From the NCBI RefSeq assembly GCF_000172635.2, contig NC_018632.1, positions 2,666,001-2,730,000 on the forward strand: 64,000 nucleotides of DNA, given 5' to 3'. Source of the stretch: Alteromonas macleodii ATCC 27126. Its GTDB lineage: Bacteria; Pseudomonadota; Gammaproteobacteria; Enterobacterales; Alteromonadaceae. Below are positions 1-64,000 of the stretch, piece after piece (within the stretch, counting starts at the first letter, position 1; every line of letters begins with the position of its first letter). A program made the position numbers and the translations under genes. Below the pieces are notes generated by a model. It was given only the letters and a program-made list of their open reading frames with translations, did no database searches and was not told the origin of the DNA.

Positions 1-351
1 AATCGTAACATTTAGAGGAAAGCTGCTGCTTCCAGACACTAAACGTGCAGAAGTCACGGTCAAATCTTGCTGATAAAAGCCCACTTTCTTAGTTGGGGTT
101 TTAACCGTTACATCAATATTCGTTTTTCCAGAATATGTAGGGTTGTCAGGGTCGATATTTAAGTGAATGTGTTGAAATGTGGGAGCGATTGTTGACGGTA
201 AGCGGTATTCAACATCAGCAAGTGTCTTTTTCGCGGGTGATACGACTGCAGATGCAGTTTGCGCTTCTTGCGCCACTACTGCCGTTGTCGATAGCGATGT
301 GAATGCAAAAACACTCGCAACCACACCAGCTAGTGTAGATAGTTGTTTCAT
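1..351 (-). CDS. Secreted M1-family metallopeptidase, N-terminal part (runs off the left edge)
   Basis: This is the first 117 codons of a minus-strand gene whose 3' part lies outside the window. Translating the reverse complement from the ATG at 351 gives a signal peptide (MKQLSTLAGVVASVFAFTSL..., with cleavage likely after an Ala near residue 27). A segment containing YRLPSTIAPTFQHIHLNIDP and YSGKTNIDVTVKTPT follows. That segment resembles the N-terminal beta domain of M1 aminopeptidases, where a 'P..Y.l.ldpd...ysG...i.v' pattern is typical. The zinc-binding HEXXH region is not in the window, so catalytic competence cannot be judged. No strong Shine-Dalgarno sequence precedes the ATG. The family call is from resemblance only; another secreted beta-rich peptidase is possible. 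Confidence 0.6.
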   Translation of the reverse strand, partial: MKQLSTLAGVVASVFAFTSLSTTAVVAQEAQTASAVVSPAKKTLADVEYRLPSTIAPTFQHIHLNIDPDNPTYSGKTNIDVTVKTPTKKVGFYQQDLTVTSARLVSGSSSFPLNVTI

Positions 352-412
352 TATGGTTTATCCATGTTATGGGAAAATCCCTATATTCATCCATGGGTAA
401 GAATAAATATCA

Positions 413-442
413 AAAAGGGCCTTAGCAATCTAAAGCCCTTTT
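413..442 (-). terminator. Rho-independent terminator of the chemoreceptor gene
   Basis: An 8-bp stem (AAAAGGGC/GCCCTTTT) extends inward after one mismatch. On the minus strand it ends in a short T run. It lies about 135 nt downstream of the chemoreceptor stop and before the M1 peptidase start, so it separates the two transcripts. Confidence 0.6.
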
Positions 443-577
443 GGCATTGGTTCAAATTGTTACTATTCATGTCAACCGCAAGAATTGTGCATTTCAGCGT
501 ACATTGACTCTGGCGATTTATCTTGTTTCTGCTTCGCTGCCTGCTGACAGCCAAATTGATTGAATAAGCCAGCAACT

Positions 578-2497
578 CTAGAAATGGTATCGTCGCAACT
601 GCATTTGCATTTGCTTAACTTGCTGAACTAAGGCTTCACAGTTATCTACCACTTCTTTTGCATAGGTAGTATTGGCATTGCCCACCTGTTGAATACTGCT
701 TACCCCTTTATTCACATCGTTAGCAACTTCTGTTTGTCCTTCAGCCATTGTGGCAGCGTCTCGGTTTAACGTTGTGATGCGTGCAACAGCGTCAAGCGCC
801 TGCTTTAACGAATCGCCAGCATGTTTTGTGGTGTCCACGGTTTTATAGGCGGTTTCTTTATTTTGCTGCATTTTCTCAGAAGCCACGCGGCTACCTTGCT
901 GAAGACGTTCAATCATATTGCGAATTTCTTCCGTGGAAGACTGCGTTCTGCTTGCTAGCGAGCGGACTTCGTCAGCGACAACGGCAAAGCCACGTCCCTG
1001 CTCACCAGCGCGAGCCGCTTCAATAGCTGCATTAAGCGCAAGTAGATTCGTTTGCTCCGCGATATTCCTGATAACTTCCATTACACCGCTAATTTCTTCA
1101 CTTGCCTGAGCCAACTCAGTGATAACCTGTACTGACGCGTCCACATCGCTTGCCTGAGACTGGATGTCTTTAATGGTTTGCGCCAAAACGCTTACGCTGT
1201 TTCGCGTATCTTGATCGGCAGCGTGTGCCGCTTCACTTGAACTGCGAATGGTTGACGACACCGTTTGTGCATTCTGCTGCATTAACGAAATGGCGTTATT
1301 AATTGACTCCGTTTCTCGGCTAAGTTGTGAAACGGTATCTTTGGATTGCAACGCTGTTGCATTTAACCTTTCTGACTTTGCTAGCATGTGGTCGGTGGCT
1401 TCGTCCACACTCTGCAACGTGTCTTGTAACTGGCTAAGAAGCCCATTAAACGCTCTTGCCATGGTGCCAAACTCGTCGCTTCTTGATGCCTGAAAACGGA
1501 ACGTTAAATCTCCCTCACCAGAAGACAAGTTGTTTACTACCCCAATGAATTCTTCAAGTGGCTTGCCAACAATATACTTAACGAGCAACCAAATGGTGAT
1601 CAAAATTCCCACGCTCGCCAATACGATTTTAAGTACAACAACCAACACAGAGCTTCGAACCATAGCCGATTTTTCTGACGTCGACGCCACTAATATAATA
1701 TCGTACCCCCAAGGCGAAAACGGTACCACTTCTACAACCCAGTCATCATTAGGTTGAAGGGCGTCGGCCACCTGCCGATCATTCACATGTGCGGAATGCA
1801 TGCGAATGTTACCTTTTGCATCACGAAGGGCAACAAAGCCTTCTTTTAGCACGTGACTTTGCTTAATGGCTTGCTCTAAGACGTTAAGGTCGGCTGAGTA
1901 TCCCACATACCAGATGCCCACAACGTCACCACTGCTGTTAAACCTTGGCTCGTAACCTGTTAAATAAGGGCTACCCAAAATATCAACCGCACCGTAATAC
2001 GCTTCCTGCTGATTAATCTTTTTGATCGCCTTGCCATCAGGGGCCAACTTAGTGCCAATCGCCCTCTCGCCATTTTTAATGACATTGGTACTCACGCGAA
2101 TATAGTCGTCTCCTGTTTTACTAAAAAGCGTGGCGGTGCCTCCCATTACGCTTGTCAGGTTATCGACCAAATCGAATGTGTTGGCTTGCTCCGCATTGCC
2201 CAACCTTAGCTGCCGAGCCTGCGTATTTTTAACGGTAACAATATCGGTTTGATTGGGTTCACCGATTGCCTCACCTCGTTGTTTAAGCAACGCCATACTG
2301 CTTTTGACGCGTTCAAGCATGATAGAGTCAGTCACAGTAAGAATATTCACTAAACGATCGGCGGTGTTCTTCTTTTGCTCTTGAACAAGGGTTGAAACAT
2401 TTGAGGAAGTGGTGATAACCGTTGCCACGGCAACAATTAAAGCGAACAAAGCGATAACAGCAGAAATAGAAAATAGAAACTTTCTTTGAATGGACAT
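578..2497 (-). CDS. Methyl-accepting chemotaxis protein with Cache sensor
   Basis: A 639-residue inner-membrane chemoreceptor that would signal to CheA/CheW. TM1 is at about residues 8-30. A periplasmic sensor spans about 31-280 and contains [16 protein letters not shown] and [20 protein letters not shown], typical of the single-Cache (Cache_3-Cache_2) sensors of many marine MCPs. TM2 is at about 282-310 and a HAMP linker at 310-360. The cytoplasmic coiled coil has the highly conserved hairpin tip near 481-515 ([20 protein letters not shown]). There is no C-terminal NWETF-type pentapeptide for CheR/CheB tethering. It stands alone, as is usual for dispersed MCP genes. A plausible ribosome-binding site, GAGATGATAA, sits just before the ATG. 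The ligand cannot be predicted. Confidence 0.95.
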
Positions 2498-2703
2498 TTA
2501 TCATCTCGATATGTAGACGTTTAATACAAAGCCATTCCGTTGCGCTTTCTAACCTCGGCCTTAAATTTTTTTACCAAACAGCACAACGGCTTGAGGCAGC
2601 AATCCCTTTATATTAATTTAGGCAAAAATTACGTAAGAGCAAATTATCCAAACGTTTATATTTTAAAAAAGTTGTCCAATTAACAACCGATTATCAGTCT
2701 GTG

Positions 2704-2955
2704 CTACTTCATGGTCACCTTTGTGCCAACAATTTTCAGTGCCGGTGCACCTCGAATTAAAGCATTCCTTGCAAACTGTCCGTGACAAGAAGGACATATT
2801 CCTTCTTCATGAGTAAAGTCCTCAACTATTCTCTCTTTAAAGCATTTAACCAACGCGCCTTTGCCGCCTTTTCGATATTTAAATAGCTGGAATTTGCACT
2901 TGGAGCAATAAATTTGCACGGTTCTGACCGGCCCTTTTGCATTAGGTTTTGCCAT
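2704..2955 (-). CDS. Small zinc-ribbon protein, function unknown
   Basis: An 83-residue basic protein with two CxxC knuckles (C17-x2-C20 and C54-x2-C57, the latter as CPSCHGQF) and an extra Cys38. This pattern suggests a single zinc ribbon. The N-terminus (MAKPNAKGPVRTVQIYCSKC) has no signal peptide, so it is probably cytoplasmic and may bind nucleic acid or protein. I do not recognise a named family. It is transcribed divergently from the small PstS-like gene. The 163-bp gap between them holds an inverted repeat and a possible promoter. No catalytic motif is visible. Confidence 0.75.
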   Translation of the reverse strand: MAKPNAKGPVRTVQIYCSKCKFQLFKYRKGGKGALVKCFKERIVEDFTHEEGICPSCHGQFARNALIRGAPALKIVGTKVTMK

Positions 2956-2997
2956 AATTTCTCTTTGTATGTTTTAGGATCCTTCAAATTTCACCTT

Positions 2998-3035
2998 TTG
3001 TCGAAATGCGACAAATTGTAAATCTCGGTTATACT
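2998..3035 (+). promoter_or_regulatory. Inverted repeat overlapping a possible promoter
   Basis: TTGTCG-N5-CGACAA is a perfect 6-bp inverted repeat at 2998-3014. A good -10 hexamer, TATACT, lies at 3030-3035, and a poor -35 candidate falls inside the right arm of the repeat (about 3008-3013). A repressor or activator site controlling the divergent zinc-ribbon and PstS-like genes would fit, but this is inference. Confidence 0.35.
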
Positions 3036-3118
3036 TTCGTGAGGGCGCGTCGCCCTTGGGTACAAACCACTAGCATGCTTGCCTCGATGTTAGCGAGTTA
3101 AGAACGAAGGTAATATCA

Positions 3119-3523
3119 ATGAAGATAGTTGCAGCCCTGTGCTTTTTAATGTCTGCGCCGATTTATGCCGGTACAGCCGTGATAATAAATGCCAACAACA
3201 ATTCTGGGATCGATATCGATACCGTCAAGAAAATATATTTGGGAAAAGTAAAAGCATTTCCCGATGGAAGTCGCGCAATTCCCCTTACCTTCGAACAAGG
3301 TAATAATATCAGAGACGCTTTTAATAATAATGTGCTTGGAAAATCTGAATCACAATACTCTGCATTCTGGTCGAAGCTTGTGTTTACTGGCAGAGGCACA
3401 CCACCTGAAATGATAGCAACTGAGGATGAGATGTTAAATCTCGTCGCGACCAACCCCAATACCATAGGTTTTGTGGATGAAGGTAAAGTTGATGGCACGG
3501 TAAAAGTTGTTGGTACATTTTAG
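3119..3523 (+). CDS. Small exported PstS-like (phosphate-binding-like) protein
   Basis: A 134-residue protein with a clear signal peptide (about residues 1-17, MKIVAALCFLMSAPIYA). The mature part resembles the small PBP-like proteins often annotated as phosphate ABC transporter substrate-binding proteins in Vibrio and Alteromonas. Recognisable elements are IDIDTVKKIYLGKVKAFPDG, then FWSKLVFTGRGTPP, then a C-terminal NTIGFVDEGKVDGTVKVV. Full PstS proteins are about 320-350 residues, so this is a single-lobe miniature. No permease or ATPase genes are adjacent, which argues against a conventional transporter role. A strong terminator follows. Confidence 0.8.
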   Translation: MKIVAALCFLMSAPIYAGTAVIINANNNSGIDIDTVKKIYLGKVKAFPDGSRAIPLTFEQGNNIRDAFNNNVLGKSESQYSAFWSKLVFTGRGTPPEMIATEDEMLNLVATNPNTIGFVDEGKVDGTVKVVGTF

Positions 3524-3588
3524 GGCCTGCTGTTGTTTAATATTCAGCAAAGACCAACAAGCCCTGGTTATTTAAACTAGGAACAATT

Positions 3589-3621
3589 GGCGACGCCTTG
3601 TCTAAATGCGTCGCCCTTTTT
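3589..3621 (+). terminator. Rho-independent terminator after the PstS-like gene
   Basis: A perfect 8-bp GC-rich stem, GGCGACGC/GCGTCGCC, is followed by CTTTTT. It lies 65 nt downstream of the stop codon and just before the convergent LysR gene. Confidence 0.85.
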
Positions 3622-3633
3622 AGGCGTCTAGCT

Positions 3634-4542
3634 TCAATCAGGAAGTGTCGAAAGATAGTTAATGTTTGCAAAAGCCATTATGACATCTTTGGCGAAGTCG
3701 ACCCTAGGATGACGAAGCGCTCCCTTTTTCCACACTAAATAAACATCATTTTCTGGGCCTGGCTTGCCCAGCGCGACCAATTCGCCTTTTGCAATACCTT
3801 CTTTACATAAGTAGTCAGGCAAAACGGAATAACCAATTCCCGCTTTGATAATACTACTTATTGCTCTTATATCGGGGCAAACAGCCGCGACAGGCGACTC
3901 ACACGCGGCATTAAATACCTCCGAAAAGTATCGCCGAACAAGCGGTAACTGTTCATCATACGTCACTACTTTATGTTGGTTGAGTAGCGCTGCCGATATT
4001 TCTCTTTCTCCCAGCAACTTTCCCTGCACACGGTTCATCACTAAGATTAAACGCTCTTTATCCAACTTCTGATATTCATACATCGCGTCAGTTGGCTCAG
4101 AGGCGGTAATGGCAAGCTCCGCTACATCGTTCTCCAACAAATGATAAATATTACTTTTGTTGCCGGTATGGATCACTAAATTCACTTTATCGGCCTGAAG
4201 CAAGTTAGCGAGTGCCGGACCTGCCACCAGACTGAGGTACTCCGCAGGGCCTGCAAGGTGTAACGTGCCGTGATCGGTGGAAGCACGACTGCGAATAGAA
4301 GCCACTTTCTGCTCTAACGTATCAATGTGACTGGCGACCTGCAGCGCCAAGTCATCAGCGATAGCCGTTGGCTCAACGCCTCTCGCTTTTCTTATGAACA
4401 ACTCTTTACCGACAATATTCTCCATAGCTTGTATGTGAGAAGTAACCGCTGGCTGAGACATATGAAGGCGAGCTGCAGCACGCGTAATGTTGCCGCTTCG
4501 ATAAACTTCTACAAAGGTTTTTAACTGTGTCAAGTAAGACAT
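3634..4542 (-). CDS. LysR-family transcriptional regulator
   Basis: A 302-residue LTTR. The N-terminal winged helix-turn-helix (about 1-60) contains NITRAAARLHMSQPAVTSHI, and the effector-binding domain occupies about 90-295. It is divergent from the DJ-1/PfpI, YqhD and ene-reductase genes, with a 108-bp shared gap. By the usual LTTR arrangement it probably controls them. The effector is unknown; an aldehyde or other electrophile would suit the target enzymes. The final residues NINYLSTLPD continue past the usual domain end by only a few amino acids, so the length is normal. Confidence 0.93.
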   Translation of the reverse strand: MSYLTQLKTFVEVYRSGNITRAAARLHMSQPAVTSHIQAMENIVGKELFIRKARGVEPTAIADDLALQVASHIDTLEQKVASIRSRASTDHGTLHLAGPAEYLSLVAGPALANLLQADKVNLVIHTGNKSNIYHLLENDVAELAITASEPTDAMYEYQKLDKERLILVMNRVQGKLLGEREISAALLNQHKVVTYDEQLPLVRRYFSEVFNAACESPVAAVCPDIRAISSIIKAGIGYSVLPDYLCKEGIAKGELVALGKPGPENDVYLVWKKGALRHPRVDFAKDVIMAFANINYLSTLPD

Positions 4543-4554
4543 AATCCCTACCCA

Positions 4555-4588
4555 TCAGATTTTTGATGACTTATCACAATTTATCTGA
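4555..4588. promoter_or_regulatory. Possible LysR-type operator (TCAGAT-N22-ATCTGA)
   Basis: A 6-bp inverted repeat with a 22-nt spacer lies in the gap between the LysR gene and its divergent target. The long spacer makes this a weak match to the T-N11-A LTTR box. It is listed because the position is right. Confidence 0.3.
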
Positions 4589-4650
4589 CTTCTCGATGTA
4601 AGCCAACCTCTCTAAGATACACGCACTTTCTAATGCGACAGGAGCTGCAC

Positions 4651-5517
4651 ATGAAATCAGCATCATCAATTTTATCGCTCGCCATTATTGCGGGTTTATC
4701 ACAGTCGGCCTATGCGGCAGACGTTAAAGCTGCGAATGCCAGTAAAGGCGAAATACTTGTACTACTTTCAAGTGAAAATGTAATGCAGCTTGCAGATGGC
4801 AAAACAGAGCCTACAGGCTATTACCTTAACGAGTTTGGTGTGCCGGCAAAAGCATTGGTAGACGCAGGCTACAAACTGGTATTGGCCACGCCAAAAGGCA
4901 ATGCGCCATCTGTAGATAAAAAGTCAGTAATACCGCAATACTTTGATGGCGGCGAATCGCAAATGCGAGACATTCAAACGTTTGTAGCGTCAATAGAAGG
5001 CATTGATGACACGCTGTCATTGAGCGAAGTGATTGGACAAGGGCTGGAAGAGTTTGAAGGCGTATTCATTCCAGGCGGTCATGCACCGCTTATCGACCTG
5101 GCAAACAATCCTCAAGTGGGTGAAATTTTGTCTCACTTTCACAGTGAAGGAAAACCTACTGCCGCTATCTGCCATGGCCCAATCGCCTTACTTTCTGGGC
5201 AATCTAACCCGCAGGCATTTGAACTGGCATTGAAATCCGGTGAGCAAGCCTCATCTGAGAGTTGGATTTATGATGGCTACAAAATGACAATCTTCTCCAC
5301 ACCGGAAGAGGCCTATTTTGAAAGCACGTTAAACGACGCAACGTTATTGTACTACCCAGCAGACGCCATGGCGCAAGCGGGTGGCAAGATGGAATTCAAA
5401 GGAATGTGGGCGCCCAATGTAGTAGTAGACCGTGAGCTTATTACAGGCCAAAACCCGTTTTCTGATGAACTGTTAGCTGAAAAGCTTTTACAACAGTTAA
5501 ATTCACAATCTAATTAA
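4651..5517 (+). CDS. Exported DJ-1/PfpI-superfamily protein (Hsp31/glyoxalase III-like)
   Basis: A 288-residue protein. I place the start at 4651, not at the upstream in-frame ATG at 4633, because AGGAG lies 6 nt before it and a clean signal peptide follows (residues 1-22, ending AYA). The mature part has the class I glutamine-amidotransferase-like fold of the DJ-1 family. Visible elements are TGYYLNEFGVP with conserved Glu61, the strand GVFIPGGHAPLID, and the nucleophile elbow AAICHGPIAL with Cys174 followed by His175. Relatives in this branch act as chaperones, glyoxalases or deglycases. Export is less common for the family. The gene is 14 bp upstream of the YqhD-like gene, so the two are probably co-transcribed and may act on the same reactive carbonyls. 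Confidence 0.88.
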   Translation: MKSASSILSLAIIAGLSQSAYAADVKAANASKGEILVLLSSENVMQLADGKTEPTGYYLNEFGVPAKALVDAGYKLVLATPKGNAPSVDKKSVIPQYFDGGESQMRDIQTFVASIEGIDDTLSLSEVIGQGLEEFEGVFIPGGHAPLIDLANNPQVGEILSHFHSEGKPTAAICHGPIALLSGQSNPQAFELALKSGEQASSESWIYDGYKMTIFSTPEEAYFESTLNDATLLYYPADAMAQAGGKMEFKGMWAPNVVVDRELITGQNPFSDELLAEKLLQQLNSQSN

Positions 5518-5531
5518 GGACAGGCAACACT

Positions 5532-6686
5532 ATGCTTAATTTTACGTTTAAGAATCAAACCGAAATTCTGTTCGGCAAAGGGCAACTAAGTGAAGTGTCT
5601 TCACGTTTGCCGAAACAAGCAAAAGTCCTCTTCCTCTACGGTGGCGGCTCAATTAAGAAAAATGGTATTTACGATAAAGTAACGACTGCACTAGCAGGTG
5701 CTGAAGTCATTGAATTTCAGGGTGTTGAACCAAACCCAGAATTTGAAACACTGATGAAAGCTGTGAATGTCGCCCGTGAAAATGACGTGAACTTCATTCT
5801 TGCGGTTGGCGGTGGAAGTGTTATTGATGGCGCGAAATTCGTAGCTGCTGCCGTTAATTTTGCAGGCGATCCGTGGGACATACTTGTTAAAGGTGCAGCA
5901 TTTGAAAATCCATTACCTATTGGCGCAGTACTTACTTTACCTGCGACAGGGTCTGAGAGTAACGGTAACTCGGTAGTAAACAGAAAAGAAACGTCGCAAA
6001 AACGCGCGTTTTCTTCTGAAACAGTTCAGCCTGTTTTTGCCGTACTTGATCCTGAGTTCACCTATTCACTTCCACCACGTCAAGTATCGAACGGCGTAGT
6101 TGATGCTTTTGTTCACGTGATTGAGCAATACCTTACCTACCCTGTAAACGCACCGCTTCAAGACCGCTTTGCAGAAGGAATTTTACAAACTTTAGTTCAA
6201 GAAGGTCCTAAAGCGTTAGCGACGCCTGAAGATTACGATGTGCGTGCAAACGTAATGTGGTCAGCAACAATGGCGCTTAACGGATTAATCGGCAAAGGTG
6301 TACCGCAAGACTGGGGCACACATATGATAGGTCACGAACTTACTGCGTTACACGGTTTAGATCACGCCGTGACCTTAGCAATTGTTCTACCGTCGTTAAT
6401 GTTCGTGCAGCGCGACAAAAAGCAGGAAAAAATTCTGCAGCTAGGTGAGCGCGTGTTTGGCATTCAGGAAGATGACAAAGAAAAGGCCATCGACTTAACC
6501 ATAAAAGCGGTTCAGGACTTTTTTGAAACTATGCAGGTTAAAACCCGCCTGTCAGACCACAACATTGAAAAGTCTGCCATTGATGGGCTAATCGAGAACC
6601 TTGAACGCAACGGCTTAACAGCGCTTGGCGAGCATGGTGACATCGATCTTGCTAAAGCCCGTGAAATTCTAACTCTTGCGGCATAA
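5532..6686 (+). CDS. yqhD: NADPH-dependent aldehyde reductase, YqhD-type iron-containing ADH family
   Basis: A 384-residue type III alcohol dehydrogenase, very close in pattern to E. coli YqhD along its whole length. The GGGS cofactor loop (GGGSVIDGAKF, about 94-104) and the metal ligands D191, H195, H264 and H278 are all present at the positions expected from E. coli D194, H198, H267 and H281. Known relatives reduce a broad range of short aldehydes, including products of lipid peroxidation, with NADPH. It follows the exported DJ-1-like gene by 14 bp. A hairpin follows the stop, before the ene-reductase gene. Confidence 0.93.
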   Translation: MLNFTFKNQTEILFGKGQLSEVSSRLPKQAKVLFLYGGGSIKKNGIYDKVTTALAGAEVIEFQGVEPNPEFETLMKAVNVARENDVNFILAVGGGSVIDGAKFVAAAVNFAGDPWDILVKGAAFENPLPIGAVLTLPATGSESNGNSVVNRKETSQKRAFSSETVQPVFAVLDPEFTYSLPPRQVSNGVVDAFVHVIEQYLTYPVNAPLQDRFAEGILQTLVQEGPKALATPEDYDVRANVMWSATMALNGLIGKGVPQDWGTHMIGHELTALHGLDHAVTLAIVLPSLMFVQRDKKQEKILQLGERVFGIQEDDKEKAIDLTIKAVQDFFETMQVKTRLSDHNIEKSAIDGLIENLERNGLTALGEHGDIDLAKAREILTLAA

Positions 6687-6699
6687 CCCCTAGATTTTA

Positions 6700-6725
6700 A
6701 AGCACTCAGCCTTCGCTGAGTGCTT
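6700..6725 (+). terminator. Hairpin between the yqhD-like and ene-reductase genes
   Basis: A perfect 10-bp stem, AAGCACTCAG/CTGAGTGCTT, has a 6-nt loop. The T tail is poor (CTGTGTTTA), so it may only attenuate transcription into the following gene 27 bp away. Confidence 0.6.
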
Positions 6726-6751
6726 CTGTGTTTATTTAAAAAGAGAGAAAT

Positions 6752-7858
6752 ATGACTGCATTATTTGAACAATTTTCGTTAAAAGACGTGACGCTTCGCA
6801 ATCGTATTGCTGTGCCTCCTATGTGCCAATACTCTGCAGAAGATGGGTTTACAAATCAGTGGCATGAAGCAAACTACCAGTCATTTGCCCGAGGCGGTGC
6901 TGGATTGGTTATCGTTGAGGCAACCGCCGTCTCGCCAGAAGGACGCATCACGCCAAATTGCTTAGGTATTTGGAAAGATGAACACGTTAGTGGCTTAAAA
7001 AATGTTGCTGATCGGATAAAAAGCCAAGGCGCTGTTGCTGGAATTCAAATTGCACATGCCGGGCGCAAAGCGAGTGCTAACCGCCCTTGGGAAGGTGATG
7101 ACCACATTCAGCCAAGTGAAGAAAAAGGGTGGCAGCCTATTGGACCTTCGGCAGAAGCCTTTGGGGCACACTTACCTGTTACGCCTACAGAAATGACCAA
7201 AGCCGATATTGAGCGCGTTAAGAGTGACTTTGTGAAAGGTGCCCAGCGCGCGCTTGAAGCTGGATTCGAGTGGCTTGAACTGCATTTTGCCCACGGTTAT
7301 TTGGCTCAAAGCTTTTTCTCGAAGCACGCCAATAAGCGTACCGACGAATACGGCGGTGATGCGCAAGGCCGTGGCCGATTCTTACTTGAAACACTGAGCG
7401 CAGTGCGTGCGGTTTGGCCTGAAAACCTACCGCTTACCGTACGCTTTGGCGTTATCGAATACGATGGTGATGACGAACAGACGTTGAGCGAGTCTATCGA
7501 ACTTGTAAAACAGTTCAAAGAAATTGGTACTGATTTCGTTAGCGTTAGCGTTGGCTTTAACACGCCTGATGCGAATATTCCTTGGGGCCCGGCTTTCCTT
7601 GCTCCAATTGCGAAAAAGGTACGTGATGAAGCCGGGATCCCGGTTGCTACAGCGTGGGGAGTAGACACACCAGAGCTCGCCAACGATACCATTGAAAACC
7701 AACAACTTGACGTTGTTATGGTAGGTAGAATGCATCTTACTAACCCACACTGGTCTTACTTTGCAGCGAAAAAGCTAGGCGTTGAAAAACCATCTTGGGT
7801 AATGCCTGCACCATATGCACACTGGTTGGAGCGTTACGCACCATCAGACGAAAGGTAA
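6752..7858 (+). CDS. Old-yellow-enzyme family NAD(P)H:flavin oxidoreductase, YqjM-like
   Basis: A 368-residue FMN TIM-barrel ene-reductase of the class III, YqjM type. Cys25 (VPPMCQYSA) matches the redox-tuning cysteine of Bacillus YqjM. HAGRKA (102-107) and the substrate-binding pair H178/H181 (ELHFAHGYL) are intact, as is the downstream R.DEYGG motif. The family reduces activated C=C bonds in enals, quinones, maleimides and nitro compounds, and is often induced by electrophiles. It follows yqhD, after a hairpin, in the LysR-linked cluster. An AGAGAG ribosome-binding site precedes the ATG. Confidence 0.93.
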   Translation: MTALFEQFSLKDVTLRNRIAVPPMCQYSAEDGFTNQWHEANYQSFARGGAGLVIVEATAVSPEGRITPNCLGIWKDEHVSGLKNVADRIKSQGAVAGIQIAHAGRKASANRPWEGDDHIQPSEEKGWQPIGPSAEAFGAHLPVTPTEMTKADIERVKSDFVKGAQRALEAGFEWLELHFAHGYLAQSFFSKHANKRTDEYGGDAQGRGRFLLETLSAVRAVWPENLPLTVRFGVIEYDGDDEQTLSESIELVKQFKEIGTDFVSVSVGFNTPDANIPWGPAFLAPIAKKVRDEAGIPVATAWGVDTPELANDTIENQQLDVVMVGRMHLTNPHWSYFAAKKLGVEKPSWVMPAPYAHWLERYAPSDER

Positions 7859-7874
7859 TTATTGACTTTACAGG

Positions 7875-7905
7875 CAGCAGTGTTTTCGAGCACTGCTGTG
7901 TTTTT
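7875..7905 (+). terminator. Rho-independent terminator after the ene-reductase gene
   Basis: Stem CAGCAGTG/CACTGCTG with an 8-nt loop, followed by TGTTTTT. It ends the electrophile-response gene group. Confidence 0.85.
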
Positions 7906-8005
7906 CCTCGTCTTTTGCCAATAACGTATAACGTTGCGTCTCTGCACTTGCTTTTTTCCAAGTTAGGTTTAAGGTTGCTATAAACCTCCTTCAAGATTTG
8001 GAAGA

Positions 8006-9889
8006 ATGCAGGTTAAAGATTTTTTTTCCTCATCAGCAAAGCTTGCTGATCTAACGTCACTCCGAAGGCGCCGTGTCATTCAAATAAGCGCGGTAACAGG
8101 CTTCGGGCTTTTCGCTTCATCTCTGGTCGCGAGAGGCATAACTTTTGATATCTTTTTACTGGGCTTGTTCTCATTAATCGTCACTGGCTCGCTCGCATAC
8201 AAGTATTACGTTACCACCAGCAGTTACCTACTTTTGGGCGCTATGTCGTCAATGCTGTTTGCCCTATCCGCAACAGGTGCAGGCGTATTTGATATCGCCA
8301 TGATTGGCTATCCTGGCGTCATCATATTTGCGGCTTTATTAGGTGGAATTGCCCTATTTGGCACCGTTTTATCTTTAGTGCTTCTTCAGTGCATTACGCT
8401 TACGTGGTTGATTATGCACGATGTAGTAACACCAAACCCGCCTATTTTGAGCTGGTCTCACGTGCTCTTCATCATGGTTATTTACGTTATTACGGGCTTC
8501 AGCGTTTTTATTTTGATACAGGATATTCGTCGGCTTATGCAGTCACTGCAGCAAGAGGTGTCTAAAGTTGAGCAAAATAGAGCACATATCCAGCACTTAG
8601 CACATCACGATCCGCTCACAAACTTGCCAAATAGGATTTTGGGCGAGCGACTTTTCAACGAAAAGCTACGCGAGAGTGAAGAAAAAGGGCTTCAGCTCGC
8701 GCTGCTGTTCATAGACTTAGACAACTTTAAACCCGTGAATGACGCTCTTGGCCATGCTGCGGGCGATCGGTTTCTTCAAAAAATATCTCAAACCATCACC
8801 GACCACCTATCCACAAAGCAAAGTTTAATACGCTTCGGTGGCGATGAGTTTATTGTGTTGGCGCCAGAAATATCAGACAAATCTGAAATCGATGACTTAT
8901 GTAAGAACTTAATTACGTGGTGTTCGAACGAATTCGAAGTGCTGCAAACCAAAGTGGTAGTATCGGGTTCAATTGGTGTAGCACAAGCGCCTTATGACGG
9001 AATTAAATTTAAACAGCTGTGCCGAAAAGCTGATATTGCCATGTACGAAGCGAAACGCAACGGTAGAAATAGATACGAATACTATGACGTTCGCTTTGAC
9101 GAAGAAAACGATGAAAAATTCACACTTATTCAGCGTTTGCGCCCGGCTGTACAGGCCAATGAATTCGAGGTGTACTACCAACCGTTGATAGACCTTGCCT
9201 CTAACGAGGTTCAAGCAGTAGAGGCGCTTTTGAGATGGCCTCAGAAAGACGGCTCAATGATATTCCCCGACAAGTTCATACCTTTAGCGGAAAGCAGTGG
9301 CTTGATCATCCCTCTTGGTGCTTGGGTATTAAACCAGGCTTGTGAATTTTGCGCTAAACAGCATGAGAACGGTCATACTAATCTTACGGTTGCCGTAAAC
9401 TTATCCTTTGCACAATTCAAAGATGGTACGCTCCCCGCTGTCGTTGAGCAGGCATTGCAAAATTCACGATTAGCACCGCAATTTTTAGAGCTGGAGCTAA
9501 CTGAAACCATACTCGCGGATGAAAATGGCACCACTGGCGAACAACTCGAAGCGATTAAATCGTTAGGCGTGCACTTTGCTATTGATGATTTTGGTACCGG
9601 TTACTCTAATTTAAATTATCTACAGACATTTAGCGCTCGCAAACTCAAAATAGATCGCATTTTTATCAACACCTTGGGCATTGGGGAAAACGACGCACCT
9701 TTAGTTGCAGCAATAATTAGCATTGCCGACAGCCTTGGCATGAAAGCGGTAGCTGAAGGTATTGAAAGTAAACCCGCTTTAGAAAAGCTAATAAAAATGG
9801 GATGTGACTTGGGGCAAGGCTATTATTGGAGCAAGCCACTCCCCGCGCCCGAGGTAGAACGATTCTTAAGTAATCATCCAACAAAGTAA
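8006..9889 (+). CDS. Membrane GGDEF-EAL protein (c-di-GMP turnover)
   Basis: A 627-residue protein. The N-terminal 175 residues form about five to six hydrophobic segments without a recognised sensor name. A short coiled linker leads to a GGDEF domain (about 195-360; motif RFGGDEF, residues 277-282, intact) and an EAL domain (about 375-625; signature VEALLRW with EAL at 406-408, and DDFGTGYSNLNYL). Both catalytic signatures look intact, so either activity is possible. The inhibitory I-site RxxD expected just before GGDEF is not present. The ATG is forced because an in-frame stop lies close upstream with no alternative start; GGAAGA abuts the ATG, an unusually short Shine-Dalgarno spacing that may mean weak translation. 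Confidence 0.92.
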   Translation: MQVKDFFSSSAKLADLTSLRRRRVIQISAVTGFGLFASSLVARGITFDIFLLGLFSLIVTGSLAYKYYVTTSSYLLLGAMSSMLFALSATGAGVFDIAMIGYPGVIIFAALLGGIALFGTVLSLVLLQCITLTWLIMHDVVTPNPPILSWSHVLFIMVIYVITGFSVFILIQDIRRLMQSLQQEVSKVEQNRAHIQHLAHHDPLTNLPNRILGERLFNEKLRESEEKGLQLALLFIDLDNFKPVNDALGHAAGDRFLQKISQTITDHLSTKQSLIRFGGDEFIVLAPEISDKSEIDDLCKNLITWCSNEFEVLQTKVVVSGSIGVAQAPYDGIKFKQLCRKADIAMYEAKRNGRNRYEYYDVRFDEENDEKFTLIQRLRPAVQANEFEVYYQPLIDLASNEVQAVEALLRWPQKDGSMIFPDKFIPLAESSGLIIPLGAWVLNQACEFCAKQHENGHTNLTVAVNLSFAQFKDGTLPAVVEQALQNSRLAPQFLELELTETILADENGTTGEQLEAIKSLGVHFAIDDFGTGYSNLNYLQTFSARKLKIDRIFINTLGIGENDAPLVAAIISIADSLGMKAVAEGIESKPALEKLIKMGCDLGQGYYWSKPLPAPEVERFLSNHPTK

Positions 9890-10035
9890 CCACTTACACT
9901 AAGACGTCGGAAATGTTCCGTTGTGAAGGCGCTGTTTTAGAAGCTCATGATATTTCAAACGGACGTTTTCATGCCGATGGCTTAACGCAGCATTGGCTTG
10001 CTGAAAAAATAACAATCTGCCTAAATCGAAAAACG

Positions 10036-10707
10036 CTAAAACCCGTGATACGTCACAAACTCTTCGTTGTCGGCGCGAGTTGAGCGAACCTCGTTTGCAG
10101 CGAACTCTGGGTCTGGATAGCCCAAGGCTATGCAAATCATAATGGCCTCATCATCAGGGATGTTAGCGTGCTTGTGTACTACATCGGACTGCATAATGCC
10201 CTGACCATTGATAACACAACCAAGCCCTAAGTCCCATGCAGCTAGCACAATGCCATACGCCAGCGACCCTAAACCAAACTGCGTGATCCCTGCTGGCTCT
10301 AAAGCCTTGTCATAGGTAAGCACCAAAGAAACGGGCGCATCAAACTGCCTAAAGCCGCGCATCATCCAATCCATACGCTTTTCCTTGTCTTCTCGGGTTA
10401 TTCCCATTACGTCAAACAGCTGTATGGCTACATCAATTTGACGCTGACGGTGAATCCCCTCGTAATCCTCTTTGTATGGAAAGTCTCGAACGTGCGGTTT
10501 ACCTTCAAGTGTATTTTTGGTGTTGCCTTCACGAATTTTATCAAGCACGTCGCCTGTTACTGCATGAATTTTCCAGGTTTGCGTGTTATAGGACGATGGC
10601 GCCCACTTCGCTGTGTTGATAATCGCGTCTACTGTTTCCTTAGTAACAGGCTGTTTAGTGAACCCTCTAACACTCTTTCTTGATGCTGCAAACTCGGCAA
10701 AATTCAT
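10036..10707 (-). CDS. Nitroreductase-family FMN flavoprotein
   Basis: A 223-residue protein of the nitroreductase superfamily (FMN-dependent NAD(P)H reductases acting on nitro compounds, quinones and similar). The FMN-binding start RKSVRGFTKQPV, the WAPSSYNTQTWKIH loop (about 35-49), and the C-terminal GLGCVINGQG and CIALGYPDP segments are typical. It is divergent from the catalase gene with a 229-bp gap between them, so the pair could share oxidative-stress control. The substrate is not predictable from sequence. Confidence 0.9.
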   Translation of the reverse strand: MNFAEFAASRKSVRGFTKQPVTKETVDAIINTAKWAPSSYNTQTWKIHAVTGDVLDKIREGNTKNTLEGKPHVRDFPYKEDYEGIHRQRQIDVAIQLFDVMGITREDKEKRMDWMMRGFRQFDAPVSLVLTYDKALEPAGITQFGLGSLAYGIVLAAWDLGLGCVINGQGIMQSDVVHKHANIPDDEAIMICIALGYPDPEFAANEVRSTRADNEEFVTYHGF

Positions 10708-10936
10708 ACACTTCCTTAAACGCGGTAATTGAACTTGTTAAGTTAGAGTAAACACGACGAGTTTGCTCTTCAATAGGTGGCAAACCTAATTCAGATTGTT
10801 TGTTTTTATAGATATATATAGAAGTTTGTAAACCCTTTCATTTAGCAGTGCGTAGCAAAAGCATGTCATGAGTCAGGCACACATGATGTTTATGGAAGTT
10901 TGGCTTTCAAAAGAAGCATACGAAAGGAGTTTTATA

Positions 10937-12439
10937 ATGGCTAAGAAACCGCAATTAACCACGTCGGCAGGCGCCCCCGTAGTAAGTAACGAAACCACTA
11001 AAACAGCAGGAGAGCGCGGCCCCGCCCTCTTACAAGATTATCAACTAATCGAAAAGTTAGCGCATCAAAACCGCGAACGAATTCCAGAACGTGTCGTTCA
11101 CGCGAAAGGCTGGGGTGCACAGGGCACATTTACGGTCACGCACGACATTACCGATTACACATGCGCTGACTTATTCTCAGAAGTGGGCAAACAAACTGAA
11201 GTATTAAGCCGGTGGTCTACGGTAGCAGGAGAATCAGGCGCAGCTGATACCGAGCGTGACGTGCGAGGCTTTAGCTTGAAGTTTTACACACAACAAGGCA
11301 ACTGGGATATGGTAGGTAATAATACTCCTATCTTCTTCATTCGCGATGGATACAAGTTCCCTGACTTCATTCGTACGCAAAAACGTCATCCGAAAACTAA
11401 CCTGCGCTCACCAGAAGCCATGTTCGACTTTTGGGCTGCACAGCCAGAAAGCGTGCATCAAGTTACCATTTTAATGTCGGACCGTGGTATTCCGGTGTCA
11501 CCTATGCACATGAACGGCTATGGCAGCCACACTTTCAGCATGTGGAATAAAGAAGGCAAGCGTCATTGGGTGAAGTTCCATTTCAAAACTCAACAAGGCA
11601 TTAAAAACTACACCAATGAAACGTCTGAAAAAATCATTGGAAGCACTCGGGAAAAGTATCAGGAAGAGCTATATAACGCCATTGAAGAAGGCAATTTCCC
11701 AAAGTGGACAATGTACATTCAGGCCATGCCAGAAGAGGAAGCAGGACAACAAAGCTATAACCCGTTCGACCTAACCAAGGTGTGGCCGCACGATGACTAT
11801 CCGCTTATTGAAGTTGGCGAACTGGAAATGAACAGAAATCCAGAAAACTACTTTCAAATGATAGAAAACGCAGCATTCAGTCCGTCAAATGTTGTCCCTG
11901 GTATTGGCTTTAGCCCTGACAAAATGCTTCAGGCTCGCATATTTTCTTATGCTGATGCCCATCGCTATCGTTTGGGCACACACTATGAAGCACTCCCCGC
12001 TAACGCGCCGAAAAATAGCAAGGTAAACCACTATCACAAAGACGGCGCGATGCGCTTCTTTACCAATGATTTTGGTAACCCTGACGCCTACTATGAGCCC
12101 AATCAATACGAAGGTCCGGTGGCTGACTTTTCAGTGAAAGAGCCCCCGCTTCGCATTGATGGAGACGCTGATAGATATCATCAAGATGAAACAGATGTGG
12201 ATTACGTGCAGCCGCGAAAACTGTATGAGATGTTTTCTGATGATCAAAAAGAACGGCTGTATAAAAACTACGCTGCTGCAATGGGCCCGTGCTCAGATAG
12301 CGTAAAAGAGCGTTGGTACGCCGTGCTAGAAAAGGTACATCCAGACTACGCCGCAGGCGTACGAAATGCGGTAGAAAGCTTAGATACCGACGTAAATACG
12401 GTACCGATTACTGAAAATACCCCTATCGAAGATAGCTAA
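10937..12439 (+). CDS. Monofunctional haem catalase (small-subunit, KatA-like)
   Basis: A 500-residue catalase that disproportionates H2O2. The start at 10937 is chosen because AAAGGAG lies 7 nt upstream and the family N-terminus [15 protein letters not shown] begins there; an in-frame ATG at 10868 would add 23 unrelated residues. The distal His55 ([15 protein letters not shown]), Asn128 ([13 protein letters not shown]) and the proximal haem ligand Tyr338 ([15 protein letters not shown]) are all present. The length fits the 55-60 kDa clade. There is no signal peptide, so it is cytoplasmic. No OxyR gene is adjacent. Confidence 0.95.
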
Positions 12440-12463
12440 ACGCTATTGTTGTAAGGTATCGCG

Positions 12464-12498
12464 GCCCAGCAGTTTTCTCTTACTGGAATCTGCTGGGC
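12464..12498 (+). terminator. Hairpin downstream of the catalase gene
   Basis: Stem GCCCAGCAG/CTGCTGGGC (9 bp) with a 17-nt loop, 25 nt after the stop codon. There is no T run, so termination strength is uncertain. Confidence 0.45.
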
Positions 12499-12681
12499 TC
12501 CACAATTTAACAAACATGGCATATTTTTAATACTTGCCTAAAACACATCTAACTGATGATAAAGAGACTTCTGTCATCAAAATATGCTCATTGAACTTTA
12601 GAACAAAACTTGTCGAGTAAGTTTGCGAGATTGAAAATTGTGGCTTACGTTTAATGTATCTAAACGTTTATAGCGCTATGT

Positions 12682-14211
12682 ATGTCGTTATTTAAGAAGT
12701 CAAAAACAGAACAATCCACCTCTCGCCAAGCTCCATGGAAAATAGCCATAATCGATGATGAAGAAGGCGTACATGAGGTCACTAAACTCACTCTGCGGAA
12801 ATTTAATTTCGAAAAACGCGGGGTTGAATTTCTGTCAGCTCACAGTGGCGCTGAAGGCCTAGCACTTTTCAAAGCAAATCCAGACATCGCTCTCGCTTTC
12901 GTTGATGTGGTGATGGAAACTGACGATGCGGGTTTGAATTTGGTTGATGCCATTCGCAACGAGCTCAATAACCATACCGCCCGCCTTATTCTGCGAACAG
13001 GTCAACCTGGTCAGGCGCCGGAAGAAGAGGTAATCAGGCGTTACGACATAAACGACTACAAAGCCAAAACTGAATTATCATCGCTTAAACTTAAGTCTTG
13101 TGTGTACACAGCAATAAGGTCGTATCGGGATATTCAGACTATTGAGCAAGGTAAGCGCGGTATGGAAGACGTTTTAAAATCCTCGTCTTCCGTTTTAGCA
13201 AGCCAGTCTTTAGCCCAATTTGGCACCGCAGTGTTGAAACAGACACTTACACTGCTTAACCTAAACAACTCTGTACTCTACTTGTCTACTCAGCACACCG
13301 ACTTATATGGCGATACGACCATGACGGTGCTAGGTGCCAGCGGCGACCTAGTTGGATTATGCGAACCTGGAATTTCTAGCCGAATTCCTGAAACCATCGA
13401 AGAAGAAATCAAACAAGTCTTAGAAAGCAAAAGTCACTATCAGTCTAAAGATTTATTCATCGGCTACTACCCTACTGGAGAAGATAGCCACAACATCTTG
13501 TATGTTAAATTAGATCATCCACTGGATGCTCTGCAGCGCAAGACCTTAGAGATGTTTGCCTCTAATGTGGCGGTAATATTCCAAAATCTCACGCAAAAAG
13601 AAGACATACAAAAAACCCAAAAAGAACTCATTATGGTGCTTAGCGACGCAATCGAAATGCGGAGTAAAGAGACCGGTGGCCATGTGAGAAGGGTCATTCT
13701 TATGACCGAATTTCTCTCTGAAAAGCTTCACATGAGCCGAGAGTTTATTGAGACCATACGGTATTCAGCCGCACTTCATGACGTGGGTAAAATTAGCATT
13801 CCTGAAACTATTTTACATAAGCCGGGCAAACTCGACCCAGAAGAATGGGAGATCATGAAGACCCATGCACAAAAAGGCTACGAGCTACTTGCGGGATCTG
13901 ATCGCATCGTTGCTAAAATGGGCGCCATCATTGCGAAAACGCATCATGAGCGGTGGGATGGTCAAGGTTACCCAGAAGGTTTAGCTGGAGACGACATTCC
14001 CGTGGAGGGTCGTATTATGGCAATTGTCGACGTTGTCGACGCATTGCTATCTAAGCGCTGCTATAAACCGGCATGGAGTCCTCAGGAAGTAAAAGCCTAT
14101 CTTCATGAGAATTCCGGGAAACAATTCGACCCGCTAATCACCCACATTATGATAGAGCACTTCGACAGGATCCTTGAAATCAGAGCCACAGAACCGGACG
14201 AAGATGAATGA
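12682..14211 (+). CDS. Response regulator with DUF3369-like and HD-GYP domains (c-di-GMP phosphodiesterase)
   Basis: A 509-residue protein. The receiver domain (about 18-145) has acidic residues D25/D26, phospho-acceptor D75 (AFVDVVMET) and Lys near 127-129. The middle (about 165-305) matches the DUF3369/GAF-like segment common in this architecture. The C-terminus is an HD-GYP domain (about 315-500) with HDVGK at 366-370 and HHERWDGQGYP ending in GYP at 429-431. Known HD-GYP enzymes hydrolyse c-di-GMP to GMP or pGpG. Its stop overlaps the start of the next gene (ATGA), so it is translationally coupled to its probable cognate kinase. Confidence 0.95.
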   Translation: MSLFKKSKTEQSTSRQAPWKIAIIDDEEGVHEVTKLTLRKFNFEKRGVEFLSAHSGAEGLALFKANPDIALAFVDVVMETDDAGLNLVDAIRNELNNHTARLILRTGQPGQAPEEEVIRRYDINDYKAKTELSSLKLKSCVYTAIRSYRDIQTIEQGKRGMEDVLKSSSSVLASQSLAQFGTAVLKQTLTLLNLNNSVLYLSTQHTDLYGDTTMTVLGASGDLVGLCEPGISSRIPETIEEEIKQVLESKSHYQSKDLFIGYYPTGEDSHNILYVKLDHPLDALQRKTLEMFASNVAVIFQNLTQKEDIQKTQKELIMVLSDAIEMRSKETGGHVRRVILMTEFLSEKLHMSREFIETIRYSAALHDVGKISIPETILHKPGKLDPEEWEIMKTHAQKGYELLAGSDRIVAKMGAIIAKTHHERWDGQGYPEGLAGDDIPVEGRIMAIVDVVDALLSKRCYKPAWSPQEVKAYLHENSGKQFDPLITHIMIEHFDRILEIRATEPDEDE

Positions 14212-15560
14212 AAGAAACGCTAGAATTAATCTTATTACGCGTTAGCCAAAGTGCAGATATTGATAAAGGTGAATTAGACGTTGCTTCTAGACTTATTATC
14301 AACTCGGTGTGTGAGGGTTTGCGAATTACTCGAGCTGGCATTTGGCTTTATGATGAAATGCAAACACTGGTACAGTGCACATTGCTCATTGATAAGGGTA
14401 ATGACCTGGACCACGAAAGCTTAGTGCTTACCCGGAAAGACTTTCCTCATTATTTCGAGGCGCTAGATTCAGAGAGAACCATTGCGGCCCACGACGCATT
14501 AACAGATGTTGCAACATTTGAATTTGCAGAAGTGTATTTAACGCCGCTTGGGATTAGCTCTATGCTTGATGTCCCTATTCGCCACCGCGGCAAAATGATT
14601 GGGATAATTTGCTGTGAACACCAAGGCAAAGCCCGTGAATGGCATGCCGATGAAGTTGTATTTGCGGCGTCACTGGCAGACCTTTACGGGCGTGCAGTGA
14701 GTGCAAATGAGCGCGCAGATTACGAGCAGAGGCTAATTGAGGCCAACCAAACCCTTGAGCAAAAAGTAATAGACCGCACGGCTGAACTTGAGGCCGCACA
14801 AGAAAAGCTCGTCGAGTCAGAAAAAATGGCGGCGTTAGGAAATCTAGTCGCAGGCATTGCTCACGAAGTAAATACGCCGTTAGGCATTGCACTTACCTCC
14901 GTCAGTAACTGCAAAGAAGAACTAAAAGACATCTATCGAGACTTCGAAAACGATGAATTAACCGAGCAGGGTTTTAAAGACTTTGAAGCTATTTGCTCTG
15001 AAGGGCTAAACTTGGCTGAAACGAGCCTGATGCGGGCAGCGAATTTAGTACAAGACTTTAAGCGCACTTCTGCTGACCAAACGTCGTTAGAAATAGAAGA
15101 AATTGCATTAGACGAATATATCCCTAGAGTCTGTAACCCTTTAAAACCCATGCTTCGCAAAGAACAAGTTGAGCTAAGCATAGACGTTACGCCCAATTTA
15201 GTGATAACCACCTGCCCCGGTATAATTGCCCAATTGCTAACAAATTTAATATCGAATGCTCAGCGTCACGCTTTTGGTCCATCGGTAAATAACGACGTGA
15301 ATAGAGTGAGTGTGAGCTGCAGTAAAAATGTCAAAGGCATTGTGATTAGCGTACAAGACAATGGCAAAGGTATACCAGAGGCGCTTCACAAGAAGGTATT
15401 CGAGCCATTTTACACCACAGCTCGTGATAAAGGCGGTACAGGGCTGGGCCTAAATATTTTATACAACTTAGTACGACAAAAATTTAACGGTGAGATTGAC
15501 TTAACATCAACCCCTGGAGAGGGAACGAAAGTAACCGTCTGTATTCCGGTTGAAGACTAG
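14208..15560 (+). CDS. Soluble sensor histidine kinase with GAF domain
   Basis: A 450-residue kinase without membrane segments. A GAF domain (about 5-165) is followed by a coiled coil (about 165-205), the dimerisation/phosphorylation helix with His219 (GNLVAGIAHEVNTPLG) and the ATP-binding domain (about 330-448) with the N box (TNLISNAQRHAF), DNGKGIP and GGTGLGLNI. It overlaps the HD-GYP regulator gene by 4 nt, so the pair should form a cytoplasmic two-component system controlling c-di-GMP breakdown. The GAF ligand is unknown. The dimerisation region has a long insertion after the H box, as in the kinases usually paired with this type of regulator. Confidence 0.93.
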   Translation: MKETLELILLRVSQSADIDKGELDVASRLIINSVCEGLRITRAGIWLYDEMQTLVQCTLLIDKGNDLDHESLVLTRKDFPHYFEALDSERTIAAHDALTDVATFEFAEVYLTPLGISSMLDVPIRHRGKMIGIICCEHQGKAREWHADEVVFAASLADLYGRAVSANERADYEQRLIEANQTLEQKVIDRTAELEAAQEKLVESEKMAALGNLVAGIAHEVNTPLGIALTSVSNCKEELKDIYRDFENDELTEQGFKDFEAICSEGLNLAETSLMRAANLVQDFKRTSADQTSLEIEEIALDEYIPRVCNPLKPMLRKEQVELSIDVTPNLVITTCPGIIAQLLTNLISNAQRHAFGPSVNNDVNRVSVSCSKNVKGIVISVQDNGKGIPEALHKKVFEPFYTTARDKGGTGLGLNILYNLVRQKFNGEIDLTSTPGEGTKVTVCIPVED

Positions 15561-15616
15561 CGTGCCTCTCATTTTCCACTACCTATACCCTGCGTTATAA
15601 ATTCCCTGTGCAGCGC

Positions 15617-15637
15617 GCGACATTATTAAAATGTCGC
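15617..15637. repeat. Perfect hairpin GCGACATT-N5-AATGTCGC
   Basis: An 8-bp perfect inverted repeat with a 5-nt loop, between the kinase stop and the alpha/beta-hydrolase start. It lacks a T run. It could be a weak terminator of the two-component operon or a regulator site for the hydrolase. Confidence 0.5.
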
Positions 15638-15704
15638 CCTCACGACAGACCTGAAATCAAAGGCTGGGCAAGCTAAATACAAAAACATAACAAGGCATGT
15701 AGAA

Positions 15705-16568
15705 ATGCAACTTTCACAATGGCGAAGTTCCGGCCACTTTTTAAACGTCGACGGTCAGCAAGTTTTTTATAAAACAGAAGGCACAGGACCAGTACTATTA
15801 CTCGTTCACGGATACCCCACCGCAAGTTTTGATTGGGCTAAAATATGGCCAGCACTTACAAGCCAGTTCCGCTGCGTGACGCTCGATATGCCGGGGTTTG
15901 GTTTTAGCGATAAGTCACCAAAAAAATACTTAATTAAAGAGCAAGCAGACACGATAAGTGAGGTAATAAGGCATTTAGGTATCACAAGTGCCCATGTTCT
16001 ATCTCATGATTACGGTGATACGGTTGCGCAAGAAATGATGGCGCGGCAATTGGAAGACGACCTCGCCTTTCGCATCGAATCGCTGCACTTACTTAACGGT
16101 GGGCTTTTTCCTGAGACACATCGTGCTCTGCCCATTCAAAAGCTGCTGCTCTCTCCAATTGGTGGTTTACTCATTCGCTTTTTAAACAAAAATGCAATTC
16201 GAAAAAGCATGCACAACATATTTGGCCCAAACACACCTCCTTCAGATCAAGACATCAATGATTTTTGGATACTTATCAGTACAAATAATGGTCACCAACA
16301 CATGCACTTGCTTTTGGACTATATGAAGCAGCGTAAACAATACCGAGAGCGCTGGGTAAGTGCACTGCAAAATGCCAATGCCCCTCTTCGACTAACCGCA
16401 GGTATGGCTGATCCAATCTCTGGCGCGCATATGGTGGCGCGGTACAAACAACTCATTCCTAATGCAGACGTAATTGAGCTCGATCAAATTGGGCACTATC
16501 CGCAAATTGAAAGTGCTGAAGCCGTGGTGAACTCTATAGCAAGCTTTTTAGGTCGCTACGCTAACTAA
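15705..16568 (+). CDS. Alpha/beta hydrolase, epoxide-hydrolase/haloalkane-dehalogenase-like
   Basis: A 287-residue alpha/beta-fold hydrolase. The oxyanion motif HGYPT is at 35-39. The nucleophile elbow is SHDYGDTVAQE with Asp102 in place of the Ser of esterases, which places it with epoxide hydrolases and haloalkane dehalogenases. The probable acid is Asp236 (GMADPISG) and the base is His264 (IGHYPQIE). The cap region spans about 130-220. No signal peptide is seen. The substrate cannot be told; epoxide hydrolysis seems likelier than dehalogenation because the cap lacks an obvious halide-binding pattern, but that is a guess. Confidence 0.88.
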   Translation: MQLSQWRSSGHFLNVDGQQVFYKTEGTGPVLLLVHGYPTASFDWAKIWPALTSQFRCVTLDMPGFGFSDKSPKKYLIKEQADTISEVIRHLGITSAHVLSHDYGDTVAQEMMARQLEDDLAFRIESLHLLNGGLFPETHRALPIQKLLLSPIGGLLIRFLNKNAIRKSMHNIFGPNTPPSDQDINDFWILISTNNGHQHMHLLLDYMKQRKQYRERWVSALQNANAPLRLTAGMADPISGAHMVARYKQLIPNADVIELDQIGHYPQIESAEAVVNSIASFLGRYAN

Positions 16569-16652
16569 ACGTGAAACTTTGTCTTGATACGGCACGCGAC
16601 AGGGGTAATATAACGCTTCACTGATTTAACTCTAGACTCGCAACCAACGTTT

Positions 16653-17464
16653 ATGGACGCTTCAACCAACAACGAAATTATTCCTGCCGCTAGCTTTAAG
16701 CAGATTGATATTGGTTTCGTGACCCCTGCTGCTTCCATAAAACGGTTTGTATAATGCATATGGGTGATTGATAACCCAGAAGGCTCAGCTACAACGCTAA
16801 ACGAAAAATTTTATCCCGATGCAGGTTCTAGTTTGACTTTTTATCTCGATCAAACTAACTGTGAAGCACAATTGTTTTACCATACTCAGGTCTGCGCCAT
16901 GCCGTGGGAACTGGCTTGCAGACAAATAAGTGTAAGATTTAGGCCCGGTGCCTTGAAATACTTGTTCGGTTTAACCTTTGATGACAGTAAAAACCAACAA
17001 ATCGACATCGCGTTGGCTATGGTTAAGCAGCGTGATTCCTATCAACGACTGCAAGCCTATCTTATTGGAAAACTATTAGCCAGCAGTGCTTAGCAATACA
17101 GCACTGGTTGATTGAGCTAGCAGAAAATACTGATGGAGCCTTTCAGAAATGGGAGCGCATGCTTTATCAGTCGATGAATTTACTGGTGCCCCCACAACAT
17201 CTTGCCGATCAGTTCGGCGTCAGCCGAAGAACGCTGGAGCGCCAATTTCGCACTAACTTTGGTTTCTCGCCAAACAAACTGTATCAATTTGCTCAAATAC
17301 GCCATGCTCGATCGTTATTAACCTCAAATTCTGAAGCGCTGAGCCACATCGCATTGGCATGTGGTTACTTCGACCAAGCGCACTTTACGCATTCGTTTAG
17401 TGATTTCGCGCTGGAAACGCCCCTTCAGTATAGAAAGCGAAAGTTGTCGCAAATTTACAATTAA
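16653..17464 (+). pseudogene. Broken AraC-family regulator (one nonsense codon, one frameshift)
   Basis: Three pieces add up to one AraC-like protein of about 270 residues. Piece 1 starts at the ATG at 16653 and reads to an in-frame TAA at 16752-16754, inside a segment reading ...ASIKRFV-stop-CIWVIDNPEG; homologous N-terminal domains commonly have an uninterrupted F-V-x-x-I/Y-W here, so a CAA-to-TAA change is plausible. Piece 2 continues in the same frame to TAG at 17091. Piece 3 is a different frame from about 17090 to 17464 and carries the AraC helix-turn-helix (LADQFGVSRRTLERQFRTNF and IALACGYFDQAHFTHSF). Adding one T at 17090-17091 would join pieces 2 and 3 as ...ASSALAIQHWLIELAE. It precedes an AhpD-like gene that is also damaged. 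Confidence 0.85.
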
Positions 17465-17512
17465 GCGTTTTGCTTAGACTTTATAGTTCTCCGCAGTTTA
17501 AAGGAGATCACT

Positions 17513-17961
17513 ATGAAAAACGTATTACACAATCTGAGCTATATTCTGAATATCCCCATATTCTTGAACACCTCACAGGCTTGGTTAAGCCTTCAGTCAA
17601 AAGTACTTTAAGTCATAAACTCATACATTTAGTTAAGCTTCGTGCGTCACAAATTAATCAGTGCGGCTTCTGCCAACACATGCACGCCGAAGAAGCGAGA
17701 GAGTCTGATGAAAATCAGTCAAGGCTTGATGTATTGTCTGCATGGAGAGAGCTAGATTGTTTCAGTTTTGAAGAGAGAACAGCATTAGCGTGGACGGAAG
17801 CGTTAACGCTTATCCACTCTTCCACTATTACTGAAGAAATGTATAACAGTGTAGAAAGCACCTTCGGAAAAAAAGGGCTGATAGAACTCACGTCTATTAT
17901 TCTTCAAATTAATAGCTGGAACCGTATTTCAGTAAGCCTTCAGTTTCAACCTTCTATTTAG
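17513..17961 (+). pseudogene. Carboxymuconolactone-decarboxylase/AhpD-like protein, frameshifted at its start
   Basis: The body reads EKRITQSELYSEYPHILEHL through a CxxC motif (CGFCQHMH) to an N-S-W-N-R-like end, which is the AhpD/CMD fold; relatives are peroxidase-like disulfide reductases or decarboxylases. The only well-placed start is ATG 17513, preceded by AAGGAG at 17500-17505. It is out of frame with the body by one base. The ATG is followed by A5 (17516-17520); with A6 the protein would begin MKKRITQSEL, the expected N-terminus. As written, the body could only start from a TTG at 17470 without a ribosome-binding site. The gene follows the broken AraC gene and precedes a YrhK-like gene, a plausible former regulator-target group. 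Confidence 0.8.
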
Positions 17962-17974
17962 TAGTAAGGAAGAC

Positions 17975-18160
17975 GTGAAAATGACTATCATGAAACAAGT
18001 ACAAAATAACAAATTGGGTGTAGCCGCCTGCTTGTGCTTTTTTTGGGGAAGTACCCTTTTCTTGCCAGCCTTCAGCAAATTTGCAACCGCTGGAGTATGG
18101 ATGTTTATGGCGGGTTCTCTATTGATGCTTTTAGACATCTTGAGCATTAAAACCAACTAG
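17975..18160 (+). CDS. Small YrhK-like membrane protein
   Basis: A 61-residue protein (59 from the ATG at 17981) with two hydrophobic segments separated by a short loop: about 14-34 containing ACLCFFWGSTLFLPAF and about 38-57 containing GVWMFMAGSLLMLLDIL. The pattern of two helices with G-S-x-L-F-L-P and W-x-F-x-x-G-S is that of the YrhK domain. The role is unknown. GTG 17975 and ATG 17981 share the AAGGA sequence at 17966; I cannot decide between them. A hairpin terminator follows. Confidence 0.7.
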   Translation: MKMTIMKQVQNNKLGVAACLCFFWGSTLFLPAFSKFATAGVWMFMAGSLLMLLDILSIKTN

Positions 18161-18180
18161 GCTTTGCGCTAATAATGTTT

Positions 18181-18210
18181 AAGAGTGTATATACAAGTAT
18201 GCACTCTTTT
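18181..18210 (+). terminator. Rho-independent terminator after the YrhK-like gene
   Basis: Stem AAGAGTG/CACTCTT with a 14-nt loop, extended by one wobble pair and followed by TTATT. It is 20 nt downstream of the stop. Confidence 0.65.
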
Positions 18211-18311
18211 ATTGAGCTAAATTTACTGCTGTATATTGGTACAAGAAAAGTGAGTTTCGATTTTACTTTGAGATATATATGGCATAAGCCATTGAATGGG
18301 GAGAGAGAAGT

Positions 18312-18388
18312 TGGTCGGTGTGAGAGGATTTGAACCTCCGACCCCTGACACCCCATGACAGTGCGCTACCAGGCTGCGCTACACACCG
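18312..18388 (-). tRNA. tRNA-Pro (anticodon GGG)
   Basis: A 77-nt tRNA including an encoded CCA. The acceptor stem CGGTGTG/CACACCG, the D arm with GCGC/GCGC, the T arm GGAGG-TTCAAAT-CCTC and the anticodon loop ATGGGGT (anticodon GGG) all fold correctly. The arm carries the T-T mismatch also found in the E. coli tRNA-Pro(GGG). It reads Pro codons CCC and CCU. Confidence 0.97.
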
Positions 18389-18404
18389 ACCGAAAGAGCC
18401 GACA

Positions 18405-18432
18405 AGTCTACTCAATTTCAACGACTTTGCAA
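18405..18432 (-). promoter_or_regulatory. Probable sigma70 promoter of tRNA-Pro
   Basis: On the minus strand TTGCAA (18432-18427) and TAGACT (18410-18405) are separated by 16 bp. The -10 ends 16 nt before the tRNA 5' end, leaving a short leader for processing. Confidence 0.6.
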
Positions 18433-18435
18433 TGT

Positions 18436-18470
18436 AAAAAAACCAAATAACCGCCTAAACGATTATTTGG
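18436..18470 (-). terminator. Rho-independent terminator after the YHS gene
   Basis: On the minus strand CCAAATAA/TTATTTGG with a 12-nt loop is followed directly by seven Ts. It lies 30 nt downstream of the YHS gene stop and isolates it from the tRNA. Confidence 0.85.
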
Positions 18471-18499
18471 TAATCAAAACCCATCTAAAACGAAGCTTA

Positions 18500-18961
18500 T
18501 TACAAGTCGTCTGCACTTACATCTTTGATTTCTGGCCATTCTTCATTCGCCTCATCTATATGAGTAGGAATGTTCTTGGCCCATGCTTTGTATACACTTT
18601 CGTCTTTATTCACGTAAAGTACGCCATCAACAATTTCAAACGCTTTGCCGTTTATTTCGAATTTCTTACCAAACGTTGCTCCGTAGGCACAAAAGCCGCC
18701 GTACGCTGGTACGTATTTGTCTGGGTTGCTTACAAACATGTCTCTATTTTTCTGCGATGAAAATCGGTAAATTGCGTCGTTGTGGACAGCCGTTATAGTC
18801 GCTTTACCCAGCACTGGCTTACCTTCAGTAAAATAAGCTACAGCGTCGTGCCCGGCTAAAATAATTCCGTTTTCGTCGGTCTCTGTATCAACGCCAGCGA
18901 ATACCGCCCCACTAGCAATTAGTGAAACTGCAAATAAACTACCTTTTAAGAATGCTCTCAT
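18500..18961 (-). CDS. Exported YHS-domain protein
   Basis: A 153-residue protein. I choose the ATG at 18961, not the longer reading from 19063, because GGAGAAG lies 8 nt upstream and a signal peptide starts there (MRAFLKGSLFAVSLIASGAV, cleavage after VFA). The mature part has the YHS pattern: ILAGHDAVAYFTEGKPVLGK, then YRFSSQKNRDMFVSNPDKY, then PAYGGFCAYGATFG. YHS domains are short, often linked to metal or haem proteins, and the function of the stand-alone exported type is unclear. It is divergent from the AraC regulator at 19090, which may control it. Confidence 0.88.
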   Translation of the reverse strand: MRAFLKGSLFAVSLIASGAVFAGVDTETDENGIILAGHDAVAYFTEGKPVLGKATITAVHNDAIYRFSSQKNRDMFVSNPDKYVPAYGGFCAYGATFGKKFEINGKAFEIVDGVLYVNKDESVYKAWAKNIPTHIDEANEEWPEIKDVSADDL

Positions 18962-19089
18962 GCTATTTCTTCTCCACATTGGTGTTTCGAGTGTTTTCAC
19001 ACTATCTCTGTATAAGTTCGAAGAATATGGTACGTACTTCGGTCTTATACAAACATGCTCCAAACGCTTAAATACTTGTCCAAAACACC

Positions 19090-19986
19090 ATGAAAAATTT
19101 AGAAAGCCTTTTTGACCAACTTCAAATAACCACCAATGTATTTCACAACGGACAATATTGCGGTAACTGGCAAATTGACACTTCTGGCACCGGCTTTATT
19201 AATTTTCACGCCGTAACTCACGGTCAATGCTACTTACACCGTAACGACGACGGCCCAGTTCTGTTAGAAAAAGGCGACATGGTTTTACTGCCTGTTGATA
19301 GCCCACACCTTTTAAGCCCTACAAAAACTCACACTTACAAAAATGTTAGCGCAAGCTCTATTCCTGTTAGCGAGAAACTAAGAGCTGAAGGCCCGGTGCT
19401 ACTTTGCGGTTACTTCGAGTATCAGCACCCTTTAATGAGAGTAATAACAAAAGAACTGCCAGAATTTTGGATAATTAAAAAAGCATCAAAAGAAAGTAGA
19501 GTGCTACATGAAAGTCTGCAGTTACTTATCAGCGCGTCGTTAGAAGTGTCGGACTCAACCTTCACTTCGTCGGTTCTGCTAAACAAAATCGCTGAGGTTG
19601 TATTCCTTTTGATTGTGAAGCATTTAATGAGCAAGTACTCATCAACCTTAGGGGCTCTACTGCATCCGGCCATAGCAAATAGCCTTCAAGCGCTGCATAA
19701 CGCGCCTGAACAACATTGGAACGTAGAAATGCTGGCGAGTATTGCGAATATGTCTAAATCTAACTACGCAGCAAAGTTCAAAGCCTGTGCAGGCGTAACT
19801 CCAATTAAATACCTAACGCAATGGCGCCTGCGTTGTGCCTGCACAGAAATAATCCAAAGCAACAAGCCGTTAATTACCATTGCAAACCAATATGGTTACG
19901 AAACGGAAGCTTCTTTTTCAAAGGCCTTTAAAAGAGAGATTGGCGTATCTCCTTCACAAAAGCGCGTTCAAGCTAGGCCAGCGTAA
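19090..19986 (+). CDS. AraC-family regulator with cupin-type sensor
   Basis: A 298-residue regulator. The N-terminus (about 1-180) is a Cupin_6-like sensor domain with FHAVTHGQCYLHRNDDGPVL and EKGDMVLLPVDSPHLL. The C-terminal AraC domain (about 195-292) has two helix-turn-helices, in WNVEMLASIANMSKSNYAAK and ITIANQYGYETEASFSKAFK. It is divergent from the YHS gene and its last 14 bp overlap the 3' end of the convergent DASS transporter gene. Either neighbour could be its target. In related systems such regulators often control oxidoreductases or small exported proteins. Confidence 0.9.
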   Translation: MKNLESLFDQLQITTNVFHNGQYCGNWQIDTSGTGFINFHAVTHGQCYLHRNDDGPVLLEKGDMVLLPVDSPHLLSPTKTHTYKNVSASSIPVSEKLRAEGPVLLCGYFEYQHPLMRVITKELPEFWIIKKASKESRVLHESLQLLISASLEVSDSTFTSSVLLNKIAEVVFLLIVKHLMSKYSSTLGALLHPAIANSLQALHNAPEQHWNVEMLASIANMSKSNYAAKFKACAGVTPIKYLTQWRLRCACTEIIQSNKPLITIANQYGYETEASFSKAFKREIGVSPSQKRVQARPA

Positions 19987-21409
19987 CGTAACACACCCCA
20001 GTGACTACCAGTGCAACTAACACGTTTAGCACCACCCCCTCTCTGGCCATAGTTTTTATGTCGAACTTTTCCGTTGAGTATGCAATGGCGTTAGGCGCTG
20101 TAGCTACTGGCAGCATAAAAGCGCAACTTGCGCTAATTGCCGCGGGGATCATCAACAACTTAGGATCTACGCCCACAGCCATACCCGCGGCCGCTAGAAT
20201 TGGCATCAGTAGTGTAGATGTTGCCGTGTTAGAGGTAATTTCCGTCAAGAAGGTAACGAACAAGCAAATTCCAAGTACCAACAGAAGAACAGGAAGCGTA
20301 GAAAGTCCCGTTAACCATGTTCCCATAAGAACACTTAAGCCCGATGACATAAATGCTTTGGCTATACAAATACCGCCAGCAAACAATAACAACATGCCCC
20401 ACGGAATATCGTTTGCGGTTTTCCAATCAAGCAGTTTGTCGTTGTTTCCTTTTTCGTCTACTTCACCGCTATCGTTTCCGCTGTTTGTAAAGAACATAGC
20501 AGCAACACCCGCTACGGCAATAGTACTGTCACTTATTGTGCTTATGCCTATCCAAGCAGTCCAAAAAGGTCTGAAAATCCAAGCTAAAGCGACAGTGCCA
20601 AAAATAGCAAGAACACGCTTCTCGGCTTTTGTCCATGTGCCTGGGACAGGTAAATCGATGTTCCCCACTTGTTTAATACCGCGCGCTAACCATAAGGCCA
20701 TAATAGGTACGCCTAGTATTACGATTGGTACGCCTGTTTTCATCCAGTCGATAAAGCTGTATTCAATACCTTGGGTTTCTTCATACACGCTCATAAAGAT
20801 AATATTAGGTGGCGTCCCAATCGGTGTCCCTACCCCACCTAAGCTTGCCGAATAAGCGATACCAAGTATAAGCGCCACGCCAAATCGCGGATTGTCTACT
20901 GCGTTGATAATAGCGATAGCCATTGGCAACATCATTAGGATTGTTGCCGTATTACTGATCCACATACTGAGTACTGCGGTTGTTAACATGAAGCCCAGTA
21001 CCAGCTTGAGCGGGCTGCCGCTGCCCGTTATACGCAACATGTAAATGGCGAAACGCTTGTGTAAGTTAGCACGCTCCAACCCTTTTGAAAGCATGAAAGC
21101 AGCCATTAATAGAATGATAACGTGGCTTCCGAGAGCAGAGGCAGCTTCGCTGTGAGACAACACACCAAATAGCGGAAATAGCGCGAAGGGTAAAAGTGAG
21201 GTAGCGGGAATGGGGAGCGCTTCAGTCACCCAGAGCACAGCGACAAATAGCGTAATTGCTGCGGTAAAAATGATCTCGCTGGGCTGAGCAATAGCCCACA
21301 ATCCCAAGCCACATAGTACTGAAGCGATAAAGGCAAATAGAATTATACTGTTTTTACGTGTTGGCTTTCGTTGTAGAGTTTCTGAAGAAGGTTCAGAGTT
21401 TGTGTGCAT
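19973..21409 (-). CDS. DASS-family (SLC13) Na+/dicarboxylate or sulfate symporter
   Basis: A 478-residue inner-membrane transporter with about 12 hydrophobic segments. The duplicated SNT motifs of the divalent anion:Na+ symporter family are present: SNTATILMMLP about one third in, and ITSNTATSTLLMPI near the C-terminus. GGVGTPIGTPPN lies between them. By family, substrates are C4 dicarboxylates, citrate or sulfate; the sequence alone does not decide. No two-component dctBD-like genes are nearby. The 3' end overlaps the convergent AraC gene by 14 bp. Confidence 0.93.
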   Translation of the reverse strand: MHTNSEPSSETLQRKPTRKNSIILFAFIASVLCGLGLWAIAQPSEIIFTAAITLFVAVLWVTEALPIPATSLLPFALFPLFGVLSHSEAASALGSHVIILLMAAFMLSKGLERANLHKRFAIYMLRITGSGSPLKLVLGFMLTTAVLSMWISNTATILMMLPMAIAIINAVDNPRFGVALILGIAYSASLGGVGTPIGTPPNIIFMSVYEETQGIEYSFIDWMKTGVPIVILGVPIMALWLARGIKQVGNIDLPVPGTWTKAEKRVLAIFGTVALAWIFRPFWTAWIGISTISDSTIAVAGVAAMFFTNSGNDSGEVDEKGNNDKLLDWKTANDIPWGMLLLFAGGICIAKAFMSSGLSVLMGTWLTGLSTLPVLLLVLGICLFVTFLTEITSNTATSTLLMPILAAAGMAVGVDPKLLMIPAAISASCAFMLPVATAPNAIAYSTEKFDIKTMAREGVVLNVLVALVVTGVCYVTLA

Positions 21410-21533
21410 TGCGCTTCCCGTTACTAATAGCTTTATTATAAGTGCTAGTTATTGCTCTTATATTTTCTATCAGTAATTAGCGGGAAACGCACTACGCTTT
21501 TGCGAAAAAAACGTGTTTTTAAGACGGTTTCTT

Positions 21534-22127
21534 TTATTTACTCTCGTCGTCAGACGAGATTCGGCTTGCAACTGCACCTGCTTGGCCTTTGTATTTAGCG
21601 TCCACTCGTGCGTTGTACGGCTTTTCGGCTGGCGCCGATAGCACCTCAAAGCTAAGTGCCCCTATTTTCATTTTAGGGCGAAGCGCCAGCGGTAACTTAC
21701 CACTGTTGTAAAACTCAAGAACGATGTTGCCCGCCCAGCCTGGATCTATTCGATGCGCGGTCACGTGAACCATTAAGCCCAAACGCGCAAGCGAAGAACG
21801 CCCGTCTAACCAACCTACGATGTTGTCAGGCAAGGTTACTGACTCGTGGGTAATGGCAAGCGCTAGCTCCCCGGGGTGTAGAAAGAAGGCTTTACCCTCT
21901 TCTAGTTCAATTTCATCGCTCATAACATGGTCGAGCGCTTCTTGAACCTGTGCTTTCGGCCCACTTAAATCGATGAACGGCGCTTGGTGATCTTCAAACA
22001 CGCGAAATTTATTACCTAGGCGGATATCTACCGTTACACCACTTATTTGATCGTAGCTGGGTGTAGGGTCAATTTTAATTTTTCCATCTTGCAGATGTTG
22101 GTAGATATCGCGGTCGCACAAGCGCAT
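21534..22127 (-). CDS. dcd: dCTP deaminase
   Basis: A 197-residue enzyme converting dCTP to dUTP, the first step of the main dTMP route in gammaproteobacteria. The start [20 protein letters not shown] and the motif [20 protein letters not shown] are nearly those of E. coli Dcd (193 aa). The catalytic Glu falls within [12 protein letters not shown] or GNIVLEF. It lies downstream of mrp on the same strand with a 224-bp gap, so it probably has its own promoter there. Confidence 0.97.
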
Positions 22128-22351
22128 GGTGTATTCCTCATTTCGTTAGGCCGCTATTATGCGTATGTCGCCGCATGCATTCAACTGCTCAAAGGCTTGT
22201 TTTATCTGCTTTTGCGCAATTTTCGTATAGTTTTATCAAATTTTAAATTTAAGCAATCGAACCTGGCTATAATTCACCTTTACTACACCTGTCTGAATTT
22301 ACCTATCCGATGTGCACTCCTGATATTTGTTACCTAGATATTTCAAGCTAG

Positions 22352-23458
22352 TTACTCTTTACCAACAATGCCAATAGGGTTGCCCTTAATGTGTTTAACT
22401 GCCCCTTTGCGTGGCGCAACAGTAAGGGCCAATTGCATAGACAGGGCGCGAGCAGCCTCGCGATAACTTTCACTCAATGCACTTTCAGGCGAGGTAATTA
22501 ACAATGGCGTACCGGCATCGCCATGCTCGCGAATATGGATATCAAGCGGTAGCTGACCTAAAAGTGGCAGTCCGTGGCGTTCGGCAAGCGCCTCGCCCCC
22601 GTCTTTTGAAAACACATAGTCTTTGGTACCACAGGCTCTGCACTGGTAATAACTCATGTTTTCAATAAGCCCTAATACAGGTACGTTCACTTTTTCAAAC
22701 ATGCTTATGCCTTTTTGGGCGTCGGCTAGTGCTAAGTCCTGCGGCGTTGTAACTACCACTGAAGCAGTCAGCGGTACCTGTTGCGCCATCGTCAGTTGGA
22801 TATCGCCTGTTCCTGGTGGCATATCTACAATTAAGTAGTCCAGCACGGGCCATAGGGTTTCATCTAATAACTGCTTTAATGCCCTGCTTGCCATGGGTCC
22901 GCGCCATACCGCCGCGTCTTCTTGAGGCACTAAGTAACCAATTGAGTTCGCCACTAGCCCATGTGCCATAAGGGGCTGCATGTGCTTATTATCTTCGCTT
23001 TCAGGGTGCGCATCGGGGTTGCCCAACATAATGGGAATAGACGGCCCATAAATATCGGCATCTAAAATCCCAACTTTCGCCCCTTCTTGCATAAGCGCAA
23101 ACGCTAAATTAATACTGGTTGTCGACTTACCTACGCCGCCCTTGCCAGAGGCCACCGCTATGATGTTTTTAATGTTGGTGACCGGTGCTACTTCAGTTTC
23201 TCCACTCGCTACGTTTTGTTTAAACGTAAGCAGCTCATCGCCAAGCTTCCCTTTTAGCTGGTTAAGCACTTCTTGTTTGAGCGCGTCTAGCTGTGTAGCA
23301 ATACAAAACGGCAAAGTAACTGTCACACCGCCATCTTCATTTTCTGGCTGGCTAAAAGCACACCATGGCAAGGTATCTTCAACATCTAACGAAAAATACT
23401 TGGCCAAAATTACAGCAACTTTTTGAGTTACCGGCTCTGCTTTGCGAGAAAAGAACAT
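22352..23458 (-). CDS. mrp: Mrp/ApbC-type Fe-S cluster carrier ATPase
   Basis: A 368-residue P-loop ATPase of the Mrp/NBP35 family, which holds and transfers Fe-S clusters. The start is placed at the ATG at 23458 (AAGG 7 nt upstream; the next 30 upstream codons would add an unrelated extension). An N-terminal DUF59-like segment (about 1-90) precedes the deviant Walker A GKGGVGKS (105-112). A C-terminal CRAC motif (CxxC in YYQCRACGTKD) gives the bridging cluster ligands. It is divergent from metG with 108 bp between the two starts, an arrangement conserved in many gammaproteobacteria. Confidence 0.95.
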   Translation of the reverse strand: MFFSRKAEPVTQKVAVILAKYFSLDVEDTLPWCAFSQPENEDGGVTVTLPFCIATQLDALKQEVLNQLKGKLGDELLTFKQNVASGETEVAPVTNIKNIIAVASGKGGVGKSTTSINLAFALMQEGAKVGILDADIYGPSIPIMLGNPDAHPESEDNKHMQPLMAHGLVANSIGYLVPQEDAAVWRGPMASRALKQLLDETLWPVLDYLIVDMPPGTGDIQLTMAQQVPLTASVVVTTPQDLALADAQKGISMFEKVNVPVLGLIENMSYYQCRACGTKDYVFSKDGGEALAERHGLPLLGQLPLDIHIREHGDAGTPLLITSPESALSESYREAARALSMQLALTVAPRKGAVKHIKGNPIGIVGKE

Positions 23459-23566
23459 AAAATGCCTTACTAGTAGTAGAATTGTGTGAATTACGTAATG
23501 CAAAAAACGCGGTTTTCCGCTAGTATTTGCAGCCATTTTGAAACGCAAAGAATCAATAACGTCATT

Positions 23567-25594
23567 ATGTCAGAAAAACGCCGAATTCTGGTAACCAGTG
23601 CGTTGCCATACGCAAATGGCTCTATTCACTTAGGTCATTTGCTAGAACACATTCAAACCGACATCTGGACTCGTTTTCAGCGCCTTCGCGGAAACGAATG
23701 TTACAGTGTTTGCGCCGACGATGCACACGGTACGCCGGTTATGCTTAAAGCCCAAGAGCTTGGCATTACACCAGAAGAAATGGTGGCAAGAACGCGTGCT
23801 GAACATCACCAAGACCTTGTTGATTTTCACGTAGATTACGACAACTACTATGTAACCCATTCGCCAGAAAACAAGGCGCTGTGTGAAGAAATTTACACCC
23901 GTTTAGATAACGCGGGTTACATCAGCAAACGCACCATTAACCAGCTGTTCGACCCTGAAAAAGAAATGTTCTTACCAGACCGTTTCGTTAAGGGTACCTG
24001 CCCAAGCTGTGGCGCAGAAGATCAAAACGGCGACAGCTGTGACGTATGTGGCGCAACGTATAGCCCAACAGAAGTAAAGAACCCGCGCAGCGTTGTATCG
24101 GGTGCTACACCAGTACTACGTGAGTCTGAGCACTTCTTCTTTGACCTGCCAAAATTTGAAGGCATGTTAAAAGAGTGGATCCGCTCAGGTGCCCTGCAGG
24201 AAGAAATGGCTAACAAGCTGCAAGAATGGTTTACTGAAGGTCTTCAACAGTGGGACATCAGCCGTGACGCGCCTTACTTCGGCTTTGAAATTCCAGGTGC
24301 GCCGAACAAATTCTTCTACGTGTGGGTAGATGCGCCGGTTGGCTACATGGCAAGTTTCAAAAACTTCTGCGACCAAAACAACTTAGAGTTTGATGATTTC
24401 TGGAAAGCAGACTCAGAGGCTGAGCTTTATCACTTTATTGGTAAAGATATTACCTACTTCCACTGCCTATTCTGGCCTGCCATGCTAGAAGGTGCGGGAT
24501 ACCGTAAGCCTACTGGCGTAAATATTCACGGTTTCGTAACGGTGAACGGCGCGAAAATGTCAAAGTCGCGCGGTACGTTTATTAAAGGCCGTACTTACCT
24601 TGACCATCTGAACCCAGAATATCTGCGTTACTACTTTGCGTCTAAGTTAGGCGACGGTGTTACCGACATCGACCTTAACTTTACTGACTTCGCACAAAAA
24701 GTGAATTCAGACTTGGTAGGTAAAGTGGTTAACATTGCGAGCCGCTGTGCAAGCTTTATCACCAAGCGTTTCGACGGAAAGCTGTCTGAGAACGTGATTG
24801 AGCCGGAGCTGATTGCTGAGTTCCAAAACGCGTCAGAGAGCATTGCTGCACTTTTCGAGAAGCGTAAGTACCACCAAGCCGTGCGCGAAATCATGGCCCT
24901 TGCTGACAAAGCAAACCAGTTCATCGACAACAACGCACCTTGGGTAACCATTAAAGACGAGGCTAAGCAGCAGTTCACACACGATGTGTGCTCGCTAGGT
25001 ATTAACATGTTCCGTCTGTTGGTGATTTACTTAAAGCCTGTACTGCCAGTACTTGCAGAAAAAGCAGAAGAATTCCTAAACGATAAGTTCGACTGGAATT
25101 CACTGCAAACCCTATTGAAAGGCCACGCCATCAACAAATTTAAGCCGATGATGCAGCGTGTAGAAATGGAGAAAATTGACGCCATGGTTGAAGATTCAAA
25201 AGAAAGCCTAGCGCCAGCAGCACCGGCAATCGACCCAGACAGCCCGCTTGCTAAAGACCCTATCAGCGACACTATCTCGTTTGATGAGTTCGCCAAGGTA
25301 GATTTGCGTATTGCGCGTATCGCTAAAGCTGAACACGTGGAAAAAGCCGATAAGCTTCTACGCTTAGAGCTAGATTTAGGCGGCGAAACTAAGCAAGTTT
25401 TTGCAGGTATTAAGTCGGCCTACTCGCCTGAAGCCCTAGTCGGTAAGCACACGGTAATGGTAGCGAACCTCGCCCCTCGTAAAATGCGTTTTGGCATGAG
25501 TGAAGGCATGGTATTAGCCGCGGGCCCTGGTGGCGACGAGCTATACATTCTTGAGCCGCACGAAGGTGCAAAGCCGGGTATGCGTGTTAAGTAA
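23567..25594 (+). CDS. metG: Methionyl-tRNA synthetase
   Basis: A 675-residue class I synthetase that charges tRNA-Met. The start is set at [20 protein letters not shown] (23567) because this matches the family N-terminus; an in-frame upstream ATG-like start at 23486 would add 27 residues. Visible elements are HLGH, the zinc knuckle pair CPSCG...[13 protein letters not shown] and the C-terminal tRNA-binding OB domain (about 575-675, [14 protein letters not shown]...). The length equals the E. coli type (677 aa). No obvious Shine-Dalgarno sequence precedes the ATG. It is followed by a strong terminator. Confidence 0.97.
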
Positions 25595-25618
25595 GCTGTA
25601 AAGCGCCCCCTTAAAAGT

Positions 25619-25662
25619 AAGGTGACATTCAGCGCTATAACGCGACGGGATGTCACCTTTTT
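25619..25662 (+). terminator. Rho-independent terminator of metG
   Basis: Stem AAGGTGACAT/ATGTCACCTT (10 bp) with a 21-nt loop and a run of five Ts. It is 25 nt past the stop. Confidence 0.85.
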
Positions 25663-25936
25663 ATTGGGCGGTCAAAGCGGCGCTTAGATTTATAAAGCAA
25701 AAATCATATAACCAGAATCAAGGTGCAAGCACGTAACTTGGTATGCTAATAAGCCTTATCATCCTACACTCCTCACTCACTAATTACTTACCCACTCACT
25801 AACCTTATCTGCATAAGGCAAATCGGCTAGAAAATTCTTGTCAAAAAACAGCGCAGTTCCGTTCGGTTTGAATCAAGGCGATCTAACCCTCTTTTTTTAA
25901 CGTAATCAACGTGGTTAATTAATAAAAGAGGTATTT

Positions 25937-26776
25937 ATGGAAGATTTCTTCGGGACTAATATCGATTTATCGGAATTAACCGAAAAAGCTATATCACTGG
26001 TGATGACTTACACCCCCAAATTGTTGTTGGCTATTCTTACTTTGGTGGTGGGTCTCTGGTTAGTGAATCGTTTTGTAAACCTATTAGATCATCGGCTAGG
26101 TAAAAAGGATCCCACGTTAAATAAGTTTCTGTGCGGACTTATCAGTGCGGTGCTAAAAGTAATGCTGTTGATTTCAGTTGCCTCAATGATAGGCATTGAA
26201 ACCACCTCATTTATTGCCGTCGTAGGTGCAGCAGGTTTAGCTATTGGTCTGGCATTACAAGGCAGCCTGGCGAACTTTGCTGGCGGTGTGCTAATACTGA
26301 TTTTTAAACCCTTTAAAGTGGGTGACACCATTGAAGCAGAGGGTCATTTAGGCTCAGTGTCAGAGATACAAATTCTTTATACTGTACTTAACACTTTTGA
26401 CAATAAGCGCATAGTTATTCCCAATGGCAGCCTATCTAATGCCACGTTAATTAACGTTAGCGTATATGATAAACGCCGTTGCGACATGACATTTGGTATA
26501 GGCTACGATGACGATATCGATAAAGCAAAGAAGGTGTTGCAGCGTCTGTTTGAAGAAGATGAGCGCTCGTTAACCGACCCTGCACCAAGGATTTGTGTAG
26601 GCGGATTAGGCGATAACTCAGTCGATTTGATGTTTAGACCGTGGGTCGCCACAGATGACTTGTGGCCTTACTATTGGGATATGCAGGAAAAAGTTAAAAA
26701 AGCTTTTGATGAAGAAGGCATTAGCATCCCATATCCACAGCGAGATGTGCACCTCTATAAAACGAGTGACGACTAA
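25937..26776 (+). CDS. MscS-type small mechanosensitive channel
   Basis: A 279-residue channel of the minimal MscS architecture. TM1 is at about 27-48 (LLLAILTLVVGLWLVNRFV), TM2 at about 67-88, and the pore-lining TM3 is a Gly/Ala-rich helix in SFIAVVGAAGLAIGLALQGS. After TM3 comes FKPFKVGDTIEAEGHLGSV, the start of the cytoplasmic vestibule. The AGLAIG..LQGSLANFAGG pattern is that of E. coli MscS. It gates under hypo-osmotic shock. A GAGG ribosome-binding site lies before the ATG. A terminator-like hairpin follows. Confidence 0.95.
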   Translation: MEDFFGTNIDLSELTEKAISLVMTYTPKLLLAILTLVVGLWLVNRFVNLLDHRLGKKDPTLNKFLCGLISAVLKVMLLISVASMIGIETTSFIAVVGAAGLAIGLALQGSLANFAGGVLILIFKPFKVGDTIEAEGHLGSVSEIQILYTVLNTFDNKRIVIPNGSLSNATLINVSVYDKRRCDMTFGIGYDDDIDKAKKVLQRLFEEDERSLTDPAPRICVGGLGDNSVDLMFRPWVATDDLWPYYWDMQEKVKKAFDEEGISIPYPQRDVHLYKTSDD

Positions 26777-26785
26777 CGTCTCAGT

Positions 26786-26814
26786 TTGGAGATAGCGTTC
26801 TATGCTATCTCCAA
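26786..26814 (+). terminator. Hairpin after the mscS-like gene
   Basis: An 11-bp perfect stem, TTGGAGATAGC/GCTATCTCCAA, with a 7-nt loop. The tail is pyrimidine-rich (TTCCCCTTTC) but not a pure T run. Confidence 0.6.
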
Positions 26815-26963
26815 TTCCCCTTTCAAACTTGCGTAAAAACGCGAAAGCCATCCGTTTTAGTTACAACATCTTGGTAAATATAGAAGATGGTTAGCGTCTG
26901 TCGCTGCTTTCAAGTTAAGAGCGTGGCGTGCTCTCTTTGCACATGGCATACACATTAACAATA

Positions 26964-27827
26964 CTAGCGCAGCGTGCGATTCATCGTAGAGGTCCTTACA
27001 CTGGCGCCCACCGCCGAAAAACGCGGCTTCAAATTGCGTTTGGGTTTTATTGCGGTCATGGGTATAACCCGCTTTTTCGCGAGTATTACGTACACCGCAC
27101 TGCACCATGGCAAATAAGATGCTAAATAGTCTTGAAGCTTAACCGCCCCTTTCCATTTTTGTTGAAAAAAGAGCGTTGAAAACATCACTTGACGTTGTTC
27201 AACAATTTCAAATCCCAGCAGCTGAAGCCAATCTTTAATGCGATAGGACGTAAAAAAGCGTGCATCGTGTAAGATATTTCCGCGCTTAACAGGTAGAAAT
27301 TTGGCAATTCCGGCGAGGCTTAAGGGGTTAAAGCCACTTATGATCACATAACCGTTTTGTGTAATAACGCGGTCTACTTCTCTTAATATTTCGTGAGGGT
27401 CTTGCGCAAAATCTAATTCATTAGCAAGTAGAAAGCCATCAATGCTATTTTCGGCGAAGGGTAAGCAGTGCGACTGCCCCACTACCGTGTTTTCTCTACT
27501 TATTTTCGGTTCGCGTTTATCACCGCCTAACGATATACCCGATGCATTGTGATTGGGAAAGCCCTCTTTTGTTTCATTGTGGTGTGGCCGCTCGCTAGCT
27601 AGGTCACTAAACGGAACGTGATTGATGTGGTGTCGGATTGGACTAGTGTCGAGATTTATATCGGCACTTAGCGAGCCTAGTTTGGCAAAGTGATACCCAA
27701 AAATTCGCTCAGCATAATCGCTACAAACTGCATTGACCGCATGTCGAATGTGCTCTCCCGCGGGGAAATCATTCCAATTTGTAGGGTAGCGTGGCGGTTT
27801 GGCTTTAAACGCCGATCTCATTAACAC
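26964..27827 (-). CDS. yafS: YafS-like putative SAM-dependent methyltransferase
   Basis: A 287-residue protein matching E. coli YafS in pattern (GYHFAKLGSLSADIN, DPHEILREVDRVI, GYVIISGFNPLSL, KRVIPMTAIKPK) and in position next to gloB. It belongs to the Methyltransf_11 group, but the usual glycine-rich SAM motif I is degenerate (KLGSLS), as in YafS itself. An insertion of about 25-30 residues (about 80-110, His/Asn-rich) is absent from the 240-residue E. coli protein. The substrate is unknown. It is divergent from gloB with a 78-bp gap. Confidence 0.87.
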   Translation of the reverse strand: MLMRSAFKAKPPRYPTNWNDFPAGEHIRHAVNAVCSDYAERIFGYHFAKLGSLSADINLDTSPIRHHINHVPFSDLASERPHHNETKEGFPNHNASGISLGGDKREPKISRENTVVGQSHCLPFAENSIDGFLLANELDFAQDPHEILREVDRVITQNGYVIISGFNPLSLAGIAKFLPVKRGNILHDARFFTSYRIKDWLQLLGFEIVEQRQVMFSTLFFQQKWKGAVKLQDYLASYLPWCSAVYVILAKKRVIPMTAIKPKRNLKPRFSAVGASVRTSTMNRTLR

Positions 27828-27905
27828 TGCGCGCTCTTAGGTTGCTCTGCTCTTCACAAGTCCCTATAGTAACGCATAATTCTACCTACACAAGCAGGTA
27901 CTCTT

Positions 27906-28697
27906 ATGACGGCAGAAACACTTCCTTCAGGCGTAGCCATTCATCCTATTCCCGCTTTTACCGACAATTACATTTGGTGTATTTATAACGAGAGTAGCGC
28001 TATTGTTGTCGACCCAGGTGATGCTGAGCCAGTACTGACCTTTATTAAAGCCAAAGGCTTAACGCTGAGCGCAGTTCTCATCACTCATCACCACAGAGAC
28101 CACACAGGTGGTATTGCTAAATTAGTATCTGCAGTACCAGATTTGCCAGTTATTGGCCCAAGAGGCAATCACATAAGAGGAATAACTAAATCTGTTTCTC
28201 AAGGCGATACTGTCTCGCTACCTGTTTTTAAAATGGCGCTGCAAGTAATGGAAGTGCCAGGTCATACCCTTGATCACATTGCTTTCTTCGGGCATGGCGC
28301 ATTGTTTTGCGGCGACACGTTATTTTCAGCAGGTTGCGGACGATTGTTTGAAGGTTCGCCAGAGCAAATGCATCATTCACTGAATAAGTTAAAGCGACTG
28401 CCCGACACCACGAAAGTGTTCTGTACACATGAGTATACTCAGGCTAACGTCCAGTTTGCTTTAGCCGTAGAGCCAGACAATAAAGCGCTGTGTGACTACG
28501 CACAGTGGGTGGCAGAAAAACGCGCTCAAGGTCAGCCTACACTACCAAGTAATCTCAAAGAGCAAAAAAACATAAACCCATTTTTACGGGCTCATGAACT
28601 TTCTGTGAAAACTGCTGCCGAAGCCTATTGCGAAAATAACCTGGCTGACGATGTAGCGGTATTTGCTGCAGTTCGCCGCTGGAAAGATGAGTTTTGA
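27906..28697 (+). CDS. gloB: Hydroxyacylglutathione hydrolase (glyoxalase II)
   Basis: A 263-residue metallo-beta-lactamase-fold enzyme that hydrolyses S-D-lactoylglutathione to D-lactate and glutathione, the second step of methylglyoxal detoxification. The metal motif HHHRDH is at 61-66. Also present are PGHTLDHIAFF, GDTLFSAGCGRLFEG, CTHEYTQANVQFA and the C-terminal NPFLR glutathione-binding element. The order yafS (divergent), gloB, mltD is conserved with E. coli. Confidence 0.96.
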   Translation: MTAETLPSGVAIHPIPAFTDNYIWCIYNESSAIVVDPGDAEPVLTFIKAKGLTLSAVLITHHHRDHTGGIAKLVSAVPDLPVIGPRGNHIRGITKSVSQGDTVSLPVFKMALQVMEVPGHTLDHIAFFGHGALFCGDTLFSAGCGRLFEGSPEQMHHSLNKLKRLPDTTKVFCTHEYTQANVQFALAVEPDNKALCDYAQWVAEKRAQGQPTLPSNLKEQKNINPFLRAHELSVKTAAEAYCENNLADDVAVFAAVRRWKDEF

Positions 28698-28761
28698 TGC
28701 AAAAGTAAGCCGATTATCGTAACATGGTCGGTTTGCAGTGCTCCACGAGGTTTCTTCATAT

Positions 28762-30425
28762 ATGCAGTTGAAGTTTTTCCCACTGTCGCCACTGATATTG
28801 GCGCTAGGTTTAACGGGTTGTCAGTTAACCGATAATAATAACGACAATGCACAATTAGAAAGTAACGAAACCGCTTCGCTAGAAGCGTGCAGTGAAATTC
28901 ATAACAACGAAGAAGCCATTTCTGATTGTGAAATTGCAAGAGACGGTGTTATTGATGTTGTTCACCCCAATGATGATACGCTAGAAGAAGGCGCTGAGCT
29001 TACCGATACACCGGATATGCATACGCAGGCGGTCGTTACTGACGTATGGGAACGTGCAAGTGCGAATTTCGCCTTACCTATCCCTGACGACAAACGCATT
29101 AGCGCACAGCGTAAATGGTACCTGAAGCACCCAGAGTATATGGCTCGCGTTGTAAAACGTGCCAAGCCTTTTCTTTATTACATTACCGAAGAAATTGAAA
29201 AGCGCGACATGCCGATGGAGCTTGTGCTTTTACCAATAGTAGAAAGTGCTTTCGATCCCTTTGCTTATTCCCATGGCCGAGCGGCTGGTATGTGGCAGTT
29301 TATTCCTGGCACAGGCAAGCGCTTTGGTATGCAACAGAATTGGTGGTATGACGGACGTCGAGACGTTGTTGCTTCAACACAAGGTGCACTTGACTATCTA
29401 ACCTATCTAAACGAAATGTTTGATGGTAATTGGCTGCACGCACTTGCCGCCTATAATAGTGGCGAAGGCCGCGTTCAAAGGGCTATTAAAGCTAACAAAC
29501 GCGCGGGTAAACCTACCGACTTTTGGAACTTAAATTTACCCAAAGAGACACGTGCTTACGTGCCTAAATTGCTTGCGCTGGCTGATATTCTAAAAAATAA
29601 AGATGAATATGCGTATGCGTGGCCTGAAGTTGAGAATGTAGCGGTTATCGAAGTTGTTGATATCGGCTCACAGGTCGATTTGGCGTTTGCCGCCGAACTT
29701 GCTGGTATGTCTTTAAAAGAACTACACGGGTTAAACCCAGGGTTCAATCGTTGGGCAACGTCACCAGAAGGACCACATAGATTAATACTTCCCCTTGATA
29801 AGGCTGCTGCGTTCTCTCAAGCACTGGCTAAAATTGATCAAAAAGAGCGATTGAACTGGGTGCGCCACTCGGTGAAGCCCGGCGACAGCTTAGGTAAAAT
29901 CGCTAAGCAGTATCACACCACCGTGAAAGTTCTTAAAAAAGTGAATGAGCTAGACTCGTCCATAATCCGCGTGGGTCAAGCGATAATGGTACCAGTAGCA
30001 CTTCAAGAACTGGACAGCTACACATTATCTCAGGAACAGCGTCTAGCCAGCTTGCAGAACGGCAACACGTCTAAGCAAAAAGTACGTCATACCGTACAAT
30101 CTGGTGATACGCTTTGGGATATTGCCCGTAAGTACAATATAGGCACTAAACAGTTAGCTAAATGGAACGGTATGGCCCCTGGCGATATGCTTCACCCTGG
30201 AAAACCTTAGTTATCTGGCAGGAAGGTAAAGCGCAAGACGGTGTTACCAAAAAAGTGACCTACACAGTAAGAAATGGCGATTCGTTGTCTCGTATCGCCA
30301 GCAAGTTTAATGTTAGAGTAAGCGACATAGGCAAGTGGAATTCACTTAATACCAAGCGTTATCTACAACCTGGTCAGAAGCTAAAACTTTATGTAGACGT
30401 AACAAGGTTAAACGCATCAAGCTAA
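28762..30425 (+). pseudogene. mltD: Membrane-bound lytic murein transglycosylase D, frameshifted before its third LysM
   Basis: The start is at 28762, where MQLKFFPLSPLILALGLTGC gives a lipoprotein signal with lipobox Cys20. The SLT catalytic domain (about 115-270) has Glu161 in LLPIVESAFDPFAYS and the GMWQFIPGTG motif. LysM1 (VKPGDSLGKIAKQYHTT) and LysM2 (VQSGDTLWDIARKYN) follow. The frame then stops at 30208-30210, directly after HPGKP. A third LysM (YTVRNGDSLSRIASKFNV) continues in another frame to 30425. Adding one A to the A4 at 30201-30204 restores HPGKTLVIWQEGKAQ and one continuous protein of about 555 residues. As written, a truncated but catalytically complete enzyme would still be made. 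It follows gloB, as in E. coli. Confidence 0.85.
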
Positions 30426-30505
30426 CCTTTAATACTTAAAGTTCAATACTGTTCATGCCTAACTGCATTTACGTTACGCTTTAAGTCAGAATACAGGATA
30501 AGGAA

Positions 30506-31537
30506 ATGCTAAGAATTAACCGAGAAAATTTGCGAAACAGTCATGAAACGCCTTGGTTAATCTTAGATTTAGTCATGTTAGGTATACTTTTTGTAAACCT
30601 AACATGGCTCATTTTCGATGCCTTATACGCCACCGACTTTGTCTATGGTCTATTGGGCACGTATTTTCCCGCTTTTCTTAGTGCTTACGATCCCGTTCAC
30701 AACAACTTTCTGTTGGTCGACTTGGTGTTTATCGCCATTTTCTTCAGCGAATTTTGCTTCCGGTGGGTTGTAGCTATTGTGCGTAAAGAACACTTACGCT
30801 GGTACTTTTTTCCGTTTTTGCATTGGTACGATATCATAGGTCTAATCCCTACTGGACCTACCCGCCTATTTCGTTTCTTGCGCATATTTTCTATTTTGCA
30901 CCGCCTGCACAAATTCGAAATCATCGACTTAAATCAAACCGCGGTCTTTCGCTTTTTTGCGTTTTACTACGATGTATTTGTTGAAGAGTTAAGCGACCGG
31001 ATTGTTGTAAAAGTGCTCAGCGATGCGCAAAAAGACATCTCAGCAGGTTCGCCTTTATTAGACGATATCAACGCACAGGTACTGGCCCCCCGCCGTCCTG
31101 TCATTACCCAATGGATGGCTGGCGTTATCAACAATTTAGGCCAGTCAATTCAAAGCGAAAAGCACGGCGAGGTGATACGGGAGCACGTGCGCAAGAGCGT
31201 GGGTAAAGCGGTGAGAAGTAATGCACAAGTTTCTTCCCTGCATTACCTACCTGTTATCGGCAAAACCATTGAAAATACGTTGGAAGAGTCAGTCACCGAT
31301 ATCGTGACCACATCGCTAGTTAATCTGTTAAGCGACTTAGACGCAGAGCGCATCGACCATTTCATTTCAGTCGGCATGCACGACTATACCCCTACCGCCG
31401 ATGCACTTGATAAAGAAGTACTTAACGTTGTAAACGAATGCTTAGAACTGGTGAAAGCGCACGTTGCACAGCAGCGTTGGAAGTCACATCTCACCGAAAA
31501 AGAATCGGCTATTCCCACTGGCAAGCCCGAAATTTAA
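30506..31537 (+). CDS. Voltage-sensor-like membrane protein without a recognisable pore domain
   Basis: A 343-residue protein. The N-terminal third resembles a four-helix voltage-sensor domain. S1 is about 17-40. S2 (about 68-92) carries Glu82 in FFSEFCFRW. S3 (about 98-114) carries Asp109 in WYDIIGLIP. S4 has Arg120, Arg123, Arg126 and Arg133 in TRLFRFLRIFSILHRLHK, three of them at three-residue spacing. In ion channels S5, a pore loop and S6 follow; here the rest (about 140-335) is soluble-looking and helical, without a selectivity-filter motif. The C-terminal region has amphipathic helices but no family I can name. It stands alone after mltD. It might be a voltage-gated proton channel-like protein or a signalling protein; I cannot tell. 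Confidence 0.7.
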   Translation: MLRINRENLRNSHETPWLILDLVMLGILFVNLTWLIFDALYATDFVYGLLGTYFPAFLSAYDPVHNNFLLVDLVFIAIFFSEFCFRWVVAIVRKEHLRWYFFPFLHWYDIIGLIPTGPTRLFRFLRIFSILHRLHKFEIIDLNQTAVFRFFAFYYDVFVEELSDRIVVKVLSDAQKDISAGSPLLDDINAQVLAPRRPVITQWMAGVINNLGQSIQSEKHGEVIREHVRKSVGKAVRSNAQVSSLHYLPVIGKTIENTLEESVTDIVTTSLVNLLSDLDAERIDHFISVGMHDYTPTADALDKEVLNVVNECLELVKAHVAQQRWKSHLTEKESAIPTGKPEI

Positions 31538-31657
31538 TTAATTTGCAAAGCGGTAGAGTCAAAATGAACGCTAGCCAGTATTCTGTTCAGCCACTGTTCA
31601 TACAAATAAGCTAATATAAAGTCCTTATGAATATAATTATAACGATTAGAGGGACTT

Positions 31658-32083
31658 ATGATGAAAAGTAAACGCTGCCGAACGTTCAGCCGCTCATTTA
31701 ACCACGCAATACTAGTAATTTGTATAGCGGCATTTGCTTCAGGCTGTATGGTGATCTTGCCGACCTCTTCTATTTCCACCAACCAAGAACCTGAAAAAAT
31801 AGTTGAGCGCATTGAATACAATGCAAACCGATGCTGGTCCACACTGCATCAGCCAATCCATAGCGATATAGTCGTAAACACGTATACAATACAAAACGGC
31901 TACAAACTCACGGCCAGTCGTAAAGAAGGGAGCACCCCGCAATATCCTTTTTTACACGTCACCGTTACCCACTCAACCTACGGCAGCGAGGTATCTGTTC
32001 GAGAAGGAGAGTTTAACTTGGGCACAGACTTAAATTTAAGTGATGATGTAAATCGATGGATAAATGGCGACAATAGCTGCTAA
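31658..32083 (+). CDS. Hypothetical lipoprotein
   Basis: A 141-residue protein with an N-terminal basic stretch, a hydrophobic core (HAILVICIAAFASGC) and a lipobox ending in Cys30. The mature part is polar, with no recognised domain, and ends in a Cys. Two adjacent ATGs share the GAGGG upstream. Nothing in the neighbourhood suggests a role. Confidence 0.7.
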   Translation: MMKSKRCRTFSRSFNHAILVICIAAFASGCMVILPTSSISTNQEPEKIVERIEYNANRCWSTLHQPIHSDIVVNTYTIQNGYKLTASRKEGSTPQYPFLHVTVTHSTYGSEVSVREGEFNLGTDLNLSDDVNRWINGDNSC

Positions 32084-32102
32084 GACTGATAAGGCGTACA
32101 CA

Positions 32103-32537
32103 CTATTTTTCAGTAGTAGACAGAATAATACTCGTCTCACTATTAAGCACGCCTTTAACGCCGCGCACTTCTTTTAAAATGCCATCTAAGTGCGCGAGAC
32201 TTTCGGCGGTTATAACAATAAGTAAATCCCAATTTCCGTTTGTAGTATGAAACCGCTCAACACCATTCACCTGCCTAAGCTTACTAATAAGCTGTGTTGT
32301 ACTAAGCCCTTCAAGCTCGACTGACATAAGAGCTTTTATTTTGTCTGGTTGAAGCTGCTCGTTAACACGAATAGTAAAACCGTCGATCACCCCCGAATTT
32401 ACTAACCTGTCGATTCGTTTTTGCACCGTATTTCGCGATAACGAGAGGACTTCAGCTAGCACGGTTACAGGTGTTCGCGCATCGCGCTTCAATATATCGA
32501 GAAGCTCGCGATCTTTCGCATCTAAATCTACATACAT
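32103..32537 (-). CDS. Lrp/AsnC-family regulator
   Basis: A 144-residue feast/famine regulator. The helix-turn-helix (about 8-55) contains VTVLAEVLSLSRNTVQKRID. The RAM effector-binding domain occupies about 65-140. It is divergent from the CtlX-like/AstA fusion gene with a 213-bp gap. Members of this family commonly sense amino acids and control the catabolic gene next to them, so arginine, ornithine or citrulline is a reasonable effector; that is inference. Confidence 0.92.
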   Translation of the reverse strand: MYVDLDAKDRELLDILKRDARTPVTVLAEVLSLSRNTVQKRIDRLVNSGVIDGFTIRVNEQLQPDKIKALMSVELEGLSTTQLISKLRQVNGVERFHTTNGNWDLLIVITAESLAHLDGILKEVRGVKGVLNSETSIILSTTEK

Positions 32538-32750
32538 GGTCGTTTCCCCAATAGATAAACAAATCGTCGAGTCATTAACTCGTTCTCCAAGACTAATTAG
32601 CGAAAAGCATAATGATAAAACAATTGAGCAATATGCTTAAACTAAATAACAACTTGCAACACCTTGAGCATGGTTAAGTGAATTCGCCAGAGAATAAAAT
32701 ACACGCTCTTTTCAGTGGAAATATTTCAGCTAAGGGCTGTAGGACGTTAT

Positions 32751-34757
32751 ATGCAAGCCAGTCACATCAAAAACTCACGATCAACTACACCAAATTCCGT
32801 TTTAATGGTACGCCCCTGTGCCTTTCGCCCCAACGAACAAACAGCCAAAGACAATAGTTTTCAGAAGCCCCTTGTATCGACGGGAAGAAATAGAGCGGAA
32901 ATATCAAAGAATGCGTGTGCGGAATTTGATGAGATGGTTCGCACTTTACGTATGAACCACATAACGGTAGAGGTGTTTGAAACAGAAAGGAAAAACACGC
33001 CCGATGCCGTATTTCCAAATAATTGGTTAAGTACACATCCCAACGGTTTGCTTGTCACCTACCCTATGTACTGTGAAAACCGCCGAGCGGAGCGTCGTGA
33101 CGATATTGTCAGTTATCTGCAGCAACACTATATCGTACAGCAAGCTAAAGATTTATCTTTCCTTGAAGATGACGGAGATATTGTTGAAGGTACAGGGGCT
33201 ATGGTGATCGACCATGTAAACGCGCTAGCCTATGTTTGCCTATCCCAACGAGCCAATAAGAGAGCTGTAATATCGGCGTGTAAAGCTATTGGTTTAACGC
33301 CTATATGTTTTAGCGCCTTTGATACTGCTGGTACGGCGATTTACCACACCAACGTAATGATGTGTGTGGGCAGTGATTTTGCCATTGTTGCTACTAGCAT
33401 GATAGAAGAAAGCGACAAAAATGTGGTGCTTTCAACACTTAAGGAAACAGGTAAAAACGTCATCGAAATTAGCGAAGAACAAGTGAATAGTTTTGCCGGA
33501 AACTGCCTAGAGCTTTTGAATAGCAATGGAAAACGTTTATTGCTTATATCAGACACTGCTTTTAGTTCAATGAACGAAGAGCAACTAGCTTTACTACCCA
33601 ACGATCTTACTTTACTTCCCATCGCAGTGCCTACTATTGAAATGGGAGGAGGCTCCGTCCGCTGCATGGTCGCGGGTATTCACCTTGAGTGTAAAACGAT
33701 TGGCGCTAAACAAACTACGACTAATAACATCAGCTTTGACACCCGCGTGAGGCTAGCAAAAGGTGATGACTTGGAAGGCTTGCTTGCGTTAGCTGAAGCT
33801 GCATCGCCAGGTATGACAACCTTCCCACCGGATAGAGCAACGCTTGATAACAAATTAAAGCGTTCAATTAGAGAAGAACAAAAACTTATGCGTCAAGAGC
33901 GTCCAGACTACCTTTTGTTTGTATTGGAGGACCTTCGAACTGGCAAGCTTATTGGTACATCTGCAATTTTTGGTGAATTAGGAAAAGAGGACAGTTTTTA
34001 TAGTTACAAGCGAGAAAAAGTCGCACAGCGAAATAAATCACTAGGCGCACACTACACCCACGACATACTGCACCTAAGTCACCATTTTGAGGGGTACGCG
34101 GAAGTGGCATCACTCTACTTACTGCCTGAATACAGAAAACACTTCAACGGAAAACTACTTTCAAAAGTACGCTACCTTTTTATGGGTTTACATCAGCATG
34201 TATTTCCAAAGCAAGTCATGGCCGATCTACGAGGCTATGTAAATAAGGATGGGGAATCGCCTTTCTGGAATGCCGTCGGACGTCACTTTTTTCCTATGAC
34301 ATACGCTGAAGCGGATTTATATGGTGCCGTAAACGGAAATCAATTTATTGCTGATTTAATGCCCAAACTTCCACTGTATGTAAATATGTTACCCAAAGAG
34401 GCTCAGTTGGCTATTGGTAAACCACATAACGACGGCCAACCCGCTATGGCAATGCTAGAAAAAGAAGGGTTTAAATTCACGAACTACATCGATATTTTTG
34501 ATGGTGCGCCAAGTATGGAAGCTGAAGTTTCAAGCCTAAAAACTGTCAAATCAACAAGGCAAGTAAGAAAAAAAGTTTGCGAAGGTACGAAGCATGTCAC
34601 CGAGAGTAAAATGACGCTTGTCGCCACGTTGAGCCAGCCTTTTTATGCAATGATGGCAGAAACCGAAGAACAAGACGAAATAGCTGTTATCTCTCGCAAA
34701 ACAGCACAAGCATTAAACGTTAGCTCGGGAGATACCATCTTACTTTCAGATGTTTAG
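32751..34757 (+). CDS. Fusion of a CtlX-like amidinotransferase-fold hydrolase and arginine N-succinyltransferase
   Basis: A 668-residue single chain. The ATG at 32751 is chosen (AGGA 6 nt upstream); a GTG at 32715 is less likely. Residues 1-320 match the citrulline/arginine hydrolase family CtlX of the guanidine-modifying superfamily. Visible elements are FRPNEQTAKDNSFQ, Asp85 in DAVFPNNW, EDDGDIVEGTGAMV, the catalytic His199 in AIYHTNVMM, and Cys305 in GGGSVRCMVAGI. Residues from about 333 match AstA: RLAKGDDLEGLLALAEAASPG, YAEVASLYLLPEYRKHFNGK, KQVMADLRGYVNKDGESPFW, EKEGFKFTNYIDIFDGAPSM. AstA (about 340 aa) transfers succinyl from succinyl-CoA to arginine. The N-terminal part is not AstB, which has a different start and length. 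No astB, C, D or E lies near. The divergent Lrp-type gene probably regulates it. Confidence 0.88.
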   Translation: MQASHIKNSRSTTPNSVLMVRPCAFRPNEQTAKDNSFQKPLVSTGRNRAEISKNACAEFDEMVRTLRMNHITVEVFETERKNTPDAVFPNNWLSTHPNGLLVTYPMYCENRRAERRDDIVSYLQQHYIVQQAKDLSFLEDDGDIVEGTGAMVIDHVNALAYVCLSQRANKRAVISACKAIGLTPICFSAFDTAGTAIYHTNVMMCVGSDFAIVATSMIEESDKNVVLSTLKETGKNVIEISEEQVNSFAGNCLELLNSNGKRLLLISDTAFSSMNEEQLALLPNDLTLLPIAVPTIEMGGGSVRCMVAGIHLECKTIGAKQTTTNNISFDTRVRLAKGDDLEGLLALAEAASPGMTTFPPDRATLDNKLKRSIREEQKLMRQERPDYLLFVLEDLRTGKLIGTSAIFGELGKEDSFYSYKREKVAQRNKSLGAHYTHDILHLSHHFEGYAEVASLYLLPEYRKHFNGKLLSKVRYLFMGLHQHVFPKQVMADLRGYVNKDGESPFWNAVGRHFFPMTYAEADLYGAVNGNQFIADLMPKLPLYVNMLPKEAQLAIGKPHNDGQPAMAMLEKEGFKFTNYIDIFDGAPSMEAEVSSLKTVKSTRQVRKKVCEGTKHVTESKMTLVATLSQPFYAMMAETEEQDEIAVISRKTAQALNVSSGDTILLSDV

Positions 34758-34830
34758 CCTCGTGCGTATATCCAAAAACCGCTGTTCAATGACGAAAGCT
34801 CGGTGTGCGCTTTGAGCTTAACTAAAAAGA

Positions 34831-34850
34831 AAGCCCGCAAATGCGGGCTT
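34831..34850. terminator. Bidirectional terminator between the fusion gene and cysS
   Basis: Stem AAGCCCGC/GCGGGCTT with a 4-nt loop lies between convergent genes. A short T tail follows on both strands (TTATT on plus; TTCTTTTT on minus). Confidence 0.85.
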
Positions 34851-34879
34851 TTATTCTGTTAAAAAGTCTTGGGTGCTAA

Positions 34880-36262
34880 TTACGCTTTACGCCACGTAGT
34901 ACCGCTCGGACCGTCTTCTAACACTACGCCTTTTGCGTTTAACGCATCGCGCGCGGCATCTGCCGCTGCCCAGTCTTTGGAGGCACGGGCATCGTTACGC
35001 TGTTTAATTAACGCTTCAATTTCAGCCGCTTCGTCGTCATTGCCTTCACCGCCTTTCAAGAAGGTGTCTGGATCACTTTGAAGCATACCCAAAATTGCGC
35101 CTAGGCCTTTAAGAACCGCGGCCAATTTACCCGCTTCGTCAGCATTGTCTTTTTGGCGGTTAAGCTCACGTGCCACGTCGAATAACACCGAAAAAGCTTC
35201 AGGTACGTTTAAGTCGTCGTTCATTGCTGCTTCGAAACGCTTCAGATAGCCACCGTAGCTCAGATCAGTGCTTTCATCTACTTCAACACCACGAAGGGCT
35301 GTATACAAACGCTCTAGGGCGGCCTTCGCTTGAGTAATATTGTCTTGAGAGTAACTTAACTGGCTACGGTAATGCGCCGACATCAGGAAGAAACGCAATG
35401 TTTCTGAGTCGTGCTCTTTAAGCACATCGCGCAAGGTAAAAAAGTTACCCAATGACTTAGACATTTTTTCGTCATTAACCTGTACCATACCCGCGTGCAT
35501 CCACACGTTTACGTAAGGTGTGTCATACGCACAGCACGACTGAGCCACTTCGTTTTCGTGATGTGGGAACGTTAAATCTGAGCCACCGCCGTGAATATCA
35601 AAGTGCGCACCAAGATGCTTATGATTCATTGCAGAACATTCAATGTGCCATCCCGGACGTCCCTCGCCCCATGGCGATTGCCATGCCGGCTCACCAGGCT
35701 TGGTGGTTTTCCACAGTACGAAGTCTAGCGGGTCGTCTTTTCCTGCCGCCACTTCAACACGAGCACCCGCTTTAAGCTGATCTAAGTCTTGTTTGCTTAA
35801 CTTGCCATAATCTTCGTACTTGCTTACGTCGAATAGTACATCGCCGCTTTTAGCTTGATAGGCGTAACCTTTGTCCATGAGTCGCTGGATAATTGCAATG
35901 ATCTCATCCATATGACCACTTACTGTCGGCTCGACGTCTGGCTCTAGTAAGTTAATCGCCGCAAAGTCTTCGTGCATCATGGCAATAGTGCGTGCAGTTA
36001 GCGCCTCAAAGCTTTCACCATTTTCATTGGCGCGAGCAATAATCTTATCGTCGATATCGGTGATATTGCGCACGTACTTCACATCTAAACCAAGGTGGCG
36101 CATGTAGCGTACTAAGACATCGAAACTCAGGTAAGTACGGGCATGACCCATATGACTTAGGTCATAAACGGTAATACCACAAACATACAAACCCACTTTC
36201 CCTTCTTGAAGCGGTACAAACTTCGCTTTTTCACGGGTTCGGGTGTTGTAAAGATGTAGCAT
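34880..36262 (-). CDS. cysS: Cysteinyl-tRNA synthetase
   Basis: A 460-residue class I synthetase charging tRNA-Cys. The start [20 protein letters not shown], the first zinc ligand in [22 protein letters not shown] and KMSKSLGNF are all present. The length matches E. coli CysS (461 aa). It is divergent from ppiB, an order seen in many gammaproteobacteria. Confidence 0.97.
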
Positions 36263-36447
36263 GTCTATATTTCCTATTTGTCATAATTTTTCGGCCGCAA
36301 AGTTTAGCACTGTCACGATTTAAATGGTACAAGCCTTTTGCAACGATATGGCTGGGTTTTGCGATAACCGTCTCTTTGCGCTAACGACTCGTTTTGCGCT
36401 AAAATGCCGCCACTTTATATGTATGCTAACACACAGGACAAACCACA

Positions 36448-36939
36448 ATGGTTACGTTAAAAACAAATTTCGGTGACATCACCCTAGAGCTTTTTGAAGA
36501 TAAAGCGCCTAAAACGGTAGCTAACTTCATTTCTTACGTTGAAGACGGTTTTTTTGATAACACTATTTTTCACCGTGTAATCAACAACTTCATGATCCAA
36601 GGTGGTGGTTTTACGCCAGATATGGATCAGAAAGACACAAAAGACCCTATTGAAAACGAAGCGGACAACGGCGTAGCAAACGAAGTGGGTACAATCGCGA
36701 TGGCGCGTACCCAAGATCCACACTCTGCGACGGCTCAGTTTTTTATTAATGTAAATAACAACGACTTCCTTAACCACTCTAGCAAGTCTGTCAATGGTTG
36801 GGGCTACTGTGCATTCGGTAAAGTAACTGAAGGTATGGATGTTGTTGAAAAAATTAAGGCTGTTAAAACCGGTAACAGCGGCTATCACCAGGATGTTCCT
36901 GTTGAGCCTGTTATCATTGAAAAAGCGACTATTTCTTAA
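36448..36939 (+). CDS. ppiB: Cytoplasmic peptidyl-prolyl isomerase B (cyclophilin)
   Basis: A 163-residue cyclophilin without a signal peptide, catalysing X-Pro isomerisation. [50 protein letters not shown] and the [19 protein letters not shown] segment are the family core, close to E. coli PpiB (164 aa). The gene is divergent from cysS and upstream of lpxH, the conserved cysS/ppiB/lpxH arrangement. A terminator separates it from lpxH. Confidence 0.97.
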
Positions 36940-37031
36940 ATAGCCGCTGACATCTATGCTTGAATAGCTGTCTCAATAACGCCTTGGCCAATATGATTTT
37001 CAAGACATACTAAGGCCTTGAGTTAAGAACA

Positions 37032-37058
37032 AGCCGCGTTACTTTAACGCGGCTTTTT
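37032..37058 (+). terminator. Rho-independent terminator between ppiB and lpxH
   Basis: A 10-bp stem, AGCCGCGTTA/TAACGCGGCT, with a 3-nt loop and a run of Ts, 92 nt after ppiB and 20 nt before lpxH. Confidence 0.85.
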
Positions 37059-37078
37059 AAACCACAATAAGAAGATTT

Positions 37079-37804
37079 ATGTCGTTCACCTACTTCATTG
37101 CCGACTTGCACCTAAGTGCCGACCGCCCTGACATTACAGAATGCTTAATGCGCTTTTTAAAAGAAGATGCGATTAATGCTGATGCACTTTACGTTCTTGG
37201 TGACTTGTTTGAAGTTTGGATTGGCGACGACAACGTTACTCCATTTAACACTGCCATAGCATCAGCTTTCAAGGCAGTGAGTCAGCATTGCCCTATATAC
37301 TTCATTCACGGTAATCGCGATTTCGCCATACGTGAAAAGTGGCTATCAAAAGCCGGCATGACGTTATTAAACGAACAAGAAGTTGTAGACTTATACGGCA
37401 CACCTACCCTGCTTACTCATGGTGACGAACTATGCACTCGCGATGTTGCTTATCAAAAGTTTCGCAAGAAATCCCGCGGTTGGTGGTGGCCACGTTTAAT
37501 GCTTGCGCTTCCGTTATGGTATCGACAGCGTGTTGCCGATAACGGTCGTAAGGAAAGTAAGGCTAAGCAGCAAAATCTTAAGCCAGATATTATGGATGTC
37601 ACGCCTGAAGAAGTGGTGAAAGTCATGGAAAAATGGGGCGTGCAGCGCATGATACATGGCCACACACACAGACCCAACATTCATAGCCTTACAGCAAACG
37701 GCAAGCCTGCAACTCGTATTGTACTTGGCGATTGGTATGATCAAGGCAGTGTATTGAAGGTTACTGAAAATGATGTGATGCTGCAGAAACATAACTTCAG
37801 TTAG
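37079..37804 (+). CDS. lpxH: UDP-2,3-diacylglucosamine diphosphatase
   Basis: A 241-residue metallophosphoesterase of lipid A biosynthesis, converting UDP-2,3-diacylglucosamine to lipid X at the inner membrane. All phosphodiesterase motifs are present: IADLHLSADRPD, LGDLFEVWIGDDN, HGNRDF, THGDELCTRD and HGHTHRP. The length matches E. coli LpxH (240 aa). The start is only 20 nt from the terminator T run. Confidence 0.95.
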   Translation: MSFTYFIADLHLSADRPDITECLMRFLKEDAINADALYVLGDLFEVWIGDDNVTPFNTAIASAFKAVSQHCPIYFIHGNRDFAIREKWLSKAGMTLLNEQEVVDLYGTPTLLTHGDELCTRDVAYQKFRKKSRGWWWPRLMLALPLWYRQRVADNGRKESKAKQQNLKPDIMDVTPEEVVKVMEKWGVQRMIHGHTHRPNIHSLTANGKPATRIVLGDWYDQGSVLKVTENDVMLQKHNFS

Positions 37805-37917
37805 TCACCATCACTATTTGTTACAAACTAGCCGAAAGTACATGTGTTAGACGCTGGCTTAATTTTTGTTCTGTGGTATAAAGAATAAAAGCAAGTTAGT
37901 CATCATGGATGGTGTAA

Positions 37918-38532
37918 ATGACAGATGTTCTTCTTTCCCCTACAAACTTCTGGTTTAGCATTTCGCTTATAGCCGTTTTCTTTATTTTCATACTAGAACT
38001 TGTTAGCACTATTTTTGGTATAAGCCTGTTGGGGTTAGGCGATGATTTTGCAGAGTTTGATGGCGATGGGTTTCTTAATACCTCGTTTGCCAACTGGCTT
38101 AATATCAATAAAGTTCCCTTTCTTATTTACCTGGTAGTACTTCTTACTCTATTCGGTTTAGTTGGCTTGATGGTTAACGGCTTAACAGCGAGTGCACTCG
38201 GCTATACTTTGCCAGCTTTCCTATCCGTTCCTCTTGCATTTGTTATTGGCGCATTCGTAACAGCTAAAACCGTAAAGGTAATTTCAGGCTTGTTGCCTAG
38301 TGTAGAGTCTAGCGCGGTTAACAGCGATGACTTCATTGGGTCTGTGGCCGAAATCACGATTGGAAAAGCAAGCCGAGGCAACCCAGCTGAAGCAAAGTTT
38401 ACCGACCATTATTCACAGCCTCATTTTGTGTTAGTAGAGCCTTTCGAAGATGAAGAGTTGTTCGCACAGGGAGAGCGCGTCATTTTAGTTCAGAAAAAAC
38501 AACACAGCTGGTTAGCAACCCGCTACCTATAA
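37918..38532 (+). CDS. yqiJ: YqiJ-like inner-membrane protein
   Basis: A 204-residue protein with three membrane helices (about 12-36, 63-86 and 93-120). A C-terminal soluble domain (about 130-204, DDFIGSVAEITIGKASRG...) is probably an NfeD/OB-like beta barrel. The gene ends 18 bp before the flotillin yqiK, reproducing the E. coli yqiJ-yqiK pair. NfeD-like partners of flotillins are thought to help organise membrane microdomains. Confidence 0.88.
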   Translation: MTDVLLSPTNFWFSISLIAVFFIFILELVSTIFGISLLGLGDDFAEFDGDGFLNTSFANWLNINKVPFLIYLVVLLTLFGLVGLMVNGLTASALGYTLPAFLSVPLAFVIGAFVTAKTVKVISGLLPSVESSAVNSDDFIGSVAEITIGKASRGNPAEAKFTDHYSQPHFVLVEPFEDEELFAQGERVILVQKKQHSWLATRYL

Positions 38533-38550
38533 CCTAAAAGAGATAAAAGT

Positions 38551-40320
38551 ATGGATACAATTCAACCATCTAGCTTGCCGTCAATACTCTTTATTGCCGG
38601 TGCTATTGTTGTAGGGCTTATCGTTATTGGCCTTATCTTTGCCAAACTTTACACCCGCGCGACGAAAGAAACAGCGTTCGTAAGAACCGGTTTAGGCGGT
38701 GAAAAAGTCATTAAGGACGGTGGCGCTATCGTGCTTCCTGTCGTTCACGAAATCATTCCAGTAAATATGAACACCCTTCGTATAGAAGTGGAAAAAATTC
38801 AAAAAGACGCGCTTATTACCAAAGATCGCATGCGTGTTGATGTTAAGGCAGACTTCTATTTACGCGTGGCCCCCAATGCCAATGGCATATCAATGGCTGC
38901 GCAAACGCTAGGAACGCGCACCACTCGCGCTGAAGAAGTTAAGAAACTAATGGAGTCTAAGTTTGTTGACGTACTACGTGCCGTAGCTGCTGAAATGAGC
39001 ATGACCGAAATGCATGAACAGCGTGCTGACTTTGTACAAAAAGTTCAGCAAAGCGTGGCTAACGACCTTGAAAAGAACGGTCTTGAGTTAGAATCGGTGA
39101 GCTTGACTGGTTTTGACCAAACCGACCTACAGTTTTTCAATGAGAACAACGCTTTCGATGCAGAGGGGCGTGCACGCTTAACGAAGATCATTGAAGAAAA
39201 ACGCAAAGAAACCAACGATATTCAACAAGAAAACCGCATTTTCATTGAACAGCGTAATTTGGCTGCTGAGAAACAATCACTAGAGGTGAAACGAGACGAA
39301 GAAGAAGCTCGCTTAGCCCAAGAGCAAATTCTAGCCTTTAAACGTCAGGAACAAAAAGCAGAAATTGCTAAGCAGCGCGAAATGAAAGAACGGGAAGAGC
39401 GCGAAGCAGAGATCGCTAAAAACCGTGCTATCGAGGCTGCGGAAATTGAAAAATCACGGGAAATTGAAACCCAAGAAATTGCTAAGCGTCAGGCATTAGA
39501 GCAAGCGCGCATTCGTCAGCAGCAAGAAGTTGAGGTTTCTGAGCAAATTAAACAAATTGCCGTTGCGACAAAATCTGAGGAAGAGTCGGCCGCGCGTGCT
39601 AAAGCTGCTGAAGCGGAAAAAGCTAAAGTGGAAAAAGTGGAAGCAGTAACCACAGCGAAAATGGTGGCAGAAGCTGAGCGTAAGAAGCAAATTGAAGTTA
39701 TAGACGCGCGTAAAGAGGCAGAGCGTGAGGCTGTGGGCATTACCGTAGAAGCACAAGCTAAGAAAGAAGCAGCTGAAAACTCTGCTGCCGCCATTCTTAC
39801 GGAAGCTAAGGCTGCTGCCGATGCAAAAATGCTTCAGGCTGAAGCTGATGAGAAAGTGCTTGCTGTTGAAGCACAAGGTAAACAAGCGCTTTATGAGGCT
39901 GAAAATACGCTTAAGACCGAGCAAATTGAGCTGCAAAAAGCCCTTGCCATGCTCAAAATATTGCCTGAGCTTGTGGCACACGCCGTTAAGCCACTTGAAA
40001 ACATAGAAGGTATTAAAATTCTTCAAGGCTACGGCCAAGGGAGTGGCGTGAAAGGCGATCACACCGTTGCTACTGCTGGTAGTGGTTTAGCTGAACAAGT
40101 AACGCAAGCCGCACTAAGCTATCGTGCTAACGCCCCACTGGTAGACTCTATGTTGCGTGAAGTGGGCTTGGTCGATGCGGAAAAAGGCACATTAGATGAT
40201 TTGGTAACAGGCAACAGCGACATACTGACCAAGGCCAATGCCGTAAAACCTAAACCTATTGTGGCAGCACCAGAAAACCTAAATGGTAATAAACCGTCGG
40301 AAGAGCTTCCAGCTGATTAA
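38551..40320 (+). CDS. yqiK: Flotillin-like protein YqiK
   Basis: A 589-residue flotillin. One N-terminal membrane helix (about 12-34) precedes an SPFH/band-7 domain (about 45-220; ERTGLGGEKVIKDGGAIVLP-like, seen here as VRTGLGGEKVIKDGGAIV). A long Ala/Glu/Lys/Gln-rich coiled coil (about 220-480) and a C-terminal tail follow. Flotillins oligomerise on the cytoplasmic face in membrane microdomains. It is co-transcribed with yqiJ (18 bp) and ends at a terminator. Confidence 0.93.
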   Translation: MDTIQPSSLPSILFIAGAIVVGLIVIGLIFAKLYTRATKETAFVRTGLGGEKVIKDGGAIVLPVVHEIIPVNMNTLRIEVEKIQKDALITKDRMRVDVKADFYLRVAPNANGISMAAQTLGTRTTRAEEVKKLMESKFVDVLRAVAAEMSMTEMHEQRADFVQKVQQSVANDLEKNGLELESVSLTGFDQTDLQFFNENNAFDAEGRARLTKIIEEKRKETNDIQQENRIFIEQRNLAAEKQSLEVKRDEEEARLAQEQILAFKRQEQKAEIAKQREMKEREEREAEIAKNRAIEAAEIEKSREIETQEIAKRQALEQARIRQQQEVEVSEQIKQIAVATKSEEESAARAKAAEAEKAKVEKVEAVTTAKMVAEAERKKQIEVIDARKEAEREAVGITVEAQAKKEAAENSAAAILTEAKAAADAKMLQAEADEKVLAVEAQGKQALYEAENTLKTEQIELQKALAMLKILPELVAHAVKPLENIEGIKILQGYGQGSGVKGDHTVATAGSGLAEQVTQAALSYRANAPLVDSMLREVGLVDAEKGTLDDLVTGNSDILTKANAVKPKPIVAAPENLNGNKPSEELPAD

Positions 40321-40366
40321 TGCTCATTGAGCTAGTATTTAGCTAGCTAATACGACACAACATCCT

Positions 40367-40395
40367 AAGCCCTGTAATTCAACAGGGCTTTTTGT
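40367..40395 (+). terminator. Rho-independent terminator after yqiK
   Basis: Stem AAGCCCTGT/ACAGGGCTT with a 6-nt loop, followed by TTTTGTTTT. It overlaps the last codons of the convergent LysR gene. Confidence 0.8.
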
Positions 40396-41284
40396 TTTCA
40401 CGTAATTTATCAACTAACCATTCTGAAAATACTTTTAATCGAAGTGGCATTTGTCTTCTAGAGGGGTACAGAAGATTTACCGGCATCGCCTGGGCCTCGA
40501 ATTCAGGAAGCACACGAATTAGTTTTCCTTCTTTCAGCTCTGACTCAACCCCCACACTTGGAATTTGCGCAATACCCAATCCACTTGCGCACGCCGCGAA
40601 GTAGGCCTGGGTACTGTTAACACTTAACAAGCTTTGCATTTCGACAGTTTGGAGTTCTTCACCTTTCATAAATTCAAATTCTGGTGTTTTGTGACTTAGG
40701 GTATGGGAATAATCAATAAGCTTGTGATTAGCTAAATCTTCCAGCGACTGCGGTACGCCCCACTTCGTCGCATAATCAGGACTTACACAGTTATAAATTG
40801 GATAAGTTAAAAGGCGACGGGCAACCAAACTGCTACCCGCTAATGCACCAACCCTAATCACACAGTCAAACCCTTCTTTAATAAGGTCAACTTTGCGATC
40901 GACACTGCTTACTCGCAACGTAATCTTGGGGTAAGTAGAGATAAACTCACCTAAAATGGGAAGCAGAATATTGGTTGCAAATCGGCTTGGCATATCGATA
41001 CGAAGCTCGCCACTTACGCTGTCTGCTGACGTTATGAATTGTGATTGTAAGGCGTCCCATTCACTCAATAAGGCAATACTTTGCGGCAAAAACGTTTCTC
41101 CATCAGAGGTGAGAGAAACGCTTCGCGTACTTCGGTTAAAAAGGCGCGTGCCCAACTGCTTTTCAAGATTTGTTACCGCTTGAGAAATACTCGATTTCGG
41201 TAAACCAAGAAGTGCGGCCGCCGCACTGAAGCTTCCCAATCTCGCGGTTTCTACAAACCGTGTAAGCATATCGAACCTGTCCAT
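40379..41284 (-). CDS. LysR-family regulator of the adjacent SDR gene
   Basis: A 301-residue LTTR. The start at 41284 has an AGG 6 nt upstream; a TTG at 41305 would add only seven residues. The helix-turn-helix is in LGSFSAAAALLGLPKSSISQ (about 18-37) and is followed by LEKQLGTRLFNRSTRSVSLT. The effector domain spans about 90-295. It is divergent from an SDR gene, with a near-ideal LTTR operator in the gap. Relatives of this subgroup often control a single neighbouring oxidoreductase gene. Confidence 0.92.
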   Translation of the reverse strand: MDRFDMLTRFVETARLGSFSAAAALLGLPKSSISQAVTNLEKQLGTRLFNRSTRSVSLTSDGETFLPQSIALLSEWDALQSQFITSADSVSGELRIDMPSRFATNILLPILGEFISTYPKITLRVSSVDRKVDLIKEGFDCVIRVGALAGSSLVARRLLTYPIYNCVSPDYATKWGVPQSLEDLANHKLIDYSHTLSHKTPEFEFMKGEELQTVEMQSLLSVNSTQAYFAACASGLGIAQIPSVGVESELKEGKLIRVLPEFEAQAMPVNLLYPSRRQMPLRLKVFSEWLVDKLRENKKPC

Positions 41285-41293
41285 CTTTCGCCT

Positions 41294-41316
41294 ATTGTTC
41301 ACCAAATAAGAACAAT
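41294..41316. promoter_or_regulatory. LysR-type operator ATTGTTC-N9-GAACAAT
   Basis: A perfect 7-bp inverted repeat with a 9-nt spacer, containing the LTTR T-N11-A core. It is centred 20 bp upstream of the LysR start codon and about 90 bp upstream of the divergent SDR start, where a self-regulating LysR site would be expected. Confidence 0.65.
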
Positions 41317-41396
41317 GTTATCGCTTTAGGTAGGTTTTTCATACCAATTTTAGTCAATATAATCGTCTACGAATTAACCAACAAAGAGAGATAACA

Positions 41397-42152
41397 ATGG
41401 CGATTGCATTAATAACAGGTGGAAGTCGAGGTCTTGGGCGCGCTGGCGCATTAGCACTGGCGAAAAAAGGGATAGACGTTGTTATCACGTATAACACTAA
41501 CGAAGCAGCGGCCGATGAGGTTGTTAAAGAGATTCAGAGCATTGGAAGAAAAGCCTGTGCCCTGCCCCTTAACACTGCCGCCTCGCATTATTCGTTCCCG
41601 GAATTTCTGGTTACGCTTAAAGACGTGCTGAATAATCAATTTGGCAAACAGGCTATTTCCTATCTGGTAAACAACGCCGGCGTTGGTCTAAATGCTTCTT
41701 TTGCAGAAACAAGTATAAAACAGTTCGATACGCTATTTGATATGCATGTGAAGGGACCTTATTTTTTAACCCAAACACTGTTACCTATTATTGAGGATGG
41801 CGGAGCAATACTGAATATTTCCTCTGGTTTGGCAAGATTCTGCTTCCCGGGATACAGCGCCTACGGTATGGCTAAAGGAGCCATAGAGGTAATGAGTCGT
41901 TACCTGGCTGCAGAGTTAGGAGCCCGTAAAATTAGAGTAAACACCCTGGCTCCAGGTGCCATTGAGACTGACTTTAGCGGTGGCTATGTTCGCGATAATA
42001 GCGAAGTCAATAATGCTATAGCCTCTCAGACCGCTTTAGGCCGCGTTGGCCAACCCGAAGATATAGGTGGCGTTATGGCAGCGCTATTAAGTAATGATAG
42101 TTATTGGATTAACGGCCAAAGGATTGAGGCATCTGGTGGTATGAAGTTGTAA
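41397..42152 (+). CDS. Short-chain dehydrogenase/reductase
   Basis: A 251-residue classical SDR with an N-terminal Rossmann motif TGGSRGLG (about 7-14), NNAG, the Ser of ILNISSG, and the catalytic YSAYGMAK (Y-x3-K). The last residues (WINGQRIEASGGMKL) are the usual C-terminus. The basic residue after TGGS suggests NADP(H). The substrate is unknown. It is divergent from the LysR gene that presumably controls it. Confidence 0.92.
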   Translation: MAIALITGGSRGLGRAGALALAKKGIDVVITYNTNEAAADEVVKEIQSIGRKACALPLNTAASHYSFPEFLVTLKDVLNNQFGKQAISYLVNNAGVGLNASFAETSIKQFDTLFDMHVKGPYFLTQTLLPIIEDGGAILNISSGLARFCFPGYSAYGMAKGAIEVMSRYLAAELGARKIRVNTLAPGAIETDFSGGYVRDNSEVNNAIASQTALGRVGQPEDIGGVMAALLSNDSYWINGQRIEASGGMKL

Positions 42153-42209
42153 CACCATAAGCATGATGGCGTTGATGTCAGCTTTCACTTATTAACGAAA
42201 ATAGCTTAA

Positions 42210-42242
42210 ACGCCTTTGTAACCTTTCAAGCTGCAAAGGCGT
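42210..42242. repeat. Hairpin after the SDR gene
   Basis: A 9-bp perfect inverted repeat, ACGCCTTTG/CAAAGGCGT, with a 15-nt loop, 58 nt past the SDR stop. It has no T run on the plus strand. It is probably a weak terminator or a transcript-stabilising hairpin. Confidence 0.45.
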
Positions 42243-42382
42243 ATCATAAGGAGTAACATACACAGGCAAAGTTGTATTCTCTGCGCTTAAACATTAGGTT
42301 TGCACGTGAGGATATTGTTAAGCCTTGAAAATATTATCTGAGATTGAGATATTTTTAAGGAAGAAAGTCGAGGATAAGTGCT

Positions 42383-42562
42383 ATGAAGTCGCTACCCGAA
42401 GAACCAGAGAAACCATTAAGAGACGATTGTTGCGGCGGAGGTTCGTGTTGCCCATGTATTTGGGACGTATACTACGAAAAGCTTGCTAAGTGGAAAGAAG
42501 CAAAGCGAGAATTTGACGAGTTAGCGAATAATGAGTCATCAGACACAAGGTCTCCAGACTAG
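42383..42562 (+). CDS. Small CCG-motif protein (oxidoreductase-like domain)
   Basis: A 59-residue protein. It starts at an ATG with GAGGA about 9 nt upstream. The sequence goes PEEPEKPLRDDCCGGGSCCP, then CIWDVYYEKLAKWKEAK, then an acidic tail. The P-x-P...CCG.GC..C.WD.Y...L pattern matches the short oxidoreductase-like domain (PF09791 type), whose cysteines probably bind a metal or form disulfides. The function is unknown. It stands alone in a gene-poor stretch. Confidence 0.75.
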   Translation: MKSLPEEPEKPLRDDCCGGGSCCPCIWDVYYEKLAKWKEAKREFDELANNESSDTRSPD

Positions 42563-42935
42563 CGGTCCGTACTCGTATTTAAAAATGCCCTGTTCGCTAT
42601 TTCCTACTATTGAACAGCCCTCGAACAAGCTATCCTGCCTTAGAACTTGCCTAATTTAAACCGCCGCATGAGCGTTCGACAGTTCCATTTTTTAAACTTC
42701 TCATTTACAAATTTCTATTCTACTGCTATTTTATCTTAATCGATTAAGATTTTGATTTTCTGTGAGTCTCAACCAAATTTGGTCAGTCAATAGCAGAAGA
42801 TTAAGAATTAAGCTAAACCCGTTACATGGTTAATTTTGAATCTGCCAGACTGGTAGTGCTTAATTCGTAGTAATGTGTGCTCGCGATACGTAAGAGAAGT
42901 ACGAGCAAGCGCATGCTGAATTTTGGAGAGTTATC
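42563..42935. other. 373-bp gene-free region upstream of the sucrose phosphorylase gene
   Basis: No coding sequence is seen. It holds the 18-bp palindrome at 42733-42750, a 12-bp palindrome ACCAAATTTGGT at 42772-42783, and a 6-bp inverted repeat TGCTCG-N18-CGAGCA at 42878-42907 in the likely leader. GGAGAG sits just before the ATG at 42936. It looks like a long regulated promoter and leader rather than decayed sequence. Confidence 0.6.
42733..42750. promoter_or_regulatory. Perfect 18-bp palindrome, LacI-family-like operator
   Basis: ATCTTAATCGATTAAGAT is perfectly symmetric with a central CG, the usual form of LacI/GalR-family operators. It lies 186 bp upstream of the sucrose phosphorylase start. 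No LacI-type gene is in the window, so the regulator would act from elsewhere. Confidence 0.6.
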
Positions 42936-44432
42936 ATGTCTATACGCAATGGCGTTCAACTAATCACCTATGCAGACCGACTAGGCGATGGCAACATCGA
43001 GAGTCTAACAAGCATACTTCAGGGCCCGTTAGGTGGCCTGTTTACGGGTGTTCACATCCTTCCTTTTTACTACCCTTACGATGGTGAAGACGCGGGTTTC
43101 GATCCTATCGATCATACCTTGGTCGATGAGCGCTTGGGCGATTGGGACAACGTTAAAAAGCTTGGCGAATCGGTAGATATCATGGCCGACCTCATTGTTA
43201 ACCATATGTCGGGGCAAAGTGAAGCGTTCAAAGACGTGCTGAAAAACGGGCGCGAATCGAGTTATTGGCCGCTGTTCTTAACCAAGGAAGATATTTTTAA
43301 GGACAACGATCAAACGCAAATTGACGAACAAATAGCACAAGTGTTCCGCCCTCGACCCACACCGTTTTTCAGCGATTACGAGGTGGGCACAGAGACTGGT
43401 AACCCTGAAACCGTGCCGTTCTGGACAACTTTTACCTCTAATCAAATTGATATTGATGTGGAGTCACAGTTAGGCAAAGACTACCTATCTTCTATTCTTC
43501 AGTCGTTTACTGAAAGTAATGTTGATCTTATTCGCTTAGATGCGGCGGGCTATGCAATTAAACGCGCGGGTTCGAACTGCTTTATGCTTGAAGAAACCTT
43601 CGAATTTATCGAAGAATTATCAAACCGCGCACGTGGTATGGGCATGCAGTGTTTGGTCGAAATACACAGTCACTATCAAACTCAAATTGATATTGCTGCG
43701 CGTTGCGACAGTGTTTACGACTTCGCTTTACCTCCGCTTGTACTACACACCTTGTTCTCTAAAAATGCAGAGGCATTGGCATACTGGCTTTCAATTTCGC
43801 CACGTAACTGCTTTACCGTGCTAGATACTCACGATGGCATCGGCATTGTTGACGTGGGCGCGAATGGTGACAAACCAGGCCTGCTTACCGCAGATGCGAT
43901 TAATTCGCTCGTTGACCAAATACATGAAAATTCCAATGGCGAGTCTAAAAAAGCCACCGGTGCCGCTGCAAATAATGTAGACCTTTACCAGGTAAACTGC
44001 ACATATTACGATGCGTTAGGTAAAGATGACTTCGCTTATTTGGTTGCACGCGCCATTCAATTTTTTAGCCCGGGTATCCCTCAAGTTTATTACGGTGGCT
44101 TGCTTGCTGTTGAAAACGACATGGCTTTACTTGCTAAAACCAATGTTGGCCGCGACATCAACCGCCCATACTTGTCTACTGCCATGGTAAAAGAAGCCGT
44201 TGAAAAGCCAGTGGTTAAAGGCCTGATGCAGCTTATTAGGCTAAGAAACGAAAGCGATGCTTTTAACGGTGTATTTGACGTGAGTTACATCAACAACGTA
44301 TTCGTGCTTTCGTGGAAAAACGGCAACCATGCGGCGTCACTAAACGTGAACTTCAGCACAATGGATGCAACTATTCATACGGTGGATAATGGTGAAGAAA
44401 GCGTGTTGTCAATCAACACGCTACTTGCTTAA
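42936..44432 (+). CDS. Sucrose phosphorylase (GH13)
   Basis: A 498-residue GH13 enzyme that phosphorolyses sucrose to glucose-1-phosphate and fructose. It is colinear with Bifidobacterium sucrose phosphorylase. The catalytic nucleophile Asp202 (RLDAAGYA), acid/base Glu242 (VEIHSHY) and transition-state stabiliser Asp300 (DTHDG) sit ten residues later than their counterparts there. The phosphate/fructose loop (FRPRPTPFF, about 137-145) keeps the sucrose-type Arg-Pro pattern, which argues against the glycosylglycerate or sucrose-6-phosphate relatives, but specificity is not proven. There is no signal peptide, so it is cytoplasmic. No transporter, fructokinase or scrR gene is adjacent, so it is an orphan behind a LacI-like operator. 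Confidence 0.92.
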   Translation: MSIRNGVQLITYADRLGDGNIESLTSILQGPLGGLFTGVHILPFYYPYDGEDAGFDPIDHTLVDERLGDWDNVKKLGESVDIMADLIVNHMSGQSEAFKDVLKNGRESSYWPLFLTKEDIFKDNDQTQIDEQIAQVFRPRPTPFFSDYEVGTETGNPETVPFWTTFTSNQIDIDVESQLGKDYLSSILQSFTESNVDLIRLDAAGYAIKRAGSNCFMLEETFEFIEELSNRARGMGMQCLVEIHSHYQTQIDIAARCDSVYDFALPPLVLHTLFSKNAEALAYWLSISPRNCFTVLDTHDGIGIVDVGANGDKPGLLTADAINSLVDQIHENSNGESKKATGAAANNVDLYQVNCTYYDALGKDDFAYLVARAIQFFSPGIPQVYYGGLLAVENDMALLAKTNVGRDINRPYLSTAMVKEAVEKPVVKGLMQLIRLRNESDAFNGVFDVSYINNVFVLSWKNGNHAASLNVNFSTMDATIHTVDNGEESVLSINTLLA

Positions 44433-44488
44433 AACGCAATCTTTAGCGATAGTTTAGCTACTTAGCGCTCAGCTATTCAGGAACTAAC

Positions 44489-44526
44489 ACGTGCCGTCAA
44501 TGCGCTTATACGCATTAGCGGCACGT
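44489..44526. repeat. Long two-part hairpin after the sucrose phosphorylase gene
   Basis: The outer 8-bp stem ACGTGCCG/CGGCACGT and inner 6-bp stem AATGCG/CGCATT are separated by a 2-nt internal loop, with a 6-nt apical loop. It lies 57 nt past the stop without a T run. A Rho-type or mRNA-stabilising role is possible. Confidence 0.6.
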
Positions 44527-44644
44527 AAACCTTGGATTAGCCATTACGATTTAAGTATTACAAGCCCCACCAGAAGAACTGGTATTGTTGTGAATTAACT
44601 CAGTACTCGTTTACCTAAACGACGTATTATTTTGTGTTGGTGTT

Positions 44645-45085
44645 TTATCTGTAGTCGTCGTTATACGCCCTACCCCAGTCACATAGCTGGCGTAAAGTTG
44701 GCTCTAGTGTACGGCCTAAATCGGTAAGAGAATACTCTACACGAGGGGGCACTTCAGCATACACTTTCCTGTTTACCAACCCATCACGCTCTAACTCTCT
44801 GAGTTGCTGTGTAAGCATTTTTTGGGTAACGCCTTGCAATCGTCTACGCAACTGACTGAAACGTAGCATTTTATGGCAAAGGTGCCACAAAATAACCCCT
44901 TTCCATTTACCGCCTATTATCTCAAGGGATACTGCTACGCCACAAATGTATTGATTTGAGTCGTTCTTATTTTCTGCAGCATTGGGCTCATTATCTTGTT
45001 TCTGGCTTTTTAGGACGGCGTTATTATCAATGTCTGATGTCACATCACTTTCCTCTGCCACTACACTGTTCAAAGTTGCGGTCAT
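44645..45085 (-). CDS. HxlR-family regulator
   Basis: A 147-residue MarR-like winged-helix regulator of the HxlR group. The start at 45085 is preferred because GAGGGAG lies 4 nt upstream; an earlier in-frame ATG at 45121 lacks this. The DNA-binding part has ICGVAVSLEIIGGKWKGVIL, then MLRFSQLRRRLQGVTQKMLT, then PPRVEYSLTDLGRTL. The Cys in the ICG motif is the conserved position used for redox or electrophile sensing in some relatives. The N-terminal 45 residues are polar and unusual in length. It is divergent from the YhdH/AcuI-like gene, its probable target. Confidence 0.9.
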   Translation of the reverse strand: MTATLNSVVAEESDVTSDIDNNAVLKSQKQDNEPNAAENKNDSNQYICGVAVSLEIIGGKWKGVILWHLCHKMLRFSQLRRRLQGVTQKMLTQQLRELERDGLVNRKVYAEVPPRVEYSLTDLGRTLEPTLRQLCDWGRAYNDDYR

Positions 45086-45313
45086 ACTACTCCCTCTTAG
45101 AGTAATTACGTTCATATTCACTACGTAAAAGGCATTATTATTAATGTCAGCATTGATGTCAGTGGTCTTTGTTAAAGCGACCAGTCGAACAAAGGATTTA
45201 CATCACGCCAATAGTATCTTTTAGGTTACTACCCTACTAAAAAGTGCATACTTGCGCAAAGTTTATATATTGTCACAATGGGTAGCGTAATCATTCGACT
45301 AACGGAGACAGGT

Positions 45314-46309
45314 ATGACATCGTTTAAAGCTTTGCTTGTAGAAAAGCAGGAAGATAAATCCTTTACGCGTAAAGTAACGCAGCGTTCACTTGATGACTTG
45401 CCTGAAGGCACGCTACTCATTAAGGTGCATTATTCATCGCTTAACTACAAAGATGCACTGTCAGCCACCGGCAATCCAGGTGTGAGCAGAAACTTTCCTC
45501 ATACCCCAGGAATTGATGCAGCAGGCACGGTGGTATCGTGTGGTGACAATCGCTTTAAAGAAGGAGACGAAGTTATTGTCACCGGATTTGACCTCGGCAT
45601 GAACACCGCTGGAGGCTTTGGCGAATACATCAGAATTCCAAGTGAATGGGCGGTAGCTAAGCCAAATGGACTTACGTTGAGAGAGTCAATGATCATTGGT
45701 ACCGCAGGTTTTACTGCAGGACTATCGGTACAAGGCTTGGTTGAACACGGCGTGACTCCTGACAAAGGCGATATTCTAGTCACTGGCGCTACAGGAGGCG
45801 TGGGCTCTGTCGCTGTTGCCCTATTGGCCAAAGCTGGCTTTTCGGTTGTGGCATGCACCGGAAAAAAAGAGCATGAGTCATTTTTAAAGACACTTGGCGC
45901 AAGCAAAGTGATAACTCGCGACGAACTATTAGAAAACAAAGAACGCCCCATGCTTAAGGAGCAATTCGCTGGCGCCGTTGATACAGTAGGCGGAGAGTAT
46001 CTAGCACAGGCAATCAAAGCTACGCAATATGGCGGCGCGGTGACGTGCTGCGGTCTTACGGCTGCTGCAGATCTTAACGTGAGCGTATTTCCATTTATCT
46101 TGCGAGGCGTTTCATTGCTTGGAATCGACTCTGTGCAGTGCCCAATGCCTCCAAGATTGAGGTTGTGGGACAAGCTTGCTAGTGAATGGAAGCTAAACTG
46201 CCTTGATAACCTTACCGAGGAAGTGACCCTTGATGCGGTAAATGAAAAAATAGACGTAATCTTAAAAGGGCAGATTTCTGGCCGTACTTTGGTTAATATT
46301 CAAGGCTAA
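45314..46309 (+). CDS. acuI: YhdH/AcuI-type NADPH-dependent acryloyl-CoA/quinone reductase
   Basis: A 331-residue medium-chain reductase without zinc ligands. The start at 45314 has GGAGACAGG directly upstream. The core has SSLNYKDALSATGNPGVSRN, HTPGIDAAGTV, VTGATGGVGSVAVALLAKAG and ISGRTLVNI at the end, matching E. coli YhdH and AcuI. AcuI in marine bacteria reduces acryloyl-CoA produced in DMSP breakdown. No DMSP genes (dddX, acuN, acuK) are nearby, so a general electrophile role is equally possible. It is divergent from the HxlR gene. Confidence 0.88.
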   Translation: MTSFKALLVEKQEDKSFTRKVTQRSLDDLPEGTLLIKVHYSSLNYKDALSATGNPGVSRNFPHTPGIDAAGTVVSCGDNRFKEGDEVIVTGFDLGMNTAGGFGEYIRIPSEWAVAKPNGLTLRESMIIGTAGFTAGLSVQGLVEHGVTPDKGDILVTGATGGVGSVAVALLAKAGFSVVACTGKKEHESFLKTLGASKVITRDELLENKERPMLKEQFAGAVDTVGGEYLAQAIKATQYGGAVTCCGLTAAADLNVSVFPFILRGVSLLGIDSVQCPMPPRLRLWDKLASEWKLNCLDNLTEEVTLDAVNEKIDVILKGQISGRTLVNIQG

Positions 46310-46320
46310 GTACATAAAAA

Positions 46321-46345
46321 GAAGGCACCTTAATATGGTGCCTTC
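46321..46345. terminator. Bidirectional terminator between acuI and the TerC gene
   Basis: Stem GAAGGCACC/GGTGCCTTC (9 bp) with a 7-nt loop. The minus strand reads straight into TTTTT, so it is strongest for the convergent TerC gene. Confidence 0.8.
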
Positions 46346-46373
46346 GGTTTATCTGACTCGCCCCGTCGAGTAA

Positions 46374-47135
46374 CTAGTTTCCGTCGTTACTGATTTTTTT
46401 AGACAAGTGAATGGTGCTGACCTGCTTTGCTCTTCGCGAGCGAACCTTAATATTCAGAATTTCTACAATAAACGAGAACGCCATCGCAAAATAAACATAC
46501 CCCTTAGGTACATGAACATCAAAGCCTTCTGTTATTAAGGTAAAGCCCACTAAAATCAAAAACGATAAAGCCAGCATTTTGATGGTTGGGTTTGCATCCA
46601 CAAAGTCGCCAATCGGCTTTGCAGCTACTAGCATCACTGCTACTGACGCAACAATAGCAATAACCATGATGCTCAAATGTTCAACTAACCCTACTGCTGT
46701 GATAACAGAGTCGAGAGAAAAGATAACATCGAGCACCGCAATTTGAACCAAAATTGAGAAAAAACCAGAAGCTGCTACTTCCGTAGTTGATGCTTCGGTC
46801 ACCTCGAAACTGGCATGTATTTCGTGGGTTGATTTTGCAATAAGAAAGAGGCCGCCCAACACTAAAATAATGTCACGGCCAGATATTTCATTCCCAAAGA
46901 GGCTAAATAACGGATTAACTAAGCCCATTACCCAAGCCAAACTAAATAGCAATAACAGTCGCGAGCCCATGGCTAAACCAAGGCCTATTTGACGTGCTTT
47001 ATTTCTTTGATGATCAGGTAGCCTGCCCACCAATATTGAAATAAAGATTATGTTATCAATACCAAGCACTATCTCTAATGCCATTAAGGTGCCTAATGCC
47101 ACCCAAGCTTCTGGACTCGCAAGCCATTCAAACAT
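46374..47135 (-). CDS. ygdQ: TerC-family integral membrane protein, YgdQ-like
   Basis: A 253-residue protein with about seven membrane helices. The TerC signatures ALEIVLGIDNIIFISILVGR (about 20-39) and LDVIFSLDSVITAVGL (about 133-148) each carry the acidic residue thought to bind metal. It is colinear with E. coli YgdQ. TerC proteins are implicated in Mn/metal export and loading of exported enzymes. It has no CBS domains. It stands alone between convergent or spaced neighbours. Confidence 0.9.
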   Translation of the reverse strand: MFEWLASPEAWVALGTLMALEIVLGIDNIIFISILVGRLPDHQRNKARQIGLGLAMGSRLLLLFSLAWVMGLVNPLFSLFGNEISGRDIILVLGGLFLIAKSTHEIHASFEVTEASTTEVAASGFFSILVQIAVLDVIFSLDSVITAVGLVEHLSIMVIAIVASVAVMLVAAKPIGDFVDANPTIKMLALSFLILVGFTLITEGFDVHVPKGYVYFAMAFSFIVEILNIKVRSRRAKQVSTIHLSKKISNDGN

Positions 47136-47211
47136 TTGCGCTATAAACCTTAGCCAAAACCACCTAATTTAGCGCATAGTATTACGGAATATCATCTCAA
47201 GCACGCTTTCT

Positions 47212-48228
47212 TTAGAAGCCCTCTAGAACCAACTTACCGATAGCTCGCCCTTCTTCTAAAATTTTGTGCGCGTCGATTAAGTTAGCAGCGTTAATTTTAC
47301 CTAAGTGTTTGCCAACGGTAGTTCTAATTTTGCCTTCGTCAATAAGCGATGCTACATGAGTAAGCAGACGGCTTTGCTCTGCCATATCGTCGGTCTCAAA
47401 CATTGAACGCGTAAACATAAACTCCCAATGAAGTGACAAGCTCTTCTGCTTAAGCTTGGCTACGTCAAGACTTTCTGGGTCGTCAATTAGCGCTAGTTTG
47501 CCCTTCGGCTTCATAACTTCAACAAAGCTATCAATGTACTGGTGTGTGTTATTTAAACTTGCGACATGCGTCACTTCACCAATGTTTAAGGCCTTGATTT
47601 GCTCAGCCATAGGCTTGCTGTGATCCACTACGTAGTCGGCACCTAACTCCTGAACCCAGCTTTTTGAGCTTTCACGCGAGGCAGTGGCGATCACGGTAGC
47701 CCCCGTTAGTACTTTAAGCAATTGCAGCATAATAGAACCCACGCCACCAGCTGCGCCTACCACAAGCACAACCTCATCGCTCTTTTCACTTTGTTGCCTT
47801 AGAGCAAGATGCTCAAACAACAATTCGTATGCTGTGATTGTGGTTAGAGGAAGTGCCGCAGCATCGCTGTCTGACAGAGACTTAGGCGCTTTACCGACAA
47901 TACGTTCATCAACTAATTGAAACTCTGCGTTTGAGCCGGCTCTGGTAAGGTCGCCAGCGTAGTAAACTCTGTCACCAACTGCGAACTCGGTAACATCAGC
48001 GCCTATATCAACGATTTCACCTACTGCATCCCACCCCAGAATTTTGGGATCACCTCCATTAGGATTAACGCGATGACGAATTTTATAATCGACCGGGTTG
48101 ACTGCTATCGCACTTATTTTTACAAGTAAATCTCGACCCGACGCGCTGGGCTTTTCGATGTCAATATCCACCAGTGCATTAGGCTCATTAATACCAAGTG
48201 AGTGGGTATAACCAATAGCTTTCATCAT
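47212..48228 (-). CDS. Zinc-type MDR alcohol dehydrogenase-like / quinone reductase-family protein
   Basis: A 338-residue medium-chain reductase. The start is the first of two adjacent ATGs after AAGGAGAG. AVNPVDYKIR, ILGWDAVGEIVDIG and VVGAAGGVGSIMLQLLKVLT are the quinone-reductase-like core; the Cys/His zinc ligands of true alcohol dehydrogenases are not present. It uses NADPH by family. It is divergent from the LysR gene at 48325, an arrangement repeated elsewhere in this window (one regulator, one oxidoreductase). Confidence 0.9.
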   Translation of the reverse strand: MMKAIGYTHSLGINEPNALVDIDIEKPSASGRDLLVKISAIAVNPVDYKIRHRVNPNGGDPKILGWDAVGEIVDIGADVTEFAVGDRVYYAGDLTRAGSNAEFQLVDERIVGKAPKSLSDSDAAALPLTTITAYELLFEHLALRQQSEKSDEVVLVVGAAGGVGSIMLQLLKVLTGATVIATASRESSKSWVQELGADYVVDHSKPMAEQIKALNIGEVTHVASLNNTHQYIDSFVEVMKPKGKLALIDDPESLDVAKLKQKSLSLHWEFMFTRSMFETDDMAEQSRLLTHVASLIDEGKIRTTVGKHLGKINAANLIDAHKILEEGRAIGKLVLEGF

Positions 48229-48324
48229 TTGTCTCTCCTTTGAGTAATATCATCATCATACTCTTGATTAAATTTGGATAAACAGCACAATAAAAGAAAC
48301 ATTATCAAATAGTTTTTGAAAGCC

Positions 48325-49254
48325 ATGTTACTCGACGACTTGAATGTAGTGATAAAAGTTGCTGAATTTAGAAACATTACTGCAGCAGCGACACATTTGA
48401 ATATGCGTACAGCAACCGCAAGTGCTGCGGTAAAACGCGTAGAACAGGCCCTTGGTGCCGAATTATTTGTTCGTACTACACGCTCACTACGCCTGTCGTC
48501 TGCGGGTGAAAGGTTTTTGCCAACGTGCCAAGAAGCCATGTCAATGCTGGCTAATGCCAAGCAGAACTTAAAGGGCGATACAGGCGTGATTGAGGGCGAG
48601 CTTAGGTTAGGTTTATCGTCTGATTTAGGCCGAAATGTGATTGCGCCGTGGCTAGATGACTTTATGGATTTGCATGACAAAATAACCGTAAAGCTCAACC
48701 TGAGTGACAGCAACATTGACTTTTATCGCGATCCCGTCGATTTAGCGCTAAGGTACGGTACTCCAACCGATGCGAATGTATACGGTTTCAAAATTTGTGA
48801 TGTACCAAGTTTACTTGTTGCCTCCCCTTCTTATATCAGCTCTCATGGTGCCCCTGAAAAATTTGGAGACTTGCAAACACACAACGGACTTTTTTACCAA
48901 CTACACGACAAGGTATATAACGAATGGGAGTTTTTTCACAAAGGGACACCGCTGAAGATAAAAATGCGAGGCAACAGAACCGCAAACGACGGAGAGATAG
49001 TAAAGCGTTGGGCCGTTGCGGGTAAAGGTATTGCTGTTAAATCTGGCTTAGATGCGTGCGACGACATTTTAAAGGGTCGACTTGTAACCTTGTTGCCCGA
49101 ATATCAACCTAAACCGAAACAGCTTTGGCTGATTTGCCCTAGCCGCCAATCTATTACTCCAGCAGTAAGACTATTCAGAGATATGCTGAAAGAGCGCTGC
49201 GCTGAATGTTTAGCGCAGCTAGCCGCATTCAGCGTATCAAAATATCAAAAATAG
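48325..49254 (+). CDS. LysR-family regulator
   Basis: A 309-residue LTTR. It starts at the ATG at 48325 rather than the weak TTG at 48316. The helix-turn-helix is in FRNITAAATHLNMRTATASA (about 15-34) and is followed by VEQALGAELFVRTTRSLRLS. The effector domain spans about 90-300. It is divergent from the MDR oxidoreductase gene with a 96-bp gap and probably controls it. The upstream gap is AT-rich without a clear palindrome. Confidence 0.9.
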   Translation: MLLDDLNVVIKVAEFRNITAAATHLNMRTATASAAVKRVEQALGAELFVRTTRSLRLSSAGERFLPTCQEAMSMLANAKQNLKGDTGVIEGELRLGLSSDLGRNVIAPWLDDFMDLHDKITVKLNLSDSNIDFYRDPVDLALRYGTPTDANVYGFKICDVPSLLVASPSYISSHGAPEKFGDLQTHNGLFYQLHDKVYNEWEFFHKGTPLKIKMRGNRTANDGEIVKRWAVAGKGIAVKSGLDACDDILKGRLVTLLPEYQPKPKQLWLICPSRQSITPAVRLFRDMLKERCAECLAQLAAFSVSKYQK

Positions 49255-49270
49255 ACGAGTATCTGTGCAT

Positions 49271-49749
49271 TTACTTTTGAATACTTTGATTTAGCTGTGC
49301 GTAAGCTTCCTCAAAACCTGTCAACGATATGGGCAAGGTAACTTGCTGGTTTTCAGATTTTTGAAACGCTATTAGCATAGTCTGTCCATTGTGCATTTGT
49401 TTCAAAAGCTCATTGTCGATTTTCACTATACTTTGGCAAGACTTCTCGTCACAGCCTGAGAATGGCACTTGTATGGATGCAAAATCGTCGATTTTTACTC
49501 CTACACCATTTTTTGTGAGTGTATTTTTTGGAAGCTTTATTTTCAATACTGGAAAATCTTGCGAATAGGAGTAGTCAACGTTGACGCCCAATAGCACTTT
49601 TTTTGCTTCTTTGTCTTTGGCAACGAGCTGGCTAAGCGTACACACAGACGAATCATTACATAGCAAACTCCAACTACCAAAGTCACTTGTGGTTACAGCC
49701 CATGAAAAAACGATGCAAGTACTAAACTAACTGCTACTAAATATTTCAC
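49271..49749 (-). pseudogene. IalB-family exported protein, frameshifted in its signal peptide
   Basis: A minus-strand gene. A GTG at 49749 with AGAGGTG just upstream starts a signal peptide MKYLVAVSLVLASFF, but this frame soon stops at TAA. The mature part, in another frame, reads SDFGSWSLLCNDSSVCTLSQ and continues to 49271. Its W-x-x-x-C...C-x-L spacing and the end LPISLTGFEEAYAQL match invasion-associated locus B (IalB) proteins, about 150-170 residues long, which are periplasmic. Adding one base to the T6 (plus-strand A6 at 49705-49710) joins the halves as ...LASFFSWAVTTSDFGSW. As written, only a leaderless product from TTG 49666 would be possible. Confidence 0.8.
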
Positions 49750-49768
49750 TTTCACCTCTTAGCAAAAC

Positions 49769-49786
49769 GGGGAGCGCACGCTCCCC
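49769..49786 (-). terminator. Rho-independent terminator after the NIDO-domain gene
   Basis: Stem GGGGAGC/GCTCCCC with a 4-nt loop. On the minus strand it runs into GTTTTG. It sits between the NIDO gene stop (49803) and the ialB-like start (49749). Confidence 0.6.
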
Positions 49787-49802
49787 CTCTTTTATGACAA
49801 CT

Positions 49803-51059
49803 TTATTGCTTCCGCTTTCTTATAACAAGCGTAGCAAACATTGCACTTAGCATTAGAAATAGAGTATTGGGTGTTGGCACAGATACAGGATCAGGTACAA
49901 ACACAGTAACGGCATTCTGGTTCATATTAACAACGCCAGAACCATCGAAAGTGAGGCCGGTTACAAATGCGTCCGGCGTAGGCTCGAGCATATTCGAAAC
50001 ATCAATTCCCATAATTCTGAAGCGGTCAACTGGGGTATTGAAGTCGTACTCCTCACCACCAGTGATATCTGTGCCTGTATCGAACCAATCCATCAGAACA
50101 TTGTCCCAAAGAAATAGGTCAAACATGTCGTCGTCGTAACCTTCAGGCAAAAGCACTGACGCGATGTTTGGACCACTATTTACAATATAGTCATAGCCTA
50201 CTGCCACATCTGGGTCGATGAATACAAGTTCATCTGGATCATCGATAGAGAATTCAAATTCATAGTCTGTCGGTGTTTCTGGATTAACAATTGGCAATAT
50301 AGGGTTTTCTGGAGTATCACCCGGTAGTACGCCATCGCGAATAGCAAACTTCCAAATACCAGGCGTGCCCGTGTTGCTGTTACTTTCGTCTATATCAGCG
50401 ATAGCGGCGGTTTGAGACCCCGGCACAGTGAAAAAGTTTTCCCCATCTCCCGCGTCATAACCCGCTTGTGCTGGAACGCCGTTTGACGCACTACCTGAAG
50501 TCCAGCCGATATCTTCATATCTAAACTCAACGTCGAAATTTCCCGCACCTGTGTCTTCCCGATCAATTAACACTAATTGGAACGTGTTTGTGGGGTTACT
50601 GTTTTGACTGTAGTAACCAACATCGTTCCATGTCACTACCAGCGTGTTTTCATTCGGTGAACCGATAAACACGTCGCCACACTCTGCACAGCGCGTATCT
50701 ACATCGCCCCAAAATGGCGCGATCATTGGCTGGTTGCTTATGGGGAAGGGTCTTGGCGTAAAGGAGCTCACGGTGCCATTGAAGGTTATATTACCGTTAT
50801 TGTTAATGAAGAATCTATCGTATGAAGTACCAAAGAAATTTACGCCACTATCGAAGGCAAGCGATTCAAATGCGTCAAATACGATAGCGCCCGATGAACC
50901 GTCGTCGTTACCATTCATCGCTAAGTTACCAAATCCACTTTCAGTAGAGCCTTCCCAGCCGGAAAGGAGCACTGAAGCATTGGCTGTGGTGCTTGAGATT
51001 GAGAATGCTAGCGCTGCGCTCGCCAACAGGGATAATGAAAAACGCGAAGACTTTTTCAT
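49803..51059 (-). CDS. NIDO-domain surface protein with PEP-CTERM-like anchor
   Basis: A 418-residue exported protein. The signal peptide is at about 1-28 (SLSLLASAALAFSISSTTAN). A NIDO-like domain occupies about 60-260, with FFINNNGNITFNGTVSSFTP, MIAPFWGDVDTR, NTLVVTWNDVGYY and NTFQLVLIDRED. A low-complexity acidic linker (about 260-285) and a second beta-rich part follow. The C-terminus VPTPNTLFLMLSAMFATLVI then RKRKQ is a sorting signal of the PEP-CTERM type, with P-T-P where P-E-P is usual. Such tails are processed by an exosortase encoded elsewhere. It is probably a secreted or extracellular-matrix protein. Confidence 0.82.
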   Translation of the reverse strand: MKKSSRFSLSLLASAALAFSISSTTANASVLLSGWEGSTESGFGNLAMNGNDDGSSGAIVFDAFESLAFDSGVNFFGTSYDRFFINNNGNITFNGTVSSFTPRPFPISNQPMIAPFWGDVDTRCAECGDVFIGSPNENTLVVTWNDVGYYSQNSNPTNTFQLVLIDREDTGAGNFDVEFRYEDIGWTSGSASNGVPAQAGYDAGDGENFFTVPGSQTAAIADIDESNSNTGTPGIWKFAIRDGVLPGDTPENPILPIVNPETPTDYEFEFSIDDPDELVFIDPDVAVGYDYIVNSGPNIASVLLPEGYDDDMFDLFLWDNVLMDWFDTGTDITGGEEYDFNTPVDRFRIMGIDVSNMLEPTPDAFVTGLTFDGSGVVNMNQNAVTVFVPDPVSVPTPNTLFLMLSAMFATLVIRKRKQ

Positions 51060-51237
51060 GTATACGTCCTTGTAGTTTATGTTAATAAGAATTTCATTAT
51101 TTAGCAGACCCGATTTAGCAAAGTGTAAGCCAAATCTAAAATAGCTTTTAAATACAGAAGCTTAAAAAATAAATAATGAATTAGTTTAATATAATGTAAA
51201 AAAACCTGACATCCTTGTCTTTAGATTTTCAGACGTA

Positions 51238-52857
51238 CTATCGCTTGTATTCAGCAGGTATGCCTTTGCCTGGTGTGCTCATTTTAATAAACTCGCGTAG
51301 GTCTTGGTTGGACTGTTTTAAGTCGTCGCGACGCAGATACATCATGTGGCCGCTGCGATATCCCTTAAAGCTCAAACGGTCTTTTAAATTGCCACTTTGA
51401 TCGAGCTGCCACATCGTATACTTGGCATCAAAGTAGTTCGTTGCGCCGTCGTAATAGCCAGCTTGAATCATCACATTCAGATACGGGTTTTGCGCCATGG
51501 CTAATCGCAAGTTCTCACCCGATTGATTATTGCTTCTATCCCACGGGTGCACGTTTCCAAACATGTTGTACTTAATATCAGTTTTGTAGTTTAACTCTTC
51601 ACGCAAATAGTAATTAATAGCGGGCGTGAACGAATGAAGCCATGATGTTAGCTCAGCCCAATAGTCAGGGCGGTCGCCGCTTTGCTTAGCATCTATACCC
51701 AAATAGCGGCTGTCTAAACGACCTAGCGTCTTCCCTTCGTCGCGCAGTAAGTCTTTCCAGAAAAATGCAGTGCTCACGTCTAAGTTGTTTTGCGCAATAG
51801 ACGCTTCACTTAACCCAGAATAGCGTGCCATTTGCGTTAACACATCTCGCTTTTCCGTTTCACCAATGAAGCCACCTTTGGCCAGAGCAGGAATAAGCGT
51901 ATTGATGGTGAAGTCTTCAACTTCAGGCAATAGCTCAGTAAGATCTTTGTTTTGCAACGCGGGTTCAAGCTTATTGTGATACCACGCCGCGGCAGCAAAA
52001 TAAGGCAGTCGATTAGCGGCTTTTACCGGCCCGTTGCGCTCTATACCAATATCGGTTGGCGATACAAGCACAACGCCGTTTAAGTACATCCATTGGCGAT
52101 TTTGAAGCTCTAATGCTAATCCTGACACACGCGTCGTGCCGTAACTTTCACCGATAAGATATTTAGGTGAACGCCAGCGATTATTACGCGTTACAAAAGT
52201 ATTCACCCAGTCTGCCAAATAGCTAATATCGGCATTTACACCAAAGAACATTTTCTGCTGTTCATCTTGCGATGGCATGCTGCCGTCAGCTTTAGGCAGC
52301 ACGCGGCTGTACCCTGTATTCACTGGGTTAACAAACACAATGTCAGCCACATCCAAAATGGAGTAAGGATTGGTTTGAACACCATAGGGCTGAACTGGAT
52401 AGCCTTCATCGTCAATATTAAGAATACGAGGGCCTGTGTAGGCTACATGCATCCACACTGACGCAGAGCCTGGACCACCGTTAAAAGAAATAATAAGCGG
52501 GCGCTCAGTATTCTCTTTTACGTCAGTGCGCTGATAGTAAGTGTAAAACAAAGTGGCAACCGCTTCGTCTTTACTGTTCCAAACCGGTTGAGTACCCGTG
52601 GTAGCACTGTACTTTACGCGCTTGCCTAGGATTTTAGTTTCGTGCTCTGTCACTACACTGCTATCAATTTTTATTGAACGAGCATGGGCAGATGCGCTTT
52701 CTTCTTGCGCTGAAGCACTGGTAGTTAAGCTTACAAAAGCAATTAAGGCTGCCGTTAACCATGCTAGGGTCGCGTGCGATTGCGCTTTGTGTTTATTTTT
52801 ACCCAGACTTAATAATACGGGCGATGTATTTCTAACTAAGGATTGAATATTCATCAT
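51238..52857 (-). CDS. Secreted S10-family serine carboxypeptidase
   Basis: A 539-residue exported peptidase with an unusually long N-terminal region (about 50 residues) before AlaSerAla; the hydrophobic core LAWLTAALIAFVSLTTSASA is at about 31-50. The active site looks intact: oxyanion loop FNGGPGSASVW, nucleophile GESYGTTR (Ser), Asp in VMIQAGYYDGATNY, and His in GYRSGHMMYLRR. S10 enzymes release C-terminal residues at acid pH and are less common in bacteria than in fungi and plants. It stands alone. Two adjacent ATGs begin the gene without a strong ribosome-binding site. Confidence 0.9.
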   Translation of the reverse strand: MMNIQSLVRNTSPVLLSLGKNKHKAQSHATLAWLTAALIAFVSLTTSASAQEESASAHARSIKIDSSVVTEHETKILGKRVKYSATTGTQPVWNSKDEAVATLFYTYYQRTDVKENTERPLIISFNGGPGSASVWMHVAYTGPRILNIDDEGYPVQPYGVQTNPYSILDVADIVFVNPVNTGYSRVLPKADGSMPSQDEQQKMFFGVNADISYLADWVNTFVTRNNRWRSPKYLIGESYGTTRVSGLALELQNRQWMYLNGVVLVSPTDIGIERNGPVKAANRLPYFAAAAWYHNKLEPALQNKDLTELLPEVEDFTINTLIPALAKGGFIGETEKRDVLTQMARYSGLSEASIAQNNLDVSTAFFWKDLLRDEGKTLGRLDSRYLGIDAKQSGDRPDYWAELTSWLHSFTPAINYYLREELNYKTDIKYNMFGNVHPWDRSNNQSGENLRLAMAQNPYLNVMIQAGYYDGATNYFDAKYTMWQLDQSGNLKDRLSFKGYRSGHMMYLRRDDLKQSNQDLREFIKMSTPGKGIPAEYKR

Positions 52858-53004
52858 TATTATCTTTGAGTGTCGTTAATTTTATCTTTTTTGTGTTGTC
52901 TTTGTATTGCACGCTTTACTATATCGCTGTTCACATGACAGCTTAGCAATGAACGACAAAACGACCAATTTCTTCGATACATTTCTGTAACACGGTTAAG
53001 CCTT

Positions 53005-53592
53005 TCAAATATTCTCAGGGCCATTGATTTTTATGTGTGTAATGAGTTCAGGGAAAAACGTTAAGAATCTCGCTTCAATCTCGTCTCTGTTCGCATTAAT
53101 ATCATCCACAGCAAGATGAAACGTGTTGGGAAAACGAATACGTTTAGCAACCACAGTAATCGCCTTAGCAATGCCCTCTTCCTTAGCATAATCTTCAAAC
53201 CAGTCATGGGTTATCATATGCCCGACACTGTGCTGCATCGTTCTTGGCATAGTGGGCAATCGCTGTTCTAACAATGCGAAACTTTGTTCCCTGAATTCGT
53301 CAAAACCCTGTGTTGTAAACGACGCCCAATGTTTAATTAGCAAGTGATCGAAGTAGATATCCAGCGCCACAGGTGCAAAGCGCCGACGACTTTTATGAAA
53401 TAACGCCTTTGCTGCTAAGACGCTGGTATGACTGTCGGTGAACCTATCGACTTCATAGTGGTTTTTAAGACCTAGCCGTACCGCTTGTCCAAACTCTTTA
53501 ATATCAACACCCCGCCTGAAATCACCGAGTAGGTTACCGAATTGAGAATCGGCAGTTGGTCGGGCTAAGAAAAGATGGGCAAGATAATTCAT
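53005..53592 (-). CDS. acpH: Acyl carrier protein phosphodiesterase
   Basis: A 195-residue enzyme that removes 4'-phosphopantetheine from holo-ACP. MNYLAHLFLARPTADSQFGN, then GDFRRG, KNHYEVDRFTDSHTSV, DIYFDHLLIKHWASF and HMITHDWF are the AcpH pattern, an HD-like fold with conserved Asp/His residues. The length matches E. coli AcpH (193 aa). It is divergent from miaE. Confidence 0.93.
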   Translation of the reverse strand: MNYLAHLFLARPTADSQFGNLLGDFRRGVDIKEFGQAVRLGLKNHYEVDRFTDSHTSVLAAKALFHKSRRRFAPVALDIYFDHLLIKHWASFTTQGFDEFREQSFALLEQRLPTMPRTMQHSVGHMITHDWFEDYAKEEGIAKAITVVAKRIRFPNTFHLAVDDINANRDEIEARFLTFFPELITHIKINGPENI

Positions 53593-53774
53593 TTTGTAAT
53601 TTATTGGCCTCTATTTTAAGTTGTAAGGGCTTGTAGGTATCAAGTAAAATTGCGGTTCAATTCAGATACGCTGAATTTTGTGCTTTTATAAACCGAAACT
53701 GCCGAAACTAGCGTTGGCAGCAGCCAAATTCAAATGTAACTGAAAAACCGTAGCACTTAAAATTGAGTTTCAAC

Positions 53775-54551
53775 ATGTCTGTAATTTCCACTTCTGAAGT
53801 CACGTCTCTACTTTCACCAATCAATGCCTTTTTACATTGCGAGACGCCACAGTCGTGGATAGACGAAGCGCAGAAAGAGGAAAACCTTCGCGTTATCCTT
53901 ACTGACCACCTAATTTGCGAGCTTAAAGCGGCTCAGTCGGCTATGTACCTACTTCGCCGCTATGTAGCCGATGAGGAAACCAGTAAGGTATTGCTGGGCT
54001 GGTTGAAACCTTACGAAGACTTCACTTACCGCCACGAAGGCGATTGGCAATCGCTTAATACTAAGCACCTTTCCAAAAATGTATTTAACACTGAAGGGCT
54101 AGACCCTTTTAAAAAAGACATGCTTGATAAAATGGTCATGCTAATTAAAGAAGAGCTTCATCATTTTTACCAAGTGCTAGAAATTATGCACGAGTTGGGG
54201 TTTGAATATAAGTCGGTAACATCCAGTCGTTACGCCAATGGCTTGTTGCGTCACGTACGCACTTACGAACCTGAAAAGCTTGTCGACAAGCTCATTTGTG
54301 GTGCCTACATTGAAGCGCGCTCCTGTGAACGCTTTGCCAAACTTGCGCCGTATGTTTCCGAAGATTTAGGCAAGTTCTATGTGTCGCTGTTGCGCTCTGA
54401 GGCCAGACACTTTGAAGACTACCTAACGCTGGCTGGGCAAATCGCTAAAACTGATATTTCAGAGCGCGTTGCCCACTTCGGAAACGTTGAAAGATCATTG
54501 ATTGAAAGCGACGATGACGAATTGCGTTTCCACTCAGGCGCACCACGCTAA
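53775..54551 (+). CDS. miaE: tRNA-(ms2io6A37) hydroxylase
   Basis: A 258-residue non-haem di-iron monooxygenase that hydroxylates ms2i6A37 in tRNAs reading U-initial codons. The start is the ATG at 53775; a TTG at 53763 adds only four residues. The ferritin-like iron ligands lie in DHLICELKAAQSAM, IKEELHHFYQVLEIM, YIEARSCERF and SEARHFEDYLTL, each helix with Glu/His in the expected spacing. The protein needs the miaA and miaB products to make its substrate; neither is in the window. Confidence 0.93.
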   Translation: MSVISTSEVTSLLSPINAFLHCETPQSWIDEAQKEENLRVILTDHLICELKAAQSAMYLLRRYVADEETSKVLLGWLKPYEDFTYRHEGDWQSLNTKHLSKNVFNTEGLDPFKKDMLDKMVMLIKEELHHFYQVLEIMHELGFEYKSVTSSRYANGLLRHVRTYEPEKLVDKLICGAYIEARSCERFAKLAPYVSEDLGKFYVSLLRSEARHFEDYLTLAGQIAKTDISERVAHFGNVERSLIESDDDELRFHSGAPR

Positions 54552-54767
54552 AGTTAACGCTTTGCATCCGTTTATAAATTAATCAATTTATGTTGACGGC
54601 TTAGTCATTCTGCTGCACACTCAATTTGTAAACATATTGTTAACGGCAGTGTTTAGCGCTTTGCGCTGTGTTTGTGTTTCCTTGGTTTTACGGTTAATCC
54701 GTGTGTTCTCCCTGCCTCACAACAATATTTTTTAAAATAATAACGTTGGTGAACAAGGCAGGACTTT

Positions 54768-55367
54768 ATGATTTTGAATCATTTAATTGGTATTTACACT
54801 CATCCAAAAGAAGAGTGGCAAACCATTGATACCAAACACGAAACCTATTTTTACGCGCTTACCCATATCGCTTTTATATCTCTCATTCCATCACTCGTGG
54901 CCTATTATTCCAGTGCCCATACTGGCTGGAGTATCGGCGCAGGTGACATAATTCGCCTTAGCGAAAATACCGCCATTATGATGGGTATAGGCATGTATTT
55001 TGGCTTGATTGCAGGCGTAGTCGCATTGGCTGTACTTATTCATGAGTTGGCTAAAGCGTTTGATGCGACGCCAACTTATACGCAGTCGCTGGAACTTGCG
55101 GCCTACACGGCTACACCGTTGTTTATGGTGGGCTTCGCAGGTCTTTACCCAGAACTCTGGGTAGTGATGACGGCGCTGTTAGTCGGTATTAGCTATTCGG
55201 TATACCTGCTCTACTCTGGCGTGCCAATTTTGATGCATATGCCAGAAGATAAAGGGTTCATTTACTCAAGCTCGGTAGTGACATGTGGGCTAGTATTGCT
55301 CGTTATTCTAATGACAGGTTCAGTTTTGGTGTGGGGACTGTCTGGCGGGCCAGTATTTGTTCACTAG
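54768..55367 (+). CDS. Yip1-family membrane protein
   Basis: A 199-residue protein. The N-terminal amphipathic stretch HLIGIYTHPKEEWQTI is the usual Yip1-domain start, followed by five membrane helices (about 32-52, 70-95, 110-132, 137-157 and 168-190). E. coli YohC is the nearest known type. The function is unknown. The 216-bp gap before it, after miaE, has only AT-rich promoter-like sequence. It ends at a terminator shared with purF. Confidence 0.82.
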   Translation: MILNHLIGIYTHPKEEWQTIDTKHETYFYALTHIAFISLIPSLVAYYSSAHTGWSIGAGDIIRLSENTAIMMGIGMYFGLIAGVVALAVLIHELAKAFDATPTYTQSLELAAYTATPLFMVGFAGLYPELWVVMTALLVGISYSVYLLYSGVPILMHMPEDKGFIYSSSVVTCGLVLLVILMTGSVLVWGLSGGPVFVH

Positions 55368-55392
55368 CCTCTTTCATTGAAATAAAGCATTA

Positions 55393-55420
55393 AAAAAGCC
55401 GCTTTAAAAAGCGGCTTTTT
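55393..55420. terminator. Bidirectional terminator between the Yip1 gene and purF
   Basis: Stem AAGCCGC/GCGGCTT, extended on both sides by A-T pairs, with T runs on both strands. It lies between convergent genes. Confidence 0.85.
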
Positions 55421-55443
55421 GTTATATCAAAGAGCGTCTTACA

Positions 55444-56967
55444 TTAATCAGCGGCATCAATATTATGCACATCAAGGTTGCTAAGCTCTGCTTGCACCAC
55501 TGGCGCTTTTCTTGACGCTTCACCGCGCGACATATCAATTCGCTCAAGGTACTCTTGGTCGATATCCGCAGTAATATAGTTACCATCAAAAACAGACGTT
55601 TCAAAACGCTGAATGGTTTCGTTCTCTTCGCGAACGGCATCTACTAAGTCAGAAATGTCTTGGAAGATAAGGCCATCTGCTTGGATAAGCTCTGCAATTT
55701 GATCTATTTCACGACCATAAGCAATCAGTTCGTTTGCCGATGGCATATCAATACCATACACATTTGGGAAACGAATTTCTGGAGCAGCTGACGCAAAGTA
55801 TACTTTCTTCGCACCTGACTCACGCGCCATCTCAATGATTTGACCCGATGTAGTACCGCGCACGATAGAGTCATCGACAAGCAGTACACTCTTACCTTTA
55901 AACTCAGATGAGATTGCGTTTAGCTTACGGCGTACTGATTTTTTACGCATGGTTTGGCCAGGCATAATGAAAGTACGTCCAATGTAGCGGTTTTTAACGA
56001 AGCCTTGGCGATATGGCAAATCCAGTGTGTTTGCGATTTGAAGCGCCACATCCATCGACGTTTCAGGAATAGGAATAACCACGTCGATATCCAGATCTGC
56101 CCATTCGCGCTTAATTTTTTCACCTAGCTTACGGCCCATGTTTACACGCGATGCATAAACTGAAATGCCATCTATGAAGCTATCTGGGCGAGCAAAATAA
56201 ACAAACTCAAAGATACACGGAGAGGTTACTGGATTCTCGGCACACTGTCTGGTGTGCAGTTGACCCTCTTCGGTAATGAATACCGCTTCACCTGGCATTA
56301 CATCGCGTACAAACTGGAAGCCAACAGCATCAAGCGCCACGCTTTCAGATGCCACCATCCATTCCTCACCCAGCTCGCTCATACGCTTACCGAGTGCTAG
56401 AGGACGAATACCGTGCGGGTCGCGAAACGCTACAATACCTTGGCCGATGATGGCCGCAACAACTGCGTAGGCACCACGAATTTTCTTATGAACTTTCGTT
56501 ACCACTTCAAAAATGTGTTCGGCACTTACGCTTAAACCTGCTACCTGCTGCAGTTCATGCGCAAGAATGTTAAGCAATAATTCTGAATCTGAGGTGGTGT
56601 TGATGTGGCGGCGTGCAATGCGGAATACTTCTTCCTGTAGCTCATGGGCGTTGGTGAGGTTGCCGTTATGAGCAAAGGCAATACCAAACGGCGAGTTCAC
56701 ATAAAACGGTTGCGCCTCTGCAGAGCTTGATGTACCCGCGGTAGGATAGCGAACATGGCCAATACCCATGTTGCCAGACAGCCTCTTCATATGACGCGTA
56801 TGGAAAACATCTCGAACCAAACCATTTGCCTTACGCAAATTAAACATATTTTGGTCGATAGTCATTATGCCTGCGGCATCCTGTCCACGGTGTTGAATAA
56901 CCGTTAGACCGTCGTACAGTGACTGAGCTACGGGCGTTTTACCAACTATTCCGACTATACCACACAT
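55444..56967 (-). CDS. purF: Amidophosphoribosyltransferase
   Basis: A 507-residue enzyme of the first committed step of purine synthesis (PRPP + Gln to phosphoribosylamine). The N-terminal Ntn glutaminase begins MCGIVGIVG with nucleophile Cys2 and has GHVRYPTAG. The C-terminal phosphoribosyltransferase domain has the PRPP loop [15 protein letters not shown]. The length matches E. coli PurF (505 aa). It is 14 bp downstream of cvpA and is the last gene of the fimV-side cluster. Confidence 0.97.
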
Positions 56968-56981
56968 GTGCGTTACCTATT

Positions 56982-57470
56982 TCAAGCGGGATTTAAGAAA
57001 CTGGAGGAGTCTTTCACATAGCTGAAAAACCACTCAATGATGACACCAAACTCTGGAATGAGTACCGATGCTTGCCACCAATCTGAGGAAGCTGCACCAG
57101 TAAAGGTATCCATAAAAAAGAGCAATGCGCTAACTATAAGCACGCCACGCAGTGCGCCAAAAACTATACCGAGGGCCCTATCTGTTCCAGACAGCCCAGT
57201 TGCCTGAACCAATTGGCTAATCACGTAATTGATCATGCCGCCAAGAATGAGCGTGGTGACAAACAATGCTGCAATTGCAGCACCGTTTTTTAAGTAAGGA
57301 TCGTCAATGGCTGTGAAGTAAACGGCGAGGTCAGCGTAGAAATTGCTTGAAATAAAGAGTGCAGCAAACCATACCACTAACGAGATGGCTTCTTTAACAA
57401 ACCCTCTGATCAGGCTTATTAAGGTAGATACCGCAATGATACCCAGTATGGAAAAGTCTACCCAGTTCAT
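56982..57470 (-). CDS. cvpA: Colicin V production-type membrane protein
   Basis: A 162-residue inner-membrane protein with four helices. It starts at the ATG at 57470 ([13 protein letters not shown]), with AAAGAG upstream; a longer reading from 57512 is not supported. [20 protein letters not shown] and the [14 protein letters not shown] region are family motifs. CvpA is needed for colicin V export in E. coli and for envelope stress tolerance. Its position directly upstream of purF is conserved. Confidence 0.93.
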
Positions 57471-57636
57471 CGTCTCTTTATTGCGTTGATGTTGCTTTTT
57501 ATCGTAAAGCAACGAGCCTTTGGCGAGATGGCGCGCATTCTAACAGAAGATAAAAATATTACTAGTCTGTAATACCAATCCCTGTTGCTCTGTCCGTGCT
57601 TAATTCGAATTCGATTAGCACCAAGAACAATGCGCA

Positions 57637-58257
57637 CTATTCAACTTTGAACGTAGTGACCTTACCTTTAAGGCTCGTCAGCTCTTTTAAATGCGGTAGT
57701 GCCGATTCCAGTTTCTTCTTGTCTAAATCCGGGCCAACGAAAACTTTATTAAGCGGGCCAGAACTGGTCTGAATTTTGCGACTAAACGCACGATATCCAG
57801 CCTTTTCTAGCTTAGCTAACAGCGCTTTTACGTTTTTCTCGTGGCGGAAGCTACCAAGTTGAATAACCCAACCAGCGTCATCGTCTGCGGCACTTTTTGT
57901 ATTAACCACCGTTTGGCTTGCTAGATTGTCCTCTTCTTCAAAGGTTTTCACCGCTGGCGCTTTTGCGGTAGTGGCTTCACCTGCACGACCACTTTCCCCT
58001 GCGCCAGAAGAATCCAGATCATCATCTAATGCCGTTTCATCTTGAATTTCAACCGCTGGCACCGCAGCTTTCGCCACGCGCTCTGATGGAAAAGATTCTG
58101 GCTCTACGATGGGCTTTTTAGGCGGATTAGCAGGTACAGAGACAAAAGGTTCTCTGTTTGTTTGCTTTTTGCCATCAAGAAAGTCTGGTAAAAAGATTAC
58201 CGCTAGGGCGACAACAATAATTGTCCCCACCAGTCTATTCTTTAATGCCGATGTCAC
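57637..58257 (-). CDS. dedD: DedD-like SPOR-domain cell-division protein
   Basis: A 206-residue bitopic protein. The membrane helix at about 8-27 is VGTIIVVALAVIFLPDFLDG and is followed by a proline- and acid-rich linker. The C-terminal SPOR domain (about 127-206) begins GWVIQLGSFRHEKNVKALLA and binds denuded septal peptidoglycan. It lies between folC and cvpA, the conserved position. The 166-bp gap to cvpA shows no clear promoter. Confidence 0.92.
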   Translation of the reverse strand: MTSALKNRLVGTIIVVALAVIFLPDFLDGKKQTNREPFVSVPANPPKKPIVEPESFPSERVAKAAVPAVEIQDETALDDDLDSSGAGESGRAGEATTAKAPAVKTFEEEDNLASQTVVNTKSAADDDAGWVIQLGSFRHEKNVKALLAKLEKAGYRAFSRKIQTSSGPLNKVFVGPDLDKKKLESALPHLKELTSLKGKVTTFKVE

Positions 58258-58303
58258 TGTGCTCTCCTGCTTGAATACACGGTTTTACTCTACAATGCGC
58301 GTG

Positions 58304-59635
58304 TTAGTTTTGCTCAGCAAGCACGTCTGCTACGGTAACAAAAGAACCAAAAACGAGAATAAGTTCACCAGTTTGATAATCTGCAAGCGCGCGCTGATAT
58401 GCCGAGGTCACGTCCTGAAACGTGTCTATATTCTCTATGGTTGTGCCGGCATTAACAAGTGCATTTTCAAGTACTTCTGCCTTGCAGCCCCGAGGACCAC
58501 TCGTTGACGCTACGTACCACTTGGCATTAAGTGTCGCCAGTGGCGCTAAGGTCTCTGCAATAGACTTATCTTTTAGCATGCCCACCACAACGCGCATTTG
58601 GCTTACATCGTAACGGTTTAGCCAATCTTGCATAGCTGTCGTCGCTTGTGGATTATGGGCAACGTCAACAACTACGAGGGGTGATTCACTAATAGTCTGC
58701 TGACGCCCGGGCATGGTGGTATTTTCAATAATATCTCTAACCACATGTTCTTCGGGCAGCAAGTCTAAAAGTTCTAGCGCGGCCAACGCAGTACTCGCAT
58801 TTTGAAGTGGAATTTTAGGATAAGGTAGCGACGTATAACTATTGCTCTTCCCTCTCCAGCTCCACTCACTGTAATCACTTGCTACCACTGTTTCGAAATC
58901 TTGTGTAGCCCAACGTACGTTAGCTTGTAGCTCGTTAGCCACATCGTAAAGCGATGATGGAGGAAACAGCTCACCAACTACTGCATTGCCGTTTTTGCGC
59001 ATAATGCCCGCTTTTTCCCGAGCAATTTTTTCACGGGTATTGCCAAGCCAATCTTGATGGTCAAGATCGATAGTTGTAATAACAGCAAGGTCGGGATCAA
59101 CAATGTTGGTGGCATCCAAACGTCCGCCTAGGCCTACTTCAAGAATGACCACATCAACAGCCCATGACTGCATCATTTTCATGGCAGCCAGTGTACCGAA
59201 CTCAAAGTAAGTTAGAGTAATAGGTTCGCCACCCGTGTCTTTTCGCGCGCTCTCAACAAACTCAAATGCATTTACAAATTCATCGGCAGGCGGTAATTCG
59301 CCGTTGTAACGCACGCGTTCACGATAGTCGGTTAAATGGGGTGAACTGTATACCGCAACACTTTTGCCTTGCGAAAGCATGGCCTGCTCAAGTAAGCGGC
59401 ACGTTGTGCCTTTACCGTTTGTGCCTGCTACAGTAATAACCAAAGACTGGCTGAGTGAGAGTGCCATGGCATTGGCCACTTCTTTCACTCTGTCTAGCCC
59501 CATATCGATGGCGCTAGGATGAATAGATTCTAGGTAGGATAACCACTGGCTCAGGCTTTTTTGCGAAGGTGAAGACGCTGAGGCGTTTTCTGCGTGTGGC
59601 GCTGAGCCAGTATTTAGATTGTTTTCGTTATTCAC
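58304..59635 (-). CDS. folC: Folylpolyglutamate synthase / dihydrofolate synthase
   Basis: A 443-residue Mur-ligase-family enzyme that adds Glu to dihydropteroate and folates. The P-loop VAGTNGKGTTCRLL, FGTLAAMKMMQSWAVDVVIL, EVGLGGRLDATNI and VVDVAHNPQATTAM are typical. It starts at a GTG whose G is also the last base of the accD stop (TAGTG), so the two are translationally coupled. The first 25 residues are a Ser/Asn-rich extension. Confidence 0.95.
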   Translation of the reverse strand: MNNENNLNTGSAPHAENASASSPSQKSLSQWLSYLESIHPSAIDMGLDRVKEVANAMALSLSQSLVITVAGTNGKGTTCRLLEQAMLSQGKSVAVYSSPHLTDYRERVRYNGELPPADEFVNAFEFVESARKDTGGEPITLTYFEFGTLAAMKMMQSWAVDVVILEVGLGGRLDATNIVDPDLAVITTIDLDHQDWLGNTREKIAREKAGIMRKNGNAVVGELFPPSSLYDVANELQANVRWATQDFETVVASDYSEWSWRGKSNSYTSLPYPKIPLQNASTALAALELLDLLPEEHVVRDIIENTTMPGRQQTISESPLVVVDVAHNPQATTAMQDWLNRYDVSQMRVVVGMLKDKSIAETLAPLATLNAKWYVASTSGPRGCKAEVLENALVNAGTTIENIDTFQDVTSAYQRALADYQTGELILVFGSFVTVADVLAEQN

Positions 59636-60480
59636 TAATTCTTATAATGCAACTTTACCAACAGGCTGTGTAATCTATCACGCATATCTCTGCGGTCAAC
59701 AATCATATCAATTGCACCTTTTTCAACAAGGAATTCACTGCGTTGGAAACCTTCAGGCAGCTTTTCTCTTACTGTTTGTTCGATTACACGAGGGCCCGCG
59801 AAGCCGATAAGCGCTTTTGGCTCGGCTACGTTTACGTCACCAAGCATTGCCAAACTTGCAGATACACCACCCATTGTAGGGTCTGTAAGTACACTGATAT
59901 AAGGCAGGCCTTTCTTACTCATTTTGGCAAGCGCTGCAGATGTTTTAGCCATTTGCATTAGCGACATCAGTGCTTCTTGCATACGCGCACCGCCACTAGC
60001 ACTAAAGCAAATAAGCGGCATATCGTTTTCTAAGCATGCATTAACAGCAGCAACGAAGCGAGCCCCTACAACCGATGCCATTGAGCCGCCCATAAACGCA
60101 AACTCAAAACACGCAACCACTACCGGCATACCTTTTAGCTTGCCCTGCATTACCACTAGTGCGTCTTTTTCGTTTGTTGCCTTCTGTGCAGCAACAATAC
60201 GGTCTTTATAACGCTTAGAGTCTTTGAATTTAAGTACGTCTTGTGGCTCGTGCTCTGCACCTAACTCAACGCGATCGCCATCGTCTAGGAACGCATCGAT
60301 ACGGCGGCGTGCCGTAATACGCATGTGATGGTCACATTTAGGGCAAACTTCCTGAAGTTTTTCCAGTTCGCTCTTATATAGCACAGCTTGGCATGAACCA
60401 CACTTCGTCCAGATACCTTCTGGTACGTTACCTTTGGTTGATGTTTGCGTGCGAGGAAGAATTTTTTGAATCCAGCTCAT
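59635..60480 (-). CDS. accD: Acetyl-CoA carboxylase carboxyltransferase subunit beta
   Basis: A 281-residue subunit of the carboxyltransferase that forms malonyl-CoA. It starts at the ATG at 60480 ([12 protein letters not shown]), the family N-terminus, with AAGGA about 11 nt upstream. The zinc ribbon uses Cys27/Cys30 and Cys46/Cys49 (KCGSC and CPKC). The crotonase-like core has [20 protein letters not shown] and [15 protein letters not shown]. It is about 20 residues shorter than E. coli AccD at the C-terminus. It overlaps folC by one base. Confidence 0.96.
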
Positions 60481-60789
60481 GGAAATTGAATCCTTTGTTT
60501 TTTGTTTGCCGACCATGACGATTGATGTTTGTTCATACTTGTGGTCAACAACACATTAATTTTTTAAGTTTCATACTGTATTACAAAGAAAAAATACGTA
60601 ACACAATAGAACAGCTACCTAATATAGCGCGCTATTAGACCACAATACAACGAAATGGAAAAAACAAAACTGGTCTTAGAAGTTGGCAAGGGATGATTTG
60701 AAGATACACGCTTCAATACAACCTGAGTTAACTGCTAGCCGATGTGCAGCTAACTCAGATTGAAAAATTTAAAGGCGAAGGTAGATAGA
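60481..60789. other. 309-bp gap between truA and accD, lacking trpF
   Basis: In many gammaproteobacteria trpF lies here. I see no coding sequence. The region has AT-rich stretches suited to the accD promoter and, at 60723-60758, an imperfect hairpin (CTGAGTTA and CTGC stems) close to the truA stop that may act as its terminator, although no T run follows. Confidence 0.6.
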
Positions 60790-61581
60790 TTAGGCTTCTG
60801 GAAGGAATAGCGGCCCTAAAGGCGGCTTAGGCAAACCGTGCTCGTCTGGGTATGTGACATCGACCAAGTACAACCCATTTGGCTTCGCCGTGGCTGCAGA
60901 TTTACTTCTGTCTTTCAGGCTTAACAAGTGAGCTATCCAATTTACGTCTTGCTCCCCTGCCCCAATCTCAACTAGCGCGCCCGTGATATTGCGAACCATA
61001 TGGTGCAAGAAAGCATTGGCGCGAATATCGATAATAACGTATCGCCCTTGGCGATATACGCTTACGTCAGTAACGTTGCGAAATGGTGTTTTACTTTGGC
61101 ACAACGCTGCGCGAAAAGAGGTAAAATCTTGTTCGCCTAGCAATGCTTGTGCGGCAACATGCATTTTTTTCTCGTCTAATTCGCGGTGAATATGGGTAAC
61201 ACCGGAATGGAGAATAGCAGGACGCATTTTCGCATTATGAATAACGTAACGATAGCGGCGATGGGTAGCAGAAAAACGTGCATGGAAGTCATCGCTGACG
61301 TTCTTTGCCCAGGTAACAGCAACAGAGTTAGGCAGATTCGCATTTACGCCGAGTGTCCAAGCGCGCTCTGAGCGTGGTGCATCACAGTTAAAGTGAACCA
61401 CTTGCCCAGTAGCATGTACACCAGCATCGGTACGTCCAGCGCACTGCACTTCAATGGGTTCGTTGGCTACTGTCGATAGTGCCTTTTCAAGATGTTCCTG
61501 AACACTTGGTACTTCACGCTGGCGTTGCCATCCGTATACAGCAGCACCGTCGTATTCAATCCCTAAGGCAATTCGCCCCAT
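60790..61581 (-). CDS. truA: tRNA pseudouridine(38-40) synthase
   Basis: A 263-residue enzyme converting U38-U40 in tRNA anticodon arms to pseudouridine. The catalytic Asp52 is in [32 protein letters not shown] and [17 protein letters not shown] are the other conserved blocks. It is slightly shorter than E. coli TruA (270 aa). It is downstream of fimV on the same strand with a terminator between, so it probably has its own promoter. Confidence 0.96.
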
Positions 61582-61700
61582 ATCTGTATTACCCCGTTTC
61601 TGAAAAGGCGCTAAGTGTAGTCATGTCGCTTGCAACATGCAATGGCGCTAATACGCAAAACTCTTTTAGGTCATAGAAAATAAATGTACATCACCTAAAA

Positions 61701-61738
61701 CAAAAACGGCCTGTATATCTTGTAAATATACTGGCCGT
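61701..61738 (-). terminator. Rho-independent terminator after fimV
   Basis: Stem ACGGCC plus GTATAT (one mismatch between) pairs with ATATAC and GGCCGT. On the minus strand it runs into TTTTTGTTTT. It is 48 nt past the fimV stop. Confidence 0.8.
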
Positions 61739-61785
61739 CCAAAATCTCAAACGAGAGCGCGGTTATGCGCATAAGAGCAAACTAC

Positions 61786-64000
61786 TTAAGCAATATTCGC
61801 TAAAATCGATGCGGCTTCCTGTTTTTGCTCTTCGCTACCCTCTTTCATCACTTCTTCAAGTAACTCTTTTGCAGCGTCCACATCGTCCATTTCAATATAG
61901 GCACGAGCCAAATCCAAGTTAGCGTTTTGCCCTGCGTCTTTATCTATATCAATCACCGTATCTTCATCAGATACACCTGTGAAGTCAGATAAACTTACAT
62001 CAAGATCTAGCGCTTGGCTATCCGGGTCAATAGCATCTGCATCATCGCCATCGTCCATTAAAGCCTCCACATCGAGGAAGTCTTCTGGTGGCGTTTGCGC
62101 GTCACTTTCACCATCGACATCACTAAGTAAGGCGGCAAGATCTAAATCAGGGTTATCGAGTTTAAGATCATCCTCTTGAGCCTTTTCAGTCTCAACGGAT
62201 TGAGCCTCTTGTTCGTCCTCTTCAATTTCAGTTGGCGTGGCAATATCCAATTCCACATCATCTGGAATTTCAAGGTCGTCTAATGCAAGTTCCGAATCAT
62301 CTTCTTCAAGGGCGAAAGTATCTTCGTCGCCTTCTTGCTCAGACTCAAAAGCACCATCTTCGTCTAGCTCAAAGGTTTCATCTTCTTCGTCTAGTTCAAA
62401 CGTATCATCGCTTTCGTCGAATCCAAGGTTGTCGTCACTCCCTTCTAACTCGAATGTGGCTTCATCATCTTCCTGCTCAAGTTCGAAAGTATCTTCACTC
62501 TCTGCTGAAGATGCTTCTGGATCCTGACCGTCGTCATCACTTTCAATTTCACTGGTGTCGACATCACTTGTATCAACAATAGCGTCTGACTCAAGACTTT
62601 GAAGAAGCTCATCGAACTCAGCACTGTCAAGATCGTCAAGAATCTCGTTGTCGTCTACATGATCGTCGTCATCGGAAGCAGACAGCCAGTCGTCAAGGCC
62701 AGGAACATCGTCAAGTTCGTTAAAGTCTTCTTCGCTGTTCTTATCTGAATCGCTTTGGTTTAAATCAGTTTCTTCAGGTGAACTCGATTCTTCAGCAGCA
62801 CTAGATTCTGATGATATTTCGTCACCTTCATCTTCACCGTCTACTACACCGTCAATTTCTTGCTCTAATTCAAAGCTTTCTACTTCGTCATACGCAGCGT
62901 TTAACAGGCTGTCGTCGTATTCATCACTGTCTTCTGCTGAAGCATCTTCCGCTGGCGCTGATGGCTTTTCCTGCGCTAATGGCTCTTCCGTATCCATCTG
63001 ACTGAACGAAGGAATATCATCCATCATCTGTCTTTCAAACGCCTCAATAGCGTCATCTAGTGGATCGTCTGACGTTTGCCCTGCCTTTTCTTCAGCGTCT
63101 TCATCGACAGCGTCGAGCTCTGGCTCTACGTCTGTTTCTGGCTGTAGTTCTGCCTCGGCTTCCGTTTCTAGCTCTACTTCATCTTCCGAGTCGGCTTCAG
63201 GCTCAGCTTCGAATTCTAGCTCTGATTCTGGCTCTGGCTCAGATTCAAGTTCCGCCTCTAATTCTGGCTCAAGCTCAGCGTCTTGTTCTGCATCTACTTC
63301 AGTGTCAAACTCTGGTTCACCTTCGGCTTCCGCCTCTAGCTCTACTTCATCTTCCAAGTCGGCTTCAGGTTCAGCTTCAGTTTCAGGTTCAACTTTTTCT
63401 TCTGGTTCTTGGTCTTGTTCTGTTTCAGAATCGATATCCTGTTCTAATTCAGATTCAAGCTCAGGCTCAGCTTCAAATTCAAGCTCTGACTCCGTCGCTG
63501 GTTCAGACTCAAGTTCTGTTTCTAGTTCAGGCTCAATATCAGCGTCTTGTTCTGCTTCTACCTCAGTGCCAAACTCCGGCTCTGAATCTAGTTTTGACTC
63601 CGTTTTACCCTCGGCTTCCGTCTCTAACTCTATTTCATCTTCCGAGTCGGCTTTAAGTTCAGCTTCACGTTCAGCTTTTTCTTCTGGTTCCTGGTCTTGT
63701 TCTGTTTCAGAATCGAAATCCTGTTCGAATTCAGATTCAAGCTCAGGCTCAGCTTCAAATTCAAGCTCTGACTCCGTCGCTGGTTCAGACTCAAGTTCTG
63801 TTTCTAGTTCAGGCTCAATATCAGCGTCTTGTTCTGCTTCTACCTCAGTGCCAAACTCCGGCTCTGAATCTAGTTCTGACTCCGTTTTATCCTGGGCTTC
63901 CGTCTCTAACTCTACTGCATCTTCCGAGGCGGCTTCAGGCTCAGCTTTTTCTTCTGCTTCTTGGTCTAGTTCTGTTTCAGAATCGAAATCCTGTTCGAAT
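61786..64000 (-). CDS. fimV: FimV-like peptidoglycan-hub protein, C-terminal part (runs off the right edge)
   Basis: The frame is open from the stop at 61786 through the window edge (at least 738 codons), so the true start is outside. The last 60 residues (DLARAYIEMDDVDAAKELLE, then EVMKEGSEEQKQEAASILANIA) are the FimV C-terminal TPR-like domain. FimV organises polar complexes such as type IV pili and flagella. Almost all the rest is acidic (Asp/Glu/Ser/Ala, with few basic residues), with many short E-L-E/E-P-E strings. From about 63190 on, it becomes tandem repeats of 90-94 residues. The LysM and transmembrane parts expected upstream are not visible. The gene order fimV-truA is conserved. 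Confidence 0.92.
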   Translation of the reverse strand, partial: FEQDFDSETELDQEAEEKAEPEAASEDAVELETEAQDKTESELDSEPEFGTEVEAEQDADIEPELETELESEPATESELEFEAEPELESEFEQDFDSETEQDQEPEEKAEREAELKADSEDEIELETEAEGKTESKLDSEPEFGTEVEAEQDADIEPELETELESEPATESELEFEAEPELESELEQDIDSETEQDQEPEEKVEPETEAEPEADLEDEVELEAEAEGEPEFDTEVDAEQDAELEPELEAELESEPEPESELEFEAEPEADSEDEVELETEAEAELQPETDVEPELDAVDEDAEEKAGQTSDDPLDDAIEAFERQMMDDIPSFSQMDTEEPLAQEKPSAPAEDASAEDSDEYDDSLLNAAYDEVESFELEQEIDGVVDGEDEGDEISSESSAAEESSSPEETDLNQSDSDKNSEEDFNELDDVPGLDDWLSASDDDDHVDDNEILDDLDSAEFDELLQSLESDAIVDTSDVDTSEIESDDDGQDPEASSAESEDTFELEQEDDEATFELEGSDDNLGFDESDDTFELDEEDETFELDEDGAFESEQEGDEDTFALEEDDSELALDDLEIPDDVELDIATPTEIEEDEQEAQSVETEKAQEDDLKLDNPDLDLAALLSDVDGESDAQTPPEDFLDVEALMDDGDDADAIDPDSQALDLDVSLSDFTGVSDEDTVIDIDKDAGQNANLDLARAYIEMDDVDAAKELLEEVMKEGSEEQKQEAASILANIA
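63190..64000. repeat. In-frame tandem repeat array in fimV (about 282/270 bp)
   Basis: Near-identical units start at 63421 and 63703 (282 bp apart) and 63973 (270 bp apart; 12 bp shorter, multiple of three). A more diverged unit precedes them (about 63190-63420). Each encodes a block of about 94 residues rich in E-x-E/P pairs. The lengths are multiples of three, so frame is kept and copy number could vary between strains. Confidence 0.85.

Follow-up and report, generated by a model that had tools for sequence, protein, structure and literature searches.

Which metabolic task would be served by a protein that carries a citrulline/arginine-hydrolase-like domain and an arginine N-succinyltransferase-like domain on the same chain is the question raised by a gene of Alteromonas macleodii ATCC 27126. 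The gene (positions 32751..34757, + strand) lies within a stretch of 64,000 nucleotides of contig NC_018632.1, here called the window, and forms a single open frame of 668 aa; an alternative GTG start 36 bases upstream would add 12 residues. A Pfam scan of the 668-aa protein (E 0.001) returned only PF19420 (residues 25-311, 321.5 bits) and PF04958 (residues 332-664, 371.7 bits), so that a C-terminal ornithine cyclodeaminase domain as in AgrE/ArgZ was not among the matches. Together with the NCBIfam matches described below, the frame bears out the single polypeptide joining CtlX-like and AstA domains that an earlier note, made from the DNA alone, had claimed. The domain of the putative citrulline hydrolase CtlX comprises residues 15-311 (32793..33683, +) and the AstA-family succinyltransferase domain residues 332-664 (33744..34742, +). 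Between them lies an interdomain linker of residues 312-331 (33684..33743, +), which is variable in the alignment and has pLDDT values below 50 at residues 317-327. The stop or frameshift that the earlier note had considered at this place was not found: the junction DNA, read directly, shows an uninterrupted frame and independent genomes agree. In the predicted structure of the fusion protein (pTM 0.53) the linker looks like a flexible tether, a fixed domain arrangement has no support and evidence of a channel was not found. A fixed channel between the CtlX and AstA domains was therefore not retained.

Both halves are under constraint, as can be seen from their low dN/dS values. Comparison of the window with genome G024 gave 0.18 for CtlX; residues 332-600 of the AstA half gave 0.085 and the C-terminal 68 residues 0.43. 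For CtlX, values of 0.12-0.30 were obtained in the 8 of 10 pairs that could be computed, and for AstA values of 0.04-0.09 in three of 10 pairs, the remaining pairs being saturated at synonymous sites.

The N-terminal half matches the CtlX equivalog NF046062 of NCBIfam along the whole profile (1-299 of 299) with 367.2 bits at a cut-off of 334. H199 and C305 (33663..33665, +), the latter presumably the nucleophile Cys of the guanidine-modifying fold, are located where the earlier note had placed them and are invariant in all 22 aligned CtlX sequences, window included. Equally invariant (22 of 22 rows) is F88-W92, the FPNNW motif (residues 88-92; 33012..33026, +). PDB sequences searched with a CtlX profile gave no useful match, so that FPNN was not alignable by sequence to Asn71 of ArgZ. 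FPNN (residues 88-91) and HTN (H199-T200-N201; 33345..33353, +) stand in place of FTRD and HLD. This exchange is the CtlX rule given in the cited part of Price et al. (2022; PMC9007349), where HTN is read as the catalytic His with a second Asn substitution, Asn replaces the guanidine-binding Asp, and both motifs are taken to fit an amide substrate such as citrulline. The N-terminal half is thus a candidate CtlX-type citrulline hydrolase, and hydrolysis of arginine, which had been proposed beside that of citrulline, is unlikely because Asn stands where arginine-acting relatives have Asp.

According to the same part of Price et al. (PMC9007349), ctlX is important for growth on citrulline, as is either ocd or aruFG, and ctlX often adjoins ocd or aruG, which suggests that ornithine is the intermediate. 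The citrullinase activity of CtlX rests there on mutant fitness data, for which the authors call for biochemical studies, and complicating data are reported as well: argG and argH are important on citrulline, ctlX is also important on ornithine, and polar effects are possible. The authors suspect that ctlX counteracts the conversion of ornithine to citrulline and arginine.

Other multidomain forms were seen among the database matches to CtlX. Many longer CtlX proteins of about 501-510 aa occur between P0014 and P0069; in P0018 (501 aa), the one such protein scanned, CtlX begins at residue 200, and the part before it is without a Pfam match. P0099 and P0100 (452 and 443 aa) combine CtlX with GNAT acetyltransferase domains, GNAT following CtlX in P0099, and are possibly another fusion of this hydrolase to an N-acyltransferase. 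The OCD-CtlX protein P0070 was dropped as a parallel fusion, because Pfam recognises its OCD part no further than residue 232 and what follows reads like a frameshift.

The C-terminal half passed the model of the arginine-ornithine succinyltransferase subfamily (TIGR03243; 347 bits, cut-off 284.35). It failed the equivalogs of AstA (TIGR03244; 314.1, cut-off 391) and of the AruF alpha subunit (TIGR03245; 280, cut-off 458.8). The core is complete, in agreement with the earlier note: 43 of 43 near-invariant AstA columns are kept in all nine fused domains compared, these being the columns with an invariance of 97% or more across 76 further rows, a set without G739 and without two AruF-like rows that differ at many such columns. 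In a tree of 88 AstA sequences the nine fused domains fall, together with P0111, inside a subfamily of 50 rows (support 100/99). P0111 is a stand-alone protein, 60% identical, that groups with the fused AstA domains. The subfamily is separate from the canonical AstA of the genome and from an AruF/AruG-like tandem pair, a label which rests on the tandem arrangement.

H559 (34425..34427, +) falls in the alignment on the conserved His within the IGxxH stretch of canonical AstA and is taken to be the predicted catalytic His, counterpart of H229, which has this predicted role in A. baumannii AstA (PMC12375414, in the part cited). The column holds His in the nine fused domains and P0111 and Asn in 13 of 13 other subfamily members compared, a comparison outside which 27 further rows of the subfamily lie. 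Asn is present at this presumed catalytic position even in the g195 member of an astA-astB-astE row, and also in G009, G714 and G739; the catalytic role proposed for the AstA His may need review. As residues specific to CtlX-linked AstA only Q426, Y518 and L596 stand out, with no clear substrate meaning.

For the acceptor of the AstA half, the gene row of g195 (L217) is informative. There the subfamily relative has astB (641 bits, cut-off 538) and astE (367 bits, cut-off 306) downstream of it, so that the subfamily includes probable arginine enzymes and this member probably acts on arginine. Since the astB-linked relative also fails the TIGR03244 cut-off (346.7 vs 391), the failure of the fused domain at the AstA equivalog is no argument for ornithine. 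AstA of E. coli and P. aeruginosa use arginine and ornithine, as reported in the cited part of PMC12375414. The linked chemistry of the two halves, as the earlier note had seen it, stands, with the amendment that ornithine besides arginine is a likely acceptor; either of the two may be the actual one.

The host genome, one contig of 4.65 Mb, contains astC, astA and astD together, and astB (746 bits) and astE (351 bits, cut-off 306) elsewhere. A look for separate astA and astB genes, as advised in the earlier note, therefore found both, along with astC, astD and astE. These AST genes map to 384-388 kb, 1628 kb and 1824 kb of the genome, whose 2666-2730 kb stretch is the window, and the separate canonical astA reaches 480.4 bits with TIGR03244 (cut-off 391). 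Following astD, a gene of 268 aa (L143, 5647-6453) without NCBIfam match was observed, which looks to us like DUF1338. Among the ORFs at 26-42 kb of the window, read by eye, no ast gene was found, and the fusion is flanked by a divergent Lrp/AsnC-type gene on one side and a convergent cysS on the other. That the fusion is a member of the AST cluster or first gene of astCADBE was accordingly rejected, as the earlier note had expected. PF19420 has one match in the host genome, the fusion itself; the ornithine cyclodeaminase (OCD) family and arginine deiminase (ADI, PF02274) have none. With AST genes present and OCD and ADI unmatched, AST is an obvious outlet for ornithine. Given the dispersed AST genes and the separate canonical astA, the fusion would be an extra entry point to AST whose AstA copy is free to specialise, in the way that AstO of Acinetobacter did for ornithine (PMC12375414, cited part).

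The architecture recurs elsewhere, a check the earlier note had recommended. In a protein search (candidate length 0.55-1.75x query; scored were the 7998 candidates sharing most words) both Pfam domains were found in 9 of 109 matches, which are 66-97% identical. The source records of P0001, P0002 and P0004 (97%, 85% and 77% identical) name Alteromonas, and the source names of the fused proteins follow one half or the other. The whole fusion is present in five of the 59 genus genomes, own genome included, with 69-100% identity, and 54 are without an intact fusion: G184 has the CtlX part only (79%), G168 a 64-residue stretch of the AstA end only (84%), and the remaining 52 AstA matches only. A family search of 395 drawn genomes detected the fusion only in the same five, among the matches listed. 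The join is at the same alignment position across genomes, and the five fusions as well as the remnants in G184 and G168 occupy the same site upstream of convergent cysS. In G184 the frame stops directly behind the CtlX part, with cysS next to it; since CtlX is retained there although its AstA part has been lost, this genome can do without the tether.

Two stages of loss are visible in the genus, namely the AstA-end remnant (L174, G168, 7035-7256) and the CtlX-only gene (L149/L175, G184). As signs of gene loss, these remnants lend themselves to comparisons of citrulline use between marine Alteromonas. When positions 32103-34757 of the window are compared with L177 (G166), identity is 100% for the Lrp proteins and 78-79% for CtlX and AstA, and synonymous divergence differs between the halves (0.46 vs 0.77 of synonymous sites), which gives the locus the look of a recombination mosaic. 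Second, divergent AstA copies exist in two other genomes of the genus, G100 (C14:94516-95505) and G185 (C52:59361-60338); they share 36-40% identity with the fused domain, and the stretches fetched around them contain no match to CtlX or Lrp.

Outside the genus the two genes were found as separate neighbors. In G009, from another genus of the same family, an Lrp-type gene, ctlX (44%; 406.3 bits, cut-off 334) and astA (47%) form a row on one strand, and astA, if started at ATG, overlaps the ctlX stop as ATGA. The same lrp-ctlX-astA row is present in G714 from a third genus of the family. Family and order searches yielded 60 distinct ctlX loci, with Lrp genes in 30, OCD in 13 and AstA in three of them within about 1.5 kb; the three are the fusion of G024 and the rows of G009 and G714. 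Among 80 ctlX loci from genome contigs, Lrp was present in 12, OCD in 13 and AstA in none within 3 kb, and AstA was absent anywhere in the fetched flanks (4.8-17 kb) of all 80. All these ctlX loci are the best matches to the CtlX of the fusion among the matches listed, not a random sample. Canonical astA loci served as a control: 30 from the family (like size) and 24 from the genus, searched in the same way, gave 0 Lrp, 0 OCD and 0 CtlX neighbors. Either OCD or AstA is thus found beside ctlX, so that the ornithine-consuming slot alternates between them. With ctlX-aruG and ctlX-ocd adjacency published and split pairs at hand, the fusion is the joined version of a known kind of gene pair. Fused and split forms do not group in the AstA tree, where an enforced grouping is not rejected (p-AU 0.231), nor in a CtlX tree made with a quick method; the trees are compatible with one as well as with two origins of the pairing.

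The divergent Lrp-type regulator named in the earlier note is present. It encodes 144 aa (32103..32537, - strand) and matched Lrp/AsnC models below their equivalog cut-offs. An Lrp-type gene stands beside the fusion locus in the window (G000), G024, G166, G158, G192 and G184, and was not found at the remnant site of G168. The shared intergenic region of 213 bases contains an imperfect inverted repeat (32605..32638, no strand assigned) with 15-base arms that are 80% complementary. Similar sequence is visible in the DNA alignment in G024, G166 and G158, and as a guess the repeat may be called a candidate operator. Upstream lies a gene of 141 aa (31658-32083), lipoprotein-like by eye and without NCBIfam match, which is also found in G166 and G168, with a 16-residue match in G158, and was not found in G024, G184 and G192.

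Architecture, conservation, intact predicted catalytic residues and gene context were established by computation; from here on we infer both substrates, the order of the steps and the regulation. The reading we prefer, with moderate confidence, is that of a bifunctional citrulline-catabolic enzyme leading in one chain from citrulline via ornithine to N2-succinylornithine. The CtlX half would hydrolyse citrulline to ornithine and carbamate, which would decompose to ammonia and CO2, and the tethered AstA-type half would transfer the succinyl group of succinyl-CoA onto ornithine. AstC, AstD and AstE could then turn N2-succinylornithine into glutamate and succinate, with AstB bypassed; this exit for citrulline-derived ornithine is suggested by the AST genes and the lack of OCD and ADI matches in the genome. 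The joined halves may catch ornithine before ArgF returns it to citrulline, and as the linker looks flexible, proximity and not a closed tunnel is to be expected. A succinyltransferase on the same chain would work to the same effect as the suspected counteraction by ctlX of ornithine conversion to citrulline and arginine. The adjacent Lrp-type protein probably controls the fusion in response to an amino acid. A more far-reaching version, either a complete citrulline-to-succinylornithine machine that guards ornithine from ArgF or, bolder, a route via N2-succinylcitrulline, seems quite improbable; for the latter route, none was found in the open-licence PMC literature.

The same two domains could also work side by side, the CtlX half forming ornithine from citrulline and the AstA half mainly succinylating arginine, in a combined entry enzyme to AST. 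The g195 member in its astA-astB-astE row, inside the subfamily with 100/99 support, and the use of both amino acids by AstA of E. coli and P. aeruginosa (PMC12375414, cited part) speak for this. However, a canonical astA is already present in the astC-astA-astD row of the genome, and ornithine is favoured by the pairing with CtlX, in a position where OCD is found elsewhere, so that we regard this arrangement as unlikely, though worth keeping in mind. If the order were reversed, the AstA half would succinylate citrulline and the CtlX half would convert N2-succinylcitrulline to N2-succinylornithine, which resembles the second half of the AstB reaction. This order appears very improbable, since CtlX seems to act alone: its relatives at 41-47% identity, which occur in six phyla, are not accompanied by AstA within the flanks fetched (0 of 80 loci), and in G184 CtlX persists on its own.

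That CtlX-only gene bears equally on the idea of the earlier note that the N-terminal domain is a non-catalytic sensor of arginine or citrulline regulating the succinyltransferase. Beyond the existence of the fusion nothing was found in favour of it, but H199, C305, FPNN and HTN are kept, the CtlX equivalog cut-off is exceeded and the CtlX dN/dS values indicate strong constraint, so we consider a sensor hardly credible. An artefact of sequencing or assembly that joined two genes might be imagined from G009, where the two frames share a few bases, so that a small indel might be enough to fuse a pair of this kind. The same fused frame, joined at the same place, in nine database proteins and five genomes of 69-100% identity rules this out, and its probability is practically nil.

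A description of a ctlX-astA fusion was not found in the open-licence PMC literature, subscription journals being outside this scope. The novelty assumed in the earlier note holds in this respect for the fusion, and does not extend to the pairing, as ctlX-aruG adjacency is published (PMC9007349, cited part) and split rows occur in two genera. The pairing is not unprecedented, and the fusion in one chain is the new part. It predicts, as a natural fusion to a succinyltransferase, ornithine as the intermediate of CtlX, a widespread family, and offers a one-protein coupled assay for what CtlX does.

Among the closest counterparts are the split rows of G009 (L086/L216) and G714 (L222) from the same bacterial family, which consist of the same three adjoining gene types. 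There, however, ctlX and astA each have a frame of their own, the AstA position that matches His559 of the fused domain is Asn, and the Lrp gene shares the strand of the other two instead of being divergent. In the pairs of ctlX with aruG or ocd described in the cited part of Price et al. (2022; PMC9007349) citrulline is likewise used via ornithine, and the ctlX-aruG pair unites the same two enzyme families, but as separate proteins, whereas the Alteromonas fusion is one polypeptide. Its AstA domain also belongs to a different subfamily than the tandem pair labelled AruF/AruG-like from its arrangement in the AstA tree. AstO/AstR of Acinetobacter (PMC12375414) is likewise a second AstA paralogue beside a divergent Lrp/AsnC gene in the presence of canonical AST genes. 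The ornithine use of AstO was assigned by mutant growth; in the part of that paper cited here AstO is closest to Acinetobacter's own AstA and no CtlX is mentioned. AgrE/ArgZ of cyanobacteria (PMC8262935, cited part; PDB 6lrf, 6juy, 6juz) is an arginine dihydrolase fused to an ornithine cyclodeaminase, which starts from arginine and ends by OCD at proline, whereas the Alteromonas fusion has Asn for the guanidine-binding Asp and a succinyltransferase as second domain. Beside AgrE/ArgZ, the fusion is another case in which a hydrolase of the same fold is tied to an enzyme that would consume ornithine, and the recurrence of this tie suggests selection to hold on to ornithine.
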